DNA of 64,000 bases from Niebla homalea (lineage: Eukaryota > Ascomycota > Lecanoromycetes > Lecanorales > Ramalinaceae), in contig JAHGAU010000007.1 in NCBI GenBank assembly GCA_019925105.1, positions 1,798,001-1,862,000 of the forward strand, in the 5' to 3' direction. Below are positions 1 through 64,000 of the stretch, in pieces. How positions within the stretch are numbered: position 1 is the stretch's first letter; each line of letters starts with the position of its first letter. The notes beneath the pieces were generated by a model that ran no database searches, had not been told where the DNA came from, and was given only the letters and a program-made list of their open reading frames with translations. Position numbers and translations under genes: made by a program.

Positions 1-150
1 GGGCTTGGCAGGCTTTCTCGGCTTCAAAGTCGGCCCGTGATTTTTCACGCACAATCAATCTCAGGTCCAAGCGAGCTGTATTTGCTATGATCCTCCTACA
101 TACCATCTTCTCCATTTTCTACAGTCTTGCTAGGTGCCATTACCGCAATC

Positions 151-1144
151 ATGGCGCCGGCAAACCTACCCTCCATCTTCAATGCTACGTCCGAGGACAT
201 TGAGATGCTTCTTGCGGCTCAATGTCACCTGGGGTCCAAGAATCTCCAAGTCCATATGGAGCCGTACCTGTGGAAGACACGTCCTGATGGGATCAATGTG
301 ATCAACATTGGCAAGACCTGGTATGCACTCTACCACAGTTCCGTTGAATGCTACTTTTCATCGATGCTGACCCGAAACTTCTACTTGAAGGGAAAAGATT
401 GTCCTCGCAGCCCGTATTATCGCAGCTGTGGACAATCCAGCCGACATCGCTGTCATCTCTGCTCGCCCCTACGGCCAACGTGCCGTCCTCAAGTTTGCAG
501 CCCATACCGGTGCAGTCGCCATTGCTGGTCGGTTCACACCTGGCAACTTCACCAACTACATCACCCGCTCCTTCAAAGAACCCCGCCTCATCATTGTCAC
601 GGACCCGCGCACGGATGCCCAAGCTATCAAGGAAGCTTCCTACGTCAACATTCCCGTCGTTGCCCTCTGCGATACCGACTCCCCCACTGAGTTCGTGGAC
701 GTCGCCATCCCCACCAACAACAAGGGTCGTCATGCCATTGGGCTGATCTGGTGGATGCTGGCTCGTGAGGTGCTGAGACTGAGGGGTACCTTGGCAGACC
801 GAGAAACCGAGTGGGACACCATGGTGGATCTGTACTTCTACCGTGACCCCGAGGCGGAAGAGAACAAGGATTCTGCCGGCCAGGATGAGAGCAAGGTGCC
901 CGGTGCGGACGACGTCGGTGCCCAGGCCATTGACCAGGGTTTTGGTGGGGCCAACGCTGAGTGGGAAGTGAGTGGTGGTGCCGCCACAGGAGCGTTCGCT
1001 GCCCCGAGTGGGACTGCGGGAGCCCAGCCTGAATCAACATGGGAGGGTGATGGTGCCGACTGGGCCGCTGGTCGTGCGCCAGTGCAGACTGGCAATGAGG
1101 GATGGAATGCAGAGACTACCAAGCCAGAGGCACCCAGCTGGTAA
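151..1144 (+). CDS. RPS0: 40S ribosomal protein S0 (uS2 family)
   Basis: Structural protein of the small cytosolic ribosomal subunit, needed for late 18S rRNA processing (established for the family). Exons 151-320 and 391-1144; the 70-nt GT-AG intron 321-390 splits a Trp codon and restores the family sequence [12 protein letters not shown]. The product is 307 aa. Recognisable uS2 stretches are [20 protein letters not shown] at the N-terminus, [16 protein letters not shown], the [10 protein letters not shown] segment, and [12 protein letters not shown] near the middle, followed by the acidic Trp/Glu-rich C-terminal tail typical of S0/laminin-receptor homologues. The start is the ATG at 151; an earlier in-frame TTG at 127 is not used. 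Upstream bases 78-124 look like a possible 5'UTR intron (GT...CTACAG), which I cannot confirm. Confidence 0.97.
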
Positions 1145-2267
1145 AGGATCTTACATGGAGGTTGATAATAATGGAGAATGGCAATTTGACGGCACTCATG
1201 AGGGAAAGATATCCAGCAATGTCATCGCTTAGGTTGTGATGACATTACTGGGGGAATGCCCTGTGCTGTTAGCTAGGATGGCTTAATCGCGTTCTATCTC
1301 CAATACAAATCTTCAACGCATCAAGGCTGCCATGGGCATGCCACAACTCTGTGCGCTAACGCTCCATGGAAAGCTTTCTCTTACTGTGGCCTCAGAGCTT
1401 GATTGTTCTCTTGTGTTGTGTTTCCCATATCAGCACCCTTACATGGGCGCAAGCGTGTCCTGATGCGGTAATAATGGTTTATGGCTCGCTTATTATTCTC
1501 ACCGCATCACTGGCTTTCCCACCTGAAACGCCGCGTGGAAATCTCGCCAAGGGCTGCTAGATTTAGATTTACGAGTACAGAGCCCGACAAAGCGACCAAA
1601 TGTGGTGAAGTCGACGAGCAGGCTGAAGACTTTCTCATCACTACTACTGTGTGATGGCTGCCAGCTCATCCTGCAATGCCATTACCGAAAAGTACCCAAA
1701 CCATTGTGTCTCACTCCGAGACTCGACCACTTCGGGCCACCTGGTGAAGGGGTTAAGGAAAGGGGAGGAGCACGAACCACCACCAACAGCCCAGAACCCC
1801 TGACCCGCTTGAAATAATACCTATTCCGTATGCTATTCTTATCCTTCTGCTTGGCGCGAGGCCATTGACCCAATCAGCGACTTCCCCTGCCATGGTCAGC
1901 CACGTTTTTGGCCTCCAACCGCCAAATTACGCCCTCGTGCATTTGGCGACGCCCGGCCCCCCCTGGCTGCAGATCGTCCCGTTTTCAATTTCCAACGGCA
2001 GCGACGTGACTTTTTGTTCTTTTTCGCCTTTTGGCTCGTTTATCCACTTCCTTTAAGTGTCAACCTCCTTCATTTTTCTTGTTTTTGCGCAGCCTCAGTT
2101 GTTCGTTATTGTAGTCCGTATTCATTCTCTATCTTGAATATACAGCATAGTCTCTCATTACAGTCGATCATTTGAATGTCATAATTGTACCATTCAACCA
2201 AGTACATTACCCTCGTTTTTGAGTTCTTAATGCTGCTGGTGGTGTTGGCTGCCGAACTCTGGTCACA
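1145..2267. other. intergenic between RPS0 and aspartic protease
   Basis: No supportable gene; short ORFs here lack homology or codon structure. The last 250 bases are T/C-rich and are the likely promoter and 5'UTR of the protease. Confidence 0.6.
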
Positions 2268-3735
2268 ATGTACCCTTCAATAGATTCAGCCTCCTCTGCT
2301 CTCACTATCCTCCTATCACTACTTTCCCTCTCGGCGCCTTCATTGGCAGCGAACAACAACAACAACAACAGCAGTGGTAGTGACAGATCTTTCCAAGTAC
2401 ACCGCCAAAGACTCGACGACTACTGGGTGCCCAGCCCGAACCAACATTCACAACATGTCTTGAACCTCAAGGGAAAGAAAAATGGCAATCCTATAAGTGC
2501 AGCCTACGCCAAGTCTTTACGACAGGGTAGCCAAGTAGACGGCAGCTATGGCTATGAAGAGGTGGACGCCAATGAGCTTCGTAAGTTCCACAATTGCCTC
2601 TTCACCCAATGACCCAAACTGACCCAACATACCAGGCCTCACCTTTGCGACTGAAGTCATGGTCGGCGACAAATCCTATGAACTCGTGATTGACACTGGG
2701 AGCAGCGATACCTGGCTCCCTAGAAACACGTTCCAATGCGCCGCCGTCGGCACCGGCGATAACCTCCCCCAAGCTTCCTGCGAGTTCTCCGACACCTACA
2801 CCCCCTCTGCCTCCTTCACCCCCATCGAGAACCTCAATTACCACGTCACCTACACCAGTGGTGAAGCGCTCACCGGTACTTTCGGTACCGAGCATGTCCA
2901 AGTGGCTGGCATCCTCGTCAAAGATCAGCAGATCGCCGTTGTCGACAACGCTCAATACAGCGGCGACGGCATCACAGCAGGCGTGCTCGGCCTGGCCTTT
3001 CCCGCCGACACCAAAGCCTTCAAGGGGAATGATTACAGGCAAGATTATGCAGGCACGCAACAAGTCTACTCCCCCATCTTTACCAGCATGTACACCGAAG
3101 GCAACGTCGCCCCACTCTTCAGCATCGCCCTTGACCGCAATACCGGTGGCCTGTTGGCGATTGGTGGATTGCCGCCCGTGTCATACTTCCCCGTCTTCGC
3201 CAGCAGCCCCTTCGAGTTGTTGGCGACGGGTGACGGCACCGATCAGGGCGTGGCAAGTCTGTCATCGTACACGCTCTACAGCATCACCGTGCAAGGGTTT
3301 GACTACCGGGGCAGCAACATCAGCCAATGGTCCTACGACAACTATCCCAACCCCTTCGGCAGCCCCTCCGACAACACGGAGGTGCAAACCATCGTCGACA
3401 CGGGGGTGTCGCTCATGTTCCTCCCCAAGGGCGTCGCCGATGCGGTCAATTCGCTTTTCACGCCTCATTACAATTTTGTCAATAGTGCGGGGTACTATGT
3501 CATTAGCTGCGACGCCACGGCGCCGACGTTTGGGGTCAAGATCGGGTTCGAGACGTTTTACGTCAATCCGAAAGATATGGTCGTGGATATTGGGGGCGGG
3601 ACATGTGTCAGTGGCATTGCGGCCACGGGGAGCAATGGGGCGAGCTTCCTGGGGCAGACCTTCTTGAAGAATGTGTTGGCCGTGTTCGATGTGGGGGCGC
3701 AGATGATGAGGTTTGCGGCGAGGGAGTATTATTGA
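2268..3735 (+). CDS. secreted pepsin-like aspartic protease (A1)
   Basis: Acid endopeptidase of the A1 family, probably secreted or wall-associated. Exons 2268-2580 and 2636-3735 (55-nt intron 2581-2635, GTAAGT...CAG) give 470 aa. Residues 1-27 form a signal peptide (hydrophobic ILLSLLSLSAPSLA), followed by a poly-Asn run and an about 80-residue propeptide. The mature domain begins near LTFATEVMVGDKSYELVIDTGSS. Catalytic Asp residues are about D124 (DTGSSDTW) and D359 (IVDTGVSLMFLP). The second motif has Val where the family usually has Thr/Ser, a tolerated variant. The conserved C-terminal FLGQTFLKNVLAVFDVG is present and there is no GPI-type tail. The ATG at 2268 fits the signal peptide. 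Confidence 0.93.
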
Positions 3736-5287
3736 AAGATGAATATAAAAGGGGGAAACTTCGAGTATGGTTGGATCATGTCATGCTCTTGATCGACTTA
3801 TCCAGGGAAGTGGACGAGCTTTGTAGGTGCTCGGTACATTTGTTGCATACAACATATCACGTCAGGGATCGGCGGGTATGGATGGCTCCATACCGCCCTG
3901 ATGAAGATTACCACGGAACGATCTTGTGGTGTTACAATACTACTTACTATATATACTTCAGTATTAGATAATTCTAATCACTTTGACCAACAGGTCTAAT
4001 AACGTGGACTCCTTTGCATCAGTCTGTTGCCGTTGGAGCCCAGGTGTGCTAATTACAGCAATTCCTACTCTACTGACCTCGCGCAGAAGAAGTGACACGC
4101 AACTGAGGGAGGTCCATGCGAGCGACGTGATGACGAATCACTGTTCCCTCTCACCGCTTGGACCCATTGTTTCTCATACAGGAATCGCTCAGTGAGGAGG
4201 AGAAGGAGGAGAAGAAGAAGGAGGATAGTTCGAAAGCAATGCTCTCTTCTGGCGGCAGTCGAATGCAATATGGAAACGAATCCCCATTTGTTTTGAAAGG
4301 TACTTCTCGCACACACCGATTGGGGTCGTTCGTTCCTTTGTTTCCCCCCCCTTTCACCCATTTTGGTGGCAAACGAAACGTATGTACCTACTGAACGTAC
4401 AAAAACAGCCACGCCCATGTAACGAGATGCCATCCTTTTCATTGGACAGTGTCAGCAATCGTCACCGTCTCCCTCACAACGATTATCCTGGATGATTAGG
4501 TGATGAGTCCCCTTTAGCCGAATGCTTTGGGAAGGTTTTGGGTCGTCGATTTCACCATCGACACGCTCGAGGGAGGCGTCTAATGATAGCTAAAGAATCT
4601 CACATGCATAAAGGCGTCACATAAGCAACGCAAAGCCTTGACGGATAGCCTCCCACCACCGCGCCCGCTTCCGTCTTGCCGCTCTGACAAGTACTCCGTA
4701 TTCGTCTCTATTCAAGGCCGACGCGGCCGACTAGCATCATCAGATCGTCGGATGCTTGCCAAGAGATGACTGCCGTGCCGGTCTCTCGGCTCCCGGAGGT
4801 AGCGTTGAAAATAACCCCGATGCTGCAGATAAATGACGTGACATCAGCCAGACAGTGCGTCCAATCATCATGGTTCCGACCTTACCAACCACAGCCAATG
4901 CGGGATATCGAATCGATTCTATCCCACTTATCTCGTAAAGGCCGAGAAGGCGAGGGCTGCTGAGCCTGTTTATTTAAGAAGATGCTCTCGCACTCTCGGC
5001 TTTAATCTGGCAGTCTGTGATTTTGGGATCCATCATTATCCATCGGAGTTGTTTAGTTGACTCCGATTGCCTCCTTTCAACAGGGGCAAGGAGAGGGTGG
5101 CGTGTATTTATTAAGCAGGTGTGGCCGTTTCCGTCCGAATCTGCCATCTGCCTCCTAAACATCTCTGTCCTACCTGCCTTCATTGCTTTGTTCTTCGATT
5201 GCTCGGAGAAGCTGCGTCACACCTAACGAACATAAGGTACTGGATTTTGTATTACACGACTGTGCAATAACTGGCGCACAATCAATA
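3736..5287. other. intergenic between protease and MFS transporter
   Basis: No gene seen. A purine-rich (GGA/GAA) stretch lies at about 4195-4235. A TATTTAA-like element at about 4969-4978 may belong to the MFS promoter, but it is about 310 nt upstream of the ATG. Confidence 0.5.
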
Positions 5288-6959
5288 ATGTCGTCGAAGT
5301 CGAGCTCCCGGCAGGCCAGCCCTGCGCCTCATTCTCGAGCTGTCTCAAAACAAACTTCAATAGCACAAGCGCGCGACAAAGACTCGATGAACAGTAGCTC
5401 ATCACAGGATATAGAGAAGGGTGTGGAGGTACCGGAGAAGACAAATGGACAGGCCCATGACAGACAGCCGAACAACAATGATGACGATTACTATACAAAG
5501 CTCGTGGAGGAATTCGATGGACCCAATGACCCCGACAACCCGGTGAATTGGCCCCTGCGTACCAAATACACCACCACCGTCCTTTATTCTACCCTCACCT
5601 TCTGCATCACCTTTGAGAGTAGTGTCTTCAGCACGGCGACCATGGTTACGTCTCAGAAGTTTGGCGTATCCACCGAGGTGATGACCTTGGGGACTTCCCT
5701 TGTTGTTATTGTGAGTTGCTCAACCAACTGGTGACCGGTAAGGGTGGGACTTGTCTGACCGAATTCCGCAGGGTTTTGCACTGGGACCTATAATCTGGGG
5801 GCCTTTAAGCGAGCTTTATGGCCGCAAGATACCGCTCTTCACAGGTTTCGCCATCTTCGCCATCTTCCAGATTCCCGTGGCTGTGGCCCAGAACATCGAG
5901 ACCATCATGCTCGGCCGGTTTTTGAGCGGCTTGTTTGGTTCCTCTCCCCTCGCCATCATTGGTGGCACGCTCGCGGATTTTTGGAATCCTGTCGAGCGGG
6001 GCTTTGCTCTAGGCTTGTTCGCAGGCGCCACATTCATCGGTCCCGTCGCTGGGCCGATCGTTGGAGGCTTCATTACACAGTCATATTTGGGCTGGCGATG
6101 GACCGCATGGATCACTTTGATCATGGCATCCTTCTTTGGTCTCGTGGCGCTCTGCGTTTGCAAGGAATCATATGTCCCAGTGATCCTCCAACGACGCGCC
6201 ACGAAACGAAAGCATGCGACCAAGAATTGGGCAATCCATGCTCCGATGGATGAGAATCCAGTTACCATTAACGATATCATCACCAAATATCTCATCCGCC
6301 CTTGGAAGATGCTCGTCCTCGAACCCATCCTCATGTTGATCACGGTGTACATGAGTCTGATCTACGGCATGATCTATCTCTTCTTCGAAGCTTATCCGGT
6401 CGCCTTTCAAGAAGATCGAGGCTGGAATCTTGGCGTGGGCGCCCTGCCATTTTTGGGAATCACCATTGGTGTCATTATCGGTGTTGCCATCATCACCTAC
6501 ACCACCACAACTCGATACAAGCGCAAGTTGGAAGCCAACGGCGGCAAGCCCGTCCCCGAAGAACGACTCGTACCGATGATGGCGGGTGCGGTCTTGCTTC
6601 CCATCGGCCTGTTCTGGTTCGCTTGGACAAGTAACAAAAATATCTCATGGGTACCCCAAGTGATTGCGGGTGTGCCCATCGGGGCGGGTATCATGATGAT
6701 CTTCTTGCAAGGATTGAGCTACATCATCGACGTCTATCTGATGTACGCCAATAGCGCGATCGCCGCCAACACCTTTGTTCGAAGCTTGGCTGGTGGTGGA
6801 TTCCCCATGTTCGCAGCTGCGATGTATCATAACTTGGGTGTCAATTGGGCAACAAGCTTGCTGGGATTCTTGTGTGTCGCTTTCATCCCGGCGCCGATTC
6901 TCTTCTTCGTCTATGGCAAGAGGATCAGGCAGCTGAGCAAGTTTGCACCGAATCTCTAA
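5288..6959 (+). CDS. MFS transporter, DHA1 (drug/polyamine:H+ antiporter) type
   Basis: Proton-coupled exporter of the major facilitator superfamily, plasma membrane. Exons 5288-5710 and 5772-6959 (61-nt intron 5711-5771, phase 0) give 536 aa. A hydrophilic N-terminal tail of about 90 residues precedes the NPVNWPLRTKY motif common to the TPO1/FLU1-like DHA1 group and then twelve predicted membrane spans. Motif A between TM2 and TM3 is GPLSELYGRK (about residues 151-160). The WRWTAWITLI motif follows TM6. The substrate cannot be read from sequence; fungal relatives export polyamines, azoles or secondary metabolites. The longer frame upstream of 5288 uses no better start, and this ATG begins a Ser-rich tail typical of the group. 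Confidence 0.93.
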
Positions 6960-7616
6960 GGAATAAGTGGGCTTGTTCTGTTGGAGAGCAAAGGTTGCAT
7001 ACTGTGTTCGAATGCACACAGGCGTTTAGCATTGTATTGAAGCGGCTATGAGTGATCCTTATTTTTATGAGATAGAAGAGATACAATAATGAGCCGTCCC
7101 ACTCTAATAGCCTTCATGTGTCAAAGTACAACGAATGATGCAGGTGTCCTGATGTGACACCTTGGTTGTCACAAAGGCATCTGGGTTGGTGCTTGAAATG
7201 TGTCACGAAATTGCCCCATTTTGACATAAATTCGAAGATCTGTCTCATTGTTTCCTTCATTCTTCTACATCTCCTCACGTCGGAATTTTGCTCAGTGCCA
7301 GACTCGTATCCACCTAGACGCATTGATCTTGCCAATGGTCAGAAGCCGCAACATGATTGAAGCAGCATGCTCTCGACCAATGGAAATGATGCGTTGCCCT
7401 GGTTGCCAAGCCCAAGCCCAAGTAAACTGAAGTGTTGTCCCTCAGCCCTACGGGACTAACGCGCTAATCGCCGAGCGCAGCGAAAAACATTACAAGCCAA
7501 GACTTGTCCCACCAACAACAGCTTCATTCACAAAACCTTTCGAATTCGACTTCACCCAGACAACACCTTATTCCGTGACACTTCGCTCAAGCATGTAGTT
7601 CCGCCACCAGCCGATC
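6960..7616. other. intergenic between MFS gene and the 2015-aa gene
   Basis: No gene seen; 3'UTR of the transporter and promoter of the next gene. Confidence 0.5.
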
Positions 7617-10600
7617 ATGAAGACTCGTCGCCAGCGCGAAATTCAGGAGGCTGAGGGTGTCCCGGTCACGCCACCCCAGTCACTGGAAGCCACAACACAT
7701 CGACCTCGCAGAGGCACCCGTCCTACTACCAGTCGTGCTCCGACTACAGAGCCTACCCAAACTCAATCTTACCCCACTGATCTCACTCAATCACAACCTA
7801 GCGACCATGCGAACATCCAACCAGAACTTACTCAATCTCAACCTCCATCACTCGAACCCGCAACACGTGCTCGAACACGAAGAGGCACAAGCCGCGCTCC
7901 AAGTAATGTGACGAGTCGTGCTACAAGTCATGCTTCAAGCCGGGCTACGAGTCGTGCTCCGACTGCAGAGCCTACCCAATCTCAATCTAACCCCATTTAT
8001 CTCACTCAAGCAGAACCTAGCCAACATGGAGACACCCAACCAGAACGTCTTCTTTCTCAACTTCCATCACTCGAACCCACAAAGCAGTCTCGAACTCGAC
8101 GAGGCACAAGCGGCGCTACGAGTAAAGTGACGACTCGCGCTGCAGGTCATGCTTCAAGCCGTGCTACCAGCCGTGCTACAAGCCGTGCTCCCACCGCTGA
8201 ACCGGTTCAACTTGGGTCTAGCAAAGCGGTCGCTATCCAGATTGACTCTACTACTGAATCAGAACCGAGTGAATTTGACTATGCCCACCCACAAGCTACT
8301 GAAGCTGAATACAATGAATCAGAGCCTACTCCCTCCGAACCTGATCAACCAGTCTTTATCAAGACTGAACCCGTTGAAAGTCATGCTTCAAGCCGCGCTA
8401 CAGGCCGTGCTCCCACCGCTGAACTGTTTCAAGTTGGGTCTAGCAGAGCGGACGCTATCCAAATCGACTCTGCCGATTCGGAATCGAGTGAATCTGACTA
8501 CACCCACTCAGAAGCTACTGAAGCTGAATTCAATGAATCAGAACCTCCTCCCTTCGAACCTGATCAACCAGTCTTGATCAAGGCTGAACCCGTCGATGAT
8601 GGACCTGTTCAATCACAATCCATCCAATCGGAAACTCCTCACTTCGAGCCTCCTCACTTCGAACCTCCTCAAGCCGAACCTCTCCAGGTCGCACCTCCTC
8701 AAGTGACACCTCCTCAAGTCGAACCTCCTCAAGTCACACCTCTTCAAGCTGGGTCTATTCATGGCCCACTTACTCCAAACCTAGAGGCCGCCAAGCGACA
8801 ATTTGAGAAAGATTACGCCAGGCGAGAAGCAGTGGCTGGGGCAGAGAAGAGCTTGCTATACGATCTCAAAACGAGAAATATGCGCGCAGATCAGAAAAGG
8901 GCAAGAGCTGGGAGACCAAAAGCGAACATCACAAAAGTTAGCGCCAGATACGAGGAGTACAAAAAGCGACAAGAGAAGGAACGAAAAGCCAAGAGCGTGG
9001 AAACATCTACACAAGAAGATACCACGCAGACGGACGATCCTGGTCCTTCGGAAGACGACGGAAGTACCGCACGAACCTCTCCCGAGAATGCCCCCGTTGA
9101 GGCTATTCGAGTCACAGGTCCGCGTGACACGAACAAGGAGGATGATGAGCTCGCCCAACGAGCCTCTCCAAGTAAGAAATCCCCTATTTCTTCTAGACCT
9201 TTCAAACCTCGCTCTCGATCTTCCTCCCAAGACGCCATCGAAGCTGCGAACGAAACATGGCGTGCGCGGCAGATCCAAGTCGATGAAGCCGCTCGAACTT
9301 TAGCTCGAGCTCGATTTGGCGTTCCAGCTAAAAAGGCCGCTGCACATCCCGTGCACGGCGGAAAGACCACTGCACATCCCGTGCCAGTTGCGTCCAAGGG
9401 GACCACTGCTGTGGACGGTGCGCCATCCCAGGCCCCACAGCATGTCACACAAGATGCGTTGCCCCCTCCCAAGCGGACCACTCTGGATGCATACATCGAC
9501 AAAGAAGTGGCTCGAGTGCGTAAAATTCCCCCAGGAGAAAGAACTGCGGTTGAGGCTCGCAACCTGGAATACTTGATCGGCCTGAAAGCTACACGACTTG
9601 GCCCAGAATGGCGTCCAACTGCTCCCACAGCCATCGTGGCTCAGCCATACGATGGCAAGGTGACAGCGGCACATGTCGATATCGTGGAACCAACCTCTCG
9701 TGAGAACTACGACGAGCAATTGAAACTTCGCATCCGACAGGAAGCCGAAGCACGCGCCGCTCTCGCTCAAACATCTCTCCCTCCGTCCCTCGAAGATCCA
9801 CCCTTGGCAGTTCAGAACTGGCCTCAAGTTAGTGGTGCAAATCGAGAGACCCTCATGAAATTCTGTGTCTCTGCTCGCTTGGCCCCTCAATGCGATCCTT
9901 CGTACCAGTTAGACAAGCACCCGCTCAGTCTAGCCGTTGATGATGACGTTTTCCTTGATATCATGCATGTCATTGTGAATCATCCCAAAAATCGTCATGG
10001 CGTTCTTTACAACTTGAAAAACATTCACCCAACAGTTGAGGCAAATGCAGAACGCATGATTGACTCTGGTCATCTAGATCTCTGGACGGGCAACTCCATA
10101 GCCGATAAGATCACTGTCACTGATTCACCACGATCGACACCTGTTACCTCTCAGCCAGATAGGCTTCGAAACCTTCGTACCTCCTCCCGAATCAGCAAGC
10201 CTCAAGGATCGAAGAGACGCCAAGCTCTCGCAGAGGTAGACGCACAATCGCACATTGAGGACGGACCATCTTCGCAGAACAAAGCAGCCCGCCGCATAGT
10301 CAGAATGCCAAAATACTTCACTGGACCAATGGACAAGCGTACCGTCCTCTCCGATAACCGTCAACAGGATGTACCATTGATCGAGTCCGATAACATGTCC
10401 TCCGATGACGAATCGATGCTGGATCTAAATGGAAATCATGGTGATGAGGATGATGTCCAGATGGAAGATCAATCAAATCAGCAAGATCAAGTGGACCAAC
10501 ACAACATGAGTGCAGGTGGCCCAACAACCCCAACAACACAGACATCAACCCCAGCTGCAGCTCAAACCCCCAAGTCTCGCGGGTGGGTGTTCGGATCTCT

Positions 10601-13600
10601 ACTGCCATCAGCAGCTCGCACTGTCAGCAAATTCCTCCCACGATGGCGTCAACAGCCACCATCTTTACCTCCAACACCTACACAGCAACCTGTTCCAGTC
10701 CCAGCTACGGAACCACGCCAGCGTCCACATGTGAGCGCAACGCAAGGTCGAGGTCGCGTGGAACGGAGGAAAGCCCTTACCCACTCAAGCATCGCACGTG
10801 AGCCCAATGGAGCTGTGAGACTTATGACCAAGGGTGCGATTGGGGTCATGAAGCAGAAAGCCGAAAACCGTAAGACGTTGGAGAATAGAGCCAAGCGCGC
10901 TGAAGAGGCCCTCGCTAGCAGGGACAGTATCATTCGGTCGCTGCACAAGCAAGTTCAAGACGTTCAGCAATCCTCCCGTGAAAACGCCCGCCAGCTGAGA
11001 GAAGCCGAATCCAACCAAGGGCAGCCTATTGATCTTACACGACCGACGCCTGTCGAAAAGCAAAAGCGAAAGCGCGCTCCCTCACCAGACGTCATTCCTA
11101 ATCCAGTACCTAACGGCTTCGGCATGGATCTCGAGTACTTTGGCTTTGATGATGACGATTCACAGTACTTTGACAATGAGGAAGAACATGAGTCACGTCC
11201 TTCAACATCCAAGCGCCTGCGCACATTGGAATCTTCAAGTACGGACAAGGCTGTAGTCCCTCTCAACGACACAGCTGCCGAGACAGGCAACCTTGACATA
11301 ATTCCTCGCCCAGGCTCTCCCGTCGGCTCTCCCGTCGGCAATCCATTTCGAGCAACCCCTTATACTGGCAGACTCTTCTCGAATGCATCAGTACCATCGC
11401 GTCAAGATCCACTAAGTAACTTGTTTAACGAGGAAGCTGCCTCCGACGAAGCCGCCGAGCAGCAGGTCACCACTTCGATCAAGTCGCCAACAACCCAGCC
11501 AAATACCTCCACTGTGTCCTCTGAGCAGCCGAGTGTCCAAGAGAAGTCGCAAGCCACTCAACCAAACACGTCCACTGTGTCCTCGCCCAAGGTCACGTTT
11601 CAAGATGATCCGCAGGTCACCAAAACGAATCCTTTTTTCACACCAAGAGTAACGTCTCAGAACAAGCCGCAAACAGGCCGGTCATTCTTTTTCAATGTGC
11701 CGTCGGTCCCGGTCACAACTCAAGATGATCCGCAAGTGACCACGCCTAACCCTTTCTTCAATATGGCCAACCCTTTCTTCAATACGCCCTCGTCAAGTGT
11801 CCCGACTCAAGACAAGCCACAAGTGAGCCAGCCGAACACATTCACAGTGCCATCTGAGCAGCCGCCAATGAGCCAGCCAAACACATTCACAGTGCCCTCT
11901 GAGCAGCAAGTGAGCCAGCCAAACACATTCACAGTGCCGTCTGAGCAGCCCGTACCTCAAGAGCAGCCGCAAGTGAGCCAGCCAAACTCATTCACAGTGC
12001 CATCTGAGCAGCCGCAAGTGAGCCAGCCAAACCCATTCACAGTGCCCTCTGAGCAGCCGCAAATGAGCCAGCCAAACACATTCACAGTGCCATCTGAGCA
12101 GCCCGTACTACAAGAGCAGCCGCAAGTGAGCCAGCCAGACATATTCACAGTGCCCTCTCAGCAGCCCGTACTTCAAGAGCAGCCGCAAGTGAGCCAGCCA
12201 AACACATTCACAGTGCCATCTGAGCAGCCGCAAGTGAGCCAGCCAAGCCCATTCACAGTGCCCTTTGAGCAGCCGCAAGTGAGCCAGCCAAACTCATTCA
12301 TAGTGCCCTCTGAGCAGCCGCAAGTGAGCCAGCCAAACTCATTCACAGTGCCCTCTGAGCAGCCCGTACTTCAAGAGCAGCCGCAAGTGATTAAGCCTAC
12401 CCCTTCCTTCACTATGCCCTCGCCAAGTGTCACGACTCAAGACAAGCCGCAAGTGAGAAAGCCAAACATATTCGCTATGCCCTCGCCAAATGTCACGACT
12501 CAAGACACTCCGCGAACTTTCCAGCCAAATAGCTTTACTGCTCCTTCTCCGAGCAGCGCAACGACTCAAGGCACCTCCCGAGTGATTGGACCAACCACTT
12601 TTACTGTACCCTCACCAAATGAAGGCGACAGCGACTTTTCCTTTGCCGAACCACCCACGTCGAGCTTTCCAAAGGCCTCGTTCAGAGCGTTACAAGCAAC
12701 CCCTACGCCAGCACAGAAGCAGCAAGCAGCAGAATCGCCCGGTTTCTCCTTTGCTGAACCACCCAAGGCGAGCACACCAAAAATCTCGACGCTGTCCACA
12801 CCGAAGGCCTCGTCATCGTTCAAAGCCGCCCCGGTGCTCCTTGCGCCAGCAGAGAAGCAGCCCGCACCACAAGCACCACTGCCGCCAACTCTTAGCGATA
12901 TCAGCCTCGCCCGACAACGTGAGCAAGCCTTGAAGTATGCCGCCAAGACCCCGTCGCGACTCCACGAAGCTACTCGCCCAAGCTCCACAAATGCTGAGTC
13001 TGAGAGTCCTAATGATCAGCCTCCCAAGTCTGTCCCTAGTCTCGCTCCCGCCCCAGTCACTGCACCTACTCCACCTCAAGCGACCGCGCCTCTCCCCTCG
13101 GTTCGCCACGCTTCTCACCCCGAACGCCGGAAAGAGGCTGTTGAGAAATTGAAGGAGATAGGTTTGACTGATTTCGAGGACTATATGAACTCAGACGACG
13201 TTTCCCAATTCATCAAGGACACGCACAACAAGACGTGGCAGGAGGACCCAGAATCAGTCAAGCAATCGAAAAAGCGCTGCTTGCTGGAGATTGACTACTA
13301 CCAGGTCTGGGAACAGCCTATGACAAACTCGATGAGCCACGTTTTCGAGGCTCCCACCCAGCAGCGTAAACGTCCCAAAACCCGCCGCAGCCCTCCTGAC
13401 AACGTTCCAGTGGTGGCAGAGACATCACGACCGGTGGAGAAACGGCAGACGAATGAGGACGTCTCGGCTGATTTGGACTTCTTTCAAGGTATGAGGCCTG
13501 CGCCAAAGCCTTGGAACCCGCCGCCGCCCGGAGCCACGACCTCGCGCGCCGCCCCGCCGCAAAACCCCAAGCCGCAATCGAAGTTCAATTTCATGGAAAC

Positions 13601-13664
13601 GTACAACGACTTGCTGGCCTACTATGCGGAGAGGGACAAGCCTAAGGCCCGCAAAGGGTCATGA
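7617..13664 (+). CDS. very large repeat-rich protein of unknown function (2015 aa)
   Basis: Single intronless ORF starting with ATG at 7617. Not assigned to a family. Order of features: an N-terminal Ser/Arg/Thr-Ala-rich section with near-duplicated blocks (RGTSRAP..., residues about 25-330); a charged section; a Pro/Gln-rich run; a segment near residue 985 reading GWVFGSLLPSAARTVSKFLP; a predicted coiled coil at about 1070-1140 (KQKAENRKTLENRAKRAEEA); NPFF motifs near 1340-1400; an array of about 15-residue repeats of the type SQPNTFTVPSEQP (about 1400-1585); and two conserved-looking C-terminal blocks, one around 1840-1900 (helical, Trp/Tyr containing) and one at the extreme C-terminus (FNFMETYNDLLAYYAER). 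The repeats are compatible with a scaffold, chromatin or nuclear-pore role. That is speculation; FG repeats are not evident. Confidence 0.85.
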   Translation: MKTRRQREIQEAEGVPVTPPQSLEATTHRPRRGTRPTTSRAPTTEPTQTQSYPTDLTQSQPSDHANIQPELTQSQPPSLEPATRARTRRGTSRAPSNVTSRATSHASSRATSRAPTAEPTQSQSNPIYLTQAEPSQHGDTQPERLLSQLPSLEPTKQSRTRRGTSGATSKVTTRAAGHASSRATSRATSRAPTAEPVQLGSSKAVAIQIDSTTESEPSEFDYAHPQATEAEYNESEPTPSEPDQPVFIKTEPVESHASSRATGRAPTAELFQVGSSRADAIQIDSADSESSESDYTHSEATEAEFNESEPPPFEPDQPVLIKAEPVDDGPVQSQSIQSETPHFEPPHFEPPQAEPLQVAPPQVTPPQVEPPQVTPLQAGSIHGPLTPNLEAAKRQFEKDYARREAVAGAEKSLLYDLKTRNMRADQKRARAGRPKANITKVSARYEEYKKRQEKERKAKSVETSTQEDTTQTDDPGPSEDDGSTARTSPENAPVEAIRVTGPRDTNKEDDELAQRASPSKKSPISSRPFKPRSRSSSQDAIEAANETWRARQIQVDEAARTLARARFGVPAKKAAAHPVHGGKTTAHPVPVASKGTTAVDGAPSQAPQHVTQDALPPPKRTTLDAYIDKEVARVRKIPPGERTAVEARNLEYLIGLKATRLGPEWRPTAPTAIVAQPYDGKVTAAHVDIVEPTSRENYDEQLKLRIRQEAEARAALAQTSLPPSLEDPPLAVQNWPQVSGANRETLMKFCVSARLAPQCDPSYQLDKHPLSLAVDDDVFLDIMHVIVNHPKNRHGVLYNLKNIHPTVEANAERMIDSGHLDLWTGNSIADKITVTDSPRSTPVTSQPDRLRNLRTSSRISKPQGSKRRQALAEVDAQSHIEDGPSSQNKAARRIVRMPKYFTGPMDKRTVLSDNRQQDVPLIESDNMSSDDESMLDLNGNHGDEDDVQMEDQSNQQDQVDQHNMSAGGPTTPTTQTSTPAAAQTPKSRGWVFGSLLPSAARTVSKFLPRWRQQPPSLPPTPTQQPVPVPATEPRQRPHVSATQGRGRVERRKALTHSSIAREPNGAVRLMTKGAIGVMKQKAENRKTLENRAKRAEEALASRDSIIRSLHKQVQDVQQSSRENARQLREAESNQGQPIDLTRPTPVEKQKRKRAPSPDVIPNPVPNGFGMDLEYFGFDDDDSQYFDNEEEHESRPSTSKRLRTLESSSTDKAVVPLNDTAAETGNLDIIPRPGSPVGSPVGNPFRATPYTGRLFSNASVPSRQDPLSNLFNEEAASDEAAEQQVTTSIKSPTTQPNTSTVSSEQPSVQEKSQATQPNTSTVSSPKVTFQDDPQVTKTNPFFTPRVTSQNKPQTGRSFFFNVPSVPVTTQDDPQVTTPNPFFNMANPFFNTPSSSVPTQDKPQVSQPNTFTVPSEQPPMSQPNTFTVPSEQQVSQPNTFTVPSEQPVPQEQPQVSQPNSFTVPSEQPQVSQPNPFTVPSEQPQMSQPNTFTVPSEQPVLQEQPQVSQPDIFTVPSQQPVLQEQPQVSQPNTFTVPSEQPQVSQPSPFTVPFEQPQVSQPNSFIVPSEQPQVSQPNSFTVPSEQPVLQEQPQVIKPTPSFTMPSPSVTTQDKPQVRKPNIFAMPSPNVTTQDTPRTFQPNSFTAPSPSSATTQGTSRVIGPTTFTVPSPNEGDSDFSFAEPPTSSFPKASFRALQATPTPAQKQQAAESPGFSFAEPPKASTPKISTLSTPKASSSFKAAPVLLAPAEKQPAPQAPLPPTLSDISLARQREQALKYAAKTPSRLHEATRPSSTNAESESPNDQPPKSVPSLAPAPVTAPTPPQATAPLPSVRHASHPERRKEAVEKLKEIGLTDFEDYMNSDDVSQFIKDTHNKTWQEDPESVKQSKKRCLLEIDYYQVWEQPMTNSMSHVFEAPTQQRKRPKTRRSPPDNVPVVAETSRPVEKRQTNEDVSADLDFFQGMRPAPKPWNPPPPGATTSRAAPPQNPKPQSKFNFMETYNDLLAYYAERDKPKARKGS
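11820..12370 (+). repeat. 45-nt-period coding minisatellite (SQPNTFTVPSEQP units)
   Basis: About ten imperfect copies of a roughly 45-nt unit encoding SQPN(T/S)FTVPSEQPQV, some extended by a PVLQEQPQV spacer, within the 2015-aa ORF. All differences keep the reading frame, so length variation between strains is likely. Confidence 0.9.
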
Positions 13665-13890
13665 TTTTCTGTTCTTTGTTTTTTTTCAATTCGACATGTA
13701 CGGGTGCTGGTCGCCCAACGTTTCAGCAGGGGGCACGAGGCTTTTCGCCTCATTTCAACATCGTTCCGGAGTTTTTGCCTTGTATCATCATCAGCACGGA
13801 GTTTGTTTTTTTGTTAGGAGGCAGGCGGGGGTCAAGGGGGGCGTTGGGAGGAGAGGGGGCGGAGTCAGGCTGTCTGGGGGGGAGGGGAGG

Positions 13891-14007
13891 GGTCGATACC
13901 TACCGGGGGAAACGGGGGTCGGAAACCTACCGGGGGAACGGAGGGGGGGGGGGCGGAAACCCACCGGGGGAAAAGGGAGGGGTCGGAAAGCCACCGGGGG
14001 AAGGGGG
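13891..14007 (+). repeat. four-copy G-rich tandem repeat, potential G-quadruplex
   Basis: Four imperfect units of about 28 nt built on GGTCGGAAACCTACCGGGGG, with G runs of up to 10. On the plus strand the runs could form G-quadruplexes. Confidence 0.75.
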
Positions 14008-14193
14008 TAAAAGGGGGCTTGCGAAGGTTAGTTAGTAGGACGGATGTCTGGTGCACCGAAAGGTGCCCGGGTCTGTTTGAACGCTACCAAGCTTGCCTCC
14101 TCCCGGGGTTGGGGAATGGCAAATGGGGGACGGTTCCAGTGCACCGAAAGGTTGCCTGACCGTGTTCTCATTTCCTTTCTCAACCTCACCTTC

Positions 14194-14330
14194 AGTACCT
14201 GTCTGGTTGGAGTTCTGGCTTTCTTTTCTGAGTACCTGTCTGGTGGGGTCCGTTTCTTTTCTTTCCAAGTACCTGTCTGGTGGGTCCGGCTTTCCTGAGT
14301 ACCTGTCTGGTGGGGTCGGCCTCTTTTCTT
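14194..14330 (+). repeat. four-copy AGTACCTGTCTGGTGGGG repeat
   Basis: Four copies of AGTACCTGTCTGGT(T/G)GG begin near 14194, 14231, 14268 and 14298, separated by T/C-rich spacers (CTTTTCTTTC). It lies directly after the G-rich tract. Confidence 0.8.
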
Positions 14331-14656
14331 TCTTTCGGGCAGCCGGGCTCTATACCTCGCTTCTCCCTAACAATCTCTGCGACGGGGGGGCCTGGGGGTG
14401 GGGGAGGAGTGTTTAGATTGTTTTGCGTTTGTTGATACCCATGCAGCATGTTGAATGAAAAGTTGAAATCTCAAATTGTGCGCCATCTGCCATTCTGCCT
14501 GGTCTTGCTCCCAGTTCCATCATGCTTTGTAAACGACTAGAACGAGTAGATCTACGTCTATACTACTAGTATCTATTTGAGGGTGAGATTGTTCGGCAGT
14601 CCGGCAAGATTGCAGATGCCGCACTAGCCAAGACTAGTCTTAAGATAGAGATGCTC

Positions 14657-14675
14657 TAAGATAAGATAAGATATC
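14657..14675 (+). promoter_or_regulatory. tandem GATA-factor sites upstream of GH72 gene
   Basis: TAAGATAAGATAAGATATC contains three overlapping AGATAAG-type sites about 360 nt before the GH72 ATG. GATA factors (nitrogen, iron or light regulators) bind such clusters; the link to this gene is inferred from position only. Confidence 0.35.
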
Positions 14676-15030
14676 AAGCTGGGCAAGCTGGGGAAAAGAT
14701 ATTAATATTGTTGTTTTTCAGGAAGGTGCAAGTCTTTCCTCTTTCCTCTTTCCCCACTTTCGCCATCCTGCCTGTAACTTTTAGATCTTCAATTGAAGCT
14801 GCTCTACATGTCTACATTCGTTGTTCTTCTTTCTTTATCGTCCAGACTCTTCGTCTGATTCTGTCGTTCCCGCTTTGCACCTTATCTGCGCCTGTAAAAC
14901 AATCAAGAACCTTCCTTCTGCCGCGCATCCAAGAGCCAGGAATACAGGACTGGACGGAGCCATTGGCTGTCTTGACAATCTGGACAATCATCACAGGTTA
15001 GACAAATACGACGTAATCAAACCACTCACC

Positions 15031-16626
15031 ATGATTCTCGACAAGCTTCTCCCTTCGCTCTTCCTAGCAGCATCCACAGCTTTTGCTCAATCTTCCTCCT
15101 CAATTCCGACCATCTCAGCTGTCGGGTCCAAGTTCTTCTTCTCCAATGGCACTCAATACTACATCAAAGGTGCCACCTCTCTCTCCTCAAGCTCACTCCA
15201 TTCCTCTAGGATTCTCACTAACATCATCCCAGGCGTGGCATACCAACTCACCGATCAAGACCCTCTCACCTCAACCAGCCAGTGCAAGCTCGACGCCCGC
15301 CAGATGGCTGACTTGGGCGCCAACACCATCCGCGTCTATCACGTCGACCCCACCGCCAATCACGACGGCTGCATGTCCGCCTTCGCTGACGTCGGCATCT
15401 ATCTCTTCCTCGACCTTGATACCTTTGACACTCAATTCGACCAAGACAATCCTTACTGGAACCAGACACAACTTAGTGGCTTTGAAGCCGTGCTGGATAC
15501 CTTTCAAGGGTATGATAATCTGGCGGGGGTGTTTGTCGCGAATGAAGCCATGACACGACTGAATGGATCCGATGCGGCGCCATTCGTGAAGAGCGCAATA
15601 AGAGACGTGAAGGCGTATAGGGACATGAAGAAGTATCGTGACATTCCGGTGGGCTATTCCGGGGCCGATATACCGAGTTTGAGGCCGATGTTGCAGAATT
15701 ATTTGGCTTGTGGGGATGATCCAGCGGACGCTGCTGGTACGTCTTCAATCTGCTTTACAGCCATCTGCCCATGGTCCCCAATCCAGAGTGTGGTGGTGGA
15801 CTGACCTGGCCCTCCTGCTCGCTGCAGACTTCTTCTCCCTCAATGTCTATGAATGGTGCGGCTCCTCGAGCTTCGACGGCTCCGGTTACTCTCAACTCAT
15901 CACCAACTCGACAGGCGTGCAGATCCCTATCTTCATTTCTGAGACCGGGTGCCGCGTACCCAAGCCTCGCCTTTTTACTGATCAAGCAGCGTAAGCCCTT
16001 CCCTCCCTCCTCTCGCTGGCCTCCGCAATCTTTCATCTCTTCTCCCATGCCTCATCATCACTCTACCATTCGTGACTCGACAAAGCCTGATTCATGGCAA
16101 ATAGTATCCTAGGCGACGATATGTCCCCTTACTGGTCTGGCGCCATTGTCTACGAGTGGATCGAGGAAGCTAACGACTACGGCCTCATCTCCTACGGCTC
16201 CAAAACCAACTCCGACGACCCCACCGCCCTTGACGGCTACCCCGCTCCGGCACCCCTTCCCCCGTCTCCCCAGACTACTCCAACCTCAAGAAGCAGTGGG
16301 CTACACTCTCGCCCACGGGTACGCCCATGAGCGATTATAGCGCCAGCGCCAAAAATCTAAAGGCGATCGCGTGCCCGAGCAGCACAAGTGGTGGATGGAT
16401 CGTTGATGCCGCACAGACATTGCCGAGTCTCGGGCAGACACTGAATACAGCCGCCACGAGCACGGGTGGATTGGGCGGGAGTGGTGGTGCAAAGGGAGGG
16501 GCTGGGGCGAGTGCGAGGAAGAAGGCTGAAGCGGGGAAGCCGGGCTATCATGTCGAAGGGGGGATGTTTGTGTGGCTGTGGACGGCGTCTATTGCGGGGG
16601 TTGGGGGGTTGTTGGTTTGGCTGTGA
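15031..16626 (+). CDS. 1,3-beta-glucanosyltransferase, GH72 (Gel/Gas type), GPI-anchored, with apparent frameshift
   Basis: Extends and branches cell-wall beta-1,3-glucan outside the plasma membrane. Exons 15031-15169, 15233-15736, 15828-15990 and 16105-16626. Signal peptide MILDKLLPSLFLAASTAFAQ; then FFFSNGTQYYIKGVAYQ, acid/base Glu in GVFVANEAM, nucleophile Glu in IFISETGC, and the DDMSPYWSGAIVYEW block. The C-terminus is a Ser/Gly linker plus a hydrophobic GPI-type signal (FVWLWTASIAGVGGLLVWL) with no CBM43 module. Oddity: at the four-C run 16240-16243 the frame breaks after LDGYP. The natural continuation (SGTPSPVSPDYSNLKKQWA, then MSDYSASAKNL) is in the frame shifted by one, as if one C were missing. 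No plausible intron bridges it. Either a sequence error or a real null allele. Confidence 0.85.
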
Positions 16627-18068
16627 AGGCTGGATAGAGAGAAGAGATGGCATGATGTGAGAAGGGGCATGAGGCAATGATTGCGAAATGAGCTGCTGGT
16701 ATCAATTACAAGGTTCCGTGGCCATCAAGGGAGGCCACATACGGAAAAAGGTACCGAGTCTTAGAGGAGAGGGGGCGGGGATATTGAGCATCTGGCATGG
16801 CATGGCACGGTATGGCATTACGATTACGAGCATGTGTATCAATGACCTTTTTCGGCATCTACAGCATTGTGGACAGGGGGCTTAGCTAGGGCATGAAAGA
16901 TAGCATAGCTCATCTCCCACCAGAATATTTCGAATTGCTTCAGGGAGAAGACACCCAAACAATGATGATATTGAACCCCGTGTCCACCTCTGCTTTCTTC
17001 ACGCCGGCAATGCCCACACCCGCGCGCACGCTTCTATCTACCTATCTTGTGCCAATTTCATCCTAACCCTCAATCAACCGGCTCCACGAACCATGACAAT
17101 TACCCCGCGCACTTGCAACCCTCTCACACATGTTCCCCGTAATTGGGTCGGGAAAAGGCAGGGACCATATATCCTTTCACCCCCCCAAAACCAGCACACA
17201 CCTCTGAGCATGGTGGAATGGAAATGGAATGGCTTGGGAGTGAGTGGCAGTGGGCGCGACGCTTTTCGGGCATAGAGAAGGCGGGGGGTATGGGGGGGGA
17301 TGGGGGAGGAATGGTGGTATCGCGAGCGTGGAGGGTGGGGTGATGCGATGGACAGGGGTTTTGTGATGGGGAGGGGCATGGGGAGGGGGATGTTATGGGT
17401 ATGTATGGGCGGTGTGAATGGGGTTGTAGGGGGATGGGAGGGTGGTGGTGAATATGTGGGGGGGAAGGAGGAGGAGGAGGAGGAGGGGGATGGATTGGAT
17501 TGGATTTGGGGGGGGTCAAGGAGCGCTGTGGGCAGGCAGATTGGTTGGGGAGGCGGTCGCAGAACCAAGGGGGCAGATTGCTCAATGCTGACTGTGCCAG
17601 AGAGGGAAGGAGATGAGGATTGTCGGATTGACAGGTCGTGACAACTGGCTGGATCAAATCTCAAATGTAAGGTCTTAAAATTGTAGAAGCCTCAAATCTG
17701 ATGAAGACTTTGAGCAGTGCACTGTTCGTGCTTTTGTTGAGCATCACCAGTGAGTTGGACGAGACTAATCAGGACCTTTCCTGCCAGACTTCTTTCACAC
17801 TCCGGATACATTTCAGATATTGTTGCTGATGCCAGTCACAACCTTCTCCAACTCCCCCATCACTTCAGCGAATACCCGTTCCTGCGTTTTCTGGCCTTCT
17901 TCACTGAGCACAAACGCCGACGGCCTGATGATTACCAGATTCTGTCAGCCCAATTGTCATTTTAAACGATCCGGTTGACTCGGGTGCCAGTGAGAAGCTC
18001 CACTCTCCTTCCACGGCCAAAGAAAGTAACAGGAACAAGGAGTAGAACGAGTGCAGGTCAAGGATCAC
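16627..18068. other. intergenic, strongly G-skewed
   Basis: No gene seen. Bases about 17277-17530 are almost C-free on the plus strand with many GGGG runs, which creates long Pro/Ser-rich spurious ORFs on the minus strand. Confidence 0.6.
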
Positions 18069-19090
18069 TCACGCCCGATCCCTCCCACACCACAAAAACT
18101 TGCCGTGGCTCTCCTCACCCTTGGCGGCTGCGTCGACAATCGCCCTCCCGCCCTCCTCAGTCGGTTTGGCGAATATCCAGAGGAAGGTGGCGTAGAAGGT
18201 GCCGAAGGCGCGGCCGAGATCGGAGTGGCAAAGCGTTGGAGTTAAATAGTTGAGGATGATGGGAGGTTTGGATGTCGAAGCCGAGAGCCGGGACGCGAGC
18301 GCTCGAGAGAGAAAGACTTGGAGGAGTTTGGTTACGTTGTAGCTGAAGTTATTCGGTCAATCCGCAGGTATATGCAGAAGAGCGATGCGTAAAGAACGAG
18401 AAGCAGACACGAGAAAGATGAGAAAAAACTCTGGACTCACCGATCCCCCATCTCATTCCTCCCTTCATCATTACACGCACCCAGAATGCTCTTCTCCTTC
18501 TTCTGCGGCAGGTCCGTCAATTCATGCACCTCGCTACTCACAATGCACAACCGCGGTATCCTCCCTTCTGCCTCTTCCTTACCATTCCCACTCCTACCCT
18601 TCCTCATCACCGGTAACATCAACACCGCCAGCAACATCGTCCCCATCACATTCACGGCCACACTCCTCTCCATCTGCATCTCCCTCCATGGCTTCGCTCT
18701 CTCGAACTCCGCCGCCAGTACCCCGGCATTCTCCACCAGCACATCCACCCGCTCCAATTGCCGATCGCATCTCTCACTGAAGCTCACCACGCTCGCATAG
18801 TCCGACAAGTCTAATTCCCATACCTCCACTTTACATTCCACAGCATCCGGAAGGTGAGGAAGGGAAGAAGTGTCGGGCACATTACGCATGGAGTCAGCGG
18901 CGGCTTCACCGGCGGCGGTGTTGCGCACGGCGAGGATGATGTGGGCGGCGCCGAGGAGAGCGAAGTAGCGGGCGGCGGAGAGACCGATGCCGGTGTTGGA
19001 GCCGGTGATGATGATGGTCTGGCCTGCGAATGAGGTGGTTGGGACCGGGGTGTGTGTCCATTGGCCGAGGAGGAAAGTGGTGAGGAACAT
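18069..19090 (-). CDS. short-chain dehydrogenase/reductase (WWOX/retinol dehydrogenase-like)
   Basis: NAD(P)-dependent oxidoreductase, substrate unknown. Exons (minus) 19090-18441 and 18342-18069 with a 98-nt intron 18343-18440; 307 aa. Rossmann motif TGSNTGIG near residue 27, VENAG, catalytic Ser in IVSSEVHEL, and catalytic Tyr/Lys in RYNVTKLLQVF, which is assembled exactly across the splice junction. The end of the domain reads LCHSDLGR... then TEEGGRAIVDAAAKGEESHG, as in relatives. The ATG at 19090 starts just before a hydrophobic MFLTTFLLGQW segment, typical of this subgroup. A homologue lies at 26229-27311. Confidence 0.92.
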
Positions 19091-19600
19091 GTCGGGTGAT
19101 TTGATTGCAGGCTTAGGGATGAAAGGGTGAATGGGAGAAGAATTGAAATCAAAGATGTTATGGGTATTACTGGTGTGGAGAGGAAAGGGGACAAGGGGAA
19201 AGAGAGGAAAAGGGGAAGAAAGAAGACGTTGCAGGAGCAATCAAGAAAGATGGTCTGAGTTGCACATGGGAGGATGCAGAGTTGAATATATATATGTGTA
19301 CCTACCACTATGCGGCTCCATGTGGGACAGTGGTATCTGTTGACCGCCTTTGTCATGGCTTGAAGTGGATTATGTGATGATGTTGTTATGACGATAGGAC
19401 CGATGGGACCCTCGGACCGAGTACGAATTTGAAAATTGGGCAATTTGGGCCGATGATGCGATTGGTTGACCAACTCCAACGCTTGATTCGGGAGATCCTC
19501 GGTAAGATACCTAGCCTGTGCTTGGTTGCAGCTTAATCGCCTTTCTTCATTGAGGAAATTAGAACCGGCACAGGCTTCAGCATCTACGTAGCGTAAGATA
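19091..19600. other. intergenic upstream of SDR and F-box relic
   Basis: Contains the SDR promoter; nothing else seen. Confidence 0.5.
19283..19296 (-). promoter_or_regulatory. TATA-like element of the SDR gene
   Basis: ATATATATATTC on the minus strand, about 195 nt upstream of the ATG at 19090. Confidence 0.35.
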
Positions 19601-21034
19601 ATGTTGCTAGCTGATCTGCCACTGGAAGTATTGGCACAAGTCGCAAAGCCTATTGAACATCTTTGAGATTGATCGCTTCGCTCTCACGAGCAGAGCGCTT
19701 TACTTTGCTTCCAGTGCTGCCAGAGTCCAGCTTCTGAAGCTGAAACAGAGACATGAGCAAATTCGTATATGTGATGACGAGCTTGAGGGTCGTACATGGG
19801 AGCATCCACTCTGTTCTTTCGGCTTGCTTGATGCTGTTAGGATGTTCTGGCGCCAGTCTCGCGCATCTACATGGGTCAAAGAGCTAGTCCTCGAGCTTTC
19901 AGACGGATCTTCCAATCTCGGCGGGTTCCCAAACAGGCACGAACCCGCAGTCAATGACAGCGCTGACAAGGTCATGTTTCAAGACATACTTGCTCAGATA
20001 CCATTGCACAGACGACTGCTCAAGGGGTCGAAGCGCCAATCTGGAATCTTGGTACTGTTGATGGCTCTGCTACCTGACCTCTGTTTGTTGGAATGGGACA
20101 TAGCCAACTTTCGCTTCAACCGCGACTTTTTCACCATAATTGATGATCTACGATCCGCGGGACTGGCACAGTACTTCACTAAACTCAAAGATATTGTATT
20201 GTCTTGCCCCCCGCGAACCATTTTCAAATAGTACCTGCGATGACAGTGTGTACCAGTTCATGAAATGTCCTGGTGTCCAAAACATCTTCTTCCGCGCTAA
20301 TGGGTTCCACTTCCTGCTTCCACACGTTTTGGAAGAACTGTCGATCCGACTTATTTGCCTGTCGTGTGTAATCTCTCGGAACTCAGCATTCATGACTGCC
20401 ACATGGATGAAAGACACAATTGGCCAAGGGCAATACTATCCAGCATGAAACTCTTTCGAAAATCACTTGCAAGACCTTTGATAGTTCAAATTGCGAACGT
20501 ACCTCTCTTGGGACCTCTTTACGTAATTACGCAGCGCACTCTCTTGTGGAACTTACCTTAGACAACAGCAACGAAAACATCAATGAGCTTTTCCCCTCAC
20601 CTGATGACCATGACGGTGGAGCTGCATCGCTCGGGCGATTCAAAGAATTGCGATACCTCGAGACCGGCTTACGTCATCTTGTCATTGTCTCCACAGCGCA
20701 GACCCGGCAACATGCAACAAGACCGGCAAGAAACCTTCCCATCACGATCGAGCATATCAAAATACTCCGAGGCCACAAGGACGAAACAATCCATCAGCGC
20801 TGCATACAGCTCCAGATGATAGTTGAAACAGAGCCTCATCGCTTTCCCCACTTGAATCAGGTTGAGTTCACACAAGTCTCATGTAGTGATCATGATGGTG
20901 ATGAGTCATGCTATCCTGATTGCAAAACAGATAGACACAAAATTGCGCAAGAGAGGCAAGACCAACTTGCTATCCGCCCATTGCAAGAAGTGTGCATCAC
21001 TCATGAGGTCCATTTAGACTACAAGATTCTCTAA
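19601..21034 (+). pseudogene. decayed F-box-type protein gene
   Basis: Starts with ATG and an F-box-like opening (MLLADLPLEVLAQVAKPIEH), then shifts frame within a few codons into FEIDRFALTSRALYFAS, a usual F-box continuation. The coding trace then runs in frame 19653-20215, moves to another frame for about 135 nt (VYQFMKCPGVQNIFF...), returns (LPVVCNLSELSIHDC), and shifts again near 20440 to the frame ending LQEVCITHEVHLDYKIL at 21034. At least four frame changes without consensus introns argue for a pseudogene, about 470 codons in total. F-box proteins of this size act as SCF ubiquitin-ligase adaptors. The identification rests on the N-terminal motif and the leucine-rich pattern, so it is moderate. 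Confidence 0.6.
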
Positions 21035-21738
21035 ACATGATGCCAATTGGCCACACGTCATACGACCATGAAACGCACTGGGTACACACACTATGATCTC
21101 AAGCCGAGCTTGTTTGTCAACGCCGCATCTTGCGGTAAATGCCCTCGTCTAGTTGAGAGTGATGCCAAAATTTTGTGGGGCCATGGACATGAATTTCACG
21201 ATGAGGTCTCCATCTACAAGGTGATCCTGGACTGTCATGAGCAGCATGTCATCGGCTGGAGTAAAAAGCACGCCGGTCCTCGACTAGGTCGAGATCTACG
21301 GTGAAAAGCTTCAGTGCTTCCACCAATTCGGACTATCAAGCCACCAGGATATACGGTGTAATTGTGGTTCACAGACAAAGACCTTGTGTCAGCAATCTGC
21401 AGTACGACTTGCGTCGGCTCTGGGAACGTGATCACAATACCACCAATCCGAGATTGAGCGTAAAAGCGTGCCGTCCCGACTCCAATGGGATGTCTATGGC
21501 CCTTGAATCAACAGGATGTTAGGACCTTGTTCTGGAGGAATCACGCAGCTTTGCGATAAATCGCAGCTTCAGTGGTGACATGGGAAGCTGTCGAATGGCT
21601 CGAACCTTGCGTGGTGCATTGGCCAGTGCTCTTGAATACTCCCAGCCTCCATTAGAAGAGCTTTGAGGTTCTGGATCCAACAAGTTTGTATCGCTTCCAG
21701 GATCCTGTTCTGGGGATACAGACACAGTGTTCGTTGAC
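21035..21738. other. non-coding or decayed DNA between two F-box relics
   Basis: Only short interrupted frames; one (about 21080-21300) resembles a continuation of F-box-type protein sequence but is too short to call. Confidence 0.4.
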
Positions 21739-21804
21739 ATGAAAGCGTTTCAGAATCTGCTGTTGGACATTCCGACGGAACTACTACCAGCCGTCACTGA
21801 ATAG
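21739..21804 (+). pseudogene. F-box N-terminal fragment
   Basis: ATG followed by about 21 codons reading MKAFQNLLLDIPTELLPAVT and a stop. The LDIPTELLP core matches the opening helix of fungal F-boxes. It has no downstream open continuation. Confidence 0.4.
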
Positions 21805-24676
21805 CAAGACAACTATGTCTAGGATTGAACTCTGTTTCTTGTGTCCCTAAAGGCGCAGCCATGACAGCAAGCCATGCGTTAAGGATGCAGAAAGCTAGGC
21901 GATAGAGCGCAAATAGTGATCCGCTTCATGTTGCTCATTGGATGGATGCGATAAATTCAGTGGAAAGGCAAGACGACGATGAGTTTCTCAGGCGCTGTAG
22001 AAGGACGCTGTAGAGAGGACGCTTTACAAAGAGGCGGATTCCACGATACACCAGAATCACCTAATCAAGACCCCGCGCAGGTAGACTGGTGAATGCTTGA
22101 TACTCGACAATGGCCATGATATTCCTTCAGCACAGAGCTGCCCTCGCCAAAATATGACGACCATACCTCCTTGTGTGCCGTACGAGCTAAAAGTGCCCTT
22201 CTGGTATGTCTTTCTGCCATCAAGATTGTCTAGACTGTGGACTTGTCATCCGTGAAATCGCGCGATGTCTCTAGGCACTTGTTGCTCGACGCTTGATACC
22301 CAAGTCTCACGCTCTATCTATCGCACCGAGCCAAGAATGGCCATCCAGACTAGACACGCACTGCAATCTTACTTCCTGGTGACAGACGAGGCATGATAGA
22401 TAGCCGGTCCGCTTTCAATCTGCACCTGAGACAGGCTTCGTTACGATGATTGGGTTGGACATCAGAGGATTTTCGAGAACGAAATTTCATGAGTCACACC
22501 ACAGCGGGAAGGAGGCTATGACTACAAAATCTAAACCAAATTCCACCTGACTTGTCTGTTTGTTACAAGAGTTCATGTGTCACCCTTGTCCACACTTCTG
22601 ATAAGGTTGAAACCTTTTGATCACCTCGCTTCGCCAAACGTTTGAAGATCAACGCGTATGGAGGAGCATCGTTCTAGGACTTGTCCGCCTTAATCTTTCG
22701 CCTACGCGAAATCCCTAGCATGCTTTTTGACCACGAATGACACCAGACTCCAGAGCTCATCACCGTTCTTCGTCACAACATGATGTCTCTTCGAGTCCTC
22801 CAACCGCTCCCATCGACCACAGCAACCTCAGGAAGACTTTCTTTGTAATGATCTTCAAGGTGATGTTACTTCCTCTATCGCTCGCAATGTGGGTTTCGGT
22901 GGCTAGACATCCTTGATCTTGGCCCGTGATTGGGTTACGAAAAATGGTTGAGCTGTTGGGTGGGAGAAGGAAGATTGTGGATGATTACTGAAAGGACCAG
23001 TGGAGATATTAGAGGTCTTTTCGGCTGTTGCAGTGGGCGAAAACTTTGGGGAACCAGCCCAGTAAAGTGCAAGGTAGTGGAGGACCGAAGAATGAACTCA
23101 AGTGCTTGAGGAACAACGAAGGAGCCTTGACAGAGCTTTCTGTGCTTCGACAAGGCGATGATCGATATCTGATGTGATGCACCTCTGCGCATAGTGATCA
23201 GGAAGGTTCTGGAGGGCACAGAGGGCAGTCGCGCCAGAAACCCTCTACATAATGCTCAGGCCTGGATCCTCGACACCACACGTAGGGGAAAAGGAAGGGA
23301 CATCGACCGATCCAAAATAACTCGATGTGATGGGCAGCTGTAGTCAAATGGTACCCCGGCTTCAAAGCGGCTGGCGGCCTCCTATCGGTCTTGAAAGTAA
23401 GGAGCTAAGCTGTAGCCTTGTACGTGGCTTGGGTGAACAGAAGAACGGGAAGATGCTCAATCGTCAAAGTTGGGGCTTTATCAGATAAGGCAGGATGGAG
23501 GATCTACGTACAGGGTTTTCAGTGGGACCACTGATGGATATGTAAGAGACACTCACGACCGCTTCACTGTAGGAGAAAGAGCCATTGGTGGAATGCTGTG
23601 AGTAAGGGTGAGTCCCTCGCTTTTTGGCTTCTGGGTGTATGTCAATGTCTTTGAAAAGGATCTTTCAGAATCTCACAGCAGATTGTCACTACCACCAAGC
23701 GACGCAAGATCCCGACAACAGACTGTCTGCCAAGGATCGCAGAGATTGTCCCTTCTCTTAGAAACCGGAGAACCACACGTACTCCCCCTGTGTTTCATCA
23801 TGAACGATCTTTACGGCGGTGTGTTTTGTATGCACATCCTTCAAGGGCGCAAAAACTGGGGAAACCGTTCGGACCAACGGATGGTATACTTGAGTAATTG
23901 GTAGTGTTGTTTACGATGCTCTGTGCTTTCGAAGTGCTTTTGAAGTGCCTTTGAAGTGCCACTTGAGCCGCATTGTGAGTCGGGTTCAGAAGACTGATGG
24001 GTCAACAAGTCAGAAGAGTTATCAAAATAGACTCTACTTCATGAGGAAGCAAGATGACTGTTCTCATCCGAATGGCCAATCGCTAAAACGTTCAAATACG
24101 CAAAGAGGGATAGGGACCTGCTTAGTGAGATGGTTAAGCTCAAGATCTCTGCTCCTAAACATTGGGTACGAGCGCACACGGCACGTTCAGATGAGTATGA
24201 TGGTCTTGCGGACGCCCATGGCGTATTAGCCCAGGCTGCTACCACTAGATGTGCGCGATACTGGCCTCAAGGAGCTCGAAACTCGATGTACTGCCTTACC
24301 AGTAGCAAAGACCAAACTGATGAACCGATCGTGAGCACAAAATTGGGAGAATGATCTCATTGAATCCGAGAGCAACCTTGCCCTAGCTAGAAAGGGAAGT
24401 CAGTGTTGCGTCTCCAGATACCAACCTTACAAGACGTTGACGAACGACTCGAAAACGCAGGATTAGCAACGCCTGGTACGACATGCAACCCCCAGAGCAT
24501 CGAGAAACTCAAATGAAGCGCAAATTCAAGAAAAATGTGGACGACGCGAGACCTCCCAAAGCCTCCATGAAACCGGTTCCCACTGGCCACAACAAAATTA
24601 CTCGAAAGGATCTTGTCTTATCTCCAAGTTTTGGTGAACACTCATTGCCCCTTATCTCATGCAGGGCGTGAGAGCC
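21805..24676. other. long gene-poor stretch with possible coding relics
   Basis: No intact gene. A weak trace at about 24100-24560 (plus) gives heptad-like, Leu/Glu-rich sequence (LKELETRCTALPVAKTKL) interrupted by stops and may be a dead coiled-coil gene. The rest shows nothing I can name. Confidence 0.45.
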
Positions 24677-25285
24677 TTAAGCTGTCGCAACCCTGTCACT
24701 TGCACCGTCGACAGCCGTAATGTTCGCACCTTCTCCCATCGCCAGGCCCGTCCCATTTACTGCCATACTCACACTCTGCTGCAACCCAACTAACCCGGAC
24801 CCCAACAACGTCCTCACAGCCATCCCCCACCTTAGCAGCTCGAACCTCGCCTCCCCATACCCTATCAGATACAGCTGTCTCTCAATCGCCGTGAACGCAT
24901 TCTCCACATCCGTGTACCGCAGCTGCTGTGCCACCATGGTGGTCCTGGGTTCCTGGGGCGCGATGTAGAGCCCAAACCCGACGCCGTACTTCTCGAAGGG
25001 CTGCTGCAGGGGCAGGTACATCCCCCCCGCCAGTTGCGCCTGGATTTGGAGCTCGATGCGGGCGGTCAGCATGAAGTGGAAGAGCCGACTGGAGCTCATG
25101 CGGCGAAAGGGTTGTTTCTGGATGAGGGTGATGGTGGTGATAGTGTTGGGCGGGTGCCATGTTGTCGCTGGGATGATTGGGACGGCGGCGGTGAGGTTGG
25201 TGGATGAGACTGCTTGGCTCGATGTCTGCGCCACTAGGGCAAAGAGGAAGAAGAGGACCGTGGGCAATGCCCCGGATAGCAGCAT
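24677..25285 (-). CDS. secreted protein of unknown function (202 aa)
   Basis: Single exon; the ATG at 25285 is chosen because it begins a clear signal peptide (MLLSGALPTVLFFLFALVAQTSSQA). The upstream 113 codons of open frame look non-coding. The mature part starts with a TWHPPNTITTITLIQKQPFRR region and continues with a globular, Tyr/Leu-containing segment (YGVGFGLYIAPQEPRTTMVAQ, ENAFTAIERQLYLIGYGEARFELLRWG). There are too few cysteines for a typical effector. Looks like a lineage-conserved secreted orphan; function unknown. Confidence 0.7.
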   Translation of the reverse strand: MLLSGALPTVLFFLFALVAQTSSQAVSSTNLTAAVPIIPATTWHPPNTITTITLIQKQPFRRMSSSRLFHFMLTARIELQIQAQLAGGMYLPLQQPFEKYGVGFGLYIAPQEPRTTMVAQQLRYTDVENAFTAIERQLYLIGYGEARFELLRWGMAVRTLLGSGLVGLQQSVSMAVNGTGLAMGEGANITAVDGASDRVATA

Positions 25286-26228
25286 TCTACTTCGTCGACC
25301 CTGGTGATTCCAACGGGTCGGAGACGAGTCAAGCGGAGTTTGCTGAACGAGTCGACGTGGCAGTGGTTGATTTTTCACTTCTGGTCTTTGAGGCTTCCAG
25401 AAATGGCTTTGCTCGGGTGTTGCGCATGCATGCAAGATTAAGACAAGACTTCTTGCCGCTGCAGCGGGATCGGTTACGTCTGAGCAATCGGGTGTTGCTA
25501 TTAAACCCTTCATGCAAGGCACTTTGCAATCATTGGAGCTGGCTATAGCTTCAAGAGACATCGTATGCGGGGCGTGAAGCGGACGTACAATGCATGGCAC
25601 GCATGTTCTCGAGTTCCAGATCATGGGAGACTGTGCACGCCACCAAGCTTCTGCTGATTAGAACCGTCCCGCTCTAGGCAGCCTCCTCCTCAGGGCAGCG
25701 GTGGCATCAAGTCATGATCGCTATGATCTAGGATCGGTGTCGTGCGGTTATACTATACTTCGCCCTCCGTTGTAACGGTCCGCTATGGCGGCGGCTCTAG
25801 TCCATCTCTCAGCCCCCAGTCGCATCGGAGCGCTGACATCAGCCTTTGCTGTAGGCGCTCTTACACTATTACAATTTTACCCGCGAAGAATGAATATACT
25901 CAAGCAAGTGAGGACTACATTAAACACCACAACCCTGATGACCTGACTAGGATCTCTTAAGTCTTGCTCCATACGGAGGCAAGGCACAAAGCGCTGACGA
26001 GAAGAAGGACACGACATGAAAGTCAATCTTAGTGGGAGTCATTAGGAAATATTGTTCTGCTATCAGACAAGAAAGTATCATATATTGAACGACACTCGCG
26101 CGTTACCGTCTTTTGTCCTACCATCCCCATCCTTCTTCATACGAGCCACAACAGAAAGTCGATATTTGTGAAATGATCCAAAATCGATGGAAGAACATCA
26201 GACTTGCTGGAGAAGGCACCCTCGAAGT
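25286..26228. other. intergenic between secreted protein and SDR
   Basis: No gene seen; promoter of the secreted protein (right end read on minus) and 3' flank of the SDR. Confidence 0.5.
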
Positions 26229-27311
26229 TCATATGTTGGCCATAATCCCAGGTTGTATTGTCTCCAATTTGGTCGACAGCTCATCCCAAATCTTCGACTG
26301 TAGAGTCGGACCCTCGGGGCCAGACACGAGCGGAGCGCATCTACTAAATTGTCAGGGTCGCAATCCTCATCGGGATATTCAATTCCGGAGAGGGAAACTC
26401 ACTTGTAAACTAGACAATTGCTCAAGAACTGGCCATGTGTTTCGGGCCCGCTCTCCACCGCATTGACAAGCGTTCGACTACCATACTCAGTCGATCTTGC
26501 CAGGAAGAACTTCATGACCACGAAAACCCAGCCACCATCCCGTGAGAGCTCCGAGTGGCAGAATCCAGGGTTTGGCATGTTGATGATCACGTCCGGCTTG
26601 CCGGTCTGCTTTGATCGGGTGGCCAGCTCGCGTGCAGCGAAGAGCTCGACCAGTTTCGATGTGGGATATCGATCCCGGACGTCGTATGCTGAACGATCGT
26701 TGAGTTTCTCGAAGATGTTGTGGGCCTTGCGTTGCTCGAACTTGGCGTGACCGTGCGCGTCTGAGTTGACGATGGCCAAATGCGGTGTGATGTTGAACTT
26801 TGAGCCGGATTCGCGAAGCTTGGGAAGCAAAAGGAGAGCCAGCAATATCGTGCTGACGACGTTGACGGTCACATTCAGCTCATCCTTTTCAGCCATCTCC
26901 CAGCTCTGTCTGGCGACACCGGCGTTCTCGAGTAGGACGTCTAATCTGTCTAGTCCCTTCGCTCGTTCGGCAAATTGGATTGTCGATTCGTAGCTTGCCA
27001 GATCAAGCGGCCAGACTTCAAGTACACCTTGCCTTCCAGTCGAATGCTCGATCTCTCGCTTTGCTGCATCGCCCTTGCTGGTACTTCGTACTGCGATGAT
27101 GACCCTCTTCGCGTTAAGGCGTGTGAAGGTCCGTGCAGCCTCAAGTCCGAGACCGGTATTAGAGCCTGTGACAATGATGGTCTGTAAGAGTATTAGCACG
27201 TCTGCGAGACCAATGACAATATGAAGAGAAGCGCACCTGTCCTGAATAGTCGTCGTGAGGTTGTGGAAGCCTGGCGAACAGCTGCTGGTAGATGAAGGCG
27301 GAGAAAGACAT
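26229..27311 (-). CDS. short-chain dehydrogenase/reductase (WWOX/retinol dehydrogenase-like)
   Basis: Exons (minus) 27311-27237, 27181-26403 and 26343-26229; introns of 55 nt (27182-27236) and 59 nt (26344-26402); 322 aa. The short first exon encodes MSFSAFIYQQLFARLPQPHDD. Exon 2 carries TGSNTGLG, VLLENAGVA, the Ser region LAIVNSDAHG, and catalytic YPTSK with the NPGFCHSEL block. The open frame runs on to a TGA a few bases past the donor. Using GTGAGT at 26402 and the acceptor at 26344 gives the family C-terminus ...LQSKIWDELSTKLETIQPGI, so the three-exon model is preferred. Close in type to the SDR at 18069-19090; it may derive from duplication. Confidence 0.92.
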
Positions 27312-28103
27312 GATTGGAATGTTGAACTTTATACTAGAGGAGGCGGCAGACTTTTGGAAGGTCCGCAAGGTAGCGCTCTCCAATCAGGTGGACTCTTAAC
27401 GTGAGCTTTCTTCGCCAGTTTTCTCGGTTGTTGCAGGAGGTCCTCAAGACTGAATACATTATATATATCTTGCGTACCCCTTTGTTGCGGCTCTCGGGGT
27501 TCTGATAAGCGGACTTTGCACAGCTGATTTATGAGGCCTGATAACGGACATTGCGCAAAGGAGTTATGACGCCTGATAACAGAAAATCCGTAGATCCGGA
27601 GATTAGCGATGGCCCTTGGTCGCTGGCTTTTGCCCAATTTGAGTCTTAGCGTGGTCTGGCTTGATCCTGGCGTTTTGGAAATTCTGTTCCCGGTGCCGGG
27701 GGACTGGACTTCATGTCGAGTCTGCTGTCCTAAATCATGATTGAAACGTCATGCTCGTCGGCGGCGGATGTACGATGCGACATTTGATACATGGTCTTCA
27801 TCTGAGCCCGCATCGTCTCCGCCTCGCAAGAAAATCTCGTCGCACCCACCATTTGCATCACCATTGACTCAGTCGGAGCCTGTGTTTCTGAGCAGACTTT
27901 TCGATCAAGGGTGTCTTCAAGTGCGAGAAAATCCGTCGCTTTGAAGTCTCAAGAGGGGAATTAGTGTGAGTGCATTCTGTGTATGCGTGATCTAACAGGA
28001 TATACCTGCAGGAAATGCCGAGTTGTACTGGGATGTACGGCCAGGTGCTGATATATTCACATGTCATTCAGAATGACTTGGTAACACTCCATGTTCGCAA
28101 CAG
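27312..28103. other. intergenic between SDR and P450 relic
   Basis: No gene seen. The missing N-terminal part of the P450 was sought here and not found. Confidence 0.5.
27457..27470 (-). promoter_or_regulatory. TATA box of the SDR gene
   Basis: Minus-strand GATATATATAATG lies about 150 nt upstream of the ATG at 27311. Confidence 0.45.
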
Positions 28104-29302
28104 CAACACCACCATGCCCGCACCTTGACATCTCTCACCTTTGTCAAACTGTACTTCAAATATCTGGAGCCTCTCTTGCAAGATCTATTGGGAAAGGCTG
28201 AGGCTGAGGCTTCCAAAGGGCAGGCCTTGAAAGTGGATGCCTTGGATTTTGTGCTTGACACGCTCTCCAAAGCTGGCTTCACTGCGTACGCGGGGAAGGA
28301 CCCTCTGCGAGTCAATCCGAATCTGATCAGGGATGTGTCATTATTCGTCACCGAAGCATTCTGGCCACTTCTTATGGGCCTGCCCGCATTGTTTTTCCGC
28401 GAGGGTTTCAAGCGCGCGAGAGGGTGGTGAAAGCCTTCGATGAGACAATTGTCAATGATCTGGAGACCTCGGACGATGGCATTCCTGCCTTTTCACGGAG
28501 GCTGATGGCGTCCGTCGTGAATAAGAATGACGTGGATAGGTTTGAGGTTGGCTTTGCTCTCGCGTTAGTCACCCCTTACGGCCTTTTTCACCTTGCTTTC
28601 TGTCTCTGTGTGAACGGTGATGGCAAAGCTGGGAGCAGGCATCGTACCTTTCAGCCTAACAGTAAATTCGCTTCCATCAACATACCTCTCGCTTGTCCGC
28701 ATACTCAGCGTACCCGGTCTTGTCGACGAGATTCGCACTGAGCTCCAAGCTTCCGGCTTATCAGATACCCCCGTTGTTGATCTGCAGAAGATCATCCCCT
28801 CTCAAAAGCCTCTGCTCCGCTCATGCTACTTCGAGACCATCCGCATGCACACCGTCAGCAGCAGCGTACGCGAAGTTCTGGAGGACACCGAAGTCGTTAC
28901 AAAACCCGACGGTACGGATCCAGGACGCGAAGAGCGCGCCTACGCGTTGAAGAAGGGCGGCATTGTCAACATGCCATCCAGAATACTTCAATTCGATTCT
29001 GGCATCAATCCTGATCCTGAAGGTTTGGTTTTATGCCCAAGAGCTTCGTCAGCAAAAAGCAAGGCGGCATGGGGCAGAATACTTCAACGACGACAAGAGG
29101 CTTTGGCGGAGGGATAAACTCCTGCCCGGGTAGGTTCTTTGCGGAAAGGCAGATTGTCGGATTTTTGGCTTTGATTATCTCGAAATTCGACATTTGGATT
29201 GACATCGAGGGAAGCTTTCAGTTGCCGGAGACGTCGGAACTTGGCAGCATCAACAAAACCAAGCATGCCGTGCTTGGGATGAGAGTGTTGAAGAAGGCGT
29301 AG
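28104..29302 (+). pseudogene. cytochrome P450 (CYP7/CYP8-like), truncated and frameshifted
   Basis: Heme monooxygenase remnant. Readable parts: LTSLTFVKLYFKYLEPLLQD through FVTEAFWPLLMGLPALFF; then VVKAFDETIVND after a 1-nt shift near 28412; a 91-nt intron 28564-28654 joining FALAL to TVNSLPSTYLSLVR; ExxR in CYFETIRMHT; a second 1-nt shift in a T run near 29027; and the heme loop FGGGINSCPGRFFAE ending at 29302. The membrane anchor and about 150 N-terminal residues are missing upstream. The ExxR and Cys ligand remain, so decay seems recent. The family guess follows the heme loop and the LMGLP region shared with fungal CYP7B/prostacyclin-synthase-like P450s. Confidence 0.85.
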
Positions 29303-31465
29303 AAAATCTGTACCAGGAGACGAATGATCATCCCAAAGCGCACGGAGGATGCCAGAATTAGAGGCGACTGATTATGTAGGGAATCTATTTCCTCGGCACC
29401 GATGCTGGAAGCAGGCAATATTGCAAGTCAATGGTGAGGCATATTCACTTCCTGATCGTCTTGTTATTTGATCATTTTGCCGCAAGGCTCTCCAGAATTG
29501 TGGACGGGGTGAGTAGCCGAATACGAGCATTCGGAGCTGACACCCTGGAACATGCTCTCATGGATTTACCATTTTAGTTTCATTCAGATCGAACGCCCGA
29601 TGGGCTGTTTTGCACCATAGTGCTTTTGAAGAGAAGTTGAAGTTGTGGCAGTTGAAAGGTGAATATAATTGATAGATGTGAGGTAGCGTGGTTTTGTATT
29701 TTTTTGGATGAGCTCTTGCCCTGAGGGTAGCCGTCTAGCCGTTGTGGTGACCGACCTGTCTTCGTTGCGAATCAAGTTTGTTGCCCAATTCCTCGTCAAG
29801 TATCGAGTTTCATCGAAGTGCTTGCATGATTCCACATACCTGGAAATCACCCATTCTCTTCCTTCTCCAAACATCAGCCGCGCTCCGTCTAATAGCTTAT
29901 CCAATCTGACGTCTTTTCATTTTCAAAGCTAAAAATCACTCTTTGAGAACTTTCATATCCGCAACAGAAGGATCTTGGACTTCAGCAGCCCTTCTAGTCG
30001 GAGCGTTACACGCAAGCGTGCAGGGCCGATTGACAATGCTGCCTGATGATTCGTTGTCACACCACCTGTGCATGCCAGTAATCCTACTTGGGTGATTTGT
30101 CCTCAAGCAGTGCCGGCTCACTCTTGCGAGCTGGTCTGACAGCACGTGTGCATCAGGCATAGTGCTTACCGCGTTTATATCCGGTTGATCCAGGTGTTCG
30201 GTCATCTTGCATGCAATCTCACTGATCGACGTGGCGGATTCGCTGCAGACACACTCATTCCGAGACTCAGCTTTTCGATGAGAGCTACACTAGGTACTAC
30301 GACGACACGAGCAATTTTCTACCAGCACCAGAATCTTCAGCAACAAAAGACAAGAACATCACACGGTTGAGGAAGGCCTTACCTTGGATCATACACATTA
30401 CCTTTTTTTGCCCATACATCCTGCTTGCAGTCAGAGCCAAGGCGAAGTCGGCGCAATGTTTTGAGGGTCAGAGTTCAGTCGATGCATCGCTGTCACATCG
30501 CTAATGCTCTACTTGCCAGGTAATGTTCTTGAATCAACGATACAACATGAATAGAGTGAGCAACCTCCAGTCCGAGATCTGGAAGCTGAAAGCTGGACAC
30601 ATAATCACGGCTACCCCAAGGCCACCTTACGAATTCCATTAAGACGACTCCCAGCGCTGTCAATGATACCATGGACGGAAGCTCATGCTCCGAAATCCCT
30701 GAAGATTGGATTTATTCCCTTCATGGTAGTGAGATCAGCCTCTCGAGAGAAGACGTAAGATATCACGCGTGCCAGAATTGATTGCAGTGCACTACGCCGA
30801 CAAGCAAGAGCTTTCTGGCGTTTTAGAGATGTTCCTCCGGCTCCAGTGCTTGGTGAGTCTTGAGTAAAGCTATCTTCGCTCTTGCATCCAAAGTGGCCAC
30901 AGGGCCCAAGAGAGCGATGGCGGATCACCTCGCCTGGAGCCTCCACACGACGCGCAATGGTCTGAATATTTGTGGCAGACGATCAAGTTTCACGTAGGTG
31001 CCAGTATGATGAGTCTGGACTACAGCGAAGACCAGCAAGGCTTCCAATGCCATATACACGTTGTCAAACAATGCACAGATTTGCAGTCCATCCATGGTTG
31101 GGCCAAGGGGCAACGTACCGCAGGACAAGCCAGCGTAACCGAAGTGGGATTGAAGCCTAATGACACTCGTCCGCTCACTTGCGGCACTGGTATAGTTGAT
31201 GTAGAGCCGAACATACCAACAATATGAACCCCCAGGACAACACTGGCGCCGTAAGGAAGTACCATGCTCATCCAAGAATTTGCCTCGTTTGCGTCGTCCT
31301 ATGACCATAGCCGAACGCATCGTCCCTTTAAAGCCAAGCCTGACCGCTTGACGTCATCCCTAAATCATTCGGGATCCGCTTCCCCACTTCCCCGCCGCCG
31401 GCGTCACTCAAGAACCTTCGCAGCTGGTGCCAGTCTCAAGCTTTTACATTGCGCCCGTTACTGCC
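29303..31465. other. gene-poor stretch
   Basis: No intact gene. Minus-strand frames at about 31020-31270 contain a hydrophobic stretch (VLPYGASVVLGVHIVGMFGS) that may be a membrane-protein relic; not strong enough to call. Confidence 0.45.
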
Positions 31466-32103
31466 ATGGCTTCTCTCATGCCCAGCTCAGCAACATCTGC
31501 CATCATCATCCTGCTGATCTCAATGCTCGTAACATTCACCATGAATCCATTCAACCTCCTCACACAGATGGTTTCCCTCTTCGGCGCATCCACGTACGGC
31601 GCCAACCTCACCGCGTGGGAGCAGATCCATCAAGCCATCCATACGTATCCATTGGCCATCGATGGGAAGAACTTTGACTTGCTCGAAAAAGTAACATTCA
31701 TCATCTCCTGTTGCTGAGGCATCCGCTAGTTCCTATTACTCACATACGGTCCACCCTGCAGGTGTTCGACCGCGACGCCATGGCCAATTATACCGGCCCG
31801 ATGTCCAACCTCCAAGGCCTCTCTGTCATACAGTCCAGTCTCACAGCCGCCGTCGCCAATGTGGACTCGCAGCACTTGCTCGGCACCACCACCATCGATA
31901 TCTCTGGTGGCGGGAAAGCAAACAGCACAACGTATTTCCAGGCCACGCTGTTTGGGAAACCGTACTACCCGGGGTCGGTAGTGACGCTTTTTGGATCTTA
32001 CTTGGATGACTTTGTGTATAAGAATGAGTGGCTCATTTCGAAGCGGACGCTCGTGTTTCAGGGGCCGGGCATGGTGGGGAATTTGAGCGTGGCGGGGATG
32101 TGA
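31466..32103 (+). CDS. SnoaL/NTF2-like domain protein with N-terminal signal or anchor (188 aa)
   Basis: Exons 31466-31690 and 31762-32103 (71-nt intron 31691-31761, phase 0). The ATG at 31466 starts MASLMPSSATSAIIILLISM, a signal peptide or membrane anchor. The rest follows the NTF2-like fold order: helix AWEQIHQAIHTYPLAIDGKN, FDLLEKVFDRDAMANYTGP, then QSSLTAAVANVDSQHLLGTT and the strand-rich TYFQATLFGKP... FVYKNEWLISKRTLVFQG. Such domains serve as cyclases, dehydratases or simple binding folds; no catalytic residues can be assigned. Family assignment is by pattern. Confidence 0.82.
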
Positions 32104-32554
32104 GACAGGGTGGGAGTTGGTATAGGTATTGAGGATGAGATTAGATATTAGGCACAATTGTTGTTCAGTCTCTCGTTCCTAAAGCAGAACAGCGGCTCAG
32201 ACTACCAGCAATGTCGGCGCAATTGGTCATTCATACAGATGAAGCAACGAGTAGTAGGGCAGGTCACTCGAACCCATGAAGCTGAGGTTCACCAACTTCA
32301 AAGGTTTGCAGCAATGGCAGCGTCACCGGTTAATGTCAAATTGATTATCATCTTCCGTCGTGAATGATCCTCCTTCCTCCTCAAATTCTTCCTTCCTTAT
32401 TTTCTTTCTTGAGAACACCCTGTATTCTTCTGGCGCCAATGAATGCCAAAGACTCGGACCGCGCCCGCGTCAATCCAAGGTTCGATTCGAACAATCTTTC
32501 CAAATCCGATCACAACATCAATTCGCATTTGATTCTCAGTAGCTTGGCATGTCT
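32104..32554. other. convergent intergenic
   Basis: 3' flanks of two convergent genes; nothing else seen. Confidence 0.5.
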
Positions 32555-33079
32555 CTACGTAACGTCGACGACGGGCTGTTTGACAGCTGGAGTGTTCCCC
32601 GCAGGAGGCTCCGGCACCGGTATCTTACCCAACGCGATGTTCAAGTTATCGTTACGACCAAATCCCGCCATTCTGCCCCCGAGACGGTGCCCTAGGCCCA
32701 TGCCTTTGACGCAAGTCTGAATTAGGAGTTCTCCAGCAGCCCAGAGTCGCCACTTTTCAATGCTGTCGGATTGCGCACTGTTGAGGAGATCGATCCGGAT
32801 TTCGCACTGTACGACAGCTTCATGGACGGGGCCGCGATAGATGTATGGTACAGGGATACCACCGGCGCCGAAAAGCAAGGTTCGGGGCAACGAGGTTTGG
32901 CCATGGAATAAATCAACAAGCCGTTGGCACTCATCGCGCCAGGTGTCATCAGTGCCGGGGTCCAGTGCGTAGCACTGCGGAATGACCCAATCCAGGTCTT
33001 GTGTAGCGAGTGACTGTGGTGGTAGGGCGAGAGATGATGAGCTGGCCGAGAGTAGTAGCAGAACGAGGGACGCTTGCAT
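32555..33079 (-). CDS. small secreted protein of unknown function (174 aa)
   Basis: Single exon from the ATG at 33079. Signal peptide MQASLVLLLLSASSSSLALP; the mature part has Cys residues in WVIPQCYAL, DECQRLVDLF, VVQCEIRIDLL and LIQTCVKGMG, spaced as two likely disulfides, and a Gly-rich GHRLGGRMAGFGRNDNLNIALG segment near the C-terminus. This cysteine/helix pattern recurs in small secreted ascomycete proteins of unknown function; an effector role is possible but not shown. Confidence 0.78.
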   Translation of the reverse strand: MQASLVLLLLSASSSSLALPPQSLATQDLDWVIPQCYALDPGTDDTWRDECQRLVDLFHGQTSLPRTLLFGAGGIPVPYIYRGPVHEAVVQCEIRIDLLNSAQSDSIEKWRLWAAGELLIQTCVKGMGLGHRLGGRMAGFGRNDNLNIALGKIPVPEPPAGNTPAVKQPVVDVT

Positions 33080-34659
33080 GGTGATGGGCTGATGGAGTCA
33101 AGATGCATGGGAATACCGTCGATTAGGTGTACACCACGGGAAGGAGCTGCGAGAAGGCTTCTGAAAGAGCAGTCGACGCCACTTGATTTCGTGGGAGCAG
33201 AGGGATGCTCATCTCGAAGTTGGGGCCAAGAGCGACAGAGGTATTATGAGTCTTTTGATTGTCATATTATTGTCTGGCGCAAAGCATCGTGTCTCAGAAG
33301 GCGACAGCTGGAGAAGACGCGACGCTGAGTCCTCACTTTCTCCGGCTCAGCGCCGAGCTGTTAAGTGCCGAGAAAGCAAACAATCGCGTCGGAAAATGGG
33401 TGGAAGTGGGGTTTATTATTCCCCTTGAGTTGCACGGTCAATGGTAGATGATTGTGCGCTATAAGGCTCTCCTCGAGGACCAAAGCTCCAATCTCAGCAC
33501 TCTCGTCAGTTTGGAGACATGGCATTACTCGAAACTGCTGAAAGAGACACTTCTCCAGCTGAGCAGAACACACTCAATACTCACCACTCAAAAACGGGCA
33601 AGCGGGATATCAATTCTTGAGACCGAAGTTGCAACGGAAAATCTGGGCAGCCTGAGTATCCCACGTGCATGAGAATCGAGTGTCCAGACAATCAATGACA
33701 AGTTTTGCTGATTGTAAGCATTATTCTCCATGACTCTCTGTTGCGGGCAAATCAACGTTGATGCATTGGCGAAGTCTGTCGCCAAGCCTTTCCACTGTTG
33801 TGACGTCACTCTCAATTCAATTTCAAGTCTCCGCCTCGACTCGCCTCAAAAGTCAACAGTCAACATTCAAGAAACCTTCGCTGTTGTCGTCCCTCCTATC
33901 AAGAGATATACCCGAGAGAAACACTTATAATGCGTCTCTCAATTCAGTGTTGCTCCTATCCGTGGCCTCACTGGTCCCTTGAGGCCCCCAGCACCTCAAC
34001 ACGTTTTCCAAAATGATACCTTGCATTCTGAAGCTTCTCAGAATCTAGCATAAAGCCATGACAGGCTGTGACATTTACGTGATGCACCAGGGAGCGCCAA
34101 CAATGGAATTGCCCCATACTCGAGCCTCTCTCCCAGCGCGGCGGATCATGTTCACTGGGTGGGCGCCTTGGTTCAAGAGGTGGATACATTGTGTCCAAGC
34201 GCGAGGGTAGAAGGTTGGGTCACGATTGGTCTTACTCTGGGTGTTGTAGAGCAGTTGGCTACCTCCACAAGCAAAGTTCACCTCTCGTTCCAAGTCGAGG
34301 CCTCGGTGTCGACACCGTCTGTAACAGTCCCTACCACCCAAGTTTCCGACAATGTCACCCGAAGAGCCTGTGATGGACGCAGACAGCGCGTGTGCCCACA
34401 CGGAACATCAAGCCACGACTCGGTGGTGGGCAAAATTCCGGTCTATAGGGGCTCTGCCGAGCCACACCCCTGGAACTACCTCACTCGACCCACACAATTC
34501 CAATCCGAAAGGACCACTGGAGCAATGGGTAGCTTTTCTACCGGCGAAAGGTTTGAATCATGCTCTCCAGCCGAAAAGAATCATGCGGAACGCAGGTTGG
34601 GACCCCAGATGATACGGATCAGGACATACTTCTCTATGAAGGCACATGCAAATTCTCAT
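33080..34659. other. intergenic
   Basis: No gene seen. The open frame 34159-34773 on plus is largely antisense to the SNF2 relic. Confidence 0.45.
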
Positions 34660-35225
34660 GTCGGCGAGCCTACTGAGCACCATGCTCAATATTACAAACA
34701 TGTGAGAGTGGCACCGTCTTGGGCCATCTTGATGAAGGCCGACCTTGGCTTTGTCGAGGAGGTCATCCCATGATACGATGACATCAACGAAGAGGGTCTA
34801 TGTGAAGCCTGATTGGTTACGTACGTAAAGGAAGCAATATTTTAAGGCAGAGGAAGAACTTTGTTCCTTCATACGAACGGCCTGCTGGGCCGCTGGAAGT
34901 TTCCTAGCCTCCTGAACCAGAAAGCGCCATTGAAACTCACTGTTTGCGATTGGAGTTTCGGCAAGTTTCCACCCATGTTTGGCAGTCAGAGCTCTGCATG
35001 CGATGGAAGTCTGACCCTCATGGTTTTTGATGACTTGTGATTCGTCCAGGATGATACGGTCCAGCTTTGGGGAAGGCTTTCATCACTTCGTGACAACTGG
35101 CAAGACGAATGTCGGCAATTTCTCCGGACTTGCTTCGAAGTATAAATGCTGAAGGCGCTCTCAAACAATGCGATCATCATTAATACCAAATCAAAGTTTG
35201 AAGGCCTCCTCAATACGATTGAATC
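34660..35225 (-). pseudogene. SNF2-family helicase/ATPase relic
   Basis: On the minus strand, scattered over several frames, are pieces in the correct order of an SNF2 ATPase: NFDLVLMMIALFESAFSIYT (motif Ic-like DVVLTTY region, about 35210-35130); LDRIILDESQVIKNHEGQTS, the DExH box with D-E-S and IKN; RALTAKHGWKLAETPIANS, matching the motif III (R/K)W-L-GTPI-N block (about 35060-34940); and, near 34715-34676, HSHMFVILSMVL, like the linker before the second RecA lobe. Stops and frame changes separate all of them. Clearly dead; the parent was probably a Rad5/Rad16-like chromatin ATPase. Confidence 0.6.
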
Positions 35226-36840
35226 GATCTAGGAACTCTGGAAGTATGCGAGCATTGGCTTCCTCTGGTGTCGTACCCTGCAATCCATGCGGTAACCAGA
35301 GTCCGAATGGACCCGTAGCCTTTGCGCATGACCCAGCGCGCTCTCGCGGGCTAACATTGAGTTCTTTGGACTACCATTGCTCTTGATATTCTAGGAATGC
35401 TTTAGAGTTGGAGCGCTCGATCGTCTGGAACAAGTGGTCGATGTCACTGCATCCTCGGACGATCATGATTGCGAGTCCAAATCCAGAAACGCGTCAGATG
35501 GCTCATCACAATTGTGCTCGCGATACGGAAGCTCAAAGCAATTTATCCACCGCGCGACGGTCTGGACGGCATGTGTAATCTTTCCGAAATGGATTGAAAT
35601 ACGAAGAGCTTTTGATTTGATTAGTCCTCGTTGTACCAGAACTGGATAGACATCCCAGATAGCTGATTGTTATTGACCGCGAAAGTAGAGAGCATGGATA
35701 AGTGGACCACAACCCATTGGTCGGCCTATGTTGCAGAATCAGTGCCATTGATCTACACAGCCTTTGTCCTTCAGGGGTCCTTCAGCCTCGCCCCACATTT
35801 TGTGAACTCCGACGAGATTGTATCTGTAACGAAAGTCCTTACAGCTTTTGATACCGAAGAGTCGTCGTGGGTCCTTGCAATTTGCACTGAGAAAATACAA
35901 ATCATTTCTTCTCGGGTACTTCAGGCGGCGGGGACGGCCAAGATTTTCGCGGGATGACTGCATGATGATTGATCACTAGCTGTTGTGAGATGAGAAATTG
36001 AAAAGAGCCTTGCGGGGGAATGAGAATTTGATCAAGCCACCCATGATGATGACCGAACTCAGTCCAGCATACCTATCACTCAAGGCTTGTGATTGGCAAC
36101 CTGCGGAGGCGGCGAGCTGCGCAGCTTCTATTCCGGAGGTCCGGCAATACGTGTAATCTTCGCAGGCTCCGCCGCCTTTTTTGACGGGTGGAGCGGGCCT
36201 CTCCTCGCATTGCTGCTCCGATAGGCTCGAATGCTGACACGTTAGACAAACCCCGCCTTAATGTTACGACCTCTTGGGAACTTTCCTAGAGGCTATGAAA
36301 CTTGCCAAGGCAGGGTCGCCTGACTGGAAATCTTCCAAGGAGTGTAACAGCTCAACCATGATGCGAGAAACATGACGCAATGCACCGTGCATTCAAGCAT
36401 CATCTCTATCATTGCAGCGCGCGCCAGTAAAGGGTTTGGAAAAGATGTCGCATTGCTCCCAATTTCATCTTGGAATACGACAGTAACGACCCTTGACCAA
36501 AGCCTCCTAATCTCATCCGGCAACTATGAGAGTATTGACCATTTGAAACATGAACTCCGCCGATCCTTTGCTCCCACCACTTCATTACGCATCAATGTGG
36601 AACCCAACGCATGCATCAGCCTTGCTCACCCACCATGCCTTGTTAAAAGCAGCCCAGTGATTGGCAGCAACCTCGCTAATGGCGCAACGTGTATTTATCT
36701 TGCGGTTCGCAGAATGTGAAAGTCTCGCTGTGCCCTTTCGATCTACTAAAAGAAGGCGGAACGAGAGCATGAAATATTCGTGACCAAATTGTCACACGTG
36801 TCAAGTCGCAAAGCTTCCAACCCACTCGCAGCAGCTGATC
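35226..36840. other. intergenic
   Basis: No gene identified on either strand; the upstream part of the SNF2 relic may extend into 35230-35470 but is unreadable. Confidence 0.45.
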
Positions 36841-38137
36841 ATGGCATCCTCGGGCCCTCCTACTCTCCCAATACCACCTGACGGAGACCGAGACAGAGGC
36901 TGGCAATTGCTTGTCATTCAGTCATCATTGGACGGTATTGCCGGCATTCTGCTCATTGGCCGCTTCTATACGAGGACCTTCATTACAAAAATTCTTGGTC
37001 TGGATGATTGGTCTATCCTGTTGGCAGGAGTAAGTTTCAACCTTGACACACTGATATATGAATGAGCACTGACTCACGAAAGCTTGCCAATCTCGTTGCA
37101 TTGATTCTGGATGTATATCGAGTTCGCTGGGGGTGGGGCAGGCATACCTACTACCTGATCCAGACCGCCGAATCTCGTGCAAAGCTGATCGAAGCAACTA
37201 AACTGAGCTACATTTGTCAGATAGACTCCTTCCTCGCACTTTTTTTCGTCAAGCTCTCCGTTGGAGTATTTCTCCTGCGTATCTTTGGTGTCAGAAGGGC
37301 CACCATATGCATCCTGTATTCTATAATTGCCTTAGTCTTTGTCACCACCATGTTTTCAGAGGTGATGTTACTTGCGCAGTGCAGACCGCTCAACAAGCTA
37401 TGGAATACCGCATCACCTGGAACTTGTTGGAGTCCGCAGACACTCATCAATGTGCAATACTATAACGGTGGTGGGTTCTACTCGGATCATATGCTCATCC
37501 TACTGACGTTGCGTACGACAAGTCACCGCGGTTGTGACAGACTGGGCACTCTCCACCGTTCCTATCGCCGCCATGTGGAACCTTCAGATGACGTCTCGCC
37601 GGAAGGCTGGGATTGCAGTCCTGATGGGCATAGGTTATTTGTAAGCACCGAAGTTGTATGATGATAGAGCTACGACCTCTAACATGCCAGCAGCAACGGT
37701 ATTACGGCCATTATTAGGACTGTTTTGTACAAGAATCAAGCCGCCACTGACATTACCTGTGCGTCTTCCGCTGGCATGGCAACCTAATCTAGATTCGAAG
37801 AAAGTCTAATAGTCACGTGTAGGGGCCATGATACCAGCCGACATTTGGGCAGGGTACATTACTGCCATTGCGTCACCGCGAGAGAAACTCAGAGCTGACA
37901 GCCCACGATAGGGTCGAAAGCCGCCTTGGCATCATTGCTGCCTGCGTACCAACCATCTACCCCCTCTTCAACTCGACCAGTCGTCTTTCCTTCAAAGGTT
38001 GGACCAAAATGTTTTCACGAAAATCTCTTGACACGAAAGGCACCCCCAAAAGACAATTGGCCTTTGCAAAAAATCTCGAAGAAGGCGATGAACTCAATAA
38101 CTGCCGCTTTGAGGAGCGGAGAGAATGCCGAGACTGA
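36841..38137 (+). CDS. fungal rhodopsin-like 7TM integral membrane protein (PTH11-related type)
   Basis: Six exons: 36841-37029, 37083-37470, 37523-37640, 37691-37758, 37823-37853 and 37912-38137; introns of 50-64 nt, all GT-AG with matching phases; 339 aa. Seven hydrophobic spans: the first in WQLLVIQSSLDGIAGILLIG, then LDDWSILLAG, LANLVALILDVYRVRWGWGR (family motif of charged, Trp/Gly-rich loop), FLALFFVKLSVGVFLLRIFG, IIALVFVTTMFSEVMLLAQCRPL (conserved CRP), VTDWALSTVPIAAMW, and LGIIAACVPTIYPLF. The cytosolic tail is basic. This family is widespread in ascomycetes as putative surface receptors; ligand unknown. An uninterrupted reading suggested damage, but splicing resolves every break. Confidence 0.9.
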
Positions 38138-39053
38138 TATTAGGACGGTTGCCAATGTCTACGAGGCCAACAGTCGGGCAAGCTTGAGTCATAGTCGGCC
38201 GGCGCAGTAAGATGCTTGTAAAAAAGATGCGACGTTTACGTTGGACGATTTCGAGTCAGGAGCACAGCGGGACCGCTGGGCAGCGAGCAACGATACTCCT
38301 GGCAGACGGGGTGTCTGACAAGGTTCTCGGATCGGAGCGCCGTCATCGAGATTGAGAAGGATTGCTGATGAGCTGCGACTCAGTTTCGCGATAAGGCATC
38401 ATACCTGCTGTATCCATTCCAGTCCGGGGGCGCATTAAGTAACAGCTATGAATCTCCTATTGACGGGCTCCCGGGTGACGGTATAGCTGCTAGTCCATTT
38501 GTCGACGTTATTGTTTATGGCATATTTGTCCACGTTGACAGATTTCCTGCTTCAGAACTGTAAAGCAATCAGGATGTCGGTCATTGGATTCCCAGCGCTG
38601 GCGTTGCATCTCTGGGTGGAAAAAAAAGTCGGTGACCTCGGCCTCCTCTCTGGATCTCTCATATATCGCCTGGATGATGTCCTATGACACTATCTACGTA
38701 GCTCAAGATCTTAGGGATGATCTCACGGCTTCTGTGAGATGACTCTTGGTCAGACATGGAGGTCAAACAAGAGTGATCCTTCTCGCGAATACGGTTACCC
38801 AAGTCGTGCTGCTGAACTGCCTGGATTCGATTTTGCGCGCTTCTTACACGTACTATGTCTTTGCATACGCAGGTGTAAGTAGGGTTTTCAGAATGCAGGC
38901 TGCATCCGTTGATCTAAAAGACTCAAGGGATTTGCATGTGGTGGTTGAACAAAGGCTGCCTCTACAAAGGTGTGACTCTTATTATTGGCTTCACGAGAGG
39001 GTATCCTCAAGAGTCTTGAGCTCTATCATCGGCCAGTATGACTGAGATTTGCT
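38138..39053. other. convergent intergenic
   Basis: No gene seen. Confidence 0.5.
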
Positions 39054-40067
39054 TCAATCTATCAAGCGCCTTTTCGCCTCGAGAGCTTTGCCAGAGGTTA
39101 CCGGCTTGGCCACGTTCACATAGACCTTTACACCCCAAGCCCGTCTTCCATTTGTAGCTTCGGCAGCTTGTCGTGCTTCTTTTGCGGTAGGGAAATCGAC
39201 GAAGAGGTAGCGGTGATCCCACGCATCTGGGTGCCCGAAGCCACGATTCTTTGGGATGACGACTTTGCTAATAGCTTCAATACTGAACCCCTGGAAAAGT
39301 TCTCGTACTCCTTGATTAACAGAAGCATGGTCCGCCATCCTAGGCAATCCGCCTACCCACAACCGACGCCCTTCCTCGTTGTATCCCTTCCAATGGTCTG
39401 CTGCGTCATCTCTGGTCCAGCGCTGGAATGGAGGTTCGAACTGATCTGGCTTACGAACCCTAGTCGATGGCTGGATAGATGATCGACCATACGCCTTGTC
39501 GCGGTATCCCGGAGCGTCGTCCGACTGTCGCGCTCTCTTCTTGGATCTGCTGGCTTTGCAGGGCCCGATCTTGACTGGACGACCAAGTACATACTTGCCC
39601 GTTAACTCCTCCATTGCACCTTCAGCTGAATTTTTACTTGGGAGCTCAACGAAGCAATATGATGGATTTCTCCCCGTGAAAGGATCAATGGACATGTTGA
39701 TGTGCTCGCTGGATTTCACGTCGCCTGTCAGTGACTCCAGAGCTTCATGTCTGGCTGCTTGCAACATAGCAACTCACATTTCGTAACAGTGGTTGATGAA
39801 AAGATCTTCAATTTCTTTGGTTCCAACTGTGTATGGCAGATTCCCAACGTACAATCGCCTTCCTTCGTCGACTGCCTGCAGTGTTCTCGCATCGTCTTGG
39901 CCACGTATCTCTGCCACAGATACAGTTGCCGCTTTTGCAGCACTCTCTCGTCGGTTCCATAATGGGATATCTGAGTTCTGACCCTCCTGATTGGCCGAGG
40001 AAGTGTTGACCACCGGAATCAAGCCTGCGTCTGGCCTTGCGCGCCAATTGCTCGAAGATGCGGCCAT
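39054..40067 (-). CDS. two-RRM RNA-binding protein
   Basis: Exons (minus) 40067-39778 and 39708-39054; 69-nt intron 39709-39777; 314 aa. RRM1: RNP2 RRLYVGNLPYTV, then across the splice site NHCYEIEHINMSIDPFTG, RNP1-like RNPSYCFVELPS. RRM2: RRLWVGGLPRMADHASVNQG with RNP1-like HRYLFVDFPTAKEA, ending RAWGVKVYVNVAKP. A basic linker KASRSKKRARQSDD separates them. The acceptor at 39709 was chosen because it restores the RRM1 beta2 strand; the nearer CAG at about 39722 breaks the frame. Likely nuclear mRNA-processing or ribosome-biogenesis factor of a fungal-specific group; exact role unknown. ATG at 40067 precedes MAASSSNWRARPDAG. Confidence 0.9.
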
Positions 40068-40765
40068 GGCAGTATTGAGGCGGCAGCGAAGACAAAATTT
40101 GTGGCAAGAACAAAGCTGGAAGTCGAAATGACATAGATCACGAAAGCCTTGAGTCAGTGTCGTGAGGGAACGAAGATGCAAGAAAGTTTCGATAGAGACC
40201 CTGACCTTACCGCATTCGGCCAAGAGTTGAGCGAAATGAAACGCCGCAAACGGGACTTGAACTCTGGACTGTGATAGGACCCGAACGCTTGCATGCACAA
40301 CAACAGAAGTCCTCACTTCTAATATACTGAAGAGTCTTCTTGACGGGAGAACACCAACGGCGAAGACTGATCGTGAACATCTTACCCCTCACCAACACCC
40401 TCGCATGAGTGCCTTAATGTTTGTCATCTACTCCGTGACATCTGACGCCTCGAAGCTTCTCTGATGACAATTAACAGTGTAAGAGTGTAATTCATGAATC
40501 CTATTCCGAACATCAACTGGCTGCGCTTCATTTCAGGGCCACAAGTACAATTTCGATTGCATCAATCAATTCGCGCACATCTCAACTCCGCGGCCTGCCC
40601 ACGGCTCAACAGTCAAGCGTCGATCTTCGTGAGTTAATTGGCTTACCTTCGATCTCTGATGATAACGACTCGGACGTCTCTCGATATGGCTTCCTCACAG
40701 AGCCAGTGCCTACACTACTACTGTCTGATCATGGTGAGGGACAGTGTATGTAGTATGGTGAGTGA
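40068..40765. other. intergenic between RRM gene and caspase-like gene
   Basis: Promoter/5'UTR of the RRM gene and 3' flank of the caspase-like gene. A minus-strand AGTTCAAGTCCCG near 40240 resembles a tRNA B box, but no cloverleaf fits. Confidence 0.5.
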
Positions 40766-42354
40766 TCAGAGCCCATAGTTCGCGTCGTCCTCATACCTCG
40801 TCAACTTGCGCTTTTTATAGCGGTACATCTGATCTTCGTGCTCTTCCACTGATCCAACGGCTTCGGACAAATCTGAAATTTCAGTGTTCTCGGTGACATC
40901 GCTCCCAAGCGACTTCTCGGCAGAATCTTTGAAGTCAAAGCTAGCTGGACTGGCTGAAGATGAGGAGGGTGTTTGGACTTGGAGCGTGGTCATTGGATGG
41001 TGCCTGAGGGTTGGAGGTTCCGGAGAGTATCTCTCTTGCCTGCCGCTCTGTTTCCTTTTTGAGCTTCTCGCAAAAAGCCGAACAGCCCGCCCCGCCGTCG
41101 TGTGTTGAACGCTGCCAAATCGGATCCCAACACCAAGCCTATTGAACTGTGTCATTTTCATGATCGGACTCATGAGATCTTTGATCTGCTCCGTAGATGG
41201 TTTCTGGGCATAATCGAAGTGCACAGTCAATACACGCCGATTGAGGTGCTCTACTGCTGGATTAATGGGTTCTTCCAACTGTTTTTGGTCCTCAACAGCA
41301 TTTCTACCCTTTTCGCGCGCGACCTTGCCTGTGCGGTTTCCTTTCCTTACAGGATGAAGATTGATAAGACCTCTATCATCATTATGACGATTGAATAGCA
41401 TTGGCGCTTGGTCTTCGGGGAAGTCAGTTACGTGGTGCTTAATCTCATAGAGGAGCTCGGCAGTCGTGAAGCGTCCACTAGGCCGACTATCAAGCAGCTT
41501 TTCCAAAGCGTAGATCAAGGCGGATGTGAACGAGTTGGGGCCCGGCCGCTTTGTTAATCCCGTTGGACTAGTGGCAGCAAGAAATTCGAACTGACTGTTC
41601 ACGAATGAGCGGGACCTCTTTCGAACGCCAATAAGAGACTGCATAAGCTGACCTTGGCTCTCCCCTTGTCAACCCCACAGTTCCAGCATAGCAACTTTGC
41701 CACAAGTCAGCAACTCTTCGGATGTCAGGAGGATCGAGGACCAACCAATCAAAAATCTCGAGTACGTTGCAGGTTGTGGCTTTCAGCAAGCTTTCTGTTC
41801 GATTCCACACGATATAGTCACACTCCCTATCTGGGTCGGTAGCTGATTGGGCAATACGAGGGTCATTCGGCGAGTTGCGCCTGCAAGTATAAGCAGCTGG
41901 TAGACCTTGTTCTTCCTATGTGTGCCTGTACACACCCGAACAGTCTGAGCTGGCCATAAATGGGCCCGGGCTTCCCATGGCCCGCATAGTAGACGATGAG
42001 TAAAGTGTCCCGATCGTTGTGCTCCCAAGTAAAGTCAGCGATAATCTTGTTGACCTGGGCTTGCAGCGGCCGGCTGGAATATCTGTCCAGATATTTCTTC
42101 ACTGCATGATAGTGGAACTTTTGCTCCAATACACCCTTGAGCTTTTCTACTTCAGCTTCTGAAGAGATGTCGCTGGAGTCGTTCGTCCATTGCAAGAGCA
42201 ACACCTCGACCTTTTTATAGGTCTGGGAATTATTAAGGTTATGTTTCTCCATGGTCTCGTTGAACGCTATCTGGTATCTGGAGTTGTCTTGTGTCAGATC
42301 TGAGTCATAGTCTATAGTTGACTGATGTCGAAGATCCGCGAGCTGAGAACCCAT
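40766..42354 (-). CDS. caspase-like (peptidase C14 fold) protein
   Basis: Exons (minus) 42354-41936, 41880-41746, 41694-41653 and 41594-40766; introns of 55, 51 and 58 nt; 474 aa. The core fold reads VEVLLLQWTND, LKGVLEQKFHYHAV, RDTLLIVYYAGHG with catalytic His about H126, LRLFGRNSPNDPR, DYIVWNRTESLL, CNVLEIFDCCYAG with catalytic Cys about C186 completed across the exon 2/3 junction, then FEFLAATSPTGLTKRPGPNS and FTSALIYALEKLL. This matches the fungal caspase-like domains found alone or as N-terminal effectors of NLR-type proteins. Here there is no NACHT or repeat domain; the C-terminal 190 residues are charged and disordered with a basic YKKRKLTRYED end. A role in regulated cell death or proteolytic signalling is inference. 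Confidence 0.9.
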
Positions 42355-43849
42355 GATGAATGATTTGGAGTCCTAATATACCTCCTGATCCCAACGATTG
42401 ACCTTCCACGGATCCAGCGGTCAACACGAAAGGGACAGTAGGTGGCCAAAAGGGCCGATCGAGGCAGTGATAGTATTGGAAAGGGGCCAACGGAGGGTTA
42501 TGACTGGGTTGGCAATGTCGCCACATTGGCAAGCGATACATTCTTTCTTATATGGCTCACCTCTCTACCGACGAGGCTGGTGAGGGCAGTGCTTTCGCGA
42601 GAATCTTTGCGAAGCAAAGGCCCTTACTTTTGCAAGGCGACAAGCTCGGTCAGCCGGAGCTAGCGCCCAGTGATAGCCTCGTCGGATGCCACTAATGTTC
42701 TTCTGATAGCAGCAATACCTACCACATTGCTCATGTGGGGTCTACGATGCTGTCCGCAGCTGTACTGCATTAAACAAAGACTCGACGGCGTGCTGTGCGG
42801 CCTGGAGTCTGCAAAGGGACTCATCGAAAAGGAGCAAAGTGGGCGTCAGGCATATTCACTGCAAAAGCACAGCGTAACGAAGCACTGCCCTCCATTCTGA
42901 TCAAACATCAAAGACGATTGGTGCGCAAAAGATGCCGGCAGCAAGTAGCTGTGGGCTTGTTCGGAACGCACGATTGGCGTGCTCTCTGTGGCCACACTTA
43001 TGCAGCTTTCACACGGATATTTTCCATTCCGTATGCTCGCAACGAGAATGAAAGCGGGGCCTACGGGAATCGAGCAGGCTAAAGGTGCCTCAAAATTTCG
43101 TCCACGAATTACATGCTGAATCAGTACACCATCCCCACCTTTCGATATGAAGTACCATGTAGCAGTACCCAATCCGATTTGCGGCTCTTCGCAATGAGTC
43201 CAGAGACGGCAGAGCGCCTTAAATGTAGGGCTTTTCCGTAGGCTGATATCCACTTTTCACAAATCAGCGTCGTCACCATGTCAAATACGCCTCACGAGAA
43301 TAGCGTCCTTCTCCCCCAGACTGAAGTCAATTTTGATTGCTGATACCGCACTAGACTTACATACCCGAAGAACGCGCCGATGTGGACAGGAATTGGAATC
43401 TAAATGCGCAAAAGGTGTGAATTCAATATGAATCTGCAGTCACAACTCAATCTTTGACTGTCTTTTTCTCATAAGCGACCAAGAGAACACCTTGACAAAG
43501 CCAAAGTACGAATGAAAAATGACGACGGCATTGCGGAATACGATGTCACTGTTGTGAAAGCGGAATATGATTCGACGAGGCATACATGGATGTACACACT
43601 GACGGATTGCCACGGCATAGCGATTAAAGGCACGGTCCCCGAGGACAAGCTTGATTGACAAGGCTGAGTCAGGCCCGGGCGTTGTAGCAAAGACTGCTGG
43701 GCACCGTTTGCTTTGTCGGACCTCGCTGTGAGCTTCCATTGGTAGTATAATAAGACGCATAGAGCGCTATCAATATCATATCTGATGCCACAACCCTGTT
43801 CTTTCAATTTGATTGATTTTGATGAACACAGGACGCTTTGAAGCGCAAC
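42355..43849. other. divergent intergenic between caspase-like and DUF6594 genes
   Basis: No gene I can name. A 135-codon minus-strand frame (42846-43253) lacks an ATG and a matching upstream exon; it might be a relic. Confidence 0.45.
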
Positions 43850-45543
43850 ATGGCATCCTATGATATTGCTAGTGAACTGGAGCAAGGAACACAACGGTCC
43901 CCTCCGCTGAGCGAAACGTGGAAATCCTCACAGACTGCAACAACGCATTGTGACCTTCTTCCATCGACCCAGTGCGAGAGGGAAAAAGATACATCTCTGA
44001 CCCCTCCCAGTGACTCAAGAACATCAGGAATATGTGTGCCTAGGATTAGTTCAGGACTCAGGCGACTATGCAATATTTTCGCGACGCGGTCCGAAAGGCC
44101 TCCAGAACTTCAAAGACAACGTCGCATGGCGCCTACAAAGATACCAAAGCGTAAATCTCAAAGGGTAGATAAGTTTGGAGATCAGATCTGACCTGCAATA
44201 GTCGAAGACTTTCCTCGAGGCTTTCCTCGGGTCGCCTACTTTCTCGACAGCGATGACGCATTCATGGTATATCGCAGGTTTGGGACTGTTTTTGCGCGAT
44301 TGCTATTGAACAAGCAAGATGAAATTGCCGGCCTCGAACAATTCCTGCTAGGCATGGACAAGACAGACGAACGTGAGGGCAATGACATGTACTTGATGTC
44401 GCACAAAAAGGACAATAAACGGGATACTCTGCCGCGCGCCTGGCAGAACAGATCGCGAGGGGACGTAATGCAGGAGCTAGAAAAGAAGGTCTTAGAGTAC
44501 GGTGAGCATTGATGGCGGAACAATGAACCCCCAACATTTTGTGCAACTCCTTCCCTGGGCTCGTCTGATTATGCAATCCACTGAACTATCACCAGGCGAA
44601 TTGTTGCTCAAGGCCAAGGAATTGAAAGCGTTGGACTGCCCTTCGTCAAGAGACTACCACAGTGTGCTTCATTTCATGGAAAATGACGGCGGGCAGCTCT
44701 TCAAAAAAGAGAGCAATTTCATCTACGAAAAAGCAGATCTGGTCACCCTCCGGCCAGGCAGAGATCACGCATGGCTCGATGACGTGCTTGAGCGGATGCT
44801 CAAAGCTTGTAGATGTAGACTCACTATAGTATGTTCTCTCCCAGTTGCTTGAATGGTGGACAATCCCAGTGCACGCGGCCAAGTCTTATGGACGATATGC
44901 TGACTTGTTTTGTAGTTCTTGTTTTGCTCAAAGGTATATCGGCGCCTTGCAACCCTGGAATCTGTCACCATGATAATAATCCCCCCTGTCCGCCGTTTTC
45001 CTCGCGTCCCTAGCACAGCTCGCATCTCTCTTAATAATCTGAGGTACTATTTCGCTAACGAAATCTACCGCGCGGTTAGGACACCCTAGCTAAAACGTCA
45101 GCATCCGAAATCCACTACTACTCTCGCGAGCGTATCGCACTATGCGGAACCATGATCATCACAATGGCTATCCTTGCTCTCCTCATCATCCCTGTATGGC
45201 TCCTTTACAGATTTTCCGTCACAGGAATGATCTTCACCAGCTCGATCCCCGTGTGGATTATTCTGGCTTTCACCTTTATATTTTCAGCGACGTTGTCGGC
45301 GGTGACAAAGGCGAAGCGGCATGAGCTGGTAGCTGCAGCTGCTGGGTGAGTTGAGTATCTCATCTCTCATTTGCCCGTTCAATCGCGATTGAGACGTGGT
45401 TTTGCTGATACGAGATTTCCACCACCATATGGCATTTTGCACTCTGAAACATCAGATGACACTGACAAGATGAATGGTCCACATCAGATATTGTGCCGTC
45501 TTAGTGGTTTTCCTGGGCAATGTAAACAATGGCAAAGGTTGAA
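43850..45543 (+). CDS. DUF6594-domain membrane protein
   Basis: Six exons: 43850-44150, 44202-44501, 44596-44828, 44916-45074, 45131-45345 and 45489-45543; 420 aa. After a disordered Ser/Arg-rich N-terminus (about 95 residues) comes the domain start FPRVAYFLDSDDAFMVYRRF, LLLNKQDEIAGLEQFLL, then ELLLKAKELKALDCPSS, a middle helical region, LATLESVTMIIIPPVRRFP, and three C-terminal membrane spans ending TLSAVTKAKRHELVAAAAG and YCAVLVVFLGN. The TKAKRHE(L/I)xAAxA and Y-C-A-V-L-V-V-F motifs are hallmarks of this ascomycete family of unknown function. The fourth intron (45075-45130, GTTAGG donor) is the least certain; if it is not real there is a frameshift there. Confidence 0.86.
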
Positions 45544-46153
45544 GACGGGCAGAAACCACAACGGAACACTCTCCCCTTACTTTCACGTTGGAATTAACAT
45601 AGATCACGGCAGAGTTCAATCAACGTCGCTCATTCGCTCAGTGTAGACCTCTGATGCTCGCAAAGTAACCCCTTGCATTGTTCCAAGAGAAGTCGCGCTT
45701 TTCTCACAGGGGTTCCCTCATCACTCCGTGCACACATCCATCTGCAAACCCAAGACTTCGAACACTTCTCAATTTAGAGCTGTCGCATTGACGTTTCCAC
45801 AAAGGAGGTCATGGAAGAGCGGGACCAGCTAACAAAGTTGAACAGAGAGAGAAATCAAAGAGCACTTTCCCTCGGTACGGAGGCCAAGCACTCACCCGTT
45901 CAATGCGCGCAAAGTCGACTCGAAAGCTCTTGAAACAGGCCTTCCAAACAAAGGTCGCACTAGCTTATTAACGCACCATTGTCCACAGCTGAGTCCGATT
46001 TGGAACAAGCAACAAGACGAGGAAAGTCAAGGTAGGACATTTGAACATCTTAATGAAATCGCATTAACCATAGACCATCACATATACAAGACTGACAGTG
46101 CATCGAGGCATTCATCGAATCAAGGGAGATAAGTTCCAGGTCAACTGCCAGCT
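45544..46153. other. convergent intergenic
   Basis: No gene seen. Confidence 0.5.
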
Positions 46154-46973
46154 TCACCACCCATACACACCGTCCTTGTGCACGAACCTCCCTGCATCCG
46201 CGTCGCGTTTCCCCTCCACAATACTCAACAGCGTTTCCCCCGAAACCATCGGATCGCCTGCCTTGCCCCACCCACTGTTCGCTTCCTCGCCACCCCATCT
46301 CCGAAGATTCGACACTACGAATCCAGGACACATTGCAAATACCTTCATCGAGTCCCTGTTCCTCATGGCCTCCTGGACGGCAAGCATATTGAGAGCTGCT
46401 TTACTGGTCGAATACCCCGACCCGTTCTTGATAGGACTGGCAGTCCCGTACATGGGCGAATCCGGGTTGGATGCCCGTGTCAGCGATCCAACACCGCTGC
46501 TCACATAGATGGAGTAGGGATTCTCCGACTTCCTCAGCAGTGGGTGGAAGGCTTCAGATACCAGGGCAGGGCCGATGACATTCGTCTCCATGTTGGCCCT
46601 CATGCACGTTTGCAGGTCTGGATCCACGTTGCCGACTGCGGCGTTGTTGATCAGGACGTCCAATCGGCCAAACTCTTTTTCGATCTGGGCTGCAGCTTCG
46701 TGGATGGAACTCTTTTCAAGGACGTCGAGGTAAATGGTTGATAGGCTGCCCTTGAGGCTGCCGGTGGATTCGATCTCTGCTCTTGCTGAGTTGATTTTCT
46801 CAAGCGAGCGACCTGCCATGATGACGTGGAAGCCTGAGGAGGCGCTAGCTATCACTTTGGAGGCTGCGTAGCCTACTCCTGAGTTGGCGCCTTAACAGAA
46901 TGATTAGTTGATGATGCGAGAGAGAGTTGCGTAAGGATGGCCTACCGGTGATGAGGATGATTCTTGAAGTCAT
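46154..46973 (-). CDS. short-chain dehydrogenase/reductase (carbonyl-reductase-like)
   Basis: Exons (minus) 46973-46946 and 46890-46154; 55-nt intron 46891-46945 interrupts the nucleotide-binding loop so that MTSRIILITG joins ANSGVGYAASKVIA; 254 aa, the classical SDR length. Motifs: TGANSGVG, LINNAAVGN, Ser in SIYVSSGVG, catalytic YSTSK, and CPGFVVSNLR. The C-terminal block GETLLSIVEGKRDADAGRF is typical of fungal carbonyl-reductase-like SDRs. Substrate unknown. Confidence 0.92.
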
Positions 46974-47827
46974 GTTGACTGAGTTGAAGGTGTGTCCGAA
47001 GGATGCTCGCAATACTGGGAATGGATTTGTCTGAAGTCTGCAGCATCACTGGCAAGACAAGGATCCCTTATATAGCAGGCTCTGCGCAGCGACATGTTGG
47101 TCGTATTTAATCCCACGCCTAGTCCACGGAGTTTGTGGCTCGGAGACAAAGCTATCATCGTGACACACGATAATTCTCTCTCCGTACCCTGCCGTTGTTA
47201 CTGGCCAGATGAATGGAATTGGTGTGCAGTCGACAAGAAAAAGTGCTTTCTTGAGGCGCCTGAATTCTTCGGGAGAATCTTGTGCGAGAATGACGTCGGA
47301 AATCCCGGACTTTTCCGGGCGGACTTGATCTAAATCCGGCTTGGCATGCCTCGTCCATCCATCACAACGCTCGGCTTTCGAGTGGCAGATTGGCAGATCG
47401 TCACATTATCCCACAACCCTATATCAGAGAAGTCAGATTCATCTGACGCGTTATTGTCCGAGGATTGACTCGGCACAAGCATCCCTGGGCTCAGAGATAC
47501 ACGATGACAAGGCAGACAATGGATGATGTCAAGTTCGTGCAAGATGCTAGCGGCCCTTTCACTGATAAGTATGGACTCTATGGGTATTGTGGGTCAATCT
47601 GGGGATCTCAAAAAGAGTTACTTCACTTTCGGCGAGTCGCAGAGTCTCTCAAGTGGAGGGCAGGTTGAGCTCCTCAAGCTCTGTGCATCATTCGCTTTGA
47701 CGGAATTGCCTCAAGATCACTCGAAATAGCTACAACAACATAGAGGCCATTGACGGCGAGCAATTGTACGCTATTGCGCAGCGTCCAGCTTTACTCGATG
47801 GATCAACTCGTATATCTGAACATATTC
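46974..47827. other. intergenic between SDR and alcohol dehydrogenase
   Basis: SDR promoter at the left end; no other gene seen. Confidence 0.5.
47067..47075 (-). promoter_or_regulatory. TATA box of the SDR gene
   Basis: CTATATAAG on the minus strand, about 95 nt upstream of the ATG at 46973. Confidence 0.55.
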
Positions 47828-49171
47828 TCAAAATGCAATGATTGGCTTTATGACCTACGGAACAGTCAGTCACTTATCCCTAATGCCACATCACCACATC
47901 TGAGACGCGACAACTCACAGTCCCAGTCTCTATGTCACGCAAAGCCTGCTCTAGCTCTGTGAGAGGATAAACTTTGCACAACCTCTCAATGGGAAAGTGT
48001 CCCGTACGATGAAGCTCCATGAGTCTGGGGATGAACTATATGGATCATCAGTCCCTCCATCCATCCAAGGAGAATTCATGGGATGAATACCTCCTTCTTT
48101 TCTGAGTCTCCCTCTGTGATGGCGGTATAGGTCTTGTTCGCCACCAGAAACGCCAATGGATCGACTTGAATCTTCTTTGCCGGAGGTGGTATCCCAACCG
48201 TTGCTGCTACTCCTCTTGGCCCAACACTCTCAATCAGCATCTCGATGACCGAGTAGACACCCGTACAGTCGATTGCATAATCAGCTCCACTCCCTGTAAG
48301 CCTTCGAATGGTTTCCAGAGCTTTGTGATCAGTCTTCGAATTGATGACATGGGTAGCCCCAAGATCTTGCGCTAACTTAAGACGCTCGTCGAACAAGTCT
48401 ATGCTGATGATCTGCTTGACTCCAGCGTACTTGGCCGCCATCACAGCTGTGAGACCGACACTACCGATCCCGCAGATGACGACCGATTGGTCCGGGGATG
48501 GCTTCAACACATTGAGGATCGTTCCCGCGCCAGTCTGGAAGCCGCAGCCCAGGGGAGCATATACACCCAGTTTATCCGGATACGCACATTTCACCACACA
48601 CTTCTCATTCACGATGGACATTCGAGAGAACGACGACTGGCCATAGTATTGGCTTCGCACGGACCTTCCATCCGCTACCCTCTTCCCTGGCGTGCTGCCG
48701 TCTGGTCTAATGGCGCTGTGATTGATCTTTCCGTGTTTGTGGCAGTATGCCGGGTGGCCTGAAATGCATTCTTTGCAGTCCCCGCAATGGTTGTAAGAGA
48801 GAAGGACGGGGTCGCCCTCGTGGATGGACTTGTCGCGCACCTGTGATCCGATCTTGCGGACAATGCCGGCGCCTTCGTGACCGAGTACAGCGGGGAACTC
48901 GATGTTTGGAAGGAGGCCTTGCTGTACCACGATGTCCTTAGAAAGTAAGCCTTATGTCGATGATACAAGGTTCGTGGATGCGATTTACTGTATGGCATAG
49001 GCCAGAGTATTTCATCTCCACTAGCAACTCATCTGCCCGAACTTCGTCCAGCTCGATCTCCGTCAACATGAAGTTGCCATTTGGCTCGTTGACCACGAGC
49101 GCCTTTGTACGCAAGGGGAAATGAAGTGACGATGCGGTCGTCGTTGCAGAGGCTTGGCTCATCGCGCTCAT
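47828..49171 (-). CDS. zinc-containing alcohol dehydrogenase (MDR, aryl-alcohol dehydrogenase type)
   Basis: Oxidises alcohols with NAD(P)+. Exons (minus) 49171-48989, 48936-48091, 48035-47919 and 47854-47828, with introns of 52, 55 and 64 nt; 390 aa. Catalytic-zinc ligands: Cys in YSGLCHT, then GHEGAG; structural-zinc lobe CGDCKECISGHPAYC. Cofactor loop VICGIGSVGLTAV followed by SIDLFDERL, whose Asp favours NAD. The last exons supply FIPRLMELHRTGHFPIERL, the helix PLTELEQALRDIETG and the tiny terminal exon VIKPIIAF, the normal family end. Two in-frame ATGs (49171 and 49162) are possible starts; the first was used. Confidence 0.93.
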
Positions 49172-50537
49172 ATTGCACACACTGGAGGGTCTCCTGATTT
49201 CATTGCTACGATTGTACCGTAGTGAAGCATGTTTCGGCAATCTCACTTGAAATAAGGGGCATGATTCAGCTTGAAGGTTGTCATTCGAAGTCGTGTGGCG
49301 ACTTACAGCTTTGGTGGACGCGTGTGCTTCGCGCAATAAGGGTCAATAGTATGTTGGAGCGTGACATTGCCGGCTGAACTGTAGCTGAGTCGATGTGCAC
49401 AGTGCTACATTTAGAATTGCAGCATTCATGCCCTGCGACGCGTAGTGGGCGGATTGAGAGATTCCTGACCGAGACCTTCCAATCCTTCCAGGAATCCTTT
49501 GGCGACAGCGGGGCAACGCACGTCATATCGCATATGCAAGTATATCTCGTGCCCAGGTCTCCACATCCTTACTCAGACGATTCATGCGCAGAATGCAACC
49601 ATCCACCCGTTCTTCATGTCGTCGTTAGCCAGGGTATGCCGTTTTGCCAGCAACCAGCAACAAGGCCATCGCGCCATGTAAGTCCTCCAATCCTGGCTTA
49701 CTGCCTCCAGATAAGCGCATACTTCTGACACCAACACAGCCTCGTGCGACCGTCAGGGAGAAAGGCACAGCATTCTATCTTTAGAAAGAGACAGCATCGT
49801 GAGCATACATCATTCCAAATTCAAAGCTTACGAGTTCAAGTGGCAAAGCAGAGGTGTCTAGGGAAGCATTGAGATGGGCATTAATGATCGCAATCAGAGC
49901 TTTGATGGATGAACAAGACCTGGTGAGATGCGACCGTATTGAGTGCTTCCGGGCGAAATATACTAAATCACGACCACGAGATGGCCGGACTCTGACGCTA
50001 AGATGAGACATTGATGCTTGAGGAGCGCTGCAACGATCTCCTCGGTCACTATGAGGATCCGATGGGCTGTAGTCACGTAGCCCTGTTCCAGCCATTCAGG
50101 TGCGTTGCACATTGGGCGAAGTACATATCTGGATCAGCATTTATGAATAGCCCTGTCAAAACAGTGCCCCTACTCCGGGTGGCCAAACGCGACCGTGAGA
50201 GGTCTCCCGGGATAGAAGCTGGAGTTCCGAGCAATTCACGGTCAGCAGACGGTCTCAAGTAAATATCTGTCCCGAAGGCGATGGAAGTGCGCTACAACAA
50301 TGACTAGTTTTATATGCTTGGTGGGCAAACAGCGGCGAAAAGCAAGTGGGCGATATTTGGCTCCTTCTGGCACAGCACACCAGCTACAGGATACGGCTCA
50401 ATAAGTGGAAAGTACGTGGCTCGACTCTGTGACATGAAAAGCATGAAGATGGCAGCATCGCTACAAAGCTCCAAATCAATTCACAGGCTTGCAGAAAACG
50501 TAAGAGATCACATTGTTGCAGCGTTTGAAGTCATGAA
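49172..50537. other. intergenic before the 50.5-64 kb cluster
   Basis: No gene seen. It separates ordinary metabolic genes from the unusual cluster and is where a left boundary of any mobile element would be sought; no terminal repeat recognised by eye. Confidence 0.45.
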
Positions 50538-52126
50538 TTAACTTGCGCTGGTTCTATCAAGCTCTAGCTCAAAACAGATGCGCCTACGCATAAACTTCAT
50601 ATCCTCCTGCCCAAAGGTATCGACAGGCCAGCCCATTATCAAGCAGCGGGCCTCACATAAAACGAAGACGCCGCAGTCTGAGGCATTGCCCTGTCTTTGC
50701 TGCTCTGGCTCATTGATGGTCAGGATCTGATCGCATCTGAAACCCCAGGCCCTCTTCAGATATCTTTCAATCTCTGCCCATTGGACACGGAATTTTTCCA
50801 GGTAGCCAGAGAGACCAGAAAACCAATCTAGACTCCACTCAGCTCCACCCCAGGAGAGGTGAGCAAGGCCCCAATGATTTCCATCGAGATGAATAGGAAA
50901 GAGGTGGTGATGCGTCTCCCCAAACTGTGCCTGGGGATAACCGCGAGGCGGCCATACTCCTGGCCATTCGGACCCCACTGAGGTCCTCAGGTACAGGTAT
51001 GAAGGCCATGCCTGCCATTCAGGAGCGCTTTTTGACGCAGGACCATTGTCTGGCTGCCCGTTTTTCAAAGAGCAAAAAAAGGCCAGATGAGGATCAATGA
51101 CTGTGTCACTAAGCCAATCACCTGATACCAACTCTGCAAAGTCCTTGAGCGTGGTCAAACCAGCATCTCTGGACCTGGCCTTTGTATCTTGAAATGCAAG
51201 GATGCGGCTTTCAGAGGCATCGAAAATCAATGTGCTCATGATTTCGTCCTTGGATTGCCCCAATTGCTCGGGCTGGACCGTGTCATGCGCATGACTCATG
51301 CCCTGTGGCTGCTTATGTGCTTCTTTGCCTTGCTTCTGCCCTTTGTCAGGACGTACTTGCTGCTTGGCCATGCCCGGTTTCTTGGGCTGAATTTGGGCTT
51401 TACGAGCCTTTTTGCTAGGCAACTCTGCCTCGTCATCATCAAGCTTACGTCCTTTGTCAGGATGTGCTTCCAGATGAGCGATGCCAGCTTCTAAGCGCTG
51501 CATCCTGGCTCTGAGAGTCCTGGGTTCTATACGTGTTTGCTCTGATAGGCCTTGTGCCCGCGCATATCTATTGTAGCGATCAAGGTTCTGGTAGAATTGA
51601 TCACATACCCTCATCTCATTCAAGCCCGTGGATTGTTCACGAGGCCAATTGGGATACTGAGAATCATTGGGGAACAGTCTGCCAAACATTGCGTGAGCAG
51701 CGTCGAGAGCGACCGTGAATGAACTTATCGTGCTGCCTGTTGCATGCATGTAGAGGTCATTCTTCTGTACCTCCTGGCAGGCAATCTGTACAGAGTAGAA
51801 GGCCCCGACGAGGTCTGGGTCTTCTGTCTGGTCTGGTGATCCCGCCTCTGTGTATGCCTTCACCATACGAACACTCAGATGCTTGAGGCCGAGCTTGATG
51901 TGAGGTGCCATGACCTTCAGTCGATCCAAGCGTCCACCATTGTCGCCTTCTCCGACCACAAAATTGTACCAATCATTCACAGCCCTAGATTCGGATCAGA
52001 TGGAGCACTGCGACAGACGTTCGGGGCGGTCATGACTTACAGCCATGTCTTGAGAACGCTTTCCTCCCGGCTGACCACCCTGTAGGGTTCTGGCAATGGG
52101 AGCTTGCTTATCAACGCTTTCGACAT
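50538..52126 (-). CDS. Ulp1-type (peptidase C48) cysteine protease-like protein
   Basis: Exons (minus) 52126-52041 and 51984-50538; 56-nt intron 51985-52040; 510 aa. The exon 1 start MSKALISKLPLPEPYRVVSR is inferred because the long exon 2 frame has only a GTG at its head. The N-terminal 250 residues are helical and unassigned; residues about 205-270 are a Lys/Gln-rich linker. The C-terminal 230 residues carry the C48 signature: SGDWLSDTVID, His399 in GNHWGLAHL, Asp415 in WSLDWFSG, Gln460 and Cys466 in QGNASDCGVFVL, so all four catalytic residues are present. Ulp1 enzymes remove SUMO or related modifiers; C48 domains also occur in many eukaryotic transposons. Divergent from the chromodomain gene with 406 nt between starts. 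Confidence 0.88.
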
Positions 52127-52364
52127 TGTGAGGCTTGACGTGTGATGATGAACAGGTATTATAGTGTGTAGAGCTTGATGACAAATAGGTAGTCTATGGC
52201 GCTTGATGATGAGGTTGCAATGTGCTTGAGGCTGAAGGTTGGATGAAGATCTTGGATTGTTGAGTCGACCATGGAAACAGATGGAAAGGTGATCATCCCG
52301 CATTCGGTACTAAAGACCAAATGTGGAAGGACAAATTCAATAGTTTCAACGCGTACCAAGGTGA

Positions 52365-52374
52365 TATATATTTA
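52365..52374 (+). promoter_or_regulatory. TATA-like element in the divergent Ulp1/chromodomain promoter
   Basis: TATATATTTA about 160 nt before the chromodomain-gene ATG (52533) and about 240 nt from the Ulp1-like ATG (52126), in a shared 406-nt region. Confidence 0.4.
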
Positions 52375-52532
52375 GCGTGATAGCAGAGAATTCCCCCCAA
52401 AATTCCTTCTCTCCATCTCCAAGATCTTCCACCCATCTCTCGACTATCTGAATATCAACGACTCACGTCAATTAAATACTGCAGAAGTATCATTTCATCT
52501 TCAGAGAGAGAGAGGCAGCCTTGTGAGAAAGT

Positions 52533-53981
52533 ATGCCTCAAAATTCCAAGCGTACGACGTCCACTGGCAAGCATCCTGAATGGAGGCAAGACCGCAATGC
52601 TCCTTACAAGAAGGCAGCTCGGAAAGCCACAGAGACGATCAAACACAAGGATTGGTATATCATCTTGAGCAGCATGAAGACGTGTGCTGAAGCACAGTTG
52701 AATGACGGCCAAGGATTGGAGACAATCTGGACGTCAGATGCCGTGACGCAGCACGCAGACAAGAGATGCTGCACAATGCGCTGTATGGGCGATCCAGCAA
52801 ATCTGCAGATTGCTATTGGGCTGTACTCTGGCCCGGGAAAGCCTTTCAATGAGCTGCTCTTCGAGGAAGAGATCAGAGAAGGCGGTTATGCCTCCATAGG
52901 CGTCATGGCCTATGAATTCACTCAGCGGCTACGAATCACCTGCCATAAGACAGACCCAGCGTCGAAAGACACCGTCTGGGAGGTGTCGTTCCTGATGGAA
53001 TCGGCAACCGAGGTGGGTCGGTGCAAGAAAGGTTTGAGGCGATTGATGAACATAGCCTCCAAAATGCCCGAACACTTGATCTTCTACAAGAACTTTGTCA
53101 ATCGACAAGTCGGAGAAGACGGCCCTTTTGACGCTGGAACGTGACAACGGCTTCACTGTCACATTTGGCGGGTTCCTGGGCACGCCAGAAGGCAGGCGGC
53201 TCATTGGTAAATCGCTTCCCAGCGATCCTCCCGCCATCATGACCAGGCCATGTGGAGCCTCGCAGAAAAAATCGAGTGCTTGGGAGCAGGCCAGTGAGCA
53301 AGCTGACAGTGAGCCGACCAGGCCGCTTACCAGAGCCCAGAAGAGGGCCGACGAGAAGGCCCGCAAGGTGGCAAGAAAACAGAACAAGAAGGACAGGAAC
53401 ACGATTCCTCGCCATCTGCAGGTGACGAAGAGGCTGACAAAGCCTCCGACTCTCATGCAAGCGATGGTGAGCTGGAACTGTTCCAAGATCAGGCGGCTGA
53501 GCAAGCTACCATGACCTCTCCATCTGCAGGTAACGAAGAGGCTGACAAAGCCTCCGACTCTCATGCAAGCGATGGTAAATCGGAACTGTTCGTAGATCAG
53601 GGGGCTGAATAAGCCATCATGATCGACGATGGGAGCTCCTCCCTTGGGCCCAGCTCAGCTGACGAAGCTGAGCAGTGGGACTCGGAAGAGGAGTTTGAAG
53701 TCGAGTCTCTGGGGGACCATCGAGTCCTCAATAATGTTACCGAGTACCTTGTCAATTGGTCCGATCAAGGAGGAAGATCGTGGGCGCCTACCTGGGAGCC
53801 TGCTAGTAAGAATGCACCTGAAGCTATCGGGGCATATTACAGAGCGAATCCCACTACCGCAGCTGCGCTGACAAGGCGTAACCTTGAAAAAAGGGGCAGC
53901 TGTCGTCGATCGGAACGCCTTCACACTGTCCCGAAGAGGGGCACCAAGGTCGTCCGACGCCGTGGCCGAGGTGGCTCCTAG
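52533..53981 (+). pseudogene. chromodomain protein with novel N-terminal domain; nonsense and frame breaks
   Basis: Begins at ATG 52533 with an unassigned about 190-residue globular domain (WYIILSSMKTCAEAQL, NLQIAIGLYSG, EVSFLMESATEVGRCKKGLR). The coding trace then shifts by one frame near 53095-53140 (TLERDNGFTVTFGGFLGTPE, followed by a basic helix ending VARKQNKK), shifts back near 53395, and enters an acidic Ser/Asp repeat made of a 108-nt duplication. In the second copy a CAA present in the first copy is TAA (53610-53612). Past that stop, in the same frame, is a chromodomain (EFEVESLGDHR, EYLVNWSDQGG, TWEP) and an Arg/Gly-rich basic tail ending at 53981. Chromodomains bind methylated histone tails. 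The pieces are collinear and look like one former gene; an alternative is two transcripts, the second starting at the ATG at 53619. Confidence 0.72.
53412..53627 (+). repeat. 108-nt in-frame tandem duplication
   Basis: Copies 53412-53519 and 53520-53627, 36 codons each, encoding SAGDEEADKASDSHASDG-type acidic sequence. Differences between copies are mostly C/T or G/A, including the CAA to TAA change. Confidence 0.9.
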
Positions 53982-56900
53982 GCTTGCAATGCCAGATCTG
54001 TTTCTTCTGTGGTTGATAGCCTGATTCAAATGAGACATCGGTTGCTTGCTTATGCTCCTTCCATGTGTATCTGCATTACCGTTCGTTCGACTGCGCTGTT
54101 TCATCCAAGTATTCTTCCCCGTGCTCTACTGCAAACGGTGGAGGGAGCTTCTGGAATGCCTTGCAATGCAGTCTGATTCATGCTGATACCCGTTCTGAGG
54201 AGCTCCGACTTCATTTGGCTACTAATGTTCAGCACTGCAGTCTGATCTGCCACGCCCATCACTTCCCACAGGCTAATCTATGTAAATACCGCTGGCAGCC
54301 TCTTTCTTCCCGCCTGAATATGATCGTTTCTCAAAAATAGCTCAGTGTCTATCATTGTGCTTGCTTATGGACTCATGGGAGCAAAAGCTACATGCAGACG
54401 ACTTTCGGATTGAAACCCCCCAGGGATTTCCATCTGCGCGCTCTGGATCTACCAAGCATCAAGAGGACATCCCAACCGTGGTGACGAGCGACTTCAGAGA
54501 AACAATCCATCGAAACAATGCATCGCCAGTACACCAAAGACGAGTAAGAAGCGTGCCAGGAAGATCGAGACTTGAAGCGAACCTTGCTGGCAATTGTTCG
54601 GCAACACCACACCTCCGTCGATCACATCCTGGCAGCCAATGGGTAAACCTTGACCAGCGAAGCATACTCCTAACGGCACATTTTCTGGGAAATTGGGAGA
54701 CTGGCAATGAGTAGAGTGGTACTTTGCTGGTTCAGTCGACCTGGGGGCTCTGCAAACTCATCCCAAGCTCTTCTCGTGACAAAACACCATATCAAATCTT
54801 CACCCACCTGCTCAAAAGGTTCGGAGTCCAGCCCGTCGTGCCGGACCCTTTGCTTGTAAGTCATGATTGATGGACGTGAAGAATCAGCGTGGGCTCTTCT
54901 CGCTCTACGGAGGCGGGACTACTGCCGCACCGAGAAACTGCACGGATGTGTCAAAGCCAGAGTCTACCAGAGGAACGTTTCCGATGCGCGATGCGCTGGG
55001 CGAGGATGATGAGCATTGACTGGCGATAGTATTTCTTGATATTCTTTGCCGTGACATGGATGGCAAATATACAATATATGCTCATACGGCAACCTCAACC
55101 CGGCTTTGACAGGTTCAGCCGTATAGTGTGTTACCAGTCGAGAATGAGTGCCTTGCAAAGCATTTACATGACAGCCCCTGCCGTCGAGCAATCATCCGCC
55201 GCATAAGATGACAGACGTCCGCATTTGTTCTGACAGACCAGCGGCATGCGAAGCTCCCTCGAACAAGGATACAGCAAGGTAGTAAGCCATCTGCCCGGGC
55301 GAAAGGAGGTCTTGATGCCCAAGTATTCGTGGACAGAAGAAATCTCGAAGTACCATCGGATGCTTAAAAGCAGCGGGGCGATGAACTAAGGAGGACTGCC
55401 AAGGGTGTGTCGATCGATGGTTGACCGGTGTCAAACATCAACTGGAGGCTCTACTGGTGCCGTACGGGGCTATCGCGGAGGTCCGAGTGACCCGAGTTTG
55501 CGATCTGAGTACAGTGACAGCGCCCCAAGATCCCAATGGTGGGCTGAGCTGCTGACATTCCGGGAGATTCAAAGCGGGAAAGACCCTGGCCGTCCCTCAA
55601 GCCAAGAGAGATGGAACTCAAGCTCAAAGAGACGGAAATAATATCCTGTGAGTAGAGGGTAGCCAGGCAAAGAGTGTTGAGTAGAGTGCAGGCCACGAAG
55701 AAGCCAAAATTTTCAGCCTTTCATGACCCGCCCTCTTCTCTATGAAAGTGTCGCGGACTATTGGGCCTCCGTACGACCATCGAGCGCAACGGAGGATCAT
55801 GCCAGTCATGTTGGTTGTCACTGTGCATTCGAGCTTCTCAAGCTCTCAAAGTAGATCGTCGCCTTGGTCTGTCCTCCGTGTCGCACGACGAGTCCTTTCC
55901 CCGCAAACAATAAATATTCAAGGAAAGAGGTTGGCGCGCAATTGAAAATCTACAAGGAAAGAGCGAGTTTATACTGAAGTGCCAGGCGGAAGTTTACTTG
56001 TCGGCGAGTGAAGCTGGTGGCAAGAGCGACAAGCCCGCAGACCTGCTAGTGGTCGGCCTTCCAGCCTTTTATTGCCCAAGCATCCACGGCTTTCATCCAC
56101 CAACTTGAGCGTCATACACTTCTCGACTCGATACCAAAAGTACAGCATGGAGAACTGTCCCCAAAAAGCTCGAAGCGCGTGGCTTCATTTCGCAGTCACC
56201 TCTTGTTGAGACGCAGTCGCACCGATCCGATCCAGAAGACGACCCAAGCCAGCCTGGCATGTCAAGATTTCTACATGACGCACCCTCCTGAGTGGCACTT
56301 GAAATGTCCGGCTTCACAAGATATGACAAGTACAGAGGGAACGAGTTGCTGGAGTGTAAAGGGTAAGGGAAAGCCGTCCGCCGTCCGCCCCGAAGTCAGG
56401 CAGGACGTAGGAGTAGGCACTCCAGAAGCATCCGAGACGCCAAGGGAGGTCTGTGAGATGACAAGTTCATCTGAGCGATGGACAACATTGAATTGCACAA
56501 GCGGCCTTAGGTCGGTCGGAGAGCCTGACCGGCGAATCTGAATGGCTCACCGACGGGCAGCGCAAAGCCTTCACGGTACTTGGTCCTAGGGCAGTGAGCC
56601 TGAAGAACAGCCTGCAAGAGCCCAAGAGTGGAATGACCACAATCCACCGAAGCAGGCTCAGCGATATACCGACTGCTTGTATGAGGCGCGCAAAGGCTCT
56701 CAGCCTGCTCAAGCGGCCGAGTCTTGTAGGCTCTACAAGAACTCAACTCCGGTGACAAAATTACAGCCTCGTTGGAAACAAATCTCTTTGAACCTGCAGC
56801 CTCTTGCGCAACTGCAAAGTATCGCTGCAAGGCACTTCATTGGGATCCTGCTGCAGTGCGCTCGAGCCTGATATGATTGGTTGCATTCACGGGCGTCTCG

Positions 56901-57414
56901 TCAGCTCATGCTGCACAATCTTTTTTGAGCGGTAGGGTTGGTATATTTCTTCAAATAGGAAGACTCTGCCCGGGGTGCTGCCTAGTGGAATAGCCAGCGA
57001 AGTCTTCGGACAGGTGCTTGTTGAGGTTCGAATCCTCACACCCCACAATCATGGTACAATTTTCCCCCTCTTTCACAGATTCAAAATCTTAGAGATTGGC
57101 CGCTACTGGTCTACGTGCTGACTTACTGGTCATACATCGGCGCGCATAATGACAGACGCAAGCTGTGGGTAGATGGAATGACCCGAAATGATTCCGCGGC
57201 GTCTCTCTCACAAGTGCCTGACGGGCAAAGGCCTAAAGGTGATTGGGAGACTGGGCAAGAACGACACCCTCCGAGGATGAAGGGATTGCATTTATTGCAT
57301 TTGTCGTAGTGCCCCATGGTTGTGCAGCCATTACGTTTCATTAATTCGCGGAAACAAGGTTGTCAAGCGAAACGGATTGCAAGTTGATGAACACAGAACT
57401 AACATTGATTGTAA
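53982..57414. other. long gene-free stretch inside the cluster
   Basis: No protein gene recognised on either strand over 3.4 kb, apart from a tRNA-like sequence at 56971-57046. Possible site of decayed cargo. Confidence 0.45.
56971..57046 (+). tRNA. tRNA-like or pseudo-tRNA sequence (anticodon not assignable)
   Basis: An A-box-like TGCCTAGTGG and a perfect B-box-like GAGGTTCGAATCCTC are 40 nt apart. The ends CGGGGTG and CACCCCA can pair at six of seven positions, and the T stem TGAGG/CCTCA is perfect. The D arm and anticodon arm do not fold normally; instead there is a GTC-TTCG-GAC hairpin. Most likely a decayed tRNA or tRNA-derived element. Confidence 0.3.
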
Positions 57415-57855
57415 ATGTTACTACTGCAAGAAGCTCCAGCCTTTTCAAGCTCGCCAGAGGTCATTCACGATATTCTTCTGAATCTTCAAGGACCTTTAGA
57501 CTTCGTCAGTCTCGGTCTTCATGACGATCTCGTGTTACTACTGCAAGAAGCTCCAGCCTTTTCAAGCTCGCCAGAGGTCATTCACGATATCCTTTTGAAT
57601 CTTCAAGGACCTTTAGACTTCGTCAGTCTCGGTCTTCATGACGATCTCGTGTTACTACTGCAAGAAGCTCCAGCCTTTTCAAGCTCGCCAGAGGTCATTC
57701 ACGATATCCTTTTGAATCTTCAAGGACCTTTAGACTTCGTCAGTCTCGGTCTTCATGACGATCTCGTGATCACCGACCAGCCCACTTCAAGCATTTTCTC
57801 ACAATTTCCTGGTCAGGCCTTTGAAGGCCATGTCCACTTTGAATTGTGTGCCTGA
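57415..57855 (+). CDS. possible small repeat protein (146 aa), doubtful
   Basis: ATG at the first base before the 117-bp triplication, then three almost identical 39-residue units (LLLQEAPAFSSSPEVIHDIL...) and a 27-residue tail that overlaps the 3' end of the AAA gene on the opposite strand. The unit length is a multiple of three, the frame stays open through all copies, and the composition looks helical, but no promoter or homologue is known to me. It may simply be a minisatellite in the AAA 3' region. Confidence 0.3.
   Translation: MLLLQEAPAFSSSPEVIHDILLNLQGPLDFVSLGLHDDLVLLLQEAPAFSSSPEVIHDILLNLQGPLDFVSLGLHDDLVLLLQEAPAFSSSPEVIHDILLNLQGPLDFVSLGLHDDLVITDQPTSSIFSQFPGQAFEGHVHFELCA
57417..57767 (+). 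repeat. three tandem copies of a 117-bp unit
   Basis: Copies at 57417-57533, 57534-57650 and 57651-57767. Copies 2 and 3 look identical; copy 1 differs at two positions (ATTCTTCTG versus ATCCTTTTG). The array ends just before the AAA stop codon, which is on the minus strand at 57770. Confidence 0.95.
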
Positions 57856-59455
57856 GCATCGCCAGCGTTATCGGCCCAGGTTCAAGTTGGTGCGAGACGC
57901 TCTCGTAACTGCGCCTTTCCCCGCCCTTTTCGGACGGAGAGGAGACCAGAAAGCACTCATTACCTCTGAACTTGATCTTGCGAAAGTGGGTCGCTTTGCG
58001 AGCTTGAGCGCCGAGGGCGGTGGCAGTATTCGAGACAATTCTTCGCACAATGCTACCACTGCAGTTCTCTGTGGATTCTGCAAGGCGTCTCAGATCTGCT
58101 TCCATCAAGACATGAACATAATTGTTCAATATGAGTCTGAACATCTCATATCGGGTCTTCATGTCAGGGAGGCCCATGTGAACGTGGTTGCTGAAGCGGC
58201 GCATGAACGCAGAGTCCATCAGCCATGGGAAATTTGTTGTACCAACCACAACGACGCCCGCATACACCGTCATCTTCTGTAGAAGCTCAGACGCGAATCT
58301 TTTGGCGCTTCCACTATCATCAGACTCCCTACTGCCACAGAGCGCCTCAATCTCGTCCAGAATGATGACTGCTGGGCGATTCTCATTGGCAACAGCAAAA
58401 AGTGCCTTGACTGTTCGCTCCGAACCTCCGACCCATTTGCTGAAGAGCTGGGAACATGAAGTTTGGTAGACTGTGCATTTGGGAAATCCACCCGCGACGG
58501 ATGTTGCCATGCTTGTCTTGCCTGTGCCTGGAGGACCATAGAGGAGTACGGCATTTGACGTCCCCGCCCGCGCTGTCAAGTGAGGCGTATTGATAACCTC
58601 GTTGATTGCATTGTCGAGAAGCGTCTTGGCTTCTGTGTAGCCTGCAATGCCGTCATTGCTCATTGCTTGACTGCCCTTGACAACTTTCAGGAGGTTGATC
58701 TCCTCCCTGTCGGCTTGAGAGATGGCCGGGTCCTCATGTCTTTGGTCAACGAACGTTGGTACGAGCCTGCTCCCGGGGTCTCGGGGTGATGTCACTTCAC
58801 GCAGGGTGTCTGCAAGAGAAGCGAAGAGTCCTTCAAAGTTCAGCGCATGACTACGAACATCTCCCAACACATTGGAGTTGACTCGGTTGGGCTTGACTTT
58901 CTGCTTGGCCTTCAACGTTCTCTCAACAATCTTTTCATCAGCCACGTCCCTCAGATCGGCCTCGATGTACAGGAGCATGACATAATCGAAGAGGATCATG
59001 GACACGAAGCGGTACATCCTTGGCTCCTTCGTCTTTTCAAGCTTGTTGAGGAGGTCGTGCATCGTAGAGACGCCTTCCAGAATCTGCCTGAAACCCGATG
59101 GCTTTTGCCCATGCCCCATCATCTCATCAGTCGACGGTCTGCGCACAGTCAACCATAGGTGACGCATCTCAAAGATTTCTGCACTGTTGCCGTCTGCCAC
59201 AAAGATCTTCATCAGGTCTCGCGCATACCTCAGCCGTGTGAGACCATTGATATGATCCAACAATTGCTCCGGCTTCAGCGTTGCAGGATCTGCGGTGAAG
59301 TGTAGAGGTGGTGGTAGCTCGAGGCCTTGGAATTGAGGCCGGTGAGCTGAACTTGCACCAGCTTCAGTCCTTTGAGAGACACGTCTGCCATCGCCTTTGT
59401 CTCCGTCGTCATGTTCATCGCCTGCTCGCTTGCCGCTTGCCATGGCTGAAGACAT
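57770..59455 (-). CDS. AAA ATPase, Vps4/fidgetin-like meiotic-clade type
   Basis: Single exon of 561 aa from the ATG at 59455 (a second ATG four codons on is also possible). The N-terminal about 260 residues are helical, begin with an acidic and basic patch (GKRAGDEHDDGDKGDGRR) and match no domain I know; no MIT domain is visible. The AAA module has Walker A GPPGTGKT (307-314), pore loop SKWVGGSE (339-346), Walker B IILDEIEAL (D367, E368), sensor-1 Asn in TTNFPWLMD (N408) and Arg fingers in FMRRFSNHV (R419, R420). All catalytic parts are intact, so it should remodel a protein complex as a hexamer. Its place between a SUMO-protease-like gene and a Spo11-like gene suggests a shared function. 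Confidence 0.88.
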   Translation of the reverse strand: MSSAMASGKRAGDEHDDGDKGDGRRVSQRTEAGASSAHRPQFQGLELPPPLHFTADPATLKPEQLLDHINGLTRLRYARDLMKIFVADGNSAEIFEMRHLWLTVRRPSTDEMMGHGQKPSGFRQILEGVSTMHDLLNKLEKTKEPRMYRFVSMILFDYVMLLYIEADLRDVADEKIVERTLKAKQKVKPNRVNSNVLGDVRSHALNFEGLFASLADTLREVTSPRDPGSRLVPTFVDQRHEDPAISQADREEINLLKVVKGSQAMSNDGIAGYTEAKTLLDNAINEVINTPHLTARAGTSNAVLLYGPPGTGKTSMATSVAGGFPKCTVYQTSCSQLFSKWVGGSERTVKALFAVANENRPAVIILDEIEALCGSRESDDSGSAKRFASELLQKMTVYAGVVVVGTTNFPWLMDSAFMRRFSNHVHMGLPDMKTRYEMFRLILNNYVHVLMEADLRRLAESTENCSGSIVRRIVSNTATALGAQARKATHFRKIKFRGNECFLVSSPSEKGGERRSYESVSHQLEPGPITLAMLRHTIQSGHGLQRPDQEIVRKCLKWAGR

Positions 59456-61324
59456 CTTGATGACTTTGAGTGGGCAGAGTAAGTAATGATGGTGTGATTG
59501 ATGATGTGATTAATGATGTGTCTTGGAAATGGAATGGCAATGGTAGAGAATGTTGTTTTGAGCAAACGACGCTAAGAGTAGTGCTAGATCATGTGACAGC
59601 TGGCTCGTTATCTTGAATCAGCGTTCCATTTCGTGAATTGCTGCGACCAGATTGGTGAGTCATTCACCACTCCATTTGAGTATCTCTCACCACGTCGGTT
59701 GGCAGAATGTCGGAATAACGCCACTCCACTTTGGCGTTGGGAAGCTCCACAAATGGATCGAACCCCAAAATTATGAGGACGTGATCAAGTCCGACCGCCT
59801 GGCAGATGAAAAGTACGACGAGATGGACGGTCGAAGGCCTCTATCAGCACAGGTTATATATTTACTTACTCCCCATAATGGCAGACACAGAAAGTGCATC
59901 CATCTCCGCACGATCTTGAGGTCCACAGTGACAAGCCAGATAGGAACACGAGCGAGTGATCTAGTTCAGCCATTTCAATCAAGAATCCCGAGGAGCGCGA
60001 GCCTTCAGAGCATGGATACCTCTGTCAGTGATAACGACACAGGGACGATAGATGTATGTCTACAATGAATCACGGTGCACAGGTGCATGCCAGACGGTTG
60101 CGAACAATAACGGCAAGGGTGTACGAGCGGATGATCACAAAAAAGCGTCACCCGTTCATAACACAGATTCTGAGATGTTGGTGAGAACGATGTCCATGAC
60201 GTTTGTGCTGTGTGGGTGACTTGCCCACTGGGAGGGCCGCCAAACAGGCCATGCTCCAGACCACCCGACATCTATCGTGTTCGTCCGGCAATGAATGCTA
60301 GCTTTTCCCAGGCAATTGACGAGCATTGCGCGTGCATTGCGCATGCAATAATTTCGCTCTTCCCCGTCAACTCCTCGTCGGCTGTCAGGACCATTGGAGC
60401 CTCAGCCCTTTCAATGTTATAGCGAGCCGAAGAGGAATTCAAACTATGCTGGAAGCCAATGCCTAACCAAGCTCACGAATCGTCACCCCAAATCATACCC
60501 CAGCTCTGTTCTGTCGATGGAGCGAGCTGTGTCCGCGCTTCCAGCTTATTTTGGGCCATCTCTCAATGTCCTCTGTCCTGCCTTTCGTCTCAGCAGATAG
60601 TCCCACAACTATTATCAGATACAGGCACCATGGCTGTGAGATTGTGAATGCTGTGGGAATAGCAGGCCGGCACACCAAGTCATGAGCTTCAGATTATGCT
60701 CTCTGTTCCTACCTCACGCTCAATGCGGAGACAAAGTGACACAAACACTGGGATTCGCTGAGTGAAGTGACATAATAGTCTTGGAATGTGCTTCTTCATG
60801 AAGATGTACGGGTCGTTGAGCACATGGAAGATAATGGATATAAAGAGTATGAATTGCTGACCATTGGAAATACAATTCGACGTAGATGACACGCGTTCGC
60901 GAGCATGAGATGCATGGCCAGTGGCAAGAGAAAGTGCCAAGAACTGCACGGCCGTATGCATAGGTTTTGTCATTTACTTTTTAATCAGTGTACACCACTA
61001 GGTATAGTTGCAACTCAACTTACCGGAGGGTTTCTATGCACTTCGTTGGTAAACATATGTGCACGGAGATGGCGACATTGATACTGAGGGGATGAGATAT
61101 TCTGTCATGTCTTCTGCACGTACATGAGGATAGATTTTGAGGTGAGTAGACCCTAAGCAGAATAAATGGCCCTCAAGTTGACTAGTATTGTCTATGACAC
61201 GGAAAGGAACGCATCGAGCTCCAATTGGGTCAGGAGAGCGTGATGCGGGCACACGGACACAGTCTCCACAAAATGGCAATAATCTAAAGGAAAGCAATGG
61301 GAGGACAACAAATCATCTTCAAGT
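59456..61324. other. intergenic between AAA and Spo11-like genes
   Basis: No gene seen; the right end contains the AAA promoter side only as a CATCA-rich leader near 59460-59520. Confidence 0.45.
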
Positions 61325-62928
61325 CTAAAACCATTGTACAGCTTTCAATGCCTCAAGTGCCTCCTTAGACATGGACGTTTGAGCCTCTGAAGCAGCCACC
61401 TTGGATGCAGATTGCTGACCTGCCAGAGCAGATGCCGAAGCGCCTAGCCTCTCCAGCAAAGAGCTTGTTGCCTGGCTTTGGCTTTGGCTTTGGCTGCCAG
61501 AAGCAGCAAGCCACTGCTGCCTGATGGGCGTCAGTTTGGGGCCAGGTAGCTCCTACGACGTCTGCCTTTGGCTCTCCGTGCAGAAATCGGCTACTCTGGT
61601 CTGTATGTAGACTCTTAAGTAGTCCGAGTCGACCTGAGTCATATCTGCCAAGCGAAACTTGCTTGGCCGTTCAACCATCTCTTGAAGCTCTGCAGCCATT
61701 TCTGGCTCGGCTCGGAGCCAACCAGACTTCTGAAGCCCCGCCATAATGCTTCTATCAGTTTTGGTTGCTCCTTTGAACTTCTTTTCGACAGTCTTGGCCT
61801 TGTCGGCCTTCCACTTTGTCATGTGCGCTTCAACGTCCTTGGCGGACGTGCTCGGATGACTCTCCTTGTAATGCTCCCTTTGAGTCTTCAGACACTTGTC
61901 AGGGGTGTCAATCAGGTCCCGCCTTGTAGGACCAGCCCATTGCAGTCTTGGACAGACCATGGTTCGGCTCGACTCAGCCTGCTGTGCAGAACCGGTCATG
62001 AGGACCTTGTAGATCTCCACCCCTTGGAAGTCATGGTCGCCGAAGTAGAGGAAAGGGACCGTGGCCAGCTTTCGGTCTTTGGCCAGCATGTGGAGGAACT
62101 CCCTCGTCGCAGCACCTGGGTAGCCTGCGGTCATGACGAGGATGTATTGCTGCATGTCTCCACCAAAGAACACAGCCTTCTTGAGGTTGCGGTGTTCCAC
62201 CACAACGACTGCAGTCGGAAGGTGTCCGTCAAACTTCAGGCTCTTGATCAAAGGCTCAATAGGGTGTACCTCTTTGTGCTTGAGCCGGATCTTCTTCTCA
62301 AAGCTTGCGTCTGGATTGTCTCCGCGATGGTAGCCTAGGATGTCGGTGACCTGGACGCAACTTATGTTCATCCTTGCCGGCAGGGAGATCTCACCATTTG
62401 ACTGAGGAATTACCCCCAGCGTCCACTCATGCACCCCAATTGTGAGTGCGAGCTCGTGCAGCGCGTTCCGAGCCTGAGCAGGCGACATTTCTGCCGCTTG
62501 CTGGTACTGGAGGAACCGCTGCATCGTGGGGCTGTCCTTTGCAAGGTTATGGGAGAGACGTTCATACACTGCGAACAGCCGTTGCCAGCTTGCAGGTATG
62601 ATTGAAACGACTCTTCGTGTCACCTTGGCATCCAGTCGCAGCATTATGAAGGTTTGGCCCTCTTGCACGAGCTCGCACTTCTGGCGGCCGCTTGATGGTC
62701 GGACTGTAGAAACGTTCTCGAGTCAGCATTCAGGAAAGATTCATTGCCTGGATTGCTCGGATGGAAGTGGTGTTTGAGTCCCAAGACAGATCGAGCCTCC
62801 GGTTAACACATACCTCTCACGGACTGGTTGTTGGCCAAGTCATGCCAAATCTGATCGAGGCGCTCGAGACGCTTTCCTCTGCTCATACACACGCGCCAGT
62901 CCAAATCCAAATGCGGTGAGGCAGCCAT
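61325..62928 (-). CDS. Spo11/topoisomerase VI-A-like protein with TOPRIM domain; in-frame TAG before the last 75 codons
   Basis: Exons (minus) 62928-62814 and 62703-61553; 110-nt intron 62704-62813 restoring MAASPHLDLDW...NNQSVRVRPSS; 421 aa to the TAG at 61553-61555. N-terminal winged-helix-like part: LFAVYERLSHNLAKDSPTMQ and RFLQYQQAAEMSPAQARNAL with Tyr105, then HEWTLGVIPQSNGEI like the yeast KG(L)vxG region. TOPRIM: Glu208 in TAVVVVEHRN, YILVMTAGYPGAATREFL, Asp261/Asp263 in FLYFGDHDFQGVEIYKVLMTGS, then CPRLQWAGPTRRDL. Yeast Spo11 uses Y135, E233 and D288; spacings here (103 and 53) agree with 98 and 55. After the TAG the same frame stays open for 75 codons (ELPGPKLTPIRQQWLAASGS... to 61325), so the stop probably replaced a CAG codon. 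Spo11 makes DNA double-strand breaks covalently; this divergent copy is unlikely to be the cell's meiotic Spo11. Confidence 0.85.
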
Positions 62929-63155
62929 TGCAATAATGTTTGGATGGATGCTTGTATCGTTGTGATGAGAGATAATGTTGGGATGACTTGGTTGATGACT
63001 CGTGAGATGACTTGAGATGTTGTTGTTGTGAGAAACAAAGGAAGCCAAATGAAGGTAGAAGACTTGGCGAAAGGCTAGTCCGGAGATATCATCACATCAT
63101 CACTCACCGATGATGATGTGAATGTGGGGCACTCACACTTACCAGGCTCGGTGCA
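62929..63155. promoter_or_regulatory. 227-bp divergent promoter between Spo11-like and coiled-coil genes
   Basis: Starts at 62928 (minus) and 63156 (plus) leave only 227 bp for both promoters. The Spo11 leader is CATCA/ACAACA-rich, like the AAA leader. Confidence 0.5.
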
Positions 63156-63900
63156 ATGGACCAGGGGCCCGCCAACATCCGGCCAGCCAATGGTCATGAA
63201 TCCTTCAGTTTCTACACAAAGTTCCCAAGCACCCTTGGGCCTCCCCTCGCTGGCCCTGGCTCATTCAAGCCTCGTGGACCGCGCCAAGGTGCCTCCGGCT
63301 CGCAAGTGAGCAAAGGGAGCAAGGCGGCTGACAGAGCCGCCAGTTCCCAGGCCGACAAGGCCCAGAGTGGGGAGAACAGGAAGAGAGGGGCGGCAGACGA
63401 TGCCGATCAAAAGAACGCCTCGAAAAAGGGGCAAAAGAAGTCTAGGCAAGTCCGCCATCGCAAGCGGGCGCAGATCGGTCAAGAGGCAGAAGACGTCGCT
63501 ATCCGCCAACGGCTCATCGAGCTCGAGAAGCGGCACGCTGTGACCGAGAAGCTCCAAGTTGAGCTTGAGGACTTGGCCAAGTTGGGGGCAAACCCGGCGC
63601 GACTGATGGAGGTGATTGGCCTCTTTCAAGAGTCTCGCGAGCAGCGGGATAAGATCGAGAAGGAGGAGCAAGTGAAGCTCCTAAGAAGCTGCCCAAGGGC
63701 AGAAGCGCCTCACAGAGCAACTCCTCCAAGTGCAAGCCAGGCAGAGGGCAACCCGTGCTCGTATGGACGAGGCTCCCCGTCGCACTGTCGAGGGCGTCCC
63801 TCTGCCGACTCGGCCGGCTCAAAACCAGCAAGACAAAGATCTTGAAGAGGCGGCCGCACAGGCCCCACCAGAGGAGGAGGACGATCAAATGAAAGGCTGA
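63156..63900 (+). CDS. coiled-coil basic protein, with apparent frameshift
   Basis: ATG at 63156. About 60 residues of Pro/Ser/Gly-rich sequence, a Lys/Arg-rich nuclear-localisation-like stretch (KKGQKKSRQVRHRKRAQ), then a long coiled coil (AIRQRLIELEKRHAVTEKL... SREQRDKIEKEEQVK). The open frame continues to 63845 as low-complexity sequence, but after about 63685 the natural coiled-coil continuation (AQGQKRLTEQLLQVQARQRA) and an acidic end (PPEEEDDQMKG, stop at 63900) lie in the next frame. An apparent 1-nt shift in AGAAGCTGCCC explains this. Intact length would be about 248 aa. Possible structural or DNA-binding partner of the divergent Spo11-like gene; no family recognised. Confidence 0.65.
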
Positions 63901-64000
63901 AGAAGCCATTCTCCTGATTTTCAATGTAATTTAGCTCTTGCTACCATTTGTCACGAACCAGCATTAAAAATGCGTAGCCGTGGAGAGTGGTCCTGACCTC

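Follow-up and report, generated by a model that had tools for sequence, protein, structure and literature searches.

Introduction

Spo11 acts together with helper proteins that include Rec102, Rec104, Ski8 and Pch2. Multi-gene mobile elements such as Starships, Polintons and KDZ transposons are another class of linked genes, and C48 proteases or chromodomains are found in some of them. TopoVI-A-like proteins also occur in prokaryotic mobile elements, where they are called Mini-A or Topo VIII; this is reportedly the subject of Takahashi et al. 2020. Fungi and mammals have one Spo11, according to the abstract of PMC4071758, and the searched part of the text of PMC11302465, which deals with the distribution of TopoVI and Spo11, contains no word starting with 'fung'. 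Here we analyze a locus of Niebla homalea in which a Spo11/TopoVI-A-like gene lies next to genes for an AAA ATPase, an Ulp1-type protease and a chromodomain protein. No description of such a linked block was found in the open literature searched.

Layout and genomic setting of the block

The window, a stretch of 64,000 nucleotides, lies on contig C7 (1,912,729 bp); the genome, of 50.6 Mb, is assembled into 52 contigs. The original prediction placed five genes at 50538..63900, and we confirm that this observation is real. The limits of the genes were set using tblastn with orthologues and by reading the DNA:

50538..51986, minus strand: Ulp1/C48-type cysteine protease, main exon (ORF 50538-51995; PF02902, E 9.6e-8; orthologues)
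52043..52126, minus strand: exon 1 of the Ulp1-type gene (tblastn with P0051: 50% across residues 1-28)
52533..53981, plus strand: chromodomain protein gene, interrupted (uninterrupted orthologues P0046-P0049; tblastn; chromodomain model)
57770..59455, minus strand: AAA ATPase, uninterrupted (PF00004, E 7.2e-31; A3 profile against PDB)
61328..61552, minus strand: C-terminal tail of the Spo11-like protein, conserved in orthologues and here preceded by an in-frame TAG (tblastn with P0001 and P0004)
61553..62704, minus strand: Spo11/TopoVI-A-like protein, main exon (ORF 61553-62722; family, fold and residue evidence)
62806..62928, minus strand: exon 1 of the Spo11-like gene, which encodes the LDWR...ERLDQIWHDL segment; ends approximate (tblastn with P0005, 42%)
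63092..63121, no strand: two copies of GATGATGTGA, one per strand, between the Spo11-like and coiled-coil genes (motif search)
63156..63845, plus strand: ORF of the coiled-coil type with coding-like codon use, oriented divergently to the Spo11-like gene

The order from left to right is therefore Ulp1-type (-), chromodomain (+), AAA (-), Spo11-like (-) and coiled-coil ORF (+), with a gap of 1.9 kb between the AAA and Spo11-like genes. Immediately downstream of the AAA gene, at 57416-57768, there are three tandem copies of a 117-nt unit that are 98% identical and whose plus strand is open as 3 x 39 residues; nothing was recognized in the 3.4-kb stretch between the chromodomain gene and these copies. 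The base composition of the block is like that of its surroundings. An AT-rich tract (2-kb bins with 12-38% GC and a high RIP index) starts 18 kb beyond the right edge of the window and extends from C7:1880001 to the end of the contig, and no TTAGGG runs were seen in the last 2,729 or the first 5,000 bases of C7. Elsewhere in the window, the plus strand at 7599-13664 carries an uninterrupted ORF of 2021 residues with repeats of the PQVSQPNTFTVPSEQ kind.

A divergent Spo11/TopoVI-A-like protein

The Spo11-like protein carries a toprim domain of the TopoVI-A/Spo11 type (PF21180, 69 bits against a cut-off of 24.1), and its best fold and sequence matches are both TopoVI-A. In the numbering of ORF 61553-62722 the candidate catalytic tyrosine is Tyr73 and the toprim residues are Glu176, Asp229 and Asp231. 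The toprim E and DxD are kept in all 29 aligned rows of the family, and the tyrosine column has exceptions (Phe in P0012, gaps in P0025 and others). The tyrosine lies in an R-x-x-x-Y motif within a CAP-like domain; because the window copy has no match to the TP6A_N profile (PF04406), the evidence for this domain consists of fold and motif. A profile built from the family retrieves, at E<=1, nothing beyond TopoVI-A and one chance match. The protein thus has the fold and the retained active-site residues of this group, and it appears to be a divergent, catalytically complete Spo11/TopoVI-A enzyme.

The window gene is not the canonical (meiotic) Spo11 of this genome. The only TP6A_N match in the genome is a separate gene at C35:443986, which has exons encoding RNIFY and a Spo11 toprim domain, and this toprim domain matches yeast SPO11 at E 2.9e-5.

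Partner proteins

The AAA protein has a single AAA domain, which follows a family-specific N-terminal region of ~280-290 aa. The domain is of the Vps4/Cdc48/Afg2 type, and an A3 profile compared with PDB places it closest to Afg2, Cdc48 and Vps4 chains. Four homologues of the N-terminal region were found; this genome gave 31 other AAA rows, none of which covers residues 1-249 of the block protein. What we take to be the Walker A/B and Arg motif residues are kept in 5/5 rows. The Ulp1-type protease has orthologues at 61-64% and 41-43% identity; His374, Asp390, Gln435 and Cys441, presumably the Ulp1/C48 catalytic set, are invariant in all eight aligned rows.

The chromodomain protein begins with a conserved N-terminal region of ~200 aa that belongs to no known family, and its chromodomain lies within 53613-53981. 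The domain is predicted to adopt the chromodomain fold; its Pfam score is below the cut-off in the window copy, P0047 and P0048, and the rest of the protein has no Pfam match above cut-off. The AF2 model is poor (mean pLDDT 40.9) except in the chromodomain, and structure matches were used within residues 341-407 only. By eye on the alignment, F/W and W of the cage are kept and the third position is non-aromatic, so that the cage presumably lacks one usual aromatic residue, if the positions that we assume from HP1 apply. The four orthologues (P0046-P0049) have uninterrupted reading frames.

No homologue of the coiled-coil-type ORF was found. Read by eye, its frame seems to change near 63680 (63660-63700), so this gene may be interrupted.

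We also compared the 5' regions of the block genes. The motif GATGATGTGA, which was chosen post hoc, has three sites in the window, all of them in block 5' regions (59500 before the AAA gene, 63092 and 63112); for TGATGATG the proportion is 5 of 18 window sites. No long motif sites are present in the Ulp1/chromodomain 5' region. The number of 8-mers shared among block 5' regions was reached by 1/200 random triplets and that of 7-mers by 3/200; the 9- and 10-mer counts were reached by none. Co-regulation through the GATGATGTGA sites is possible.

Decay of the window copy

Judged from the reading frames, parts of the block have decayed in this genome. The chromodomain gene changes frame twice and carries a TAA at 53610-53612 where its orthologues stay open, and the Spo11-like gene has a TAG ahead of a tail of ~75 residues that is kept in orthologues. 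The AAA and Ulp1 genes are uninterrupted. RIP makes C-to-T changes, and both stop codons could be changes of this kind, yet the composition of the block is not RIP-like. The broken frames may alternatively be assembly errors; however, both stops are due to substitutions in what are sense codons in the orthologues, and long reading frames in the rest of the window are intact.

Linkage and phylogeny in other genomes

In order to follow the block in other genomes we used 38 Spo11-like, four AAA, seven Ulp1 and four chromodomain proteins, and linkage was read from the identical bp size of the contigs that hold each protein rather than from contig sequences. Fifteen of 642 cross-family pairs are found on contigs of identical size, versus 0/703 pairs within the Spo11-like family. 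The contigs with more than one gene are as follows:

24,397 bp: all four genes (Spo11-like, AAA, Ulp1, chromodomain)
1,286,125 bp: Spo11-like, AAA and chromodomain
47,245 bp: AAA, Ulp1 and chromodomain
1,424,912 bp, Ramalina farinacea: AAA and chromodomain
20,027 and 16,312 bp: Spo11-like and Ulp1

Since the 24-kb contig holds four genes, they must be adjacent there; on the megabase contigs the genes share a chromosome only. By this measure the block genes are linked in other genomes. The co-occurrence of five genes as a block, which the original prediction had put forward, therefore holds for four of them, and membership of the coiled-coil ORF is unproven. No partner was seen for the remaining homologues, which could be explained by partial contigs and limited search sensitivity. 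The fact that a second Spo11-like gene is kept linked with partners in relatives points to an undescribed DNA-breaking module.

Organism names are available for 17 of the 38 Spo11-like homologues, and these include Bacidia, Ramalina, several Teloschistaceae and Physcia; more distant homologues are found in Cirrosporium, Sarea and Lithohypha. The closest of the named homologues come from lichen fungi. In a tree of the 38 homologues and the window protein, built by a quick method, the window protein falls in a clade of five (support 100), adjoined by a clade of four (support 99) that includes R. farinacea. This species has two loci, with window-type AAA and chromodomain genes on one contig and the Spo11-like gene on another; the latter belongs to the second clade. 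In Pyrenodesmia sp. 2 there are likewise two Spo11-like genes, and they fall in different clades.

Trees of the partner proteins (five rows each) disagree. The chromodomain tree joins the proteins of the 24,397- and 1,286,125-bp contigs (98/96) and those of the 47,245-bp contig and R. farinacea (98/97), whereas the AAA tree joins the 24,397-bp contig with R. farinacea (93/91). When the chromodomain pairs are forced on the AAA tree, one is rejected (p 0.020) and the other is borderline (p 0.051). This conflict hints at exchange between blocks.

What the block may be

The chances seem to us about even that lecanoromycete (lichen) fungi have in this block an accessory module of genes, formed around a divergent Spo11/TopoVI-A enzyme distinct from the host Spo11. 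The Spo11-like protein, as a dimer, would cut DNA through Tyr73 and stay linked to the ends, and the chromodomain protein would direct it to certain chromatin. Loading, remodelling or release of the complex, partly by SUMO removal, could be the task of the Vps4-like AAA ATPase and the Ulp1-type protease, and the breaks would then be repaired by recombination. Our guess is that the block might gain from this repair via homing-like copying, rather than having a core meiotic function; targeting, SUMO removal and homing are activities that we infer for these proteins. What inclines us to the view that the block is accessory or selfish is its patchy distribution, its two loci in one species and its decay here.

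A eukaryotic selfish or mobile element with its own chromatin-targeted Spo11/TopoVI-A break complex (nuclease, chromatin reader, AAA remodeller and SUMO protease), which spreads via repair from the carrier copy, is rather unlikely in our estimation. The two loci in R. farinacea, the two copies in Pyrenodesmia, the partial decay here and some tree conflict all point toward mobility; against it stand the single copy in this genome, the lack of an additional transposase and the block edges, where the original prediction suggested looking for terminal repeats and where no long inverted or other terminal repeat was seen among the 25 longest of 66 pairs. The earlier interpretation as a DNA-breaking, chromatin-targeted mobile or selfish module is thus upheld as regards gene co-occurrence and, by fold and conserved residues, the DNA-breaking enzyme, and for its mobile or selfish part there is evidence both ways.

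It is also possible, if doubtful, that we are dealing with a host gene cluster: a lineage-specific Spo11 duplicate with helpers, inherited vertically and serving a meiotic, chromatin or DNA-maintenance task, in which case the decay would be a local loss. The lone copy, a base composition matching the surroundings, the lack of any TE hallmark in the searches made and the long retention of catalytic residues in lichen fungi as well as in Cirrosporium, Sarea and Lithohypha are consistent with such a cluster, but the duplicate loci or copies in R. farinacea and Pyrenodesmia sp. 2, the partial decay and the discord between AAA and chromodomain trees among four contigs argue against it.

We consider it improbable that the block is a transposon with the Spo11-like protein as transposase and with Ulp1 and chromodomain proteins of the kind seen in other fungal elements. 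The fixed association of several genes, two loci per species and the subterminal AT-rich tract would suit a transposon. However, no further block copies were found in this genome at the protein level (one 27% Ulp1-type match lies on C2), the 3.8-kb intergenic stretch has no other DNA match in the genome, 6.1 kb of the right flank has one match (141 bp, 71%), and the inverted repeat expected at the edges is missing from the pairs mentioned above. A genome defence of the Wadjet kind, in which a toprim nuclease and an ATPase destroy foreign or circular DNA, is very improbable; no Jet partner (JetA, JetB, JetC) was found among four proteins with PADLOC and ten with Pfam.

A further Spo11/TopoVI-A-like family of complete structure in lichen fungi, retained in linkage with an ATPase, a chromatin reader and a SUMO-type protease, would offer new ground for studying how DNA breaks are directed to chromatin. 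Should the block turn out to be selfish, it would represent a type of element powered by a Spo11-like enzyme, with no eukaryotic precedent in the literature searched. The block opens a direct test of whether a Spo11-like protein outside meiosis cuts DNA and profits from the cutting.

Comparison with known systems

The claim that the block is not a standard fungal element stands with respect to Starships and Polintons. The DUF3435 captain has at least 34 matches in the genome, none of them on C7; these places lie on other contigs, and many contain numerous stop codons. DNA_pol_B_2 has four matches, on C49 and C36 only; the DNA polymerase B (PF03175) at C49:30913-32307 is on a small contig that is perhaps mitochondrial or a linear plasmid. 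A genome search for KDZ transposase gave no match, and neither did its control.

No viral relative was confirmed when viral_contigs was searched with Spo11-like, Ulp1 and AAA alignments; none was confirmed in phages either, and 0/132 BFVD fold matches reached E<=0.001. A scan of GTDB contigs for a prokaryotic source gave 66 matches to its narrow patterns, none of which was confirmed. Wadjet JetD has the toprim domain in common with the Spo11-like protein; sequence matches are weak and the fold match is far weaker than that of TopoVI-A. Mini-A/Topo VIII and the block protein are both TopoVI-A-like, and the former is tied to mobile DNA and is prokaryotic.

Subunit A of DNA topoisomerase VI is the best match of the Spo11-like protein in fold and sequence. 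The enzyme itself is rejected as an explanation: the TopoVI-B transducer domain (PF09239) has no match in the genome at E<=1, its control matched in four archaea, and no GHKL-type ATPase is present among the block ORFs scanned. Because the transducer domain is absent from the genome search, the Spo11-like protein is without a known partner.

The Spo11 core complex resembles the block in its CAP and toprim fold and in the R-x-x-x-Y, E and DxD residues, and possibly also in combining a nuclease with proteins of potential use in chromatin reading, remodelling and SUMO removal. The block proteins gave no Pfam match of the Rec102, Rec104, Ski8 or Pch2 type. The matched Spo11 of this genome is a separate gene on C35, whereas the block links the nuclease and its putative helpers in one locus.
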